Below are positions 1 to 64,000 of a stretch of 64,000 bases of DNA, piece by piece (positions within the stretch are counted from its first letter, which is position 1; every line of letters begins with the position of its first letter). The notes under the pieces were generated by a model. The model made no database searches. It had not been told where the DNA came from and saw nothing but the letters and a program-made list of their open reading frames with translations. Source of the DNA: Caenorhabditis elegans (Eukaryota > Nematoda > Chromadorea > Rhabditida > Rhabditidae); assembly GCF_000002985.6 (NCBI RefSeq), contig NC_003280.10:10908501-10972500 (forward strand), given 5' to 3'. The translations under genes were made by a program, and so were the position numbers.

Positions 1-307
1 GTCTAGAGTGAGCACACTCGTTAATCAAACAATCCTTGCTTATTTCAATTAATTACAAAATTTTTCTGCGAGATGCAATTTCGCACGGAATCTTTCCGTT
101 TCAATGAGTTTAATAGATTTGCTCTCATCCAGCTCTTTTGTAATTTAAATTGGAGACTCAAAATATCGCTACAACAAAATTTATTTCGAAATTACAATTT
201 TAATTCACATCGACTTTTTTTTTTAAATTATAAAAACTTGTTTATTGTTAACCATATAACTTTTTTCAGAAAACAAACATACAAACATTTTAACAAAATT
301 TAAATTT

Positions 308-1819
308 TTATTTCTCCCAAATCTTGGCAATCTTTCTCATACACTCGTCGCCGGTTTCAGTTTGTGATCTCAGTTCGTTTATATTCCGTAATCGTTGATT
401 TTTTATGAATCGGAAAGTAAAGATTATAAGCGATGGAATTGCAATGCAAGCGTATGGTGTTGTCTGGAAATATTTAAAAATTATTTTTTTAAAATATATT
501 TTTTAAATTGAAACTTACATAGCTCAGTGCCAAGACCAGACCAGATTGTAACGGGGAAAGATTGAGCTGAAATTCCAGAAACACTTTTGTAAAGACCGAA
601 TATATCAGGCATGCAAAAAACTGCGACATTGAAAGGAAGAAAATCGCTTGTGAAGATTTCAATGCTTCTCTAGACTGATATCTCTGATTAACGTTAAACG
701 ATTTACTGAAAATTGGAATTTTATATAATTTAACTTAAACTCGATGAAGAAAGAACCTTTCAGTACTTGTTGACACCAACCTCTGCTGTCGATCCTGTAG
801 AACATTAATGTAAAGAATAATTACATTTATTACCATATGAGCAATTGACATATAAAGTGCAATGGCTAGAAATGTTTGGAATCTGTTAACAGATTTCGAT
901 GGGAATTGTCCACAAGTTGGCACGTATTCCGTCAGTGGATCTCCCCAGAATATGATTTGTACGTTAGCGTAATTGCATGCGATCTGAAATTGTGCGGAAT
1001 AGTCATGGGCTAGCAAGGTTTTTATTTGAAAACGGGAGAAATCATGTTAAACCTGAAAATGGTTTTACTGCTCGAGGAGAAGTGCGCAATTTTTAGTTTT
1101 CGCAGTGATTCTTGTTTTAGCTGGAATTCTTGATTTTGCATCATTTTCACTAACTCATTCTGTATTTAATATACAAATTGCCTTCCTTTATTTTTTTCCA
1201 ATAAATTCATGTAATGTGTTTGGAATCTTAAAAACTAACCATCAATATTGACAAAACTACTCCCGGCCAGTACTTCAACTTCGGCCATAGCTTCGGGAAA
1301 ATCGTTGCAAAAATTCGATCAATAGTCATTGCGGATTGTATAAAAATCATTCCAGTGTTTCCAGCGACAAGACTAAAAGTGACATACTTGCAGTCAATCG
1401 CTGGATAGTAAAGATTACATGGCTCACTGAGCTTAAAAAAAACTTGATAGATCACTTGAATCTGTAATAGAACTGATTCTCAAACATCAAGATTATAAAA
1501 ACTATACAGATTTGCAAGTCAATTTCTACTTGACTGATTAAATAATAACATAATGAACTCAAAAAATCAGAAGCCAACTTACCCTCAAAACTATATACGC
1601 AGTTTGGTGCAATGAGCAACACATGAGCCCACAAAATAAGAACATTCTAGTTGAAATATTAATAATTGACTCCATAAATAACTTTTGAATAGCAAATCCT
1701 GTTAAAATCATCGAAGTAGTCGCTATTATTAGATTGAGGAAAAGTGCAGATGTGTAGAGTTTTGAGGAGTACATTTCCATGTGTGCATCTGATGCACAGA
1801 CTGGATTATTTGTTGTCAT
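308..1819 (-). CDS. Serpentine chemoreceptor, sra-type, five exons
   Basis: Predicted seven-transmembrane G-protein-coupled receptor of the nematode sra family, expected in chemosensory membranes. My model joins exons 1819-1583, 1461-1240, 983-757, 705-519 and 463-308. All phases agree and the total is 342 aa, the usual family length. Exon 1 holds TM1-TM2 with a Cys near residue 8. Exon 2 ends in TM4 after a TIDRIFATIFP stretch that resembles the DRY-like end of TM3. Exon 3 carries the loop FWGDPLTEYVPTC, typical of sra proteins. Exon 4 holds SREALKSSQAIFF followed by a membrane segment. Exon 5 has the last helix and a short charged tail ending KIWEK. The exon 3 donor (after GAA AG) is the least certain junction. 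Several sra genes sit on chromosome II, but I do not assign a number. Confidence 0.8.
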
Positions 1820-2371
1820 GGTTAGCTGAAATATAAGGGATTTTTTTAAAATTGTGTGTTGCGGAGATGTGCGGAAAAATTACAATTTGATATTTTTTGC
1901 ATTTTTCTCGATACGATCAAAAAATACATGTAACGTTTAATAATTTTCTCTCCGTTACATCAAATTTTTTTTGTTCATAATTTGTAAAGTAAACTAAATT
2001 GTTTGTTTTGGAATACGAAAAAGCATATAAAATATTAAAAAGTACATGCAAAATCGTAGCAAATTTTGAAACACTTATGAGTTTAGGCAACAGCTCAGCA
2101 ATTTTTCTAAATTTTTAAATTTGTTTAAAATATTCAAACATAACAATAAATAATTTCAAAAATTGAGACCGGTTGGTGCAATGTGAAACAACATATTAGA
2201 GATATGTACTAAATAAAAATCAAGTTAATGAGCAATTTAAAAATTTAAAAATCACAATAGGACAATAGGAAGGAATCAACAATCTTGAAAACAAAAGAGA
2301 AACATCATGAGCTCAAATAGGCGGAGCAAAGGCTGTTTATAAAATCGAAATTCTTAAAAAATAATTGGAAA
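1820..2371. other. AT-rich upstream region of the receptor gene
   Basis: About 550 bases of AT-rich sequence between the receptor start codon and the inverted-repeat transposon. It should contain the receptor promoter. I see no ORF, RNA gene or clear motif. Confidence 0.5.
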
Positions 2372-2373
2372 TA

Positions 2374-3584
2374 CAGTGCGTCCAACTTCTATAGCACCCC
2401 CCTCAACGTTCTTATTTGCTTCAGAGGCCATATCTTGGCTCCCAATGATTTTCGCAGCACCAAAATAGATCAAAATGTTCTTCTCCGTCTATTCATTACT
2501 ATATAATTAGTTGTAGAAAGCATTTATTCATATGAACCAAATGGTAAAGGGAGCAACTTCAGTGGTTTTTAAAAGGTTCGATTTAACCATGAAAACGAGC
2601 GTTCGGAGGCGCAGAGATAATGGTTGGGAATACATTTTCGACTAAAAATTACTACATTATAGCAAAAATTAAAAATTATTTTATATGAACAAAAAATCCG
2701 TGGAAATCCATGGGTAAATCAGATGCCAGACATCTACAATCGCAGGTTCAATGTTTTGTCTGGTAGCTTTTGCATTACTTGACCAAAAAAAGATTCAATG
2801 AGCGAATTCGCTAAATTTAACTTGAGTTATAAATACAACTAGCAAAATCGTCATTTGGAAAGGTATATCTTACTTTTCTGTCTAAAATTTTCGCATGTTA
2901 GCTTGAAAAAAAGACTTGCGGCCTCGCTTTGCCTTTGTCCTCTTTTTGAGCGGTCTCATGATCTTTTCCGTATAAATTTTCAAAGACATCTAATCAAAAT
3001 CGAAGCTTCAAAGACATTTGAGCAGGATGAGCTGAAGTTCTGTACAATACGAAGTCAAAACCTTCAGCTTTGTGCCTCCGAACGCTCGTTTTCATGGTTA
3101 AATCGAGCCTTTTAAAAACCACTGAAGTTGCTCCCTTTACCATTTGGTTCATATGAATAAATGCTTTCTACAACTAATTACATAGTAATGAATAGACGGA
3201 GAAGAACATTTTGATCAATTTTTTGATCAATCCCAGGCATTCCACGTGTTTTCAAGTGTTATATTTATTTTTTAAATGTGAAAGTGAAACCACCTGATTA
3301 TTTTGGTGTGAAGTTATTTACAAAATAAATTCATTAACTACGAAGAAAACCCCGAATTTACAGAAATTTGTCAAAAATCAGAGGGGGTGCTATAGAAGTT
3401 CGACGGCCATTTTTCAGATATTTTGACCCAATTTCCGTGATTTTTGAGATATCATGATAAAAATTGGGGAGCATAGGTTTTTCAATATTTGCTATCGAAC
3501 TGCACTAACACTTTTCCGAAAAATATTTTGAAAAGCTCCAAACGGCCGAATTGGAGGGGGGTGCTATAGAAGTTGGACGCACTG
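2374..3584. mobile_element. Non-autonomous Tc3-like inverted-repeat element with TA duplication
   Basis: The two ends are inverted copies beginning CAGTGCGTCCAACTTCTATA and continuing into a C-run. Each is flanked by TA (2372-2373 and 3585-3586), the target duplication of Tc1/mariner elements. The end resembles the remembered Tc3 terminus (CAGTGTGGGAAAGTTCTATA). Inner inverted repeats also pair: about 2495-2608 with about 3078-3200. No transposase is visible; the longest ORF (2855-3115) has no recognisable motif and lies partly in the repeats. A further copy of the terminal motif lies internally near 3380-3405. I call it a foldback or MITE-like element mobilised in trans. Confidence 0.8.
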
Positions 3585-3586
3585 TA

Positions 3587-5611
3587 CATAAATATTAAAC
3601 TTTCTAATCCGCATGATTTCGTAAAAATCTAATAATGAGCAATTCCACAGAGGACAACGAATTTTTTAATCTTATTCCAAATTCTAACAAAGGTAGGTAA
3701 TATTTAATTTATTTTTGTACACTCACAGTTCGGTCTTCTGTTTAAGAAAATATGTCTGCCTGCCTATTGCCTACACAAATGGTCAAGGACCAAAATGGGC
3801 AAGATAATTTATTCTTTGATTATGAGTGCAAACACAAAATTTGAGGCGAGTAAGAGGCGCCCCAACTCGCCTCTGCCGAATGGAACGTCTAAAGATGAAT
3901 AAGAGATTCGGATTAAAAACAAACAAAAAAAAACAAATGACTAGACATGACATGTGAGCATTAATTGTATGTTTCCCATCTGAAAAAGGAAGAAAAAGAT
4001 GACAGAGATGGTGCAAAATAGGGGGTGTTCCGGTTGAGATACTTGATGTATGCATCTACATCATCTTTTTTTGTAATGAAAAAATGTTTACATTGCTGAA
4101 CATTTTTGACTAAAGATTAGAGTTTTCGAAAAATTTCAGATCGTAACTAAGAATTATTTGGTAAGTTGACAATTTTTCATAAAACAAACGGCAACTGAGA
4201 TATAAGCTGTCAAAGTTGCATAATGGGGTTTGCAATAATTTATTTACTAAAAATCAAATATGAATAAAATTTCATCACTTTAAAAGAAAATCAAGTCAGC
4301 CAACAAGTCAGACTGCTCAAAAGAGGGTGTAATCCAATTTTGATAAAAAATATTGCAAAATGACAAATCTACAACATGAATATATTTAAAAATGCTACTT
4401 TCCTGAAAAGTGAAATGTTTTGAATCTCCTCCGTGACTTGTTAATTAGTTTAGTTAGTGCATTTGTTTGCAACATGAGAAGGCTTTGAGACTAGGCGCAT
4501 CGGAGCAAACACATTGATTAATCTAGAGATTTCTATTCAATTTCAAAAGCATCCCACAAAGAACAAGGAAAATGTCTCCCATTTGGTAAACTACACTTTT
4601 TTTAAAATATGTTTAGGCCTGGATAATGCTTAGGTTTCGGTCGTTGGTCGGTTTTGCTAATGTAAAGGGAAAACGTGCGAAGCTATAGTATATTTAGGTA
4701 TTACTATTAATTAGGACTACCGCCACACAGGGGATTTGTGCAAAACTTAGAAAATATCATGGGTAGCATTTCGATAGTGCTGAATTTTGCTTTCAGATGC
4801 TTTCTTTGGAGTATCTACTTAAAAAATTTTCAATTTCAGAAAGAATTAGTAGGTTTGAACAAAACTATAAAAAATAATTTCGAATAGAAATCTATGCGGA
4901 ACTGTAAATAATGAATATATTCTAATTACTAAAATTATGGTGAGATTCTCGAAATTCCTAAAAATTAAATAAAAAAAAGTTTTCATATCTTTTTGTTTTA
5001 GTTTCCTATTTAAGCAGGTTGCATATGACAATGCAAAAAATCTTCAGTGACATTTTTTGAAAACCAGAAATTCTAGAAATAAACTAAAATTCCAATTAAT
5101 GTCCTAAGAAAAATTGGAATATTCTAAAAATTCTTGAGATTATTTTAATGAGGACAAGAAGCGGGAGCACATGATTTTTAGTATGAAAAGAGCTAGCTGT
5201 TCTCCTTATTTGCATTATTCTTATGGGTATTTATACTCTAAGGCTGAGATAAAACTAGAAACGATTTGATAAGTTCGATTAGATTAAAATAATATAGGCC
5301 AGAAGAGAAAAGTAATTTATTTGAGGATTCTCTGGAGAGCACAACATGTGGATTTTTAAGCAATGAGTAATATTGGTGATTTTTAAAAAAGCGTTTGATC
5401 ATATCTTGCTTTCAAAAATAATATGAGGAAAAGGCAGAGCTATAATTTTCAGCTGTAAGAATAAACTAGAGAAAAAATGACAGGTTCTAAGGAGATAAAT
5501 ATATTATTGTATTTTGAGCAGTAAAAAAATTATTTCTTTGGTTGAAATGACGTAGAAGTTCTTTCGAAAATTTTTTTTTGGAAACCTCGAAAAGGTTCAC
5601 AATTTTTTAAA
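3587..5611. other. Gene-free AT-rich stretch
   Basis: Two kilobases with no ORF that has coding character, no splice-consistent exon set and no obvious RNA gene. The short ORFs at 3783-4055 and 4846-5031 lack motifs and look accidental. Confidence 0.5.
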
Positions 5612-6190
5612 CATTCAGTAATCGTGAATCTGTCGAATTATTGATGGATCTAGCATTTGTGGGCAATCCAAGGATGTTTCTCAAAACGTGACTAATGACC
5701 ATGTGAGCCTCTCCATTTGTTAGTCCGGCAGATACACATACCAAAAACCCAATTATCTATGGAACTGAAGAGTCATGTCGTCAGAAAATTCTGTGGCTCA
5801 AATCGATTTTTCAATTTTTTCCACTTGTGGCAAAATGTGTTTCTCCTTAAAACGGCAAAACGAGTTTTCCGGCAAATCGGAAAATTTCAAGAATTCAAAT
5901 TCCCGGCAAATTGACAAATCGGCAATCTGTGGTGTTGCACATTTTTTTTGGACATTTCAGAATTTCAATTTTGATCGGCAAAATTGTCCTACATCTATGT
6001 TTAAAAGAAAGCTTCTATGAAAATATCTGAATTCTATGAAAACATCTGAAGACAACGGGAAAAAAATTCAAAAAAAAAAAACACAGTTCCGTCTTATAAA
6101 AATCCCTCTAAATAAACGGCAAATTGATGTTTGACAAACTATTTGCCGATTTGCCGAATTTGCCGACAAAAAAAATTTCCGAACGGCAAT
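5612..6190 (+). repeat. Dispersed repeat, copy A, with GGCAAAT-rich tail
   Basis: Begins CATTCAGTAATCGTGAA and continues through a ~150-base block ending near ACCCAATTATCTATGG. A tail then repeats CGGCAAAT and its complement many times. The same block in the same order recurs at about 9008-9500. The tail motifs are self-complementary (GGCAAATTGCC), as in common C. elegans foldback repeats. Confidence 0.8.
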
Positions 6191-6282
6191 CCTGTTTCCC
6201 ATTTATAAAAATAATTTCCGCGACCTTTTCGAAAATTCTCCAGCTTTTCTTTCAATCTCATTTTCAATTATATCGCGTTACG

Positions 6283-6769
6283 ATGGATTTCAAATCGACA
6301 TATTTGTTAATAATGTTTGCTGTAAAAGCTATAAACGCCACAAGGAATATTTCTATTTTCGAAGGTAATTTCATTTTCAGATTTTTAGTTTTCAGATCAA
6401 TATTTTCACAGCATACCCTTTCATAGCATATTTCAATGTGATTCAATGCTCACTGTTCTTCTTTTTCACCGCCGTCGTGCTCATTACAACGGCCATAAGT
6501 TTCTATCAGACAACTCCGCCAAAGTTGACTTTCAGCAAGCCAAGTGTAAGCTTTTGGAACTTAAACTAACGAGTCTATAACAACTTTCAGTTATCGAGTA
6601 TTATATTGTTGTGGGCGAAGGTTCCTCGTATAGAAGAAGCGTCTACACAAATCCTGAAACTGGAGCCAGAACCGAGACAACTGGTGCAACTGAGAGCACT
6701 GCTTGTACTGGAACAGGAACAGAAACTGAAACTGGAACTGGAACAACATTGAGTTATTATAATTGTTGA
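6283..6769 (+). CDS. Small secreted or single-pass membrane protein, frame ambiguous
   Basis: I do not recognise this gene. Exons 6283-6364, 6396-6545 and 6591-6769 join in phase to give 136 aa: a hydrophobic N-terminus usable as a signal peptide, a middle with HRRRAHYNGHK, and a Thr/Gly-rich tail (TETTGATESTACTG) ending at a stop that overlaps an AATAAA signal. Exons 2 and 3 are also open in a second frame. That frame would encode a strong transmembrane segment (CSLFFFFTAVVLITTAISFY) and a Leu/Glu-rich tail stopping at 6752. It can be reached if exon 1 instead splices at the GT after position 6321 (GCT|gtaaaag). Both versions have C. elegans-like splice sites, so the gene is likely but the product is unsettled. 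Confidence 0.55.
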
Positions 6770-6822
6770 ATAAAAGTTTCGGTGTTTTATAAAATTCATT
6801 AGATCCGTTCAAAAAGTTAGTC

Positions 6823-7269
6823 TCAAAGTCTTTCTCTCAGCGCCGGTCTGTTCAAATGTCCTTCATGCTTCTTTTTCTTGGGACTGATCGTCTTATCCTT
6901 TGTTTTTCTGTTTTTAACCGGCATTAAGATGGATCTACCGGGATCCATGACTTCTAGAACTTTCCGGTTGAGCTTTGGTTTAACGTCTCTGTCCTTGTAG
7001 TAGATATGTACCTGAAAATTAGAGCAAATTTTGTGACGCTACAAAATTCCCCTTACCTGTGGCTCCGAGAGCTTGAACTGTCGAAGTCTTCTATTCTTCA
7101 AAAAGCTGTACAATGATAAGCCAAATATCACTGTCGAGATTACAAAAATGGCCAGAGTCGAGTAAAGGGTGAACATTGCCAAAGTATCCTTGACTGAATG
7201 AATGTATATATTTTGGAAGGAATTTAAAAATTGGATACCTGACATATAATCGGCGTTTGCTTGATTCAT
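6823..7269 (-). CDS. Small single-pass membrane protein with basic C-terminus
   Basis: Unrecognised gene, modelled as exons 7269-7239, 7193-7057 and 7011-6823, all in phase, 118 aa. Residues about 15-40 form one membrane helix (TLYSTLAIFVISTVIFGLSL), followed at once by basic residues KNRRLRQFK. The C-terminal half is hydrophilic and Lys/Arg-rich (KNRKTKDK, PKKKKHEG). The positive-inside rule would put that tail in the cytosol. The start is uncertain: the frame stays open upstream to 7392 but has no ATG there, so an upstream exon is possible. It is convergent with the gene at 6283-6769; the stops lie about 54 bases apart. Confidence 0.6.
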
Positions 7270-7434
7270 GATCAAAATAGCTACAATTTTGAAAAACTTG
7301 CTTTTTGAGAAGTGAAGTTCTAAATTTAGAAATAAAATATTTTGAAATTTTGCGAATACGTTGCAAATAACCACGCGAATAAATCTATTCAATTCATTCT
7401 ACATAAAAAACTTTTATTCAACTCAAAATAAGTT

Positions 7435-8717
7435 TTATTCCAACCACCAAGAGAATTCCTCAGAGCAAATGTCTTCTTGTTTCATCTGAATTGATCCGAA
7501 CGTTTTATAGTAGAGCACGAGTTGATTGATTGAGAAGTGTTTGCGAACGATAGGGTATCCACAATCCACCGAATACTGAACCGTTCCATTGTCTCCAGAT
7601 TTCCGAACCGGGTAGTGACGATGCTTCTTGGTGGTGGTGTAGTAGACGAGCATCAATGGAAGAGTCGCCGTGAGATGATCAAGGCGGTTGCCGACCTCGA
7701 ATTGATGGTACAAGGCGAACTCTCCACGATTTTTGACCTGAGCTTCAGCGTCCGCAGAGCTGTACACACCGATGTAGGCAGTCTGGGAAGCATGGTGGCA
7801 TCTGAAAATAGAAATTGAAACTGGAAATTATTCGCGTTTAAATTTCATGCTGATGCTATAACTGCGAGTACCCTAATAAATTTGTGTCTGCAGTAAATTA
7901 CGATACTACCTAGATGCGTAAAATTTGAAGCCCAGCCAGGTTCTGGCACGTGCGAAACTCAACTACAGTACCCGCGAGTACGGTAGGTTTTCTCTTTTTC
8001 AATTAACGATTCTCAATTTTTAACTGCGAAACACGCTCGGGTACGAAAATCAGGATGTTTTGTTCGTGCCAGGACCCACTATTTCGAGTGAAGATTTTTC
8101 GGGAAGCCATGCTCCTTTGAACTCACTTCACATTGCTCTCCAAAGATTCAGTCGTAACTGGACCAGAGAAGTTCGTGGATCCTTCAATAGAGGCCAAGCT
8201 CTCATATGTACTCTCTACTGGCTCCGGCTTCTTCTTCTTTCGCTCCTTACTTCCTCTTCGCTTGCCCTTCGACTCCTTCACCTCCAACTTTCTCAGCTTG
8301 TCCGCAAGCTTCTCAGCCACCTGTTCCTCTTTGCTTTGCGGCAGCAGAAGATTCACGTACTCGTCGTCCGCTGGTTTTTTACCGTTGGAGCACTGACTGT
8401 CTGGCTTCGATTTATTCTGAAAAAGAGCATGTTGAAGCTTCAGAAGTTTTAAACTCGAAATTTCAGAACTTACCAGGCTCAGCGGCTCGTAGATGCTGTT
8501 GTACGGAGTTCTGGAGTTCCCATCGTCCACACTTTCCGCTTGATTTTTACCATAAGGGCACTGACCGTTGTGCTTGCAACATCCATCCGGCTTTGATTTG
8601 ATCTGAAAAAGATACTGTTAAAGCTTCAAAAGCTCAAACTGAAAAGCTTAAAAAACTTACCAAGTTCAGCGGTTTGTAGAGGCTGTTGTACGGAGTTCGT
8701 GAGTTCCCATCGTTCAT
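7435..8717 (-). CDS. Atypical SH2-domain protein lacking the FLVR arginine
   Basis: Exons 8717-8661, 8602-8474, 8416-8127 and 7801-7435 join in phase to 280 aa. The first two exons each contain GNSRTPYNSxYxPL followed by a basic, Cys-containing stretch, so a tyrosine motif is duplicated. The third exon is Lys/Glu-rich (KGKRRGSKERKKKKPEP) and also carries YESL. The last exon (about residues 160-270) looks like an SH2 domain: GEFALYHQF at strand B, HRHYPVRKSGDNGTVQYSV at strands C-D, and QLVLYYKTFG at the C-terminal helix. The phosphotyrosine-binding Arg of the FLVR motif is replaced by Tyr, so canonical pTyr binding is doubtful. The YNSxY motifs could themselves be phosphorylated and bound by other SH2 proteins. 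Intron 3 (7802-8126) contains a foldback repeat. Confidence 0.72.
7845..8075. repeat. Foldback repeat in SH2-gene intron
   Basis: Contains GCGAGTAC and GGTACG-type words facing each other. GTTCTGGCACGTGCGAAAC near 7940 is opposed by TTCGTGCCAGGACCCAC near 8062. This is the pattern of a C. elegans foldback repeat. Edges are approximate. Confidence 0.45.
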
Positions 8718-9007
8718 TATTTGCACCTCTTGATTAGTTGGAACTTTGTTTTACAGAAATATCAAACAATGATTGAAAAATCCACAAAATCTCCCTTGTT
8801 GTTTTTTCTTCGTTTTACCGAGTTTATTGTGGTTGCAAGAATAACCTTTCGGCCACGTAACAAAAATTGTCTTACTTTTGTGTATATTGTTGTGTTTTTT
8901 TTTCAAGTTTAAAAAAAAAAAAAAGCATATTAGACTGTGACAAAGCTTGTATCACGTTCTGCCATTCAACTTATCCCCCGAATATTCATTTGATCTTTGC
9001 CTTTCCC

Positions 9008-9500
9008 CATTCAGTAATCGTGAAGCTGTCGAATTATTGATGGATCTAGCATTTATGAGCAAGCTAAGGATGATTCTCAACACGTGACTAATGACCATGT
9101 GAGCCTCTCCATTTTATAGTCTGGCAAATACATACACATACCAAAAACCCAATTATCTATGGGATTGACCAGCAAGTCGGCAAATTGCCGGAATTGAAAT
9201 TTTCGGCAAATCGGCAAATCGGCAAATTGTGGTTTTGCACATTTTTTTTGAAAATTTCAAAAGTTCAATTTTAATCGGCAAAATTGAACGCAACCTATGA
9301 ATGTTCCTACATCTATCTTGAAAAAAAAAATCAAAAAGACACAGTTTTAAGTGTTTCCATTTTATAAAAAAACTCCTCTAAAAAGTTCCGGCAAATTGAT
9401 GTTCGATAAACGGCAAATTGGCAATTTTCCGAAAATCAAAATATCCGGCAAATCGGAAAACCGGCGAATTGCCGATTTGCCGAATTTGCAGCCCATCCCT
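9008..9500 (+). repeat. Dispersed repeat, copy B
   Basis: Direct copy of the block at 5612, starting CATTCAGTAATCGTGAA and continuing to ACCCAATTATCTATGG with scattered substitutions and small indels. The same GGCAAATCGGCAAATTGCCG tail follows. Copies A and B flank the three-gene cluster at 6.3-8.7 kb. Confidence 0.8.
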
Positions 9501-10217
9501 GTTCCCAAAGCCGTTTGCACGGTTATTTTTGGCCTAATGCCGCATTGAAAAATATCTTCAACATGATTTATTTCAAGATAAATCAATATCAAAAATAATA
9601 CCCGGAGATCCACTAGTCTTGGACAAACAGTGCTCGAGGATCATTTCTTGCACTCCGGTTATATCAAACGAGAATTCTCATTGACCAGATAAAAATTCCT
9701 TTTTTGTGCATTGATCGGCATCATTGAACGTTAACCATGAAAAAGAAAACGATGCGACAGAAAATCAATCAACTGCAAGATCGTCAAAAAATGCGATTGA
9801 GTCATCGTAAAAACTGCATGCGTGGTGTCACAAATGCATGGTAGCTGTAACTATTTTTTTGAAGCTTCTGAACAAGAAATGAAAATCCATAATTAAACGT
9901 GTCATTTTATAATTTAATCGACACAGCAGCAACCACACATTTCGTAATGTGTCTCTCCACCTATCATTATTACTTTTCGTCCCCTTGCTTTTGCACTTAC
10001 ATCGACCATTTCTCATTTTCTCTCTCCACTGGCGCAACACTATTTCCCTATTTCTTCATAGTTCTTCTTGGCCTCGCCGCTGACCACTATTGTCCTTCTC
10101 TTCTCCCCGTAGTATACATAACGCCCGTATATCTTTGCGTTCCTACGTTCTACGATTTTATAGTTAATTTTACTATTCTGAACCTAAATTTCTTTCAATT
10201 TTCAGAGAAAAAAAACC
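9501..10217 (+). promoter_or_regulatory. Upstream region of tba-4 with trans-splice-type acceptor
   Basis: The 700 bases before the tubulin start hold no supported gene. TTTCAATTTTCAG ends at 10205, twelve bases before the ATG. With no upstream coding exon, this is best read as a spliced-leader trans-splice site closing an outron. The region from about 9940 is pyrimidine-rich. No TATA box is evident. Confidence 0.55.
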
Positions 10218-11662
<1,445 letters not shown>

Positions 11663-11970
11663 AATGTTCACTGTTAAATACTTATGTATCATAAAGTGTT
11701 TAAATTATTAACAATTGCGAGTTTGATTGGAGGAGATTTTTTTACAAAGAAAGGGGGAAAATGGCCTATTCCATTCAATCCCAAAATGAGAAGCTTTTGG
11801 AATGCCGTTTTTAAATGCTGAAAGAACACAAAATTCGCAATGAAATGGCTACGGGAATTTCTTTACAAGTTATTTTGAAACCAGATATACATTTTCAAAG
11901 TTTATAAAATCTACTAATTTTGCATATAAATGGTCAGTTTCATTCCATTTCATAATGTGCTTTAAAAGGT

Positions 11971-12163
11971 ATGGCCGACGTCACACTTTATAGTGTCTTC
12001 CTTGTCATTGTGCTGCTCAGCCCGCAGAGTTCCAATCAGTTTTCGGTAAGGCTTATCACTGGAAACTCCTAAAACCATGGGTTTTTTATGTGAACATTGT
12101 AGGGGCAAATACCTAAACTTTTCCTTCTTTTGATTTTAGGCTTTCAATGACGTCTGGAAGTGA
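11971..12163 (+). CDS. Possible two-exon secreted micropeptide in the palindrome arm
   Basis: Speculative. An ATG at 11971 opens 25 codons whose residues 3-17 are strongly hydrophobic (VTLYSVFLVIVLL), followed by SPQSSNQFS, a signal-peptide shape. A good donor (TCG|gtaagg, 12045) and a good acceptor (TGATTTTAG, ends 12139) join in phase to AFNDVWK and a stop, for 32 aa in total. An inverted copy occupies 13671-13863. It may be the first exon of a longer truncated gene or a chance ORF. Confidence 0.3.
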
Positions 12164-14141
12164 TATTTTTCGTAGTTTCAACACGCTCGGCGGACCAAAT
12201 AACCTCATAAACTCGCTAAACGGAGTATCTTCAAACTGACATATCTCAAAAAACACACTTCTAGAAAGCAATTGTTCAAACAACAAAATAATCAGAAACA
12301 TTTTTTCTATTTATTACTTTAATTTTTATTTTAATACACCAGCTATTTGTAGAGTTACACAGAGTCAAAGCCATTTTCCCAGAAATCATGAAAAATTTTG
12401 AGAACTCTTTTGTTGTGCCCGTCATAACCCAACGTTCATTGAATTGCAGAAAAAACTTTTCATGAGTTGTATGTAAGAACTATTTCTCTACATTTTATCA
12501 GTTTTAAGATTTTTGATATTTTCATGTTCAGCCAAGTTACAGACCGTTTTCTGAAAAAATCCAATTTCGCTCATAAAACTCTTCATATCTAACGTATCGA
12601 CTTGAAATTTTGAACAATGATCTTTCTTTTGAGGTCTCTACAATGTCCTAAAAAATCTTTCGAAAATGTTGGCTCATCTCCAAAATCGTCCTCCGCTCCA
12701 AAATAAGAAATGGGACTTTTGCTTTTCGAAAAATGGGCGAAAAAATTAAATTGCGATTTTTGGGTCGAAAAATATATTTTTAGAAAGCTGAGAACACGCC
12801 ATTTACGAATTTCATGTTCATTTTAGGTGATTTCTTCTCTGAAACGACCTAAAAATTAAACAAAAAGAACATATTTTTAATTCTCACGTGTAATTATTTG
12901 GTAATTTGCTCAGTATTTCAATTGTTTTAATGCAAATTAAAAAATTAAACGTGAGAATTAAAAATATGTTCTTTTTGTTTAATTTTTAGGTCGTTTCAGA
13001 GAAGAAATCACCTAAAATGAACATGAAATTCGTAAATGGCGTGTTCTCAGCTTTCTAAAAATATATTTTTCGACCCAAAAATCGCAATTTAATTTTTTCG
13101 CCCATTTTTCGAAAAGCAAAAGTCCCATTTCTTATTTTGGAGCGGAGGACGATTTTGGAGATGAGCCAACATTTTCGAAAGATTTTTTAGGACATTGTAG
13201 AGACTTCAAAAGAAAGATGATTGTTCAAAATTTAAAGTCGATTAGATATGAAGAGTTTTATGAGCGAAATTGGATTTTTTCAGAAAACGGTCTGTAACTT
13301 GGCTGAACATGAAAATATCAAAAATCATGAAACTGATAAAATGTAGAGAAATAGTTCTTACATACAACTCATGAAAAGTTTTTTCTGCAATTCAATGAAC
13401 GTTGGGTTATGACGGGCACAACAAAAGAGTTCTCAAAATTTTTCATGATTTCTGGGAAAATGGCTTTGACTCTGTGTAACTCTACAAATAGCTGGTGTAT
13501 TAAAATAAAAATTAATGTAATAAATAGAAAAAATGTTTCTGATTATTTTGTTGTTTGAACAATTGCTTTCTAGAAGTGTGTTTTTTGAGATATGTCAGTT
13601 TGAAGATACTCCGTTTAGCGAGTTTATGAGGTTATTTGGTCCGCCGAGCGTGTTGAAACTACGAAAAATATCACTTCCAGACGTCATTGAAAGCCTAAAA
13701 TCAAAAGAAGGAAAAGTTTAGGTATTTGCCCCTACAATGTTCACATAAAAAACCCATGGTTTTAGGAGTTTCCAGTGATAAGCCTTACCGAAAACTGATT
13801 GGAACTCTGCGGGCTGAGCAGCACAATGACAAGGAAGACACTATAAAGTGTGACGTCGGCCATACCTTTTAAAGCACATTATGAAATGGAATGAAACTGA
13901 CCATTTATATGCAAAATTAGTAGATTTTATAAACTTTGAAAATGTATATCTGGTTTCAAAATAACTTGTAAAGAAATTCCCGTAGCCATTTCATTGCGAA
14001 TTTTGTGTTCTTTCAGCATTTAAAAACGGCATTCCAAAAGCTTCTCATTTTGGGATTGAATGGAATAGGCCATTTTCCCCCTTTCTTTGTAAAAAAATCT
14101 CCTCCAATCAAACTCGCAATTGTTAATAATTTAAACACTTT

Positions 14142-14880
<739 letters not shown>

Positions 14881-15747
14881 GTTGCTCCTAGGGAGCTAAT
14901 CTCAATTTTCAATGGATCTGAAAATTTTTTCAAGCTTCCTCGTAGAAAACCCAAAAACTTGTTGATTAATTTTAGGTGCATCTAACACATTTTCGTAACT
15001 GAAATAGTTGAAATTTTCAAATCTGGCACATTTGACAAAATCTGTCAAAACCTACAGAAAGTGCTCCTTCAAACTTTCAAGTTAAAATTCTTCGGTCTAC
15101 ATTGCCCTGTTTCTTCCCGCATTCAACATAAATTTCTCAGTTTCAACGCATCTACCAATATACGGAACCAATTAAGACACTCTCTCATCGTCTCCCTTTC
15201 ACGTCATCACCTATTATGAGAATAAACTTGGTACACTGCCATATACCAGGTGTCTATATTACCTGGAGATCAGCTGGCTCTAAACGAAACACCGGAAGCA
15301 GAGACCCGCCTTTTGTTTGGCTCGGAGATAGTGGCATTTGGATAACCCTGGTTTTTATTTTGCTCATTCATTCTGTTGGTATGTGGTTATTGGATTTTCT
15401 AAATTTCTGTACTCTATCAGAATGTCTGGTGTTCGAAAATTCTTTTTTATTTTCAATTTTTCATAAATTTGCCAATTTACCAAAACTTGCCGAAAATTAA
15501 CCAAAACAATTTATCATGATTACCATGCTTTACAAAAATCTAAAATTAATTTTTTTTTCAATTCATGACTCCCAATACTCCTCATTTAAGTTTCTTGAAA
15601 CTTTTGATCTACTTGAAAATTCTTCTGGGTATCCATTTATCAGTTGGCATTTAATCTTTCAGTTTTAACAGATTTCATATCAGAATTCCAAGAAATTTTT
15701 TAATATTTTTCAAAATTAAACATTTTCAGATCTATCGCACCACAAAA
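14881..15747. other. Region between tubulin fragments and the coiled-coil ORF
   Basis: An ORF at 15216-15500 contains a hydrophobic run (GIWITLVFILLIHSVG) followed by a donor-like GTATGT. It could be an upstream exon of the gene at 15748, but the phase to that ORF does not match, so I do not join them. Otherwise nothing is supported. Confidence 0.4.
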
Positions 15748-16095
15748 ATGTTCAAAATCTTCGCTTGCGTCTTCCCCTACTCCAAAATTCCCGCAAAACT
15801 ACAAAAAGATGATATCAGTAATCAAGGATTCCTTCAGGATCAGAGCAACTCATCAATCTGCGAGCTATCCTACCACCACGTGGATTCAGTGTCAAGAAAG
15901 TGTCTGCAGGAGAGAATTCAAAAGTTGGAACAAGAGAAAGCAGCTCTGATTGAAATAATGATAAGTCAGCATAAGAGTAAATATGAAGAGAAGTTGAAGG
16001 ATAAAAAAGAGAAGAGAACCAGTAATTATTATAAGAAGCATTTCAATAAGTTCAAGAAGGATGAGAATACTTATGACTACATTTCAATTGATTAG
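15748..16095 (+). CDS. Small coiled-coil protein, unrecognised
   Basis: Open frame of 115 codons with no family I can name. It begins MFKIFACVFPYS and has a Ser-rich middle with CELSYHHVDSVSRK. Residues about 53-95 form a probable coiled coil, very rich in Lys and Glu (ERIQKLEQEKAALIEIM, then YEEKLKDKKEKR), and the tail is Tyr-rich (ENTYDYISID). An acceptor (CATTTTCAG) lies 20 bases before the ATG, consistent with a spliced leader or an upstream exon. Codon use and length favour a real gene over a chance ORF. The true 5' end could include the hydrophobic exon near 15330-15380. Confidence 0.55.
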   Translation: MFKIFACVFPYSKIPAKLQKDDISNQGFLQDQSNSSICELSYHHVDSVSRKCLQERIQKLEQEKAALIEIMISQHKSKYEEKLKDKKEKRTSNYYKKHFNKFKKDENTYDYISID

Positions 16096-18060
16096 ATTTG
16101 TTAAATAGTTTTTATTTTAGTAACCATCTTTCAATTTACTGTGCATCTCAAAAAAGTTAGAGCAACATCCTTTCAAAACCAAATTGACTAGTACTTTTGG
16201 ATTCTCCCAATTTCTCGTTTTTTTTCCGTTTTTCCCTCTTTTTCTAATAAACGTCATAATATAATAATAATAAAAATTCGTAATCAGTTAAAACTCGTTC
16301 GTCCCTTTTCTCTTCCCTCTCTTATCAAAAACACTATCAATACCTACACAGAGATCATAATCAGAACTTTTGATTCAATAGTTCAAGTATTGCCATTGTT
16401 CACGTGATTCTGCTCGCCTAGTATTGCCTTTTAAAGACGTTCAGGAATAATATTTTGGTTCAAAGTATAGAAATCCCATGGCAGTTGTTTTGAATTATTA
16501 TTCTTTCTTTGTTGTCTTTTGAAAAACTTGGTTACTATGTGTCTTATTCTGGATCTTTCGGACTGTCTATTTTTTTGTTGGTCGTATAAATATTACATTT
16601 TGATCTACCCTTGTTGACCTCCCCGCGTATATTTTTGTTTTACCCCTTCTAAAATCAGTCTGTATAAAAGGCATTCGACATTCCTCTGCTTTAAAAAAAA
16701 TTTTAACTGATTAAACACCTGTAATTTATTTTTTTATTTTGCTCCAAGAAAAAATGGTTCCTGCGGTCTTGAAGCGAACGATTTTTTTTGGCTGCAAAAG
16801 AGCGTGCGCCTTTAAGAATTACTACTCCTCGCTGTTTCGGGGGTTTCTTCGATATTTCATAAGCTTTAACCCCCTTGCTTAACATTTATTTTAAAAAAAT
16901 GTCAAAATATATTTCAAAAGATGCATCAAAATTGGAAGGAACGGGAGAAATATCCGCGACATCAAAAAAATTTGCAACAACTACCGTATTCCTTGCGCAT
17001 TCCTTCTTGAATTTGAAAAAATCAGTCGCTTCGAGACCGTGTACAGTAATTTTGAAGCAAAATCGAACAATTTCGCATCTGGGGAATCTGAAATTGAGTA
17101 TTTATATTTTTCATCTAGAATACACCCTAAACTCTAAAATTTTTCAAGTTAGTCTCAAATCAATAATCCCTTTGATATCCTTGACCCGCATATATCTAGT
17201 TGAAACCAAAGTACGATAAGAGTACTTGAATGGCGCCATTTACCAACGAACCGCCTACCTCAGAAATCTTATCAGTTGAATTAGTCTGCCCTTTTATCTG
17301 TCTCCGATGCTTCTCTATTCCTCAAGAAACAAAATTTTATCCTAAAATCCTCAGTGTAGCAAGTTCCAAATCGAAATCTCGATTTAAAATCAGCTATATC
17401 CTTTTCTGTCGACACATTATTTCGTATTCACGTGTTCCGTTGACCCATCTTTATGATAAAATGTGTCCTTTATCTAGACACTGTCATCAAACGAGATGTA
17501 CACGGGACTGAAGAGAGTGTAGAGGGGAAAACGAGTGTTATTCCCGATTTGCCACGACTCACTGTGTCGTGTTTTTCATGTTCTCAACGCTGCATATCGA
17601 ATTAAAAACATGACTAGAATATATTTATAATGTCATCTCGAAACTTTTTTGTAGGGAAATAACATCTACTTGGTTTAATTTTTGTTTACAAAAACAAAAT
17701 CCACGTCGACTTCAATTGTGTTGTTTCTTTCAGTAGCTTATTTCTCTTTTCCCCTTGCTTTCATTTTTGGATAATTAAAACTTGATATTTCCAGCCGATT
17801 TTACTTTATAGAACGAAAAGTACGCATTAAATAAATTCAAATATTAAAATTTGGCGCCATGGCGCTTACTAGTCCACGGCACCGTGTAGTCCTCTCGGAG
17901 TATGCAAATTTATTATTTTTTTAATCAAAATTTTCTATAAAGATATAAGTTTTGCTTAAAATATGCTAATTTTCTGCTTCTTTTAACTTGTTCTTCTTTG
18001 CTTAATATTTCCCAATACTTTTAATCATAAATTTTCCCACAATTTATGTTTTTTTTCCAG
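16096..18060 (+). promoter_or_regulatory. Upstream region of metr-1
   Basis: About 2 kb without a supported gene. 16745-17060 carries diverged pieces of a repeat family containing TCGCTTCGAGACCG-type words, also seen at 41.2-41.5 kb and in the gst-5 intron. An acceptor TTTTTTCCAG ends at 18060, three bases before the metr-1 ATG, as expected for a trans-spliced leader. Confidence 0.45.
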
Positions 18061-18063
18061 AAA

Positions 18064-21000
18064 ATGACTCGAAGTAGTCTTTTCGAGGAGTTGGCGGAGA
18101 TCGCCAAAGAGCGTATCATGATCATCGACGGTGCAATGGGAACAATGATTCAGAGAGAGTATATGGAAGAGGAAGATTTTCGTGGAGAGGTAAGAAATGA
18201 TTTGTAGAAACTGGCTTCTGTGAAAAGATCAAAAAATGAACATTCACAAATTGATGTTATCAATAACTGATTGAGATAACAGAAATGTCCCCATAAAATG
18301 TATGATTCAGCATTAAAAAAAAATTCCAGATCCTCAAAGACCACGACAAGCCACTGAAAGGAAACAATGATCTTCTATCCATCACCCGCCCAGATATCAT
18401 CTACAAAATCCACAAGCTCTACTTGGAAGCCGGAGCAGACTTTGTCGAGACTAACACATTCTCAGGAACCACAATTGCACAAGCAGATTATCGATGTGAA
18501 CATTTGGTGCATGAAATCAATTATCAGTCGGCACTCGTCGCCAGAAGAGCTTGTGATGATGTTGGAGCAGCTACTGGTAAGGGAATTCTGTGAAAAGAGC
18601 TACTAGTTGAATTGTTTCTTATAACCAGGTAGACGTCGATATGTGTGCGGAGCCATTGGACCTACGAACAGAACTCTCTCAATTTCGCCATCTGTGGAGA
18701 AGCCGGATTTTCGTAACGTTAGTGAGTAAATTTTAAATTGGCTTGAAGATTTCAATAATCGAAATTTCGAATCGATTCCGAAAATTTTCAAAACTATAAT
18801 TTTTAAATAAATTAATTACGTGGAAAAGTTAAACAAATAAATTATCCCAATTTTTATTTCAGCATTCCAAGAGCTCGTGAAAGCATACGGAGATCAAGCT
18901 CGCTCACTTATTCAAGGAGGAGTCGACGTGCTTCTCGTGGAAACTGTTTTCGATTCAGCCAACGCCAAAGCTGCTCTTTTCGCGATTCGCACACTTTTCG
19001 AGGATGAAGGAGTTCCAGAAATGCCAGTTTTTCTTTCTGGAACTATTGTTGATATGTCTGGACGTACGCTTTCTGGTCAAACTGGTGAAGCTTTCCTTGT
19101 GTCCACCAAGCAAGGAAAACCAATGGCTGTAGGATTGAATTGTGCTCTTGGAGCCAAAGATATGAGACAATTTGTGGATAATATGTCGAAGTGGTCTGAT
19201 TCTTTCATCATCTGTTATCCAAATGCTGGTTAGTTTAGAGAAAAAATAAAATTTATTCTAATTTCTTCCATTTCCAGGTCTTCCCAATGCACTCGGAGGC
19301 TACGACGAAACTCCTGAAGAGATGGCTGATGTTCTTCGAGAATTCGCTAGAGACGGACTTGTGAATATCATTGGTGGATGCTGTGGTACTACTCCAGATC
19401 ACATTAATGCCATGTACAAGGCTGTGCAAGGAATCACACCACGTGTCCCACCACAAGATCCTCATGCTGGAAAAATGCTGCTCTCTGGACTTGAGCCATC
19501 TATCGTCGGGCCCGAAACCAATTTTGTGAACATCGGGGAGCGCTGTAACGTCGCAGGATCTCGTCGATTCTGTAACCTTATTAAAAATGAGAATTACGAT
19601 ACGGCGATTGACGTGGCTCGTGTGCAAGTCGACAGTGGAGCTCAAATTCTAGATGTGAATATGGATGATGGTCTTCTTGATGGTCCATATGCAATGTCAA
19701 AGTTCCTTCGTCTCATATCCTCGGAGCCAGATGTCGCCAAAATTCCAGTTTGCATTGATTCTTCGGATTTCGATGTTATTATTGCTGGCCTCGAGTCTAC
19801 TCAAGGAAAATGTGTAGTCAACTCGATTTCGCTGAAGGAAGGAGAAGAAAAGTTCAAGGAACGTGCTCGAATCATCAAGCGATACGGTGCTGCTGTGGTC
19901 GTGATGGCGTTCGATGAACAAGGGCAAGCTGCGGAGACGGATCCGAAGTTCGAGATTTGCGAAAGATCCTACAGAATTCTTACGGAAGAGGTTGGATTCA
20001 ATCCAAATGATATCATTTTTGACGCCAACATTCTCACTATTGCAACTGGAATGGAAGAGCATTCGAACTATGGAATGTATTTTATTGAGGCAGCTCGTAT
20101 GATAAGAGAGAATCTGCCAGGAGCTCATGTGTCTGGAGGTGTATCCAATATTTCATTCTCATTCCGTGGAATGGAAGCGATTCGTGAAGCTATGCATTCC
20201 GTGTTTCTGTTCTACGCAATCAAAGCTGGAATGGACATGGGAATCGTGAACGCTGGAGCTCTTCCAGTTTACGAGGATATTGATAAGCCACTTCTGCAAC
20301 TTCTAGAAGATCTTCTTTTCAATCGGGATCCAGAAGCGACCGAAAAGCTTCTTGTCGCTGCTCAAGAAATGAAGAAGGACGGAAAGAAGGCTGACACGAA
20401 GACTGATGAATGGAGATCATTGACTGTAGAGGAACGTCTGAAGTTTGCTCTCGTGAAGGGAGTTGATCAGTTTGTTGTCGCTGATACCGAAGAAGCTAGA
20501 CAGAATACTGCGAAATATCCAAGGTGTGTACCGATTTCTGATATCCATAATTAATTACTTTCTTTCAGACCTTTGAACGTTATTGAACGACCATTGATGG
20601 ATGGAATGGCAGTCGTTGGAGAGCTGTTCGGAGCCGGAAAAATGTTCCTCCCACAAGTTATCAAATCAGCCAGAGTTATGAAGAAAGCAGTTGCTCATCT
20701 TCTTCCATTTATGGAAATTGAACGACAAGCTAATATTGAGACCATGGGGCTGGCTGAAGATGAAAGTCCATATCAGGGTACTGTAGTTATTGCTACAGTC
20801 AAAGGAGATGTTCATGACATTGGAAAGAATATTGTGTCTGTTGTGTTGGGATGCAATAATTTCAAAGTTGTCGATCTTGGCGTCATGACTCCCTGCGAAA
20901 ACATCATCAAGGCTGCAATTGAGGAGAAGGCTGACTTTATCGGACTCTCTGGACTCATTACACCTTCTCTCGATGAAATGGTATATGTTGCCAAAGAGAT

Positions 21001-22383
21001 GAACAGAGTTGGATTGAATATTCCATTGCTCATTGGCGGAGCTACAACTTCCAAAACCCATACTGCTGTCAAGATCTCTCCAAGATATCCTCATCCAGTT
21101 GTACATTGTTTGGATGCTTCAAAGTCTGTTGTAGTGTGCTCTTCGCTGTCTGATATGTCTGTTCGTGATGCTTTCTTGCAAGATTTGAATGAAGATTATG
21201 AAGATGTAAGTTTATAGCTTTTTGAAGTTACTCATGACTTACCTAAAACATTTTCAGGTGCGCCAAGAACATTACGCTTCACTGAAAGATCGCCGCTTCA
21301 CTGATCTCAATAAAACCCGCGAGAAGAAATTCAAGATCGACTGGGACAAGTTTACAGCCGTCAAGCCTTCCTTTGTCGGACGCCGTGAATATCAAAACTT
21401 TGATCTCAACGAATTGATTCCCTACATTGATTGGAAGCCGTTCTTCGATGTTTGGCAACTGAGAGGAAAATACCCGAATCGCAGTTATCCGAAGATCTTT
21501 GATGACGCGGATGTTGGTGCTGAGGCCAAGAAGGTTTTCGATGTAAGTTTTAGCTCATTATTTTTTTCAAATTTTGGAAATTCAGGATGCTCAAACATGG
21601 CTCAAGAAGCTTATCGATGAGAAGATTCTCGTCGCCAACGCTGTTGTTTCATTCCTCCCAGCTGCTTCTGAAGGCGATGATATGCATGTCTATGATCCAG
21701 AGACTGGAAACAAGCTCGACACATTCTACGGTCTTCGCCAACAATCTGGACGTGAACACGATCAACCACATTTCTGTCTCTCGGATTTCATCAAGCCACT
21801 CAAAAATGGCGTCCCTGATGATTACCTTGGTCTATTCGCTTGTACTGCTGGTCTCGGAGCCGAAGAATACTGTAAAACTCTTGAAAAGAATCATGATGAT
21901 TATGCTTCAATTATGGTGAAAGCTCTTGCCGATCGTCTTGCCGAAGCATACGCTGAATACTTGCACAAAGAAGTGAGAACGACTCTTTGGGGATATTCAA
22001 CCAACGAAGATCTCACCGAATCTGATCTTTTGTCGATCAAATATCAAGGTATTCGCCCGGCGTGTGGCTATCCATCTCAACCGGATCACACTGAAAAGCG
22101 AACTCTTTGGAAGCTGCTTGAGGCGGAAAAGAATGGAATTGGGCTCACGGAGCATCTTGCTATGCTTCCAGCTGCATCAGTGTCTGGACTCTATTTCGCG
22201 AATCCACAGAGTGAATATTTCGCTGTTGGAAAGATTGATCAAGATCAGGTATGTATTCTAGGAAAACATATTTTTAATTTATTTTAACATTTGCAGGTAA
22301 TCGATTACGCCGCCAGAAAGAATGTGCCAAAGGAAGAAGTTGAGCGATGGCTATCACCAATTCTTGGCTATGATACGGATTAA
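18064..22383 (+). CDS. metr-1: Cobalamin-dependent methionine synthase
   Basis: Transfers a methyl group from 5-methyltetrahydrofolate to homocysteine through methylcobalamin, giving methionine and tetrahydrofolate in the cytosol. Nine exons (18064-18189, 18330-18576, 18629-18721, 18863-19228, 19278-20523, 20569-21205, 21258-21542, 21586-22248, 22297-22383) give 1249 aa, the family's usual size. Domains in order: homocysteine-binding, with zinc cysteines in VGLNCALG (Cys about 249) and GGCCGTT (about 312-313); pterin-binding, starting [14 protein letters not shown]; the B12 cap; B12-binding, with the His ligand motif DVHDIGKN (about 773-780); and the reactivation domain, with the AdoMet motif [12 protein letters not shown] (about 1157). 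All key motifs are intact. The acceptor immediately before the ATG supports this start. Confidence 0.96.
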
Positions 22384-23541
22384 ACTGCATATCTTCTCTA
22401 CTCGTACTTCTAATGATGAAACATATTACCAGAATACGTATTTCACTTCCCTCCCCTCAATCGGTCCCTTCAAGGGTTTTCCCCCTAACATTTCACTTTC
22501 CCGGAATTTATAGCCTACTATTAGTAGTATCAAAGTATTAATTTTGTTTGATTAAATAATAAATATGATTTTTTGAATAAGCTCTTCGTCACTTTATTGG
22601 GTTTTTTTTGCAGAATATAGCGTGTTCTGTAAGAATGGTGTATACTAGTCGTAAATCTTAATTTCGTTCATTCTTTTTCAGTTGAGGTTTGTTGGAAAAT
22701 ATGCATTTTTTGCCAATTTCCGCTTGTTTTTGGTGAGGTTGCGAGGTTTTCGATAACTTCTTTTCTCGAAGATATTTATTTTTTCGACTTTGGAATATCA
22801 TCACTCTTAATTTAAAAATTCTTGCCAATTATTTATGAAAAAAAAATTTCAATAATTTTCTGTCAATTTTTGAATTAGTTCGAATTTATGGTTTTACTCA
22901 AAATCAATGCGTTTGGTCCTGGCACGAGCCATTTTTCCCTACTACGGTACTATTATTTTAGTTGCTGAAAACTTCCGTAAGGTATCAAAAAAGTCCATTA
23001 CTCTTTGCTCTTCTTTTACGTGTTCTATTCAATTCTGACCTGCCACGTCAAATTGATGTGTATATGTTCACTCGTTCATTATTTCTGCATCCAGCTTCAG
23101 CTCCAAGCAATCTTCTTCAATCCACAATTTTTTTTGGTTTCAGTATTAAGACATTGAGCTACTCGGAAATTGGGAATCTTTTTTGGTTTTTCCTTTTAAA
23201 AAAGCGATAGTATAACGTTCATTTATTTAGAAAAGTTAGAATCAGAGAGTTTTTTTTGGAACAGCTGTTCGATTTTGAAAAAATATACAAATTCAAAAGT
23301 TTATTCTGTTAGGTCGCAAATTGTAAGCTATCCGAATATTTTTACGTTTTTGAAACACTATTTTAAATCATCTGGGAAATCAATTTATTTTATAAATCCT
23401 ATGAAAACATCTTCACAAAACTTCTATACTATTCTATTGGGACGTTCCTACCCAACACTTTCAACAAACAAAACTAATAAACTGATTTATAGCCTCACTT
23501 CTTTCCATAAGAGCCACTTTCTTCTAACTGAGCTAATTTAT
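22384..23541. other. Spacer between metr-1 and the interrupted gene
   Basis: The metr-1 3' UTR probably ends near the AATAAATATG at about 22557. The rest is AT-rich and holds the promoter of the next gene. The frame open from 23275 has no coding features before the ATG at 23542. Confidence 0.4.
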
Positions 23542-24097
23542 ATGCCACGTCACAAGAGCATCACTTCAGAAGAAGAAGAGGAAGACATTTATCCCGTAAA
23601 AGGGAAGGAATGAAGAATAAAGATTTTCTTTCGTAATGCTCTTTTTTTGTGGTTTTTTACTATCTATTCCCATTTTATTCAGTTTTTTCTTTGTTTTTAG
23701 GAGCTTTGCTATATACTTTTTAGACATTAATTTAAAAATTTCAGACATTCCGCCAAATGTTTGATGAGGAAGCATTCATAAAATGTATGAACAATACTAA
23801 GGAGAGAAAATATGTAAGTTTTATGAAATGGTTTAATGAGGTTGGTAGGTAGGTAGGCGCATATGCAGTTAATCACGTAGGCAGCCACGTATCTGGCAGG
23901 TAGATAGGCAGGACTTGAAAACGGCACGTATATCAGGCATATAGGTAGGCATACAAGTGGGCACACAAAAAGGCCTTCTTTCTCAACCTTCCACAAAATT
24001 TCAGGTTCTCCAATCCTTGAGATTTCTATACTCAATGGATATTCCCATCATCTACATCAATACTGTAATCCACCAAATCGAACGTTTTCTTTACAAT
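23542..24097 (+). pseudogene. Host gene, 5' part, interrupted by retrotransposon
   Basis: Exons 23542-23595, 23745-23813 and 24005-24097 join in phase. The product starts MPRHKSITSEEEEEDIYP, with an acidic run, and the third exon codes VLQSLRFLYSMD through YINTVIHQIERFLYN. At 24097 the reading frame stops at the retrotransposon LTR. It resumes in the same frame at 33948, after the element and one copy of the CAAT duplication. Donors are GTAAAA and GTAAGT and acceptors are TTTCAG. I do not recognise the family. In this assembly the gene is broken; in a genome without the insertion it should encode about 174 aa. Confidence 0.8.
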
Positions 24098-24742
24098 AGT
24101 AAAGGTTTAAGCTGCACTAGCTGCTACCAGTAAAGGTTTAAGCGTGTTCCCCCGAATTATCATGATGACAAACGAGTTGTTGCATCCCATACTACAACAG
24201 AACACATATGTGCTAAAGAATACATTTATTATATTAATTAAACCCCCCACAGAGTGGGTGACAGAAGAAAGAATAACAGGAGGGACAGGTAAAAGGGGGA
24301 TACAAGAAAGTAAAAGAAGATCTCGAGTGATAGAAATGCCGTCTTATATACCCCTCTGCGGTGGCAGGGCGGAGCCCTGGATTCCTCCGCAGAAAGGTCC
24401 AGAAGGCGTAAACAAGGTGCGCGCTCCCCCGCGCGCGCGCGCACACTTGCGTGCGCACACACACACAGGGTTACGGTAGGGGGAAGTTTGTGGGCATAGA
24501 GTAGGCGAAATAACTCGGTTATTGAGGAATTGACGCTGCGATAGCGTTCGGCTCTTGTGCACGGTTGGATCCGAAGATGTGCCGATGGGCTGGTAACAAT
24601 GAACGCGTAGGATCCAATGCGTGACTGACTTCTGACCGATCTTCCTGCAAATAAATGAGTTTATTCTAATCTACTCTACTCCTAATCTATCACTGGGGGA
24701 TTGGGGAAGGAAGAGAGATGTAAAGAAGGTTAGAACCTTACA
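24098..24742 (-). repeat. 3' LTR
   Basis: 645 bases, matching the other LTR except for two substitutions (near 24208 and 24400) and one extra CG in a CG-rich run near 24435. In element orientation it starts TGTAAGG directly after the polypurine tract. TATATAAG (24343-24350) is a probable TATA box and AATAAA (24225-24230) a probable poly(A) signal about 115 bases later, a consistent U3-R-U5 layout. The terminal word AGTAAAGGTTTAAGC is present twice, 31 bases apart (24098 and 24129). Confidence 0.93.
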
Positions 24743-24758
24743 CCTCCCCCCTTTTTTT
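24743..24758 (-). other. Polypurine tract
   Basis: In element orientation this reads AAAAAAAGGGGGGAGG and abuts the TG that begins the 3' LTR. That is the position expected for the plus-strand primer in reverse transcription. Confidence 0.85.
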
Positions 24759-24961
24759 AAAGAACGTCCCTGTTCTAGCTCAAGACTTTGAAAATCTTTT
24801 GATTCTCAAAGGTATTGTGGAACCTGTTAGTTTTTCCTAAAAAAAAATAAAAGGAAAAGTTTTTGAGTAGAGAGTTTTAAAAGCGGCTATAGAAAACCTG
24901 TTACCTAGAGTAAAGAAAATGAAAATAAAAACTTTACCCTAAGGTTTAACCTGCTTCACCT

Positions 24962-26047
24962 TCACTCTACCTGAGCGATGACTTGATCTTTGGCGTCGAC
25001 GAAACATTCCTTTGGAAGCTTCTCGATGAGACGGGCCCAGTTGCAAACTCGCTGATGTCTTCCGCGTTTCGGCTGTCTTGGGTCCGGTTGATTTCCTGTC
25101 AGGTGGCGTTGACCAATGATGACTGTGGCGATCTTCGGGCGGCTCAGCGCGACGTTGATCCTGTTGGCATTGACCAGGAATTTTGATCGCTCATAAGGAT
25201 CGGATCTTGTGAGAAGCACGATTGTGACGTCATATTCCTGTCCTTGACATCCGTCGATGGTGTTGACGGTCACTTCGTCTTCGGCCATGGAGTACACGTA
25301 GGAGTATTGAGCTCCATAGAAGTTTAGAATGGCGGCGGTGATCTTCTTATTCGCCGTGCTCGCGTATCGAGTGAGTGCTTCGACCAGTTGGAGCGCATAT
25401 CTAGCTTCTCCTTCGTTCGAGAAACTCTTTCCGACAGCTGTCTGCGGTGACGTGTAGTTGACGAAGACCATTGGATGTCGGCTCGGGAGTCCCATTGCCT
25501 TCAGCACTGGAATGTCGGTGACGCCTGGCTTCGAAGAAGTCAGAGTATTTCCATAAAACAGATCTCCGAGGACCTCAGTAATCATCTTCGGGCATCGATG
25601 GACGCGAGTAAGATGCATTGACGGCCATCTTCTTCCCTTAACTGCAAGTGTAAGTGGCTCTCCAATCGCCGCTCGCTTCAGCTCAGCTGGAAGCGCTTCC
25701 TCCATGTATGGCGGAAGTTGATGCATATCTCCGACAAGAATCATGCGAGACTTCGGAAGCATCGTAGCTAGCGATCCCAATACGTAGAGAGCTAACTGTG
25801 AGGCCTCATCAATGAAAGTAATATCAAAGCGATCTTTGATCTCCAAGAAAGGTGCTTGACTAAAAGCCAACTTGATTGCAGCCGCAGTTCCAATAACTAA
25901 CTGTGGATCATGAATGTTCATGAAAACTCGGAGAATAGTCATCTCTTTTGGAATAGAAGTATAAGGAAGTTTGACCGCTGCGGAGAGCGTAGGGTTAATT
26001 AAATCTTCATTTAACATACCTTGTCCTCTCAAGTGCCTTGCTGCCAA
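24962..26047 (-). CDS. Superfamily 1 helicase-like ORF (UPF1/DNA2 type), rear motifs only
   Basis: The open frame of 361 codons begins at a non-ATG position; the first in-frame Met is residue 11. Helicase motifs appear in the order of the UPF1/DNA2 group: IGTAAA (about 52-57), Walker B FIDEASQ (78-84), motif III VGDMHQLPP (105-113), LTRVHRCP (146-153), motif IV ILNFYGAQ (240-247), motif V TIDGCQGQEYD (263-273) and motif VI INVALSRPK (297-305). The Walker A loop (GxGKT) and the region before it are not found upstream, so ATP hydrolysis is doubtful for this ORF alone. It lies between integrase and the 3' LTR, on the pol strand, where env-like genes sit in other elements. It overlaps the preceding ORF by 19 bases in a -1 relation. 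Confidence 0.85.
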   Translation of the reverse strand: MAARHLRGQGMLNEDLINPTLSAAVKLPYTSIPKEMTILRVFMNIHDPQLVIGTAAAIKLAFSQAPFLEIKDRFDITFIDEASQLALYVLGSLATMLPKSRMILVGDMHQLPPYMEEALPAELKRAAIGEPLTLAVKGRRWPSMHLTRVHRCPKMITEVLGDLFYGNTLTSSKPGVTDIPVLKAMGLPSRHPMVFVNYTSPQTAVGKSFSNEGEARYALQLVEALTRYASTANKKITAAILNFYGAQYSYVYSMAEDEVTVNTIDGCQGQEYDVTIVLLTRSDPYERSKFLVNANRINVALSRPKIATVIIGQRHLTGNQPDPRQPKRGRHQRVCNWARLIEKLPKECFVDAKDQVIAQVE

Positions 26048-26709
26048 AACCGATGACGTTCACGAACAGGTGGAACGTAACCTCTCGGTTCCTCCTCTGC
26101 GACTGGTCCGAGAAGTAACTCTTCATCAATATCCATATCCTCTTCTTGCTGGACAACTTCCATTCCCTCTAAACCTGGTTGCAAAAGATTTTGGAATGGA
26201 ACATTTGCCGGTTCAGAGACCGTATTACTTCCCATAGGATGTGAATCACTTGGATTCAAACTAGGATCGTACGCGAATTCATACTCTGAATTGGACGAAT
26301 GTGGAAGGGGGGGAGAGAGAACCGGTACGGAGACCGTCAAAAAGGGAATTGATTCCAAATCCTTCAGCTTGCTGCGTTGGAGCTGGAGCTTCTGGCATGA
26401 GCTCGTCCTTCTTCTCGACTGGTTCTGCTGTTCCTTCCGCAATCGGAGTTGCTGCTGCTGCCACTGGAGCTGCTTCCTCTGGCTTCGGCTTCTCCTTCTT
26501 CTCCTCAACCGACTGTGGAGGCTGCTGCTGATGTTGTTGCTGCTGCTCCGAGAGTGGTGTGGTTGTCGCCGGTGCGGCGACCGGCTCCTGGGGGCTGCCC
26601 CATCGATTTTCGAACTCGGGTTCGAGTTCTCATCCGCCATGGTGACGGGACTGCTTGACATTTGCTGCTTTGTAGCTTCTGAAAAACCAAACTGATTAAC
26701 TGTTAACAA
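26029..26709 (-). CDS. ORF3 N-terminal low-complexity region before the helicase
   Basis: A 226-codon frame, best started at MADENSNPSSK (about 26640). A splice acceptor TTTTTCAG lies at about 26679-26686, suggesting expression from a spliced subgenomic RNA. The first frame gives an Arg/Ser/Gln-rich segment. Between the G-runs at 26590-26594 and 26307-26313, another frame reads as a Pro/Ala/Glu-rich protein (PVEKKDELMPEAPAPTQQAE, then INSLFDGLRTGS). The C-terminal third is acidic (EEDMDIDEELLLGPVAEEE). Two compensating indels in homopolymers would explain the switch. No known domain is seen. It probably forms the N-terminus of the helicase-bearing product in an intact copy. Confidence 0.6.
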   Translation of the reverse strand: MLTVNQFGFSEATKQQMSSSPVTMADENSNPSSKIDGAAPRSRSPHRRQPHHSRSSSNNISSSLHSRLRRRRRSRSQRKQLQWQQQQLRLRKEQQNQSRRRTSSCQKLQLQRSKLKDLESIPFLTVSVPVLSPPLPHSSNSEYEFAYDPSLNPSDSHPMGSNTVSEPANVPFQNLLQPGLEGMEVVQQEEDMDIDEELLLGPVAEEEPRGYVPPVRERHRFWQQGT

Positions 26710-27225
26710 AGAAATCTTGCCACGATTGCAAAATTTTAAACACGTAAACCCAAAACAAAAATCACGTAAAACTGCGAAAGTTTAATTATTTTAGGCCTTT
26801 TAAGTGCAAATTGAAAACTCGAGAAAAGAAACACTAAAACCAAAAGAAAAAGTGTGAAATTTGAAAGAATTTAAGAAATTTGCACGAAATCGGCGAAAAA
26901 TCAGTAAAAATTCGTCAAAAACGCAAAAATTTAGGCCGAAAAATCGAAAAATTCGCCCAAAATGTGGCGTAAACAACCTTGTTTACGTGTCCCAAAAATG
27001 CGGGCCCGCGTTCCAAGCGAGACCCAAATGGTTCGAGGCGAGACCCAAATGGTACCGTAATCCGTTTAAAGGCACAGCCTCTTAACTTAATCCACGGGTC
27101 CTGTAGCGATTATTTTAAAAATCACTTTCTGACTCGAAATTAAACTCATTTTCGCTGAAAATTACAAATAAATGAACGTTAGACACCGTACAGAGACGGC
27201 AAACCGATTTTCTAGGAAAAATCGA

Positions 27226-30200
27226 TTATTTTTCGGCAAACCTCACTGGAATCTTCTTTGCACGTGGCGGATTTCTTCTGTTTTTCGCCACCTCCACGGG
27301 TTTGTCCTTCTTTTCAGCTTCAACTTCGTGTTTTTCAGCTTTCTTCGAACTTTCTTCGACTGCCTGCGTCACCTCTGCGATCGGCTGGCTGATGACGTCG
27401 GTTGGAACTTGTTCTTCATCCACTGCGGCGTCCTCTTCGTCGTTATCGTTCTCGGAAAGATAAAACTTTTTAATCTGATCGAGATGAACTTCTCTCGGCT
27501 CTTTTCCTGGATGATCTAAATCTAAAATTAACGCTTTTGGATGATTAACCTCTAAGACTCGATAATCTCCAATCCATGGTTTCACTAGCTTTCTAGACAG
27601 ATTAATTTTTGACTTAAAATTTTTAAACATCACCCTATCTCCTGGTCTAATTTCAGAACCTTTCGCTCCTTGATTGGCCTGCTTCTGGTATGCTAGTTGA
27701 GCTTTAAGTGCAATCTCGGCTGTGTTCTTCCAAGCTTCACGAAGAATCTCGACGAGATGCTCCTTCCAAATCTTCACATCTGACTTCCCAGCTTCTTTCG
27801 GTGGTGACGGGTCCAAAATCCTGTCGACTGCGAAAACCGGGTCTCTCCCAAACACGAGGAAAAACGGCGTTTCTCCTGTAGTACTATGAACAACAGTGTT
27901 ATAGCTAAAAGTGAGATAAGGTAGTAGTATATCCCAGTCAGAGTGGGCTGCATTGACGTATTTCGACGTCATGTTATGAAACGTTCTAAACGTTCTCTCT
28001 GTTGCTCCGTTGCCTTTGCTATGATAAGGAATCGCCAAATGCTGCTGAATACTCACCAACTTACAGAACTGTCTAAAAGCTTCAGACGTAAATGTCGATG
28101 CTCTGTCCGATACCAATTCGCTGGGCGTTCCAAATTTCAACACTACCTCCGTGAGGATAGCTCGCACCACTGTATCCGTAGACGCGTCAGTAAGTGGAAC
28201 CGAAACAACGAACTTACTGAACCAACAAATCAAATTCATGTAATATTTGTGTCCTCCAGCCGTTGATCTCAACGGTCCGCACAAATCGACTCCAACTTTC
28301 TCGAAAAGTTTCGAAGTGACAACGATCTGCTGCGGCTCTCGAGTGGACGGGTGAGGCTTCGACCTCTGTTGGCAAGGAATACATTCCATGCACCATCTCA
28401 GAATGTCAGATTTCATATCCGGCCAAAAATACCTTACACTGGCTTTTCGAAACGTCTTCTTCCAATTATGATGACCTCCCTGTAACTTACTCGAATGAAA
28501 GGCTTCAAACATAAACCTCCTCAAATGTTCTGGAATAACAGTTTTAGGGAATGAGTTATGATACGCTACGGAGAGCGCGCCTTTCTCCGAAATCTCGACA
28601 TGTTCAAGAACATCGCACCAAGATTTCGGAACACAATCGATCGAAGCTTTTGGCTCGACCAAAAACTTCTTGATAGCTCGAAGAATCGGATCCTTATCCT
28701 GTTCTTCCACCAAATCCAGACGCAAATTCTTATTTGCCTGTAACACGAACACCACGCTCGCTCTCTTCTTCTTTCGAATCGGCATGCAGACTGGAAAATC
28801 AATAATATCTTCCATCTCAATACCTGACAACGGCGCGATCTCATCCTTAGCTCTCGATAGACAACCGGCAACCATGTTCTTCTTTCCATCGATGTGCACG
28901 ATCGAAATATCGTACTGCTGCAACTCAACGAGCCATCTCCCAATCTGATCATTGATTTTGCTCTTAGCCAAAATATACCTCAACGGCTTGTGATCTGAAT
29001 GAAGAATTATCTTTGACATACAAACATACGGACGGAATTGACGGAGCGCGAATATAATTGCTCCTAACTCGGTATGTACGGCTGGCCATCTCGTCTCCGT
29101 GTCCGCCAACGTTCTGCTAATAAAAGCGATTGCTGCAAAATCCTTTTCGTCTTCTCCAACTGTCTGCATTAGCGCTGCTCCCTGAGCAACGGCACTCGCA
29201 TCAGTAAAAATATGAAACGGCTTGTCATAATCTGGAAACGTGAGAATAGGTTTGTTAGTAAGAGCTTCAGAGAGCTCGTCGACGGCATTCTGCTGCTCCT
29301 CGGCCCATACGAATTTCTGGTTCTTCTTCGTAAGCCTTGTCAGCGGCTCAGCCCTCTCTGAGAAATTCGGAATGAACTTTCTAAAGAACCCAGACATCCC
29401 GACGAATCTTCTAACTTCATTCACGTTCGTCGGCGTCGGCATCGATCTGATCGTCTCGACGTTTACACGATTCGGCGAATAATTGTCTCTCGATATCTCA
29501 TGACCTAAGAATACAATGGATTCCTTGAAGAACTCACATTTATTCGGCGATGCCTTCAAATTGAACTTCCGGAATCGTTCCAAAACCATCTCTAGCGTCC
29601 TGATATGATCTTCGAATGTCTTACTGTAGATAAGAACATCGTCGATGTACACCATCACATCCTCAAGTCCATCAAGAACCTGCCTCAGCGCCCGTTGAAA
29701 ATATGAAGCTGCTGACTTCAGTCCAAAAGGTAAATGCGTGTACGCGTAAACCTTATTTTCAGTGATAAATCCACACTTGTATGACGACTCGGCATCTAAT
29801 CTCAATTGCAGATATCCGTTAGCCATATCCAACACGGAAAAATACCTCGAACCGCCCACTTTCTCGATGATAGCATCGATCCTGGGCAAAGGGTAATTAT
29901 CTGGAATAGTTACCTCATTCAGCTTTCGAAAATCCAAACACACTCTTAACGAGCCATTCTTCTTCTTCACCAGAACTATTGGACTCGTCCATGGAGTATT
30001 ACTCTCCACTATTCGCTCCGATTGAATTAGCGAATTAATATGTTTCTCAAGCTCAGCTTGACACTTAACCGGAACACGATAAGCTCGTCCTCTCACCGGA
30101 ACCTCTGTAGTCGTATAAATATGAACTGGATCAGTCTTGGAACTACCCAAATCATAAGCATTCTTCGAGAAAACATCATGATATTTCTCAATAAGAACTT

Positions 30201-30369
30201 TTAATTTAGCTCTTTCAGAATCGGAAATTTTAACTTTAGATAAGTTTATATTAAAGGCCGGATCAGAGTCCGTGATGACAGTTTGAACACAAGGAGTATT
30301 CTCACTATCAAAAACAATATAAAACATTACCATCAGTTGAAATCCGATTGGCGACGGCAGCATGAACAT
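27226..30369 (-). CDS. Retrotransposon pol: reverse transcriptase, RNase H, integrase
   Basis: 1047 codons. Reverse transcriptase spans about residues 100-290, with LDFRKLN, DMANGYLQL, LPFGLKSA and the catalytic YIDD at 241-244. RNase H follows with acidic residues in FTDAS (about 390), TELGA (about 434) and HSDHKP (459). Integrase has an HHCC zinc region (His about 625-633, CMEC at 660-663) and a DDE triad at about Asp695, Asp755 and Glu791 with 35 residues between the last two. The tail is charged. This order defines Ty3/gypsy elements. The frame is intact, with no stop. It overlaps the protease frame by 62 bases in a +1 relation. Confidence 0.96.
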   Translation of the reverse strand: MFMLPSPIGFQLMVMFYIVFDSENTPCVQTVITDSDPAFNINLSKVKISDSERAKLKVLIEKYHDVFSKNAYDLGSSKTDPVHIYTTTEVPVRGRAYRVPVKCQAELEKHINSLIQSERIVESNTPWTSPIVLVKKKNGSLRVCLDFRKLNEVTIPDNYPLPRIDAIIEKVGGSRYFSVLDMANGYLQLRLDAESSYKCGFITENKVYAYTHLPFGLKSAASYFQRALRQVLDGLEDVMVYIDDVLIYSKTFEDHIRTLEMVLERFRKFNLKASPNKCEFFKESIVFLGHEISRDNYSPNRVNVETIRSMPTPTNVNEVRRFVGMSGFFRKFIPNFSERAEPLTRLTKKNQKFVWAEEQQNAVDELSEALTNKPILTFPDYDKPFHIFTDASAVAQGAALMQTVGEDEKDFAAIAFISRTLADTETRWPAVHTELGAIIFALRQFRPYVCMSKIILHSDHKPLRYILAKSKINDQIGRWLVELQQYDISIVHIDGKKNMVAGCLSRAKDEIAPLSGIEMEDIIDFPVCMPIRKKKRASVVFVLQANKNLRLDLVEEQDKDPILRAIKKFLVEPKASIDCVPKSWCDVLEHVEISEKGALSVAYHNSFPKTVIPEHLRRFMFEAFHSSKLQGGHHNWKKTFRKASVRYFWPDMKSDILRWCMECIPCQQRSKPHPSTREPQQIVVTSKLFEKVGVDLCGPLRSTAGGHKYYMNLICWFSKFVVSVPLTDASTDTVVRAILTEVVLKFGTPSELVSDRASTFTSEAFRQFCKLVSIQQHLAIPYHSKGNGATERTFRTFHNMTSKYVNAAHSDWDILLPYLTFSYNTVVHSTTGETPFFLVFGRDPVFAVDRILDPSPPKEAGKSDVKIWKEHLVEILREAWKNTAEIALKAQLAYQKQANQGAKGSEIRPGDRVMFKNFKSKINLSRKLVKPWIGDYRVLEVNHPKALILDLDHPGKEPREVHLDQIKKFYLSENDNDEEDAAVDEEQVPTDVISQPIAEVTQAVEESSKKAEKHEVEAEKKDKPVEVAKNRRNPPRAKKIPVRFAEK

Positions 30370-31675
30370 CCGTCGAAATAGTCTTATCCTCCTCCGTTGG
30401 ATTCGACACCAGAATCATAGCATTTGAAGCCATGACAACCGCTGGAGAAACGAACAAATCATTTTCTCCAATTTTCGAATCGATCATCAGGACCACGTCC
30501 TTTTCGCTCCCGAATGATGCATCGATAGAACACTTGACGTACTTTTCAGTACCTGCTGGAATGATCGTATCTTCACTCACCTTCACCTGATAATTTCTAG
30601 GCTTCACATTCTGACCTGGCGCTCTTCCGAATGGAATCGCGTCATCTCCAACGTGAAACATCTTCTGCTGATAGTCGAACATAAAAATCGGCAAACGAGA
30701 CAATAAGTCGTTTCCGAAAATAAATTGGTAACTACCATCAATATCCGGCATACAGTGACCATTAGTGAAATGAACTCTCTGTTTCACCACTTGGCTACCG
30801 ATTTGAAAACGTACGATCGCTGAACCGATCATACTCACCTCGTTTCCTCCGAAACCAACTGCATTATCATTATCTGCAGCTTGCAATCTAACAATTCCTA
30901 GCCCTTTCAAGATATTTCTAGACGCAACTGTGATATTTGCTCCAGTATCAACGAGAGCGGCATATGGAATTCCATTTGCACGAATTGGAATGTGGGCAGT
31001 AATAAATGAGTTCCCGAGACTTTGAGAATATTGGCACGGAACGGAGTCCGCAATTTCACTAACCTGAGTCATCTTTGGCCATGCCAGGCTTCGTACACCA
31101 TTCTTCTCATCCTCGAAACGAATTCCACTTTGAAGCAATTCGTGTCTCCGAGCCATCTCTTCGAGTTGACTCTTCAGTACCTCATATGAGGGCTCCGAAT
31201 CATCCACCATCGTCGAAATCACCATCCCTTGCGGCTTCTCGATCTTGTGATGATTGACAGGATCTTGGGGCTTCTTCTCACCGAACTTACCCTTTTTATC
31301 CTTCTTACCGTTTTTCTTGAAACAATCTGCGGCCTTGTGGCCAACTTTATTACAAAAGAAACACTCACCTTTGAATCGTTCATTCCTCTTTGGAATCGGC
31401 TTGTAGATCGCCAATGCCTCAGCTGCTTCCCGACTCGGCTTGTGCAGCTCCGCATCCAATGCCTCGACTCTCAAGGCCACTTCCAAAGCCTTCACCATCG
31501 TATCAGGCCATTCCAAGCGCACTTTCTCCTGAATGTGCTTGTTCAATCCAGGAGAAACGCGTCCAACACGATTCTCTTCGTCCAAACCGCTGATTCGGTT
31601 GTGCTCGCAGCTCTCTCCAACTCCTCGATTCTGAGATGGAAGGCCTCGACCGACTCGTCCTTCTTCTGCTTGCAA
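30308..31675 (-). CDS. Retrotransposon nucleocapsid and protease
   Basis: The front of this frame is the end of gag. A CCHC zinc knuckle, CFFCNKVGHKAADC, binds nucleic acid and is followed by a Lys-rich stretch. A retropepsin-like aspartic protease follows, with the active-site ALVDTGANITV at about residues 235-245 and a later IFGNDLL region. The first part, before HNRISGLDEENRV, is probably out of the true frame. That sequence continues the capsid reading from the neighbouring frame, which implies a frameshift near 31610-31670. Confidence 0.9.
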   Translation of the reverse strand: MQAEEGRVGRGLPSQNRGVGESCEHNRISGLDEENRVGRVSPGLNKHIQEKVRLEWPDTMVKALEVALRVEALDAELHKPSREAAEALAIYKPIPKRNERFKGECFFCNKVGHKAADCFKKNGKKDKKGKFGEKKPQDPVNHHKIEKPQGMVISTMVDDSEPSYEVLKSQLEEMARRHELLQSGIRFEDEKNGVRSLAWPKMTQVSEIADSVPCQYSQSLGNSFITAHIPIRANGIPYAALVDTGANITVASRNILKGLGIVRLQAADNDNAVGFGGNEVSMIGSAIVRFQIGSQVVKQRVHFTNGHCMPDIDGSYQFIFGNDLLSRLPIFMFDYQQKMFHVGDDAIPFGRAPGQNVKPRNYQVKVSEDTIIPAGTEKYVKCSIDASFGSEKDVVLMIDSKIGENDLFVSPAVVMASNAMILVSNPTEEDKTISTDVHAAVANRISTDGNVLYCF

Positions 31676-31818
31676 AGTCGGAGCTGGTTCTCCTTATGTT
31701 TTATCAGCACTGGATTCTCAAAAGTAGACTTCATTTTCTCGACCAACTCTTTCAGCTTAATCGTCGGATTCAGCTTCATCTCGTCTTCAGCCACGTTTCG
31801 GGCCGATCCACGAGACAT
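31543..31818 (-). CDS. Middle segment of gag in a third frame
   Basis: A 91-codon frame carrying a retrotransposon-gag-like sequence (STFENPVLIKHKENQLRLC, then KDESVEAFHLRIEELERAA). It bridges the capsid N-terminal part (ends 31776) and the zinc-knuckle frame (starts by 31675). Each junction needs a -1 shift. In an intact element these would be one gag frame, so this copy probably has two small indels. Confidence 0.65.
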   Translation of the reverse strand: MSRGSARNVAEDEMKLNPTIKLKELVEKMKSTFENPVLIKHKENQLRLCKQKKDESVEAFHLRIEELERAASTTESAVWTKRIVLDAFLLD

Positions 31819-32648
31819 GTCAAGAAGAATTTCAGGCGAATATCGTCATCCATCCTCTCACTCGCTTCACATTGATCGTTGAAAGATCTAATAAACGACG
31901 AGAAATCCTCAGCCATAGTACCTCTGTATGGCGTCAACTGCACTGCCGGCCTCAGCCGCAGCATATTGATCCTTGGTCTTCTCACATTCCCATTGGAACT
32001 TGCACTTGCATTATTTACCGTTTCGGAGAACGGAACATCCATAGTATCGGAATTGTTACTTTCCGATCTTAGGACAACTCTCTGAGTAACATCTGGTCTA
32101 ACATCCTCCTGCAATGTTTGACCCGCCCCACTAGACGTGTTACTCGGCGGCGATGCCGAAGCCGCGTTCGACTCGACGAGAAGTTCTTCATTTCCGAGAT
32201 TTTCTGCAACCTCCTCAGCGAGGTTGGCAACCCTGGTAGCCCCATTTTCTCCATCACCACTACCACCAGTATTAACTTGTACGGAACGGAGTCCGCGAAG
32301 AGAGGTCCCGGAGGAATCCTCTCTCCCATTTCCATCAACGGCCGAAGCCTCCGGTTGACGTACCTGACTTTCCAAAATCTCGATCCGAGCCTTCAGTGAG
32401 TCGACGAGTTCCGTCGCCCTCTCCATCAACAGCTTAGTAGCTTCCACTTTCTCGGCCATCTGAGCCCGCTCGGCCAACCAATGCTCCTTTTCATGTTCGA
32501 ATTGAGCTCGAATGATGTGCAGATCTGCCACAACCGCACCCTTCAGCTCGAGAAGATGGTTCCTAGCCAGCGGAGTGCCCAAACGCCAATGATTGAAGAC
32601 CACTTCCGTTTGAAGCTCGAAATCCTGATTCGGACGTTGTCCAGACAT
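31776..32648 (-). CDS. Retrotransposon gag, N-terminal part
   Basis: 290 codons from an ATG at 32648. It has an N-terminal helical, coiled-coil-like region (ELKGAVVADLHIIRAQ through MERATELVDSLKARIEILES), a Ser/Gly/Asn-rich linker, and the start of a capsid domain (YRGTMAEDFSSFIRSFNDQ, then FFLTCLVDRPETWL). The frame ends at 31776, while capsid homology continues in the next frame. Confidence 0.8.
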   Translation of the reverse strand: MSGQRPNQDFELQTEVVFNHWRLGTPLARNHLLELKGAVVADLHIIRAQFEHEKEHWLAERAQMAEKVEATKLLMERATELVDSLKARIEILESQVRQPEASAVDGNGREDSSGTSLRGLRSVQVNTGGSGDGENGATRVANLAEEVAENLGNEELLVESNAASASPPSNTSSGAGQTLQEDVRPDVTQRVVLRSESNNSDTMDVPFSETVNNASASSNGNVRRPRINMLRLRPAVQLTPYRGTMAEDFSSFIRSFNDQCEASERMDDDIRLKFFLTCLVDRPETWLKTR

Positions 32649-33283
32649 GTCAAGTTGATCGCTGCGAAGTTTTTTGTTTGCTGTAATGATGAAATTAATT
32701 GACTCTCCTTTTAGGTTCCTACAAAAACTGGCACGAAAAATTTAAGCGATTCGCGAGTAAGGTGAAAAAGATTGAAAAATATGCTAAAATTGACCCGGAA
32801 TACCTGCACCAGCATTCCTCGGGGAAGCTCCAGGACAGACCCGCCTGTCCCAACTGAGCTGTTTCCAAAGGAGGATGGAACCAAGCTCGCGAGCAACTCC
32901 ACGGAGTGCTCTGAACCTCTAAAGTGGATTCACACTTTCAATGTAAAATTAGTGGGCAATTTTACCAGTACGATGCAGCGTACCAAACCCAGCTTCCACC
33001 GACCTTTCACTAAACTGACCTGACCTTGACCTATCCGCTCTGCTCTCTTGCCAGTGTCCTCCGAAAAATTCACAAGTGCGCGAATCCATTCCGCCGGCTC
33101 CTGATCTCCCGTTGATACAGCACAACTACTGCAGATAATCGCACTGCCGGAACATCCAAACGAGGAGAAAATGGAAACAAGTGAAAAGACACTCGGAAGG
33201 GAATTAAAATTAATTTTTAAAATAATCGCATTCTCTAACCGGTGGATCGTAATTATCACTGATACGCGTTAGCAAAAATCAGT
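32649..33283 (-). other. Retrotransposon 5' leader
   Basis: About 635 bases between the primer site and the gag ATG. Short ORFs exist but none shows a motif. Packaging signals or a splice donor for ORF3 would be expected here; I cannot pinpoint them. Confidence 0.5.
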
Positions 33284-33301
33284 GACACTCGCTGACTACC
33301 A
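33284..33301 (-). other. Primer binding site
   Basis: In element orientation it reads TGGTAGTCAGCGAGTGTC immediately at the inner edge of the 5' LTR. TGG pairs with the CCA end of a tRNA, as in other LTR elements. I cannot name the tRNA from sequence alone. Confidence 0.7.
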
Positions 33302-33943
33302 GTAAAGGTTTAAGCTGCACTAGCTGCTACCAGTAAAGGTTTAAGCGTGTTCCCCCGAATTATCATGATGACAAACGAGTTGTTGCATCCCATACTACAA
33401 CAGAACACATATGTGCTAAAGAATACATTTATTATATTAATTAAACCCCCAACAGAGTGGGTGACAGAAGAAAGAATAACAGGAGGGACAGGTAAAAGGG
33501 GGATACAAGAAAGTAAAAGAAGATCTCGAGTGATAGAAATGCCGTCTTATATACCCCTCTGCGGTGGCAGGGCGGAGCCCTGGATTCCTCCGCAGAAAGG
33601 TCCAGAAGACGTAAACAAGGTGCGCGCTCCCCCGCGCGCGCGCACACTTGCGTGCGCACACACACACAGGGTTACGGTAGGGGGAAGTTTGTGGGCATAG
33701 AGTAGGCGAAATAACTCGGTTATTGAGGAATTGACGCTGCGATAGCGTTCGGCTCTTGTGCACGGTTGGATCCGAAGATGTGCCGATGGGCTGGTAACAA
33801 TGAACGCGTAGGATCCAATGCGTGACTGACTTCTGACCGATCTTCCTGCAAATAAATGAGTTTATTCTAATCTACTCTACTCCTAATCTATCACTGGGGG
33901 ATTGGGGAAGGAAGAGAGATGTAAAGAAGGTTAGAACCTTACA
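33301..33943 (-). repeat. 5' LTR
   Basis: 643 bases, differing from the other LTR by two substitutions and a two-base CG contraction. It has the same TATATAAG and AATAAA layout and the same duplicated terminal word. It is flanked on the host side by CAAT (33944-33947). Confidence 0.93.
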
Positions 33944-33947
33944 CAAT

Positions 33948-34853
33948 GAAGCATACTGGCAGCTGGCAATTAAGCTGATTCAAAAACTGGAACGAATTGC
34001 AAAGTATCCGAATATCAATGATTATGCACCAATGTTGAAAGATTCCAAGAAAATGCGTGCCGGCTGGAGAGCAGCTCGAATTCAAATGTTGAATGATAGA
34101 GATTGGTCGAAGTCGGAAGAAATGAAACGGGAAAATAAACGAGTTGATTTGGAGAATAGATGGAAGATCAAGGTGGGTCTTATTGCAAAGGATGTTTATG
34201 GTTTGTAGTTTATGACGTCACGTTGGTTACTGTAGTTGTATGATTGATGTTAAATGTTCTATATGATGAATCATGGTCTCCTCTGTACAACTTTAGACTT
34301 GAAGTTTAATAAACTTTTTTCAATTACCAAGTTAATAAATATGTGGTATTAATGGCCACTGTGACTGATATCGTGGCGAGACCCAGAAAACTGCGTGTTC
34401 CTTTAAATGCCAAATTTTACGAAATTACAGTAACCCAAAGTTTGGCTGAACGTCAACTTCTGAATTTTCGACTATATTTGCTAATTCTTTTTTTTGTATC
34501 TGACATTCAAATTGTCAATTTTTCCATTAATTTATAGTATTCATAAAACAAAAATCAAAGATTCTAAATTGATTTCACCTGAAACATTATAAATTTACAA
34601 CATAAAAAAATATTTTGTGATTCAAATGTTAAAAACAAAAAGAAATGACCAAAATTCTAGAATTTCAGCCGATTAAGTAAAATTCCATTAAAAATAAAAC
34701 CACACTTCTCCTCGGAGTACACAAGCTTCGTAAATCGACAGACCTAAATTGCTATTATAGTGATTTCAGAGAACCGAATCTGCTAACAACATCACGGAGA
34801 ACCGGAGGAAGAAACGAAAACGAAGACGAAAAGCTCATTATTCCAATCGATGA
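33948..34853 (+). pseudogene. Host gene, 3' part, beyond the retrotransposon
   Basis: Exon 3 resumes at 33948 with EAYWQLAIKLIQKLERIAKY and stays open to 34172, where a GTGGGT donor follows KIK. A 597-base intron leads to the last exon 34770-34853, which adds RTESANNITENRR and a basic cluster KKRKRRRK before the stop. AATAAAAATG at about 34900 is a likely poly(A) signal. The basic tail suggests a nuclear protein; the central part is helical and rich in Tyr, Trp and Lys. The shared frame and phase across 9.8 kb show that both halves are one gene. The function is unknown. Confidence 0.8.
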
Positions 34854-35247
34854 AATCTATAATTTTATTAATTTAAAACAGTTTGCTTTATAAAGCTTTA
34901 ATAAAAATGTTTATTTATTGAAGAAAAAAAATAAGAAAAATTAAAATACGACCAGTTCGACGGGTATGAACACATACTGGGTGAATTACTCACTACATGA
35001 ACCTAATTTTTTTTGGGGGAAAGAACTTGGAAAAGAAAAATGAATACAGTGAAAAATTGAGTAATACATGAAACATTATGAAAAGGAAGTGTCTAGAAAC
35101 TGTGCAGCGTAATGGGAAAAGAATACAAATACGATGATGAAGAAGAAATTGGGGAAAGGAGAAACATGATATTTCGCATGAAGAATAAAACGAGTTGGTA
35201 TCCAAATTGCTTTTAAATCGAGAGAGTTCTTGTCATAAAATTGAATT
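34854..35247. other. Convergent intergenic spacer
   Basis: Short AT-rich spacer between the interrupted gene (plus) and elongin A (minus), holding both 3' UTRs. Nothing else is seen. Confidence 0.5.
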
Positions 35248-37067
35248 TTATCGCTTCAACATTTTCTTGCACTTTGCCATTAGAGGTGCAGTTTTCTTGA
35301 CAACGAGTCCATTGTTCATATTGTTGTTGTTGTTTGAGCGACTTCTCGACGTTGAAGGTACTCCACCGCCACGTGGTGTTATAGTTCGAAGTTGGGCTTT
35401 TCCCTCTGGAAATTGAAGAAAATTGAAAATTGAAATTGAAGAACAAGTTTGCTATTAAAATCTATAAAATTTTCAAACTAACCAATTTTCACATTTTTCC
35501 GTGCCTGTGACAGTTGTAACGCCGATGGAGTGGCAGACATCTTCACCTGACTATCCTTGACTGTATTGAAGAATGACTTGGAGCGAACTCTCGTATGCGC
35601 CATATCGATTACCATCTGGAATTTAATTATTTAATTTATTTTGTCAAAAACTCGAATCCAAAACCGCCATACCGTTTGACGTCCCTGACTCTGTGCCGAG
35701 TTCGATTTCCCGATTCGAGACGTCAACATTTCCAGCTTATCATTTTCCTTTTTCTGCTTCTTCTCAACGAGTCGATCATACATTTCTCGCCACGTCCATC
35801 CCGACTTCTCTCGATTCGCATATTTTGGAAACTCTCTGCTGACCATCTCGTGGAACATCTCGTCAGCGTCTTCAACAAGCATCGGATTCACGTCCAGTAT
35901 ATGTCGGAGTTGGTCAGTGCTCGCGTGGTCAAGAACAGGCTTCAGTAGATCAAATGGTACTATTCCGACATGATCGATCACTGCAAAATAATCATGAGAA
36001 GTCGAATTTCATAAAGTGTATTTGTTTAACAAAATACATCTAAAAGTTCATCAGAAATCGTAAGACATACGTTTTTATTAACTTCTTCAAATTGAAAAGT
36101 TTACTTCCAAGAAAACTGTAAAACTGTACTCACTGTCAATGTGCGACATCAGAACAGTTTGGCACAAGGAAACAAGTGTTGATACACCTTCTCCAACTCT
36201 TTTCCTTCGTCCAGCAAACACCTTTTGTCGTTCTTTTCGTGGCTTGAACATATTCTCATCAGCATGTAAGCTTTTGCTTTGAGGTATCGCTTTTTTCGGT
36301 TGACCCGATGGCTTGCAAGTTGGAACTACCGGAGCATAATCTTTCTGATGTTCCCTTTGATAAGACATTGATGACGACGAGGCTTGCTGTTCATGAACAT
36401 CCACTGGCTCCGGTTTCGGTTCCACCTTGACCTCCACTCGCTTCACGACCTTGTACTTGCTATAATCTACAGTTGCTCGCGGAGCACTCGACGCTTGTGC
36501 TGAAACTCCGCTTTTCATAGCTTCAGCGAATTCCTCATCGAGATTCACTTCCTCCTTTTTCGCCTTTTTCAATGCAGTGTGTTCAATATCCGCGTCATCT
36601 TCTCCTCCTCCCTTTTCTCGTTTTCGGCCGCCTAACAGCTTGTCTCGTACTCGTTTCGCATATTTCGCCAATTCAGGAGAAGACTCGTATCGTTTAACAC
36701 ACTGGTAGGTGTCTGCTGACTTGAAAACTTCTGGTGACACGTTGAGATCATAGAGTCGCTTCAGAGCTCGCTTCGGCTGAAAATTGTTATTTTTTTTTTT
36801 TGGAATTCTATTGTTAAATTTCTGAAAACTATTTTTTTGCATTTTTTTGATTTCCGGAAAATTAAAAAATCGAACAATTTTCGTTATTTGATTTTCAATT
36901 TTTCGATGAGGTCTGGGTAACACATTTCAGTTAGTTAAAAATTAAAATTTTCACAGATTTTTTAACTAATAAATTTATATTGTTTCCAATTAAAAAAAAC
37001 TTACATCAATACCATTCATAAGACATTCCGTGTATCTTCGAACCTTCTCCTCGTCCGTCTCCGGCAT
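35248..37067 (-). CDS. Elongin A (RNA polymerase II elongation factor and ubiquitin ligase adaptor)
   Basis: Exons 37067-37005, 36776-36134, 35980-35673, 35615-35483 and 35405-35248 join in phase to 434 aa. The N-terminus (about 1-80) is a TFIIS N-terminal-like domain: VRRYTECLMNGIDPKRALKR, then LAKYAKRVRDKLLGGRKR. A charged linker follows. The BC-box elongin C contact is in the third exon (VGIVPFDLLKPVLDHASTDQL, split here at about residue 245), followed by the conserved elongin A region REFPKYANREKSGWTWREMY. The C-terminus ends APLMAKCKKMLKR, as in other elongin A proteins. It acts in the nucleus with elongins B and C to suppress polymerase pausing and to target stalled polymerase. The divergent DNA upstream is GT-rich. 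Confidence 0.88.
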
Positions 37068-39137
37068 TGTATGTGTGTGTGTGTGCAGTAGTTTTGTTGT
37101 GAAGTGTCCTCGTCAAAGGGAGAAAGTGGCGACGGCGACGAAGACACGTTGAGAAGAGAACTGCAGAGGAGAACGGTTATATGCAAAAAGTAAAAGGGGA
37201 ATTGAATGAATTGAAAAGAAACAGAAAACACTTTTTTTTTGTATGCAACTTGGTAGAGGAGAGAGATGAAAAGATTGAGAAGGAAATGAGAGTGGGATTA
37301 AGAAAGAGAGGGAAAAGAAATAGAGAAAAAGATGAAAGAGCTCAAAGTGAAGCCACTTATCCGTGACGGCCAGAGCTGGAGCCAAAAAATCCTAAATTCG
37401 GTTGGAAAAATGACTATCAAAACACCAAAACACATTTCAAGAAAGCCATGAGCAATAAATCAATATCAAAAAGCATGTTTTCAACAATTTTTTATACAAA
37501 ATCAATGTTATTTCTTTATCATTTCTATATATATATAATAATCAACCCTCTACTAAAAGCAGAATAAAAACTGGCTTTTGTTTGGATGACAATTTTTGTT
37601 TGTAATTTTCAAGGACGACTTACATCTGGATTAAAAAATTAAATTCCATGGGCTCAAAAATTTCAAGCAACGTTCTCAAAAGCGCTGTGAATTTCGAAAG
37701 GGCAGATGTGAATAATGAGCAAAAACAATCCACAACGAGTAATTCATTATGATGGAATGCTATCGTCATAGATACTCAAGCAATGATGAGAACAGACAAT
37801 GACGTTGAATCGTGAGATTTCAATGCATCAGAGTGAAGAATGACATTTGGAAATTGGAAATTTGTATGCTGAATAGCTGAGAATAACGGAAGATTAATTG
37901 ACGTTTGCTTCTTTTTTTGAAAACGTGTTAAATCCTTCCTGCACATTATTTTAGAAGAAATTTCATTCAAGAAATCCTAGCATTCTCTTCTAAATCGATT
38001 TCATTGAGAGAGAAACAAGACGCCAATGTCAAGAAAATAGAATTTTACACAATAGCAGCGTTTTCGTTATCTTTTTGTTCATTGGCTTTTTCCTCGTATC
38101 AGTTGAGAAAGATTAGAATCGATTTTCTAGCATTGTGAGGAAAAATGCATGAAATTGCTAGAAAACTCGATCTACAGAGATATTGTTTTTCTTGGAAAAT
38201 CTAAAAGAAATTATAAAAGAAATTATAATAAAAACAATGAAAAACGCGGGATCTGGAAAATAATCAATCTAAGAGCCAATCGAATGTGAATTTTTAAATT
38301 TGGAATTTTTTTGTTTTTTTTTTTTTTTAATTGTAGAGAAAGACGTTTATTTGTTATTCGTATCAAAATTAAAATAACCTCAGCGATTATTTAGCACAAT
38401 TTTCATTAGAGATCTACAAATTAATAACGAAGACATAATTAAAAAGCATCATAAATATACATATGCATACTTAGAAGACATACTAATTAATCAAAAATCG
38501 ATGGGTGACGAACAAAACGGCAAAGAAACAAAGTGTCGAACGAGAAGAAATCAATCAAAAACTGGCCGCACTAGCACTAGTCAGTGATGCAAGACAGCAA
38601 GAGAGTTAGAGATATTAGAGAAGAGGGTGTATGTCTATTTGCTTGTTTGTAGTCCAAATGGAGGATTATAAAATGGGCTTTGTTTGTACTGTGCAATTAT
38701 TATTGAATAGAGATCTATACTAAATTCTTGAACAATTAACAGGAAATTAAAATCCGGAAAACAACACTGAAAAATGCTCCAAAATTGTGCCATAGATTAT
38801 TGTGAGCCATGAAGACTCATTTCTTCTTCGAATAAGCTATAATATTTGTTCACAAACCTTGAAATCAGCACGAAACACCCATTAGATCGCAAAACAAAAA
38901 TTGATATGGACCCTTGTGAAATTCAAGAATGAATTTTAAAAATTTTTTTACTTGCTATCCAAAATATAACCAAAATGCGTGAAGACCAGAAAAACGCGAA
39001 TTCCAACAAAAAAAGCAGGAAAAAACGTGCCACATCGAACGATTTCGATTTATTTTTAAACATTAAAAAATTTCGATTAGAAATCTCTCTGAAATCAATT
39101 GATTAAACGATGATGAACGGATTCGGTATCAAGAATA
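37068..39137. other. Intergenic region between elongin A and the kinase
   Basis: Two kilobases holding two divergent promoters. A (GT)n tract (37070-37086) lies next to the elongin A start, and a T-run lies at about 38310-38328. No ORF with coding features and no obvious RNA gene. Confidence 0.45.
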
Positions 39138-40684
39138 ATGGCGAATTTTATTCGGTTAGCTTACAATTTGGAGGTTTGGAAGCTTATAGAGGTTCATAAA
39201 ACCACAAAAAAAGCAATTTCAGCGCACAAGCTATGTGGAAGTGGGAGATTTTCAAACGTTTATTGTGGTCAAATGATATCTCCAATTGAAAAAGAGGTCG
39301 CCGTGAAAAATGTGTGGTCTGATACGGAAACACGTCACCTAGCAACTAGTGAATATCCGGAAATTCAAATTTTATCGAAACTTTTTCATCCGGCCATTTC
39401 GAATCTTTTGTATTTTTACTCGAGAAATGCGAATGACAAGGTTTGGAAATTAGAGAGAAAAATTAGAAATCTCAAAAATTGGATATTGTTTAGGTAATAA
39501 ACTGCCTTGTTCTGGACTATTTACCACAGGACCTGGCAAGATTAAGAGATCAAGGTGTGAAATTCGATGTCCTCGACGCAAAGCTCTACACTTTTCAATT
39601 ATTCTGTGCAATCAGTCACTTAACTTCAAAAAACATTGTTCATATGGATATAAAGCCTCAAAATGTTGTCATGGATCGCATGGTTCGACGAGATTTAATT
39701 TAGAATTAGGAAAAAAAATTAGGAATTTTCAGGCGGGACGTTTGAAACTGGCAGATTTCGGAAATGCGAGACGACTTGAGACAAATGAGAAGACAGGAAG
39801 TGCCTATCAGGTGACAAACTACTCAATTAATCACTATTTTCCTGATAAATCACACATATAATTAATCTTAATCTATTTAAAGGTCACAAGATTCTATCGA
39901 CCGCCCGAACTTCTTTTTGGATGCGAAAAATTCACCGCGTCTATCGGTAAAATTAAAAATTGTGTTTCAAAAATTATTTAAATGTATATTTCTCAGATAT
40001 TTGGTCAGCAACTTGTGTGGCGTTTGAACTTTTCGCTAATCGAGTTCTTTTTAAAGGAAAGGACACTAAAGATCAGGTAGTTACAGTCAAAAACTGGAAA
40101 ACATGGTAATTTAGCTAATTTCCAGATTGTGTTGATAACTGGAGTTTTCGGATATCCTACAGACGATGATATTAAAAGCATTGGAGTAAAAAGGCCTAGA
40201 GTTGCAAGAAAAGATGCGAGAGGAATAGAAACGGTAAAAATTAAAGAAAAAACCAATAAAACTAAAAAAGAAGCGAAACAAAGCACACTTGTCCACGAGA
40301 AGTACACACGCGCGCGCGCAATGTCGCGCTCCACTGAAAACAAATTGGCGCCAGTTTCAAATTATTTTAAATTCAAATAAAATTTAATTTCAGTTCACCA
40401 GCAAGATGCTCGACTCGGAAATCTACGATTTCATGAAAGCAACACTGAAAATCGATCCGAAAAAGAGAAAATCCGCGATTGACGTGCTGAAAATGCCCCT
40501 TTTCGATATTCTACGATCGAGTCCACCGAAGAAGCGATCAAACGGAGTTGAGATGCCAAATCTCGCGAGTTATACGGAAATGCATCACAAAAGGGAGCCG
40601 GAAACGGAAGTGGTGGCAGATATTCAGACAACTGAAAAGGCTGAAAAGGAGTCGGATTCGACGAATGAAGAATTGGAGGATTAG
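39138..40684 (+). CDS. GSK3-like protein kinase
   Basis: Seven exons (39138-39440, 39494-39682, 39733-39810, 39883-39946, 39997-40076, 40126-40233, 40394-40684) give 370 aa. Kinase features: glycine loop GSGRFSNVY (34-42), Lys57 in VAVK, catalytic loop HMDIKPQN (Asp153) with Met replacing the usual Arg of HRD, ADFG (171-174), and an activation loop with a GSK3-like Tyr before RFYRPPE (PPE instead of APE). DIWSATCVAFEL and FGYPTDDDI complete the fold. GSK3 family placement rests on the SAYQVTRFYRPPEL stretch and the LKIDPKKRKSAIDVL lobe. The C-terminus is acidic (ESDSTNEELED). Nematodes have several divergent GSK3-like kinases, often germline-expressed; that use here is inference. Confidence 0.85.
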
Positions 40685-41700
40685 AGAACTTTTCGAGAAG
40701 TCTACCGTTGTAGTTTTCGAAATAGTAATTTATTTAGTGACGTTTATAAAGGTTTACATGATTTGGTTTGGAAATTTTTTAGGAGTTTATTCATAAAAAC
40801 AAAGTAACCATGGACATTCCAGAAGTCTATAGTACACGCGATCCTACCGTACCCTTCAGTATTTCTATCAGATTGATAGCTTTCGGTAGTCAGGTACAGC
40901 CTAAAAAATTCCTGCTTGCCTTTTTGCCTACATGTCTGCCTACCTTCAGTCATAATGCCTACATAATGATTTTTTCCAATTGAAACTTGCAGACAGAAAT
41001 TCAAATGGCAAAAAGAAACAAACACCGAAACATTAATCACATTTCTTTTCATATCAGTTTTCCTGTCAAAGCACATTTCTGGAGTCTGTGTGTATTTTTT
41101 TGTGTCTTTATGTGATCGGTGTTGTGAAATTTGTAGTTGATGTTGATAACATACTTTTTTTTGAAACAAAAAGTGATTGATTAGGCTTGAATTCAGAGAT
41201 ATGTTCGTGATACTTTGCGATTCTCGAGCCAAAAACACGGTATCCGGTCTCGACACGACAACTTTTTCGCAAAATACAAGCTGATGTGCGCCTTGAAAGA
41301 GTACTGTAATTTCAACCTTTCGTTGTTGCGGAATTTTCATAGTTTCTCGTTCAAAATATATGTATTTATTAAACAAAAAACTAAAACAAAACAATTGAGA
41401 ACACATAAATTGTGAAAAATCAATGAGACCACAGCAAAAAATTTTGTATCTACAGTACTCTTTAAAGGCGCACATCCGTTCTTATTTTCAGCAAAAATGT
41501 CGCTTCGAGACCGGGTACCGTATTTTTTTTTGTGCAAAACTTTAGGTCTAGGTAATATTAAAAAAAAATTCCACAAAACTAGAATCTAGAGCTTTCCATT
41601 AAATTTTTTGATGACATTTGAAAATTCATGATGATTTTTTTCCAACAATTTCGAAATATCCCTCTTTTCACCTGGTCCACTGAATTCTCTTTCCGAAAGA
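40685..41700. other. Spacer with a foldback repeat
   Basis: Downstream of the kinase lies a block of CTGCCTAC-type words (40905-40965), then the foldback element at 41220-41535. No gene is supported; the long minus-strand ORF at 40744-41475 lies across these repeats. Confidence 0.5.
41220..41535. repeat. Foldback repeat
   Basis: Two facing arms of about 80-90 bases. The left carries ACGGTATCCGGTCTCGACACG and GATGTGCGCCTTGAAAGAGTACTG. The right carries the complements CAGTACTCTTTAAAGGCGCACATC and CGCTTCGAGACCGGGTACCGT. About 130 bases of loop separate them. Related words occur in gst-5 intron 1 and near 17.0 kb. Confidence 0.75.
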
Positions 41701-41763
41701 CCACCACAATTTCAGGGCTCCGCCCATTTCGTGGTTTGTAGCCTTCCCGACCCTACGTTTTTG

Positions 41764-41771
41764 ATGACAAT
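41764..41771 (-). promoter_or_regulatory. Candidate SKN-1 site upstream of gst-5
   Basis: The minus strand reads ATTGTCAT, matching the SKN-1 consensus WWTRTCAT, about 50 bases upstream of the TATA box. SKN-1 activates many worm glutathione transferases. The match is exact but short, so chance is possible. Confidence 0.4.
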
Positions 41772-41821
41772 TGTGAGAGAAGTGAGAGGTTCAGACACAA
41801 AAAGCGACGTGGTCGAATGAG

Positions 41822-41828
41822 TATAAAT
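41822..41828 (+). promoter_or_regulatory. TATA box of gst-5
   Basis: TATAAAT about 90 bases before the ATG, in a setting (GAGTATAAATAGAGAGTG) typical of highly expressed worm genes. Confidence 0.65.
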
Positions 41829-41912
41829 AGAGAGTGAAGTTTCCAATTTCCCTCACAATTGTTTGTTTGCAATCCACTTTCCAAAAAAACACAACTTCAA
41901 TCAAAAATCATT

Positions 41913-43063
41913 ATGGTTTCCTACAAGTTGACCTACTTCAATGGACGTGGCGCTGGAGAAGTGTCTCGTCAGATTTTCGCCTATGCCGGACAACAATACG
42001 AGGATAATAGAGTCACTCAGGAACAATGGCCAGCATTGAAAGAAAGTGAGTTTGGAATTATTATTACTCAATTGTGAAGGCGCCTGGGTCTCGAAACGAC
42101 TTAAAATTCGCAGTTACCGTAACCAAATTTTTTTTTGCGATTTTCTATGATTTTTTTCCTGATTTTTTTCTACAAAAAATCATATTTTTTGGGTTAGTAT
42201 TAAAAAATTAAGTGAATTGCAGTTTTGGGTACGGTACCAGTGAAATTTCGGTCGTGCCGAGACCTATAGTTACCGTATTTCAGCGCCGGAAATCTCAAAA
42301 TCCTGCAATTAGGGAATATCTACAGTTTTGTGGAACAAAAACATGAAAAGCGAAAAAAATCACTTCTCGTGGTCTCGACACGATTTCTACATTTTTGACC
42401 AATTAAAGAATTCACTTCTTTTGAAAAACTATACTTTTTCCATAATTTTCTCAAACATAAGCTAAATTTTTTGTAAAATAACTTTGTAAAATAGCTTAAA
42501 ATCTTTTCCTTTTTTTAATCCAAGAGAATTATTTTTTGAATAAAAAATATTTTAAAAAACTATTTTTTCCAGCCTGCGCTGCTCCATTCGGACAACTTCC
42601 ATTCCTCGAAGTCGACGGTAAGAAGCTTGCTCAATCCCACGCGATTGCTCGTTTCTTGGCTCGTGAGTTCAAGCTCAACGGAAAAACCGCCTGGGAAGAG
42701 GCTCAAGTGAACTCTCTTGCCGATCAATACAAGGATTATTCAAGTGAGGCTCGTCCATATTTCTACGCTGTCATGGGATTCGGTCCAGGAGACGTTGAAA
42801 CTTTGAAGAAAGACATCTTCCTTCCAGCATTTGAAAAGTTCTACGGATTCTTGGTCAACTTCTTGAAGGCTTCGGGATCCGGATTCCTTGTCGGAGACTC
42901 TTTGACCTGGATTGACTTGGCTATTGCCCAACATTCAGCTGATTTGATTGCCAAGGGAGGTGATTTCAGCAAGTTCCCAGAGCTCAAGGCTCATGCCGAG
43001 AAGATCCAGGCGATTCCACAAATCAAGAAATGGATCGAGACCCGTCCAGTCACACCATTCTAA
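41913..43063 (+). CDS. gst-5: Glutathione S-transferase, sigma/Nu-like
   Basis: Conjugates glutathione to electrophiles in the cytosol. Two exons, 41913-42045 and 42573-43063, give 207 aa, normal for the family. The N-terminal thioredoxin-like half starts MVSYKLTYFNGRGAGE, with the catalytic Tyr at residue 8. The glutathione-site motif FGQLPFLEVDGKKLAQSHAI follows, including the cis-Pro and the Gln-Ser pair. The C-terminal helical half contains GFLVGDSLTWIDLAIA (N-capping box), and the end reads IKKWIETRPVTPF. Codon use is strongly biased, as in abundant worm proteins. The 527-base intron contains foldback-repeat words. The symbol is from remembered sequence and map position. Confidence 0.92.
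42060..42400. repeat. Foldback-type repeat inside gst-5 intron
   Basis: Contains GGTCTCGAAACGA, GGTCGTGCCGAGACC and GGTCTCGACACGA plus GTTACCGTA words in both orientations. It belongs to the same loose family as 41220-41535. Confidence 0.5.
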
Positions 43064-43378
43064 ATAGCTGTATAAAATCTGCAAATAAATATTTTTTTTT
43101 TTTAAATTCAGTTTATCAACATGTCAACAGTGTTCGCTAAGCGATAATACAACTGGAGAATTGGAGAACAGAAAACAGAGAACAAAAAATGAAGAAAATC
43201 AACAAAAAGAAAATTAAACAATTTCGAGATCAATATGCGAGGAGGTGCGAATAAATGTGAATTTTCGGGGGGCAGGATAAAACATGGTGGGATATGTAAA
43301 TAGATTATGTGAATATAATGTGGATGCATAAAAATATAACACGAACATCTTTCGAAAAATATATATTATATATACATA
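43064..43378. other. Convergent 3' spacer
   Basis: Holds the gst-5 poly(A) signal (AATAAATATT at about 43084) and the nos-1 3' UTR. In worms the nos 3' UTR can carry translational control, but no element is recognisable by eye. Confidence 0.5.
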
Positions 43379-44641
43379 TTAGTCGTCTCCAAACGCCTCC
43401 AGGTGATGCTTCGTTGTGTGTGCGTTATCGCCAGTGGCTCCACAGATTCCACAGACCATTGAGCGAAGTTTTGGGCATCTGAAAAATGATAATATCTGTT
43501 GAAGGTCGGAAATTTCAACAAACTTACACAACTCTTCCCCTTTTCTTCGAGCAGTGATCGGACCATGGTCCACGATCATCTTTCCGTGGAGCTGGCAAAG
43601 TGTGAAGTCTCGCAAATTCGGAAGCGGTTCCGAAGCAGAAGCAGCAGCAAAGTGGATGTGGAGGATTTCCTCTCGGTGGCGAAGTGGAGTTGTTTCGCTG
43701 CTGAAAAAAATGGACTTTTTCGAAAATCATTTGATTGGAATTAGTTACCTCTCGATTCTCAACATTTCCATTACGAGTAGAATTATTATGTACATTCATT
43801 TGGGGGTTGTACCCGTGAAATCCAGAGTTCTGGAAGATAGAAAAAATTTAAAATAATTGATTTTTTATTGACTAACCTCTCCAAACGGCATAGTCGATGG
43901 TGGCAGAAGATTGTTTTGCTCCAAATATTCCTGCAGTGAAAGGAACTTTCCGGCGTTCTGAATTCAAATACGTTTTTTAAAAATTAATAATTAAAAAAAC
44001 CTTGTAAGTATTGTCAGTGCTGCTACAGCTTGAAGATTCTGAGGTGGAAGTCCTGTTCGAAACCATATCGAAGCTTCTTCTCTGGAACGGAAAATCTTGA
44101 GACATCCGGCGCTGTAATGAAGATATATATTATTAAAAACCGAAATGTTAAAGAATAAGATGTTAGAAAGATGCTTACTTCCTGTCCGATGGCTCCAAAC
44201 GGACATCCCAAAACCAGCGAAACCATTGGATCTTCGACATCGACAGCTGGAGAGGCTTGAGCTGGCTGCTCTCGAAACTCGGTGATGAAGTTATCGCCCA
44301 CGAGGTAATCTATCAAGAAACTGTTACTCTTCTGCCGCTTCTTTTCCTCCTGCATTTTCACGATTTTCCGAGCAAGGTAGCACAAAGAATCGACGGAATT
44401 TACAACTGGATCGATCTGAAAATAAAAATCTCAAATGAAAATGAATTATTCAGGTTTCATTCCAACCAGTTTTCTAGCAGTTTTTTTACAAGGGGTGCTC
44501 CCTTCCAGAGTGAAGATTGGCGGAAATGAGGATCCGTTGGCCTGTGGTTTCGTATATTTTGGTTCGATCTGAAATTTCGGGTTTATTTGGTGAATTTGAT
44601 CAGTTTCAACTCACCGGAAGGCTCTTCTCGCGCCGAGACAT
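43379..44641 (-). CDS. nos-1: Nanos-type zinc-finger translational regulator
   Basis: Eight exons (44641-44615, 44568-44467, 44415-44179, 44111-44001, 43957-43877, 43829-43749, 43700-43528, 43478-43379) join in phase to about 303 aa. The C-terminus has the paired CCHC nanos fingers: first [15 protein letters not shown] with its last Cys in VVCPKLRS, then [18 protein letters not shown]. The first finger has a longer loop ([14 protein letters not shown]). The rest is low-complexity, with Asn/Ser-rich exons and a conserved-looking [22 protein letters not shown] helix. Nanos proteins act with Pumilio/FBF in germ cells to repress mRNAs. The acceptor TTTTCAG ten bases before the ATG fits trans-splicing. 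The symbol is from remembered map order next to gst-5. Confidence 0.9.
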
Positions 44642-45093
44642 CGGAGAAGTCCTGAAAATCAACATTTTGTAGGATTTCGAAGTTAAAATTAAAGTCGAAG
44701 GGAAAAAAGACGGGTAAAATAAAGAAAACGGGTGAATATTCTTTAATTTGTGTTGGAAAAATTAATACTTTAACATTTTTATTATAAAAATAAACAATTT
44801 CAGTCGGAAATTGACCTTAATTTCAAAAAAATAACTTGAAAAACAGAATTTTAGCGTGAGAAAACAAATTGGGGCCGGTGCAGGTCCCGCCTGGAATTTT
44901 AAAGGCGCAATGGTTACTGTAGTGAGAAAATTTTAACTGTGATCAGTTGACATCACTAAATCAAAAAAATCAACAAAAAAGATTTCCGAAACAGATTTTC
45001 TCTGATAAAAAAGGGAAAAAAATTTAAAAAAAAAACGTCGAAACAATCCATAAACTCATTTATTCGCGAAATCTCTAGTTAATTTTCATCAAT
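44642..45093. other. Spacer upstream of nos-1
   Basis: 450 bases between the pseudophosphatase stop and nos-1 on the same strand. No supported gene. The spacing is longer than the usual ~100 bases inside a worm operon. Confidence 0.5.
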
Positions 45094-48000
45094 TCAAGTT
45101 TGCTTTTCCATTAAAATCGGTGTAATGACCAAGTCCTTGGAAATCGAGAGAATTGCTCCAAAGTCTGAGCCTGGAAAAAATAATTATAGAGAATATTGAA
45201 AAAGAAACACTGAAATTACCATATCCCGGAGCCGACCACAAGTTGATGAGCCGGTTGTTCCAGCACGGAAGGTAGCCGTATGGCACGTAGGATTGTCCTT
45301 AATTAGAAAATTAAATATTTAGAAAAAACTGTGAAAATTATAAATTATCAATATTCTCACCTCGAATCATAACATTACATCTCGTCGCTTTGCAAGCTCT
45401 CTTGACAGCCTGCTTCCCAAACCAATCGCCTTCGGTATCTGAAAGTTCAGATAAAAATTCAATTTCATCCTTTTTAGTAAAATCATACTTGGATTCGGTC
45501 TATACATTCTGACACGATTCGATGGCTGATTGAAGATGATATGTCGCTCGACCGCGTTCATGTGCTCTGCAGTAACCGGTCGGAACAGGTGATGAATGTG
45601 CCCCTTCTCTCGAATCATTGGAGAAAATCCACTGTAGACGGCGAGCACAGATTTACCAATAATTGCAGCAAATGGCATATGTGTACACATTCTTTTAATA
45701 CAAGATTGAACGGCTCTTGTGATGACTGGATGAAGACGAGTCGACATTCGGAACGGAGATGTTTCGGGTTCTCCTCGGAGAATAAAGACATGCTTCGGGA
45801 AACGACACTGAAAAATGCTGGTTTCTTGATGAAGAAAAATGTTTTATTGATTTGAGAAATAAATTTATTCCAGCTAAAACTTTTAAAAAGGCGCCAGAAA
45901 TGGTCGGGATACTGTAGTAGTATTGTAGGGTTACTGTTGTCAAAAACGCTACTATCCAACTCTCGCAAATCTCCCTGTTTGAATTCCCTCAACAATGAGA
46001 ACTACGACCTACAGACTACAGAACTACAGAACTACAGAACTAGAACTACACGGCCAATCAGCAATGATTGGCTTCGCTCCAACCAATCAGAACGAGCGTG
46101 CGAAGATCGAAGACGATGATTGGTTGGGCGCTGCTCCTGGAGGAAATTCAAACAAGCCATTAATGAGAATCCACCTTCAACGAGCAAATCAACGCAAGAC
46201 ACTCGACCGATCCAGACTCCCCGCTATCCAAAATTCCACCCAGGAACAAGATTCGATTATGAGGAGGCCATCCGGTTAGTTGCAGCCATCTATGCAGGTC
46301 AGCGTATCTGGAAAAATTGAAGTAGATCCTAGATTCACAGGAGTGTTCTGAACCTTCCACGAATATCTCCGATCACTGTGATGTCTGCTTCAATCTGGAG
46401 AAGAGATGGTTCCTCGGCCATTTTGAATGCAGTTTCTTCGAATAACTAGAAATTATAGAAATTACTTTCTCCAAAACCTTAAAGCCCTGTGATTTTAAAA
46501 CTCACACAAAGTAGCTCCAAAGCTGTAAATGGATATTGATAAGGACCATGTTCAATCATTCGATAAAGAAGATCATATGGTGAGTTGATCGTTCGAACTG
46601 TGCTCCAAAGTGTGTGTCCCCAGCCCTTTGCTTTAGTTTTCAGCGGAGGTTTTATGAATACCTGAAATTGAAGAAATAGGTGGTTGTCCTAGAGTTAATC
46701 CTTTACCCTTCTCGTTCCTGATCCCGCGACCACCTCACTTTCAACTACCGCAAGTGATTGAGCAGACTTGGATTTTGAAGATTCTTCTGTTGAAACTGAC
46801 TTCATTCGGGAATATTTGACCTTATCTTGATCCGGAAGTTGTGATAAAAGATATGCAGTTTCCTTGACAGTGAGGCGTCCAGTCACTTCCAGGCCGGTCT
46901 GAAAAATTGAAGTCTAGGTATGAGGCAAAATATGCTGCAGGCACATGGAAAGACATGAAACAGGAAAGGAGTTTGACAGAAAGGTAAGCTGGCATGAATC
47001 AAGTTCTGAGGCCGCAGGAAAATATAGGCAGGCGTGTTGTTAGGCATAGACAGGCACGAGGCAAGTAGGTAGGTATGAGAAAGCTAGGCGAACATGAGGC
47101 TATCATGAACCAAGTATTCCGGCCTGAGGCGGGATTATATATAGGCAAGTAGGTAGGTAGGCATGGGTAGGCACGACAAAAGTAGTTGGGTAAGAGAGAG
47201 GTAGGTAAACAAGCTTGTGTAGGCAAGGCTGTTACAATTTTGGCGCAAGAGATAAACTCTCGTCACCAAAACATCTCCAAAGAAGAATCCGATCTGTAAA
47301 ACTCACATCCACAATAGTACTATCCTTGAAACTGGATTCTAGAATCAGCTCGTGCTCCAACTCCCTACACTTCTGTCCTGATTGTGACATTTGTTTGGAT
47401 TTGAACCAACTCATCACCTTTGTAACAATACCATAAACCATCAATATCCCGATCAACGAAGTCACAACAAAAAGAAGAAGATGCTGAGAATTGTACTTAT
47501 TCCTCATAATTGCCAACATACTCCAATTTCTTCGGAACCAGTAACGGTGCGAATACAGAACGGGCTCATTACAGTATGGTGTGAAGCAGCACGTCTTGCG
47601 AACAAAAAGCCGCGGATTTCGAGTAGTGTCGCCTTTTATCATGTAGTCTATTGTGTAGGCAGATCCATAAAATTCCTTCACACTGCATTGAAGTTTTTGA
47701 AGTTCAGGGCTGCAAAGAATGTGTTTAAAACTTCTCGAAAAACTCTAAAATATCAGATATAACAAAGGGAACACAACAAATTTGGTTTGTTCGAGAAAAT
47801 GATTCTCAAACTACTTGGTTGACCTACGTGCCTACACATCTACTTAGCAGGCTGCCTACTCGCCTACTGCATGCCTAAATACCTTCCACATTCCACAATT
47901 TTCCCCCACATTAAATTTTCTTGAACATAATCTAATTTTCCCATGTTTCTTTTGTTATATTTGGTATATCTGTGAGCACAATTTCTAAAGGTCACTACGT

Positions 48001-48378
48001 TGAAAAAAGGAATAATGTAGACATACTTGAAGCTTTTGCTCTCACAACCAACTCGATAGTAGAAGTCAAAATCGTATCTGAAATTTTGAAATTTAAGTTT
48101 TAATATGTTTCAGAGTCACTAACTCTGAATTAATCTTGTATCTGGAAACTATTCTCTTCTGAACACACGCACTATTGCAACGAACCACACGACTTTTGTC
48201 GTACTTTGAGTAGCACACTAGATCGTCTGAAAATTTTTTTGAATTTGATATATACAGATTTCGACCTACTGTTCATCTCATCATATCTAGGATCCAATGT
48301 AGTTGTATTTTTAGCAACTGTTGCCATCAGCAAATGAGCATTGATCAGTAGTACCATACATTTTTCGAGCAATTTCAT
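45094..48378 (-). CDS. Membrane-anchored PP1-like pseudophosphatase with cysteine-rich ectodomain
   Basis: About twelve exons, roughly 600 aa. Order: signal peptide (EKCMVLLINAHLLMATVAK), an extracellular Cys-rich domain ending KTCCFTPYCNEP (the CC-x4-CN end of Ly6/activin-receptor three-finger folds), one membrane helix (LLLFVVTSLIGILMVYGIV), a Ser-rich juxtamembrane part, then a PP1-type fold. Fold landmarks: GPYQYPFTALELL, VIGDIRGRF, LFLGGILDSG, FILRGEPET, PFAAIIGKSVLAVYSGFSP, GDWFGKQAVK, MIRGQSYVPYGY, INLWSAPGYG. Against GDxHG, GDxVDRG, GNHE, HGG and RAHQ, the sequence has His to Arg, Asp to Gly, Asn-His to Glu-Pro, His to Ser and His to Gln. The metal ligands are essentially gone, so it should not be a phosphatase. 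Exon junctions from ectodomain to fold are in phase (47303 to about 46903: VD|TGLEV). Confidence 0.8.
46915..47225. repeat. Degenerate GGTAGGTAGGCA cluster in an intron
   Basis: The ~400-base intron separating the membrane exon from the cytoplasmic exons is filled with words such as AGGTAGGTAGGCATG, GGCACGAGGC and GGCATGA. Similar clusters lie elsewhere in the window. Confidence 0.7.
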
Positions 48379-51300
48379 TATTGATTTTCTTGTAGTTTTA
48401 AGGAATGAATGAATTTGAAAATCATGAAGTTGACGCCGTGGGAAAATAAATTTACCTTTTTTTAAAATAAATTTTTATAAGAAATGTTATCACGTTCTTT
48501 AATATTTGTTTTCTACTAGATATTTCAAAATTTTCAATCGCAGTTGCACGTGGTGTCAGGCTGTTCCATTACGGGTTTGCCTAGAAGAGTTTAATTATTA
48601 ATCACCTACCTATCAAAATTCCAACAAATTTCCAATTTTAGCTATTGACGAATGCACAATAACTCAACATCTACCTGTTTTACAATGACTCAGTGAACAA
48701 ATTTTAAGCATGTTCAAATCTCTTTGAAAAGCCCTATAAGTTATGATGCGTGAAGAAAACTGGGCGATGGATATTTTTTGACTGTAAAACTAAAGTTTTC
48801 CAAAAGTTTTCCAAAAAAAAAAACCTTTTAAACCTTTTATTCAAATTCAACCGACCCAGTTTAAAATTCTAAAAACCAAATTTTAAATGTGCTTTTGAGT
48901 TTCAGTGATTCTTAAAAGATTTTCCACTGAGTAAAGCTAGGTAGGTATAGGTAGGCTGGCTGCAAAACGTTCCCACTTTATTAGTGACCCAATTCTCAAC
49001 TCTTCCTTTCTGGCTCCGCCGTTTGTCAGTTCCTTATTGTGATGTGCTTCTCGTACGAATTTCAATGAAGTCTACCATGCAACCCTCTCTTTCTTTCTCT
49101 CTCATCTACCACTTTTTCTTCTTGTTCATCTGCTGCAGCTTCTTCCCACAAATGTCACATTCCTTATTTCCATATTTCAGCGCGGCTAACCCTTTTTGAT
49201 GTGTGTTTCGTGTGTTTTTTTTCGTTGGTTTTTTTTATTGTTTTAGGAGCAAGATTTTTCACTTTTCACGAGTTTTTCTTTGTGCTCTGGGTGGCCATTG
49301 AAATCTCTTTGGGGAGTTAATGGCAATGGCTTTTTTTGCAGTTTTCATGCACTTTGTAAGTAGAATTTGTTAAATAAGATGTAGATAAATCGACCAAAAG
49401 GCTTTTAACTTTCTGAAAAGAACAAGAAAATTACATTAAAATTTCTTTTCCTCGAAAGACAGACAGGTATTCAGAACTACCTACCTACCTTTGCCTGCCT
49501 ACCTTCGTGCCAGCCTACTGCCTTTTCTCGGTGGCAGCCAAGTTATCTCTTGTTTGCACATTAATTTGTTGAGAATAAAACTAGGGAGGGACACAAATGA
49601 TAACGGCTTTATGTAGGTACAAGGCAGACGTAGGTAGGTAAGCATGTTTTGTGTGTGTTCCACGTATTTTATTAGTTGACTTTTTTTAAAAGTTAAATTT
49701 GTATTCAAAACACTGCTAGACCACCAGTCTCTTGTTCACAATTTTTGTGGACCACGGGCAGCTGTATGTATTAAAACAAGTCATAAAATGGCACCACTCC
49801 ACTCCACCGAGACCTTTGGAATTATGACGCTTTTTTTCCGATTTTCTTGTTAGCCCCCGCCGCTACTTTCAATATTTTTGATTTTCAAATTAAAAAGTTA
49901 GGAACAAGTCTACGACAAAATCATTTCCAATCAAATCTTCTGAAAAAGAACTCCAAAATAAATTTGGGGATCAGAACACTTAAGAGTCATTCAGGGACCT
50001 TTTCTTGCAAAATGGAATATGTTCACTGATGCCAATCTTTATGGGACCCTTTTCTTGTTCTACACCACTTTAGTTGATCCGGACGGGGTCATGTAGCAAA
50101 GAGGGGGGGGGGGACAGGGCACGAACAATGATTTGCATAGGCAAATAACAAGACGGATACGGTTTGGGAGGTGGCGAATGATGGGAGAAGAAGAAAAAAA
50201 ATACAAACATTAGCTTGACACGGCTTTCCGATTTCTCTTTATCTTCCTTTTTTCTTTTTTTCCTTTTTTTCTGTACGGGTGGCAATGTTGAAGCTGCCGG
50301 AGAAATGTTGAGATTTAGAAGAACACACATATTGGTACGTCAGATTCAAGGTTTTTTCCAAGATTCTAGCTTAACCTAAATTTTTTAAAAGCATTTTCTA
50401 GTTATTTTTCGGAAGAGTAGGAAATTTGAGATTTCAAAATGTTTGAACTAGACAAATGAATATTTTGTAAGTTAACACTTGCCTACAATTTTAAATGTAC
50501 AAAAATAATATATAAGGTATTTGGCAATTACGGAAATTCATGCCAATAAATTTCCAAAATTTCCCCTATTTGCTCATTTCCTCATTTGCAAAAAGCTTGT
50601 GTAGTTTTTAAGAGGTAGGCGGGTAGGCACGAGACAGGCAAACAGGCGAACATTTCTGTGCCTACATGGAAGGCCGATTGTCACCAACCTAAAAAAGCTA
50701 AAGCTTATCAAACCTCCAATCTCAAAAACCTACAATTTGTCCACTCCTCTCCCCCTTCAAAATTGCCCATTTTTCGATATGGACCGCCCATCACCATCTG
50801 ATGTTTCTATATATTTTGACGGCTCCTAATCGCAGTTAAACCTTCTCCCTCTACTCCCATCTTTTTCTCACTCTTTTGCCCTTCACTCCATACGTTCGAG
50901 ATTCTCAAAAATGATAAGGGCACGAGAAGGGACTCCGCGAAGTTGTTTTGACACTTATTTGGCATGAAGTTGCATATTGTAAAGTTAGGATATATTCGAA
51001 GATCTTTTTGTTCTGATATTTTCAGACAAAACTAAACTTATGATTTTACATTCTCAATAGAAAGCAACAATTTGCATATGCAAACAAAAATTGAAATACA
51101 ACAATGTAATAGACATATGATTGTGAGTTTTGATATCTAACATCCGATTTTTTGAACCATTTTTGGCAATTTTTTGCCAATGCTTTGCAACTTTCTCTCA
51201 AAAAATTTCAGGATCCCCCCTCTTCCGAAGAAAAACTCATTGCGCAATATGAAATTATACAATCACCCAATATCCTTGATATGTTCCGAAAGTAATTTGT

Positions 51301-54000
51301 CAAACATATATCAAACTTATTTTTATCATTCCCTATCTGTTCATATCACACTTTCCCTTGTTTTTCCAATATCTTTAGGACTTGTCATGTCATCCCGAAA
51401 TGAATGAGGTTAGGGTGGGGTTGCAGCATCAGTCCCCCTCCGCGCATATCATCAATCGCTTCATTCATTCTTCCACCCCGTCCGTTCTCGCCTTCGTGTC
51501 AAGACCGCCCAGTTGTCACCAAATGACATCAATGGGCGGTCACATAAAAGAATTGAGTGTCGCTTTTTCGCGTTCACAAGCTGTCCTGTTTCTAGTAGAG
51601 GGGGAGAGATCACTGACAGCTCGTAACCTTTGGAGCTGAGTTTATGACAAGTGACTAGGAATTCTTGTAACTTTTGTAATCTGTCAATACTAGTCTTTGG
51701 GATTTATATTTAATTTGACTTTAACTTGGACTACATGTTTTAATTCAAACATCCCAAAAAATTCAGCCTTGTAGTCGCATTCTCTAGTGCTTTAGGAAGC
51801 TCTGTATCACACCACTATGCTCTGAGTCGCTACTCAGCTGATTTATGAATTAAGAGCTAAAGGGCTAGAAATGCACTTTTTTTTACATAAAAATAGTAAA
51901 TACATTATCAAACTCCAAACTGATGCCAGTTCTAATCCCTGCCCCGATTGTCTTTTGAATGTTTCGAAATGTATCCGTTTTGAATAATTGCCTTCTTTCA
52001 AACGTCAAGTTCCTTGAGATTTTCGGAGCAGCAGTCCGTCCTCCATCCCGTTTATTTTCCTTTTTGAATCATTTTCGCAGTAGGGGGTCTTCCACCACGA
52101 GAGGGCTCCCGAAAGCGGAGAATAAATTTTGAATGCACTAAAAACTATTTTCATGCTAATAAAGGGTCCCTTTGCGGCAGGGTGCTTCTTTTGCAGATTG
52201 AGAGCATCCCTTTTTTATTCATCAGCGACAATTTGTATTTTATTACATTTAATTTAAAGCTAATATCTTTAAAGCTAGATAGTGAAAAATGAAGAAAAAC
52301 ATTTTGAGTAAGGCTGCAAGTTTTGTTATTCATTGAAATCAAATTCTTAAAATTTTAGTTTTATTAGGGTAACTAGGCACCGCCTTTGGCCTGTATTTTA
52401 GCAGGCGTAGGCCGTTTTTAAGGTCCGCATAATTTTCATCTATTGAAATAAGTAATTTATCAGTTAGCTTTTTTTAACATCTGCATTGGCATTTTAATGA
52501 ATTTAAACTCTATATTTCAGGCCTTACGCTTACAACTTTTTGTAGTTTACCCGAAAAATGCCCCCAAAAGCCGAGTAAAGAGGCAAGTTCTGAACGCCCT
52601 CCATATCGCCTCGCCCGGCTATTATTCAACTTGCCGGTTTCTTTTAATGTCTCCATAAACCCTTTTTTCACCTTTTCCTTCTATACAAATCGAAACAAAA
52701 ACTGCTTATTCAATATTTGCCTATATAAAATATATATGTAAAGGGTAACAAAAACAAAAACCAACAAACAGTTTCCTCTATTTATTTTTCTTCCAATTCA
52801 AACTAGGTCGAGAAGTGATAAATTGTCGGTTTTGACATATTGCCATTCATCTCCCTCTCTCTCTTCATCCTCCAGCTGTTCTTTTCACTTGAATACGGTT
52901 TGTCTGTCTCTACTGTTCCGTCACTCTTTTATATACCTATACTCTCCCTTCATAATTGTTTTTGTTTTATGAAAGAGGGTTTTGTCGTTTTTTCTTGCCA
53001 CAATCTGTAACAATTGTTGCCAATTTTGAAAGAAAAGGTTAAAGTGGAACCCCGGGCAAGAGGTAGGAGAAAGGTGCTTCTCGGTTTTTTGTTGGAAATT
53101 AGTTAATGTAAGGGAATTTTTCGCAAGCTTTTGAATAAATTATTCCTGTTTTTTTGAGTTTATACTCAATTTCCAATTCTGAACTTTTGTGAACAGTTAG
53201 CAAAAATCTGAAAAACTCACAAAAGCCATCGGGCGAAATACTTTTAACTTCAGTTTTTTGGCATTTTCCAAGAATTATTTGAGGTTAAAAAAACTTCTAC
53301 CTTGACACAAACGTTTTTCGAAAAAAATCGAGTTCTCTGAAATTCGAGAAATTATGTATAGTGACTTTTAAAGTGATTTTAAAATTTTTTTCAAACTTTT
53401 ATTCCAGCAAATTTTTTTGAACCGAAGTTACTAGCTAGCTGTTCTTCCAAGTCACATTGCACCAGACTCATCTCTAAAAGTTCCAAACTATAATAAAGAA
53501 GTATGCGTGTGACTCTTCCCCATATTTGTTCAAACAGTCATCTTTCTTCATTCTACCAATTTTCTGCAATCAGTTTTTTGTTTCTTCAATTTCATAGTCG
53601 GCGTTCTTTTCTTTATCACAAGAAAGTAATCATAGCATTCTGATGAGAAAATATACGCGATGACGTGGCAATATTAGATTGTGATATAGAAGTTGCATTG
53701 TTTGATACGGAGGAAGTATTAGTTTCTGTAGCATTCATTGAATTTCTAAAAAAAAAACTGAACTTTTTTTTTCATTTCTGAAGATTCTCGGTACAAAACA
53801 TCTTGAAAAATACTAAAATTTTCATGTTGGCAGAAAGTCTAAATACATAGCTACGAGGCAGGCATATTGCGATCCAAACGCTACCTACGCCTACTTGAAC
53901 AGCGGCGTATTGCCAGTTGCGATAATTCCTAAGTTAGTACAAAAATACCATAATAGTAAAAGTTTTCAAACATATTTCTTATCAAATTAATTCTCAAAAT
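48379..54000. other. Gene-free region, part 1
   Basis: No ORF with a convincing domain, codon bias or matching exon set on either strand. Contents: CTACCTACCTGCC-type words at 48940-48962, 49465-49520, 49610-49645, 50610-50660 and 53850-53905; a 13-base G run at 50102-50114; long pyrimidine stretches. It may be the 5' region of the pseudophosphatase gene plus an intron or long promoter of a gene outside the window. Confidence 0.45.
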
Positions 54001-57000
54001 TTAAAGTCAAAAAGTGCCAGTTACACAGCTTTCCTCTGTAATTTGTCGCCCAAAAAAACAAAAAGTCCAGACAATTTCAAAACTTTGCCAAGTTACCAAT
54101 ACTTTTATGATTAATTCTTTAACCTAGCGGCCCAACAAATATCGCTTTTGGAGAGTGCCAAATCCATCTTAAAACTCTTCATCTCGATTTCAGAAAGCGA
54201 CCTGACATTGTTTTTTTTTCTGAAAAATCCGCTTTAAAAATGTAACAAGCTGGTTACTTTCCAATCTGCTAAAACCGTAGTTAATCCCTCCTAGCCGTTC
54301 GGTTTTTCACACTTTCCGTTCATTTTTCTGAAAGGATTTTTTCTATTTGTGTATACAATGCATTAGACAATTTCAATCGTCCAAATGCAAAAATTCATCT
54401 TCATAATTATTGCAACTTTTCCCGTCTTTTTCGTCACTCTTTTCTTCAGTTCTTTTTCCTCTTTTGAGCACCTCTTGTTGCTCTAGTACATACTAGTAGA
54501 CACCCTGACCCTCCATGGCTTCTTCTTCTTTCTCTTGTAAAGTCTTGTCTTTTCTCCTATTCTTCAATTTCTACTTTTCACCTTCTGTGCACTTTCGGAA
54601 TATTTTACTTTTTGTCGTCGTTGTCCTTCTGCCTTTTCCGGTTTTCGGGGAGCTGTGCAACTCTCGATGAATCGTTCAAAAATAATTGTCGTCGGAGAAA
54701 AGTTGAAACTTTGAGATTTTATAGTTTAACATCTAGGCTTTTTTGGCTTTCGTTAAATACACTTTTCACCAAATTTTTTATAAGAATCGCTACACGTCAA
54801 ACATCAGCTAGGTGATCGGAAGTTCGCAAAAAAGTTCAAATGAATAAGTTTAGTAGAATCACAATTTTTGACTTTTTAAATTCGCTTTTTAAATTCGCTA
54901 AAAAACGAAATTTATTAGCAAGCTACCAACCTGGTTTTTAAACTCTAACAATTATTATTTTTTAATTTAGTTGTTTAAATTAGTGTATAAATCCCAATTT
55001 ATTAACCTAATTTATATTTTCCAAGTTTTCAGACTGGAAAGTTACAGGTTCTTTGGATGTCGCTTTTTTTAATGTGGTAAAAATTCACCACTAAAGTTTT
55101 CATAAACTATCTAGAAGCTACAACTATTTGAAGTGAATTTTTGAAATCTTCGATTCAAAATACTTTGAAATTCAATCAGATTTCAATAGTTTTCCTTTAT
55201 ATCCCAATCTATGATAAATCCTCTCCGTAATTTATTTCATTGTGACTTAACTAACTTATCGAAAGTACGGTTTTTGCAACCCAAAAGACCTTGGTTGTGT
55301 TTATATGCTCTCAACATTTAGTCACCACCTTCTGAATTGTTTGCCTTCAGCTTCTTTTTTTGGGTGGTTTCCCAAGTGGTCAGCCAACCGTCTGCCTCAT
55401 CGTCTCGTATTGCCACCTTCTCGAGAGCAGATCGTGTGCCAGGTGTGAAGTTGACTCCGCCTACTTGTCCTATTTTCTTGTCTTCTCGGGACCGCTTTCC
55501 TTCCGTTTTTTGTGCTAGAAGATAATTGGCGGTTTTCGAAGATTAGGGCTACAGCTTGCCAACATATCAAATGACATTCTATCAATTATTCAACTGAAGG
55601 TATCCCCCTCCTACTCTTTCTAATTTGCCCTACTTGTGTACGAATTTCAAATCAGTACGTCTTTTTTCTTTTTTCTTTTCAATTCTCCTCCTCTGTCTTA
55701 CGATTTGTTTATCTTATCCCCTCAACAGATCTCAACATTTTTTTGGAACATATGAAATTGTTTATGTTTTATTAGACATGACCGGCTGCCCAAGAATTGG
55801 AAAGTAAATCTACCAGGTTTCCAAGTTGTATGTTGGGTTTTGTTGCATTCCGGAAATTATTTTAAAATTCAGTAATTTTTTACAGTTTTTGTGTAATTAC
55901 AAAAATTTTGAAATTGTCTAGAACCATAAAAGAATTTCCGTAGGGAACAAAATTCCATAATAAAAAAGAGCTTTTAGAAATTCTGCCTAGAAATTCATAA
56001 CTCACAAGTTAACCATTTTTATTTTTCGGTAATTTTTTAAATTCAAAAGAGCTCGTCAGTTTTCCGCAACTTCTTGGCCCAAAATTGGCGTTTTTAAGTT
56101 GCCAAAATTGGCCAAAAATTTGTTAAAATTGGTTGAAAAGCTATATCAAAAAAAAATTGAACTGATATTTTTTACATGTAATCACAAAAGTTAAAAAAAA
56201 TCATGATTTTCCACTTTTATTGTCTGCAAAAATTAAAGGATCAGCGGAATTTTAGTTGACAGTAGAATCGGACTAAAATTCTAAAAATATAAAATCCCAG
56301 TTTTAAGGCCGATCATGTATTAGTTGTACCTGAAAGTTTTCAAAAAAAATTACTTTGACCTCCTGCGTCTCACAATTTCTTCAATCTCTATCAACTAAAA
56401 AGCAGAAGCACATCAAATGCTCGAAAATCAAATTTTCGTTCCTCAGAAGGAAGGGTTATCTAAAGAGCTTCTTCTTCTTCTTCAGCTTTTCCCACTGCTG
56501 CTCCTTTCAACACTTGTGGTCATCTCCTCCCATCTCTTGTCATTATATTTGTCTTTTTTCTGAAATGTTTCCAGTTTTTAGTATCCTCTTCATTTTCCCC
56601 ATATTTTTCTTAATTTTCATCAAATGTTCGTTACATCTTCTTCTTCTTCATCTCTCTTGTTCCTCAACAAGGATCATAAACTTTCGAGTAATGTTCCACA
56701 CGAAAAATTTGAAAAATTTCGCATGTTGTCTGCTTCTCGTCTTTTGCAAGATGACAACACGAAATGTTGCCTTTTGGGTTTTGAGATTCCACCCTCCCCC
56801 CATCCGCAAAAAGTTTCAATGCACACAATGGCTCTTTTCATGTTATTGACAGCTTTTCGAAGAGATGATGGGATAATGATGAAATTGCAAACAAATCCTC
56901 GAATTCTTATTTTTCGAGAGAAACGATTTTGGGAGTTTGGGTTGAGAAGGGTCTAGGCTCGAATTAGCCTTATTTTCCAAAAATTTTGAAAGTTCAAATG

Positions 57001-60000
57001 TTGAGAAAGTTCTAAATTAAATATAAAACTAGAAAACATTCGATTTTGCAAACAAATTAGTTGTGTTATTTAAAAACGGCATATTCCAAAATACTGTGAC
57101 ATTTTAATAGAACCCATAAAAACAGTTCAATAAATTTCTGTTTTCTTTAAAATTGTATACAACTTTTAGATCTTTCGCTGTATTTTTCTAACTTTTATAG
57201 TCCATAACTCGGTCCATTTAAATGTATGAATTGAAATTAACCTACAAAAAATAGAAGAACAACAATTTTTTATGCCAAATATATGTTTTTAATCGAGGTT
57301 AAAACTTCCCCTTTCCTATTATTTTTTCAGTATTTGACACACCTTAACAGTTTAAACTTAAACATCTAATCTTTGTAATTACAAAGTTTCCATTATACTT
57401 TCTTGTCCAGATACTGTATCATTTCACCACTTCCTCATTTAATTAATTCTCTCTCAAAAGATCTATCAAATCAGGAAACCATTTGAATGCCATCATCCAT
57501 CATTCTCCTTTCCTACTTTTTTCCATTTCAGGCTTCCAAAAAATAATGAGCTTCTTCTTCTATGACAGCTTCTTTCTTTCTCCTGGATTGAATCCATTTC
57601 TCAACACACACTGCAAAAAGGTGGTGCCCTTGTTGGGAGGGGTCCCAACGGTCATTATCATCGTCCATCTTTTTCCCTCTGAAGCTTTTTCTTTTCGTAG
57701 TTCTGTGTGTGTTCGTAGAATACCATGCCATTATCCTTCTTGCGCATGAAAAAAAGACAGAGAAAGCCCGTCTTTTTCTCGTCACGCCCTCTTTCGTTCC
57801 ATTCTATATATCTTCCCATTTATCCCACCCCTCCCCCATTCTGACACGCACGTACATTTTTAGGAATCACACATTTTTAAAGATCAATTGAGAGAGTCTA
57901 GAAGTGTTCTAGAATAAAGTTTGTATTTGCCACATTTTTTTTAAATGTTTAGGTTATTTAAAGGTTTCAATGCTAAGAGTTACCAACAGATAAGATCTTT
58001 CAAAGTTGAAGCGGCGTAATTTTTCTTGGGCTCTATCTTGGCGCCCACTGGTTATGGTTCGTGTAGAAAGTGTTCTACCTAAATGTTCTACCTAAAGGAA
58101 TTGCTCTATTCATAGTTTTCAAACCCTAAACTGATTTTAAACACTGAAAAAAGTTTACAAAATTTTTTAAATACTATCCATACGAAAAATTACAAGATGT
58201 TTCAAAAAAGTACGGTATATGGAACATTATTTTATTAGAGCGAAAATGCACAATATGTGCAAATTTTGAATTTTTGACTGAAAATCTAAAGATACTGACA
58301 AATGTTGTCTGAGGTTCGGAGCAAATTTTTCTCTTAAAATTCAAAATTCAAATTTAACTTTTTTTTAACTTAAAATGCCAAATTTGTACATTTGTTAATT
58401 TCATAATACCGTATTAATTTTTCTCAATTTTCCAACAAAAACTTCGTGTAAAAATGCACAAATTAAATTCCAGAAACTCATGTCCAATCCGAGTTTGTTG
58501 CCAAAAAAGTTCTTCCCAATTTTCCAGCCGCCATCTTACTCCTCCCATTCTCTCCTTATCCTCCCTGTGTGTTCGCCTCGTTCCAACCAACTCAAAATCT
58601 CAATACAATTTACTGCATTTCCTTTTCGTCCTGAACATCATCATTGCCACAACATCCCCCAATCCACCCATTTTTCTGCCTTCCGGACATGGTCAATATG
58701 TCCGTTGTCGCCTATTCTCAAGTGTTTTCTCTTTTTCTCAACTTTTCGTTCGACTCTCCAGATTCTCCAGTTTTTAGCAAATTCTGATGCACATCATTCA
58801 AGAGATTTTTTTTTGCTTGGCAGAAAGTGGAAGAAAAGTTCCTGGATATGCAATGCTTTTTGTGAGAACTTTTGATTAGATTCTCTGCATTTAAAAGGAA
58901 AAATCCCATCATTTTCTATATTTAGATGTTTCAATTTATTCCTTCAGTTATTTTGAGTGAAATATTTCAATAAGATTCATGTTATTGAATATATTGATAA
59001 AATGGCAATCTTTCGACCTAAATATCTGAAAGTTTCCTTAAATTTTTTTCTTTAACTTCACAAATACACTAAATCAAATTGAGATCTACAATTCTAATAT
59101 AGTTTTATACCCTCTTGCCGACTTCGTTTTCGAGAAAAATGTTTTATTAGAATTTTTTAATTCCAAAATTCCCTTTCCAAACACTATTAATGTGTCATAA
59201 TATTATTCTTCCACCGGTTATCATAATCACCAATCGTCACAAATTTATGATTTCAATTAACCTCATTGCAATGTGAATTCATAAGACTTTATGATCCTTC
59301 TGTTCTGCCAATTTTGTTTGAAATTTCTAGTCATGACAATAATAGACTGTTCCTTTTTAGTTGAAAAATTTACAAGTTTAATTATTAAAAAAAACAACAG
59401 TTAATAAATAAAATTAATTAAACATTCTTTCTAAAAAGGAAATAAATTTTTTGGTATGTCCGAAATTTTTAAAATAAAAACTACATGTTCTACTAATATC
59501 AATCTTGCAATTTTGAGCCCAAGAAGTAAAAAATTATATAATATTACTGCACATTGTCATCATCATTTTATCATCGCTTTTTGTAACCAAACACTCCTTC
59601 TTTTTTGCGCAACATCAATAAAAACAGCCAGAAAACGATACGGGTGACCGTTTCTGTTATCATTTTTCCTGATATAACCCCCTATTATTTACCCTTTTCT
59701 GGATGTTTTTGCAATGGTTTTTTGTGAATTTTTTTTAATTAGGAACTCTTCACTCCTTTTACAATTTTAGTTAGAAATATTTTTTCGTAGATTCAAGGTA
59801 TATTTCTCTAGATATTCATTAATTTTTTAAATTGAGCCTTTTAACATTCAAGGCAACCTTCGCCTACCTCGTGCCTACTGCCAAAATGAAAGTTGAAGTT
59901 TTTTCTCCAAAAAAAAGTAGAAGGCAGTCACGTAGGCATGGAAAAGTACCTATACTTCAAACTGATTTCTTAAATGTTGAGCTTTTTTCCCAATTTACCT

Positions 60001-63000
60001 CGCGTTTTTCTCGTACCTCAAGCCTCCTTTAATTTTTTTTTCAAATTTTCACCTAAACCCAAACTTTTTCAAATTTCAGATAAATGAGTGTCCATACTCC
60101 AAATTAATCGAATTCGAAACTTTTTTCGGGCTCCACCACCATCTTCAATTACCATCTTTTCTTCGAGTTTCAAGGTTAGTTATTTTTATATTTTTGAAAA
60201 ATTCAATTTTATTGTTGTTGGATAATAATGTAGTTGTGCTCTATTTATATACCACCTTAACAAGGTTTCAAGCGTATCGATAGAGCTCATTTGCATTTTG
60301 AAAAATTTGCGCCATTCTGATCACAGAACGATTTTCACCTGTCCCTCCTCTCACTCTTTCCAATTTGACTCCCACTTTTCTTTCTTTTTTACTTTTTTTT
60401 ATTCTTGAATTATTTATTGTCCATTCGATAAAAACTTCCCAAAAAAACTTTTCGTTTGTCCCTCTTTTCATTTTTTCTGTTCATTCTTTATTTGTCAATA
60501 GTTCTGGTCTGCTAGAAATCCTCGTTTATCATTTTAATTAATCGTGGCGAGGTCTCTAATTTATCATGGCTCCTTTCACAGGAAAGATGACTGTTTGAAA
60601 GGAATTCCTATTTTTGCTCTGTGCATTTTAGTTCTGTTAAATGCGTAACTGGTCTTTTAATTTTAGGCTTCAGTTGGTGGCTTAAATTTGAGCTCAAATT
60701 AGAAAATTAATACAAAAGGCTTTGTAATTTTATGAATATAAGGGGTGTATATATCTATTAGGAAATATACGGTACCTTAAAATCTAAATGAGAGTTTTGC
60801 GGAAAAAAATTCTAGAGTATTTTTTTGGTTTTAGTTAGAAATTTCTCAACGAAAAAATAATGCCCAAGAACAGTTTCTATTTCCGCGATTTACTATAGTT
60901 TCTGAGCAATTCTGTTTTTTGTGAGTTTCTATGAGGTATTGTAGAACGACAGAGCAGGTGCAAAGTTTTTTTAATAATGAATCACTCTTCAATATTCTAT
61001 AGGAGTTATAAGTTTCTTTGAAAAAATTGAAATCAATTTTCCGAAAAGCAATTTTCCGAGACATTTTCGGTGACACTTTGCAGAGAGAAAAGCTCATAAA
61101 AAGTGCTCTTTTTCTCATTCTTCGTCACCCGATTTATCACTCTTTTTGTTGCCAAGAAGGTGCTCTCTCTTGAGGCCGATTGATCTGTTTTTGCTCTCCG
61201 AAGGTCCCGTAGTGCTGGTGGTCAATTCATTCATCATCGTCTCGTCAGCTACCCTATGGACATTTGTGGTGTGGTGTCCCACTCATTTCCGGTTTTCTTA
61301 CGTAGCCCCGTGTCCTATTTGAAAGAAATGATTTTCGATAATTAATTGCACAAATTTGAAAGACGGAAAAAATTTGAAGTCTAAATTTTCTAAACGGTGT
61401 GAGCATTCTTAAATTTAATTTTGGAATATAATTTTTGTAACAAGAGAGTGTTAGAATTTTGAGCAAGTTTCTGTATTTTTTAATCGCCGCCACCCCCAGG
61501 AATCAAAATGCTCATTGAACATTTCCGGTTGTTTTGGAGCTCCCTGAAGCCAGCTCATTCTCACTTCCGAAAATTGTTAGCAGAAATTAATATCAATTAA
61601 TAAAACGTTCCTCGTTCCAATCTCCATTTCCTACCACCAAATAAACCTCCTCCTACTCCTCCCATCGCTCACTCCACACCTCTAAAACTAAAAAACGTTA
61701 TTCCATTTTTATTCTCTATTTTTATTTTTTATTTTTCATCTCATTTCTTTCCCGTTTTTCGCTCTGCTTTTTCCATCGTCACCTGTGTGTGTGTGTGTAT
61801 GCAGCCACCCTAACTTTTATGGAATAGGTGAAGTGGTGGTAGTAGGTGCTCATAATAGGACTAGTTGGCTCATTTCATTTTCTTTTTTACCAATGCTAAT
61901 TCTATTGTGGTTTGTTGGTCACTTGGTTAAGTTTGAAATCAGAAGGCTAACAGTAAAGTTTAGGCTTAGCCTCATTCTTCGGATTAGGCTCTAGCGCTAA
62001 CTCTGAGCTCTGCCCAAATTTACCCAAATCTACCCAAATAGCAAATAATAAAACAGCCCAAATTGCTGTAAACCATTTGATAACCGCCAAGGATTAGGTT
62101 TAGGCTTAGGTTTAGGCTTACGCTTATTCTTTGGATTAGGCTCTAGCGCTTACTCTGAGATTTTGCTATACATAATATTCTAATATAACGTTTATATTTC
62201 AATAATTCGTTCATTGAGTGATAAACTGGCAACTTTAATTCTCCGGATATTAGATTAGACAGGTCACTTCATTAAATGCAAAAATAAGGAAGATGTTATT
62301 GGGAATGGGAAGTACTTGAATTCTAATCAATTATGCATTCCTATCCTTCTTCAACTACTCAATAATTATCACAGAGATAATTCATTCAACTACGGAAATG
62401 ACGAGTCCATGAAGAGGACGTCTTTCTCTCTTCAGTTAACACCGGAATTTCCGAGTCACTTTGTCACGGTGTCCCTTTATTTTTGTTATTATTTTTCCTG
62501 ATTAACCTTTCAAAGTTCCTAATTTCACACTTTTCCTACTGTATCTAGGCACGCATCAACAAACTTCTTCAACTGTATAATGAATATTTTGACGAATTGA
62601 AAAAAAAAATGGCGGAACTTTTTTTTTTCATTTTGTTGTTCTTTTCTCTTCTCCGCAACCCATTCACGCCGAGTGAACACTAACTGAGTGATAGATGACT
62701 GAATTAGTGACAAAAAACTCACCTCTGCATTCTTGATATTTTTCTACTGGGAATTTTTGGAGTTTTTTGGAGCTTTAAATTTTTGGAGCCCTGAGAAATG
62801 CTGAAAAATGTAGATGGTATTTTTTGACATTTTTTTAATAATTGGAAAAAAGTCTACTGATTTTTACTTTATTTTTACAATTAAGTCAGACCATTGAAAT
62901 CATTTTATCGCATTTTGTGATTTTTAATTCTTTGAAAAATATTCCAAAATTTCTAGGGAAATATTTCGAAATTACAGACGGAAAATTAACTGGTTGCGAA

Positions 63001-64000
63001 TCAAAACTTCATTTGTTGCGTATTTTTGAAGCCCCTAAGCTTTTAGTTTTAATAAAACGCACTTATGTAATTATAATTTTTCCAGTTTCTAAAATTCCAG
63101 ATCTAGATTTTCTCGACCGATTTCCCAGTGTTTCACATAAGAAGCACAAAGATCATTCAAAACTTAATGTTTAAAACGTGGGCGCCTTTTAGAGTGCAAA
63201 AATATTCCAGAAAAAAATATGTAAATTGGAACATTTGATCCTCAGTCTGCGTCCAGCTCCTTTTCCTCCAACCATTTGCTCTGATTATTATTATTATTTC
63301 TGGTCGCCGCCGCCACCGCCGCAAATCTTCCAAATTCAATTTTCAAAGTGTCACACATATTCTCTAACCTTCCTCCAATTCAACACACAAATATGATTCT
63401 AGTTAGGGCGTGTTTCGGCTAACGAACTTTTCCCCCAGAAATATTTTTGCGGGGCGGCGGGGTTTGCCTCAAATTCCACCCACACCGAGATACATCACCT
63501 AGAAATGATGTGTGTTTGTTTTTGCTTCTGATGGAGTTTAATGTGAAAATGTTCAATTTCTCAAATTTCATAGGTGGTTAGAGCTTCATGTGTTCCCTTT
63601 AGTTGCAGTATTTCGAAGTTTTCTTTTTAGATTTAGAGAAGATAATATTGTATATTTTGAATATTTTTTGGCTTCGAAAAACTGTACTGAAATACTTCAA
63701 AATAATGGTTTTTCAAATTCCTAAACAATTTTAAACTTATAAACCTTTCCTCTGAAGTATCTGAGTTTTTTCTTCAACTATAAACTGATAAAAATTATCG
63801 GCCGGTCCGTAGAGCCTATTTTTGAGATTACTAAATTTTATTTGAAAAATTCAGGTTTCTCTGTAAATATCAGCTCTGAATTTATCTTCACTTCAAGTAA
63901 AATATACAATTTTTTAGGCCAACAAAAATTAGGCCACTTAAAAAAAATATTTTTCTAAATTTCACTAAAAATATGAAATTACTAGACAATATTCTTTGAA
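54001..64000. other. Gene-free region, part 2
   Basis: Ten kilobases without a supported gene. The plus strand is notably rich in C and T (blocks of TTCTTCTTC, CTCCTCC). A (GT)n run lies at 61782-61799, telomere-type repeats at about 62094-62123, ATT triplets and a CGCCGC run at 63285-63320. The ORFs at 56355-56849 and 58480-58875 are Ser/Leu/Phe-rich readings of pyrimidine tracts and not credible proteins. A giant intron or enhancer-rich intergenic DNA is possible. Confidence 0.45.
62094..62123 (+). repeat. Interstitial telomere-type repeat
   Basis: Five hexamers in register: TTAGGT TTAGGC TTAGGT, then TTAGGC TTACGC. TTAGGC is the C. elegans telomere unit. A neighbouring related block at 61950-61992 has TTTAGGCTTAGCC and shares GGATTAGGCTCTAGCGCT with 62132-62150. 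Confidence 0.75.

What the first reader, a model, noticed from the sequence alone, without database searches (positions are those of the whole stretch)
24962..26709. A Ty3/gypsy retrotransposon carries an SF1 (UPF1/DNA2-like) helicase ORF in the env position
Between integrase and the 3' LTR, on the pol strand, an ORF shows the SF1 helicase motifs II to VI in order (FIDEASQ, VGDMHQLPP, LTRVHRCP, TIDGCQGQEYD, INVALSRPK), preceded by a low-complexity ORF. LTR retrotransposons normally encode gag, pol and sometimes env. UPF1-type helicases remodel RNA and act in RNA decay and small-RNA pathways. A captured helicase could protect element RNA from decay or silencing, or aid reverse transcription; that role is inference. 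The Walker A motif was not found, so this copy may be a decayed version or may work by binding only.
Basis: partly seen in the sequence, partly recalled or inferred. Interest (0 to 1): 0.88.

Follow-up and report, generated by a model that had tools for sequence, protein, structure and literature searches.

The report
Nematode retrotransposon carrying a UPF1-like helicase
A jumping gene of the worm Caenorhabditis carries, where a virus would keep its envelope gene, an RNA-helicase gene related to helicases of its host; the copy here has lost the energy-binding part, but relatives that keep it exist.

Summary
The window is C. elegans chromosome II. A Ty3/gypsy element (24098-33943, minus strand) has near-identical LTRs, a CAAT target duplication and a polypurine tract. 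Helicase motifs II-VI lie inside it, between integrase and the 3' LTR. Motif I is missing because this copy lacks the front of the helicase. A protein from an unnamed public contig is identical over 263 residues and continues into motif I. A 5'-truncated chromosome IV copy (74% identical, followed by a related LTR) keeps motifs I-VI. Change between the two is strongly constrained (Ka 0.18, Ks 1.35). In C. japonica, 2 of 9 related gene models join the helicase ORF to pol pieces closest to this element or its sister Cer3. Cer3 itself shows no helicase. The protein folds like UPF1/IGHMBP2. Its nearest relatives are a host helicase family whose named members are all Caenorhabditis, with full-length homology; direction of transfer is unresolved. 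Most likely it is a captured helicase that acts on the element's own RNA, from a spliced mRNA like Cer1's CERV. The role is inference. My ten paper searches listed no report of it, but the founding Cer papers are not held.

The parts
33301..33943 (-). 5' LTR (TG...CT ends)
33944..33947 (.). target-site duplication CAAT
31776..32741 (-). gag by position (no gag family match; only coiled-coil-type matches below cut-off); gag-like sequence goes on in other frames, so it is broken in this copy
30308..31693 (-). zinc-knuckle-like stretch (below cut-off) and aspartic protease
   Evidence: gag-asp_proteas 1.9e-7
27226..30414 (-). pol: RT, RNase H, integrase, open 1062 aa
26678..26686 (-). splice-acceptor-like site (TTTTTCAG then A), 17 nt before the first ATG of the low-complexity frame; Cer3 has one 11 nt before its ORF3 ATG
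26029..26781 (-). probable front of ORF3 (inferred from position): Ser/Arg/Glu-rich low-complexity frame, ATG near 26661
24962..26059 (-). helicase part of ORF3, motifs II-VI; part with motif I absent in this copy
24743..24758 (-). polypurine tract
24098..24742 (-). 3' LTR
24094..24097 (.). target-site duplication CAAT

Best explanation
A Caenorhabditis Ty3/gypsy lineage (C. elegans Cer2 or a close sister) carries as its third gene an SF1 helicase of UPF1-like fold, homologous over its whole length to a Caenorhabditis host helicase family. It was acquired before the C. elegans and C. japonica elements parted and was kept under purifying selection. The protein is probably made from a spliced mRNA. 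It most likely moves along or remodels the element's own RNA after transcription, helping that RNA escape host surveillance or small-RNA silencing and reach translation and packaging, the stage at which Cer1's CERV works. Shown: layout, homology, presence in two species, constraint, predicted fold. Inferred: splicing, ATPase activity, the RNA target, the benefit. The window copy lacks motif I and cannot be expected to hydrolyse ATP.
For: Inside LTRs with a target duplication. Chromosome IV copy: 268 of 362 residues identical without gaps, followed about 220 bases on by a 74%-identical LTR, with motifs I-VI. P0002: 263 of 263 aligned residues identical to the window, with motif I. Ka 0.177, Ks 1.35; 69, 42 and 180 differences at codon positions 1, 2, 3. 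C. japonica: 9 named relatives. Of these P0121 begins with 55 residues scoring 122 against the window's pol, next best 52 among the other pol pieces tested, best of 200 shuffles 49; P0122 carries two pol pieces closest to Cer3 and this element. Element helicases form one clade, 98/97 and 100/100 in two trees. Model of the chromosome IV helicase: mean pLDDT 84.1, with UPF1 and IGHMBP2 at the top. Acceptor-like site at the same place in Cer3. Cer1's ORF in this position gives CERV, from a spliced mRNA, needed for export of genomic RNA (PMC10309623, abstract and passages).
Against: No transcript, protein or activity data were seen. No copy examined has gag, pol and a full helicase all open: the window copy lacks motif I and has broken gag, chromosome IV lacks everything upstream, P0002 lacks motifs V-VI. 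The C. japonica linkage rests on automatic gene models, 2 of 9; P0122's match to the window pol is weak (E 0.007). Cer3's frame changes near the part that P0121 matches, so its lower score there is not a clean comparison. Cer3 does without a helicase. Ks is near saturation. The splice site is a consensus match only; the donor-like matches found (31371, 30583) lie in the gag-protease stretch, none in the leader by the patterns used, and a second acceptor-like heptamer lies at 27155. The low-complexity front is not shown to be homologous to the front of the C. japonica ORF.
Confidence: 0.6

Rival explanations
1. Reverse direction: the helicase belonged first to the element (or an older virus-like element), and the host family of intron-poor helicases descends from element copies that were domesticated and then multiplied.
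For: Three C. elegans host relatives keep up to 1004, 988 and 749+256 aa in one or two open frames, and homology runs over the whole ORF3. 45 of the 65 host-type relatives listed bear a name, always Caenorhabditis. A tree with the host genes as one clade is as good as the best (AU p 0.466). The chromosome IV helicase is still open without the rest of the element.
Against: The best tree puts the element branch inside the host family, weakly (81/100). No listed LTR or pol hit lies near the three host genes. Some host proteins have long N-terminal extensions (P0129, 1525 aa).
Confidence: 0.3
2. The helicase aids reverse transcription or packaging inside particles rather than escape from surveillance.
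For: It is encoded in the element and under constraint; helicases of this fold act on RNA and DNA (entry titles).
Against: It is a separate frame from pol in the window; other C. elegans pol loci of this type have no helicase hit near them.
Confidence: 0.2
3. Interference by binding: a truncated helicase such as the window's competes with host helicase paralogues and blunts silencing without ATP use.
For: The window frame is open from before motif II to its end; NCBI annotates a 390-aa protein here (P0003).
Against: 7 of 7 other element helicase proteins examined have motif I (P0122-P0125 were not examined); the truncation is seen in this one copy only.
Confidence: 0.08
4. Accidental transduction: a host helicase fragment was swept into one element copy and means nothing.
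For: Only one copy found in this genome has both LTRs and helicase.
Against: Second lineage on chromosome IV with a related LTR, C. japonica gene models joined to pol, Ka/Ks about 0.13.
Confidence: 0.03

Closest known systems
C. elegans Cer2 and Cer3 (Ty3/gypsy)
   Same: The window LTR is 74% identical to an LTR at C4:4125876 inside a stretch that PMC4367959 lists as Cer2 (passages); Cer2 is listed with one intact copy, LTR identity 99.2% (PMC1858694 table passage); pol is 72% and 57% identical to Cer3 in two pieces.
   Different: Cer3 has a low-complexity ORF3 and no helicase hit; the word helicase does not occur in PMC4367959, PMC1858694 or PMC3315495, the Cer papers searched for it.
Cer1 CERV
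   Same: ORF between pol and 3' LTR, spliced mRNA, not an envelope (PMC10309623, passages).
   Different: That ORF has no obvious homology outside Caenorhabditis and the word helicase does not occur in the paper; ours is a UPF1-like helicase.
Helicase-bearing TRAS/Jockey LINEs of insects
   Same: A retrotransposon encodes an SF1 helicase; suppression of silencing proposed (PMC5563155 and PMC6338049, passages).
   Different: Those are non-LTR elements with a helicase related to plus-strand RNA viruses, added to ORF2; ours is an LTR element with a UPF1-like helicase in a separate ORF.
Bdelloid rotifer LTR elements with enzymatic ORF3
   Same: Captured non-envelope enzymes (GDSL, DEDDy) after pol (PMC5408684, abstract and passages).
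   Different: No helicase among them; the word occurs once, in the reference list.
Caenorhabditis DNA2/NAM7-like host helicases (P0129 and kin)
   Same: Full-length homology, sister or parent clade.
   Different: Chromosomal genes, some with RING domains or long N-terminal extensions; motif I reads GCGKS in the two examined, GTGKT in C. elegans element copies.

Membership tests
Ty3/gypsy LTR retrotransposon | paired LTRs with target-site duplication | tested here: met
Ty3/gypsy LTR retrotransposon | pol order RT, RNase H, integrase | tested here: met
Ty3/gypsy LTR retrotransposon | aspartic protease before RT | tested here: met
   1.9e-7, above cut-off
Ty3/gypsy LTR retrotransposon | gag | tested here: inconclusive
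   no gag family match; zinc knuckle 19.2 bits, cut-off 20.8; frames broken
Cer2 | LTR identity to the named family | tested here: inconclusive
   74% to the LTR at C4:4125876, inside a stretch called Cer2 in PMC4367959; original family papers not held
UPF1-like SF1 helicase | motifs I to VI in order | tested here: met
   chromosome IV copy and C. japonica P0004 have I-VI; window copy II-VI only
UPF1-like SF1 helicase | fold of helicase core | tested here: met
UPF1-like SF1 helicase | ATP-driven 5'-3' movement on RNA | not testable with these tools
   needs assay
Orthologue of SMG-2, DNA2 or an ERI-6/7-region helicase | groups with that locus in a tree | tested here: not met
   groups with the C2:9.93 Mb and C5:12.83 Mb genes (100/99 and 100/100); gene names of loci recalled; C1:4460140 and C5:18.87 Mb pieces were not placed
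Orthologue of ZNFX-1 | groups with that locus in a tree | tested here: inconclusive
   locus recalled as C2:9.22 Mb; outside the element clade but on the longest branch, left out
Retroviral envelope (env) | fusion glycoprotein | tested here: inconclusive
   in ORF3 proteins only helicase-type Pfam families pass their cut-off; membrane helices were not tested

The most novel reading that the evidence does not exclude
An arms race by gene theft: a nematode retrotransposon lineage carries its own version of a fast-multiplying host RNA-helicase family and uses it to keep its RNA out of surveillance or silencing. Or, in reverse, that host family is a domesticated element gene turned to defence.
Probability: 0.35. 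Interest if true: 0.88.

Novelty: new variant of a known kind. Interest (0 to 1): 0.7.

Why it matters
Third genes of LTR elements are often taken to be envelopes, or have no clear homology. A UPF1-like helicase in the env position in two species, with a homologous host family of 65 listed relatives (45 named, all Caenorhabditis), is a concrete case of a gene shared between a retrotransposon and its host. It lies in a leading model animal for small-RNA silencing, so the role can be tested directly. It also gives a reason to study the C. elegans host loci at II:9.93 Mb and V:12.83 Mb.

Tried and rejected
Considered and dropped. Independent host gene next to a broken element: rejected, since LTRs and target duplication lie outside the helicase. 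ERI-6/7 origin: a locus in the eri-6/7 stretch (C1:4.46 Mb) matches at 29%; the C1:4.45 Mb gene falls elsewhere in the tree; the C1:4460140 piece itself was too partial to place. Viral source: one viral contig scan gave 2 short matches out of 87 candidate stretches, not followed. Helicase in Cer3: no match at E <= 1 (best candidates only). Other LTR relatives (L013, L014, L016-L022): by blastn only LTR or leader matches in their 1.5-kb flanks (of the tblastx rows only the first 8 per locus were printed).

Weak results. The model of P0005 had mean pLDDT 42.1 and was not searched. The host-clade test does not decide direction. Rows left out before the trees: one search left out P0001 (chromosome IV again), P0002, P0003 (window again), P0007, P0122-P0125, the C5:18.87 Mb gene and the C1:4460140 piece, and used 15 of the 113 rows P0008-P0120; one search used 61 of 65 host proteins (P0189, P0191, P0192, P0193 too partial) and dropped P0012 and C2:9.22 Mb as long branches and C2:9.93 Mb as the same gene as P0129. 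The last 13 of 78 rows are weak and outside the host family; they were not used. Searches scored only the 8000 best candidates each, and one search lists 120 of 161 hits, so absence from them shows little: the two C5:12.83 Mb genes, for one, are not's list.

Literature. 10 searches were answered; I saw titles and starts of abstracts of the rows listed (20 of 53, 10 of 10, 15 of 16, 0, 8 of 8, 1 of 1, 3 of 3, 4 of 4, 0, 12 of 131). None of those rows is about a helicase in a Ty3/gypsy element or in Cer2. The two papers I recall as founding the Cer families and one on ERI-6/7 and retrotransposons are not held, so earlier mention cannot be excluded.

Full report
What the window is. The own-genome search places the window at C2:10908501-10972500 of a 100,286,401-base genome in seven contigs. 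Contig lengths are those I recall for the C. elegans reference. NCBI names the window's own helicase protein (P0003) a C. elegans protein on a 15,279,421-base contig, the length of C2.

The element. On the minus strand run a 5' LTR, a gag region, protease, pol (1062 aa open, RT-RNase H-integrase), a low-complexity frame, the helicase frame, a polypurine tract and the 3' LTR. The LTRs differ by two substitutions and one 2-base gap. CAAT is repeated on both sides. With a mutation rate recalled as about 2.5e-9 per site and generation, 2 changes in about 643 sites mean an insertion several hundred thousand generations old; this is a rough inference. Gag-like sequence is spread over different frames, so this copy is broken there. 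By LTR similarity to a stretch that PMC4367959 lists as Cer2, and by the single intact Cer2 with 99.2% LTR identity in PMC1858694, it is probably Cer2 or a close sister. Its nearest pol in the genome is Cer3 (72% and 57% in two pieces); the other hits listed are at most 33% identical.

The helicase is real and truncated here. Pfam AAA_12 matches at 6e-25, AAA_11 only over its last 50 positions. No motif-I pattern is found in three frames up to pol. On chromosome IV a 628-aa frame carries a helicase 74% identical to the window's over 362 gapless residues. It continues upstream into the Q motif and motif I, and is followed about 220 bases further by an LTR 74% identical to the window's. DNA similarity runs through the helicase, and in a further piece just before and into the LTR. 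Upstream there is no pol but a tandem array of exons that look like scramblase by eye, so it is a 5'-truncated remnant. A public contig protein, P0002, is identical to the window over 263 residues and carries motif I upstream, though it lacks motifs V and VI. So in another sample a near-identical relative with motif I exists. In this genome a search with the chromosome IV helicase found no other place with that front part at more than 31% identity.

Selection. Between window and chromosome IV helicases my Nei-Gojobori count gives Ka 0.177 and Ks 1.35 over 362 codons, and differences of 69, 42 and 180 at positions 1, 2 and 3. Both copies look dead now, so the constraint was felt by their active ancestors.

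Other species. Nine proteins named C. japonica are relatives (P0004-P0007, P0121-P0125). P0121, P0122, P0123 and P0125 are 57-89% identical to P0005, as expected of a repeat; P0004, P0006 and P0007 are at 29-32%. Two of the nine hold pol sequence. P0121 starts with 55 residues matching the window pol between RNase H and integrase (E 2.8e-9; score 122, next best 52, best of 200 shuffles 49). P0122 holds two pieces of RT/RNase H closest to Cer3 and this element (scores 72, 60 and 58; best of 200 shuffles against the window pol 53 for the longer query and 45 for the shorter). Shuffles were scored against the window pol alone, and Cer3 was compared as separate open pieces. Hence the helicase appears to travel with the same pol lineage in C. 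japonica.

Relatives and origin. In a 30-row tree the element helicases form one clade (98/97), sister to three C. elegans genes at C2:9.93 Mb and C5:12.83 Mb (100/99); the other six C. elegans rows, among them loci I recall as SMG-2, DNA2 and ZNFX-1, lie elsewhere. Homology with the three covers the whole ORF3, including the N-terminal third (P0006 residues 4-690 against 61-782). The host family has 65 listed relatives: 45 named, all Caenorhabditis, and 20 from unnamed sources. In the 88-row tree host plus element is one clade at 100/100 and the element clade, on a long branch, sits weakly inside it (81/100). Forcing the host genes into one clade costs 0.18 log units (AU p 0.466), so direction is open. 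Names C05C10.2 and C44H9.4 for the host genes are my recollection; PMC6762213 lists those names under KEGG RNA transport and mRNA surveillance (passage).

Expression. TTTTTCAG, the worm splice-acceptor consensus (recalled), ends at 26679, 17 nt before the first ATG of the low-complexity frame. Cer3 has the same octamer 11 nt before the ATG of its own, otherwise different, ORF3. The octamer occurs 15 times on the minus and 6 times on the plus strand of the 64-kb window, so one site alone would prove little; the same placement in two families is the argument. Donor-like matches were found only in the gag-protease stretch (31371, 30583), and a further acceptor-like heptamer lies at 27155. Cer1's ORF in this position is expressed by splicing and its product is needed for export of genomic RNA (PMC10309623, abstract and passages).

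How it probably works. Shown: place, family, predicted fold, constraint, spread. Inferred: a spliced ORF3 mRNA, an ATP-driven RNA motor, action on the element's RNA or on silencing complexes. Insect LINEs with an SF1 helicase of viral type are a precedent for retrotransposon helicases with a proposed anti-silencing role, reported as weak but detectable in a plant system (PMC5563155, PMC6338049, passages). Cer3 in this genome is reported as a target of germline nuclear RNAi (PMC4367959, passages), so such pressure exists on its sister.

Verdict. A true feature that I did not find reported in the searches named: a new variant of a known kind, LTR elements with captured third genes.

Noticed in passing
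L002:703-2589 (C4:4168 kb): Helicase remnant still open for 577 residues, in one frame with scramblase-like DNA, followed by one LTR: possible domesticated gene.
   Followed up: partly
P0129-P0193: Caenorhabditis host helicase family with many copies per species, neighbouring gene numbers in C. nigoni, and RING domains in some (P0138, P0139, P0143, P0146, P0181): looks like a fast-expanding defence-type family.
   Followed up: partly
P0124: C. japonica ion-channel gene model with a piece of element ORF3 inside, perhaps an insertion in or next to the gene.
   Followed up: no
L026/L070 (C4:919963-920806): Cer3 has an acidic low-complexity ORF3 in the same position; no family search of it was made.
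   Followed up: partly
window 18306-22287: Exons resembling methionine synthase just beyond the 3' LTR (recognised by eye, no family search).
   Followed up: no
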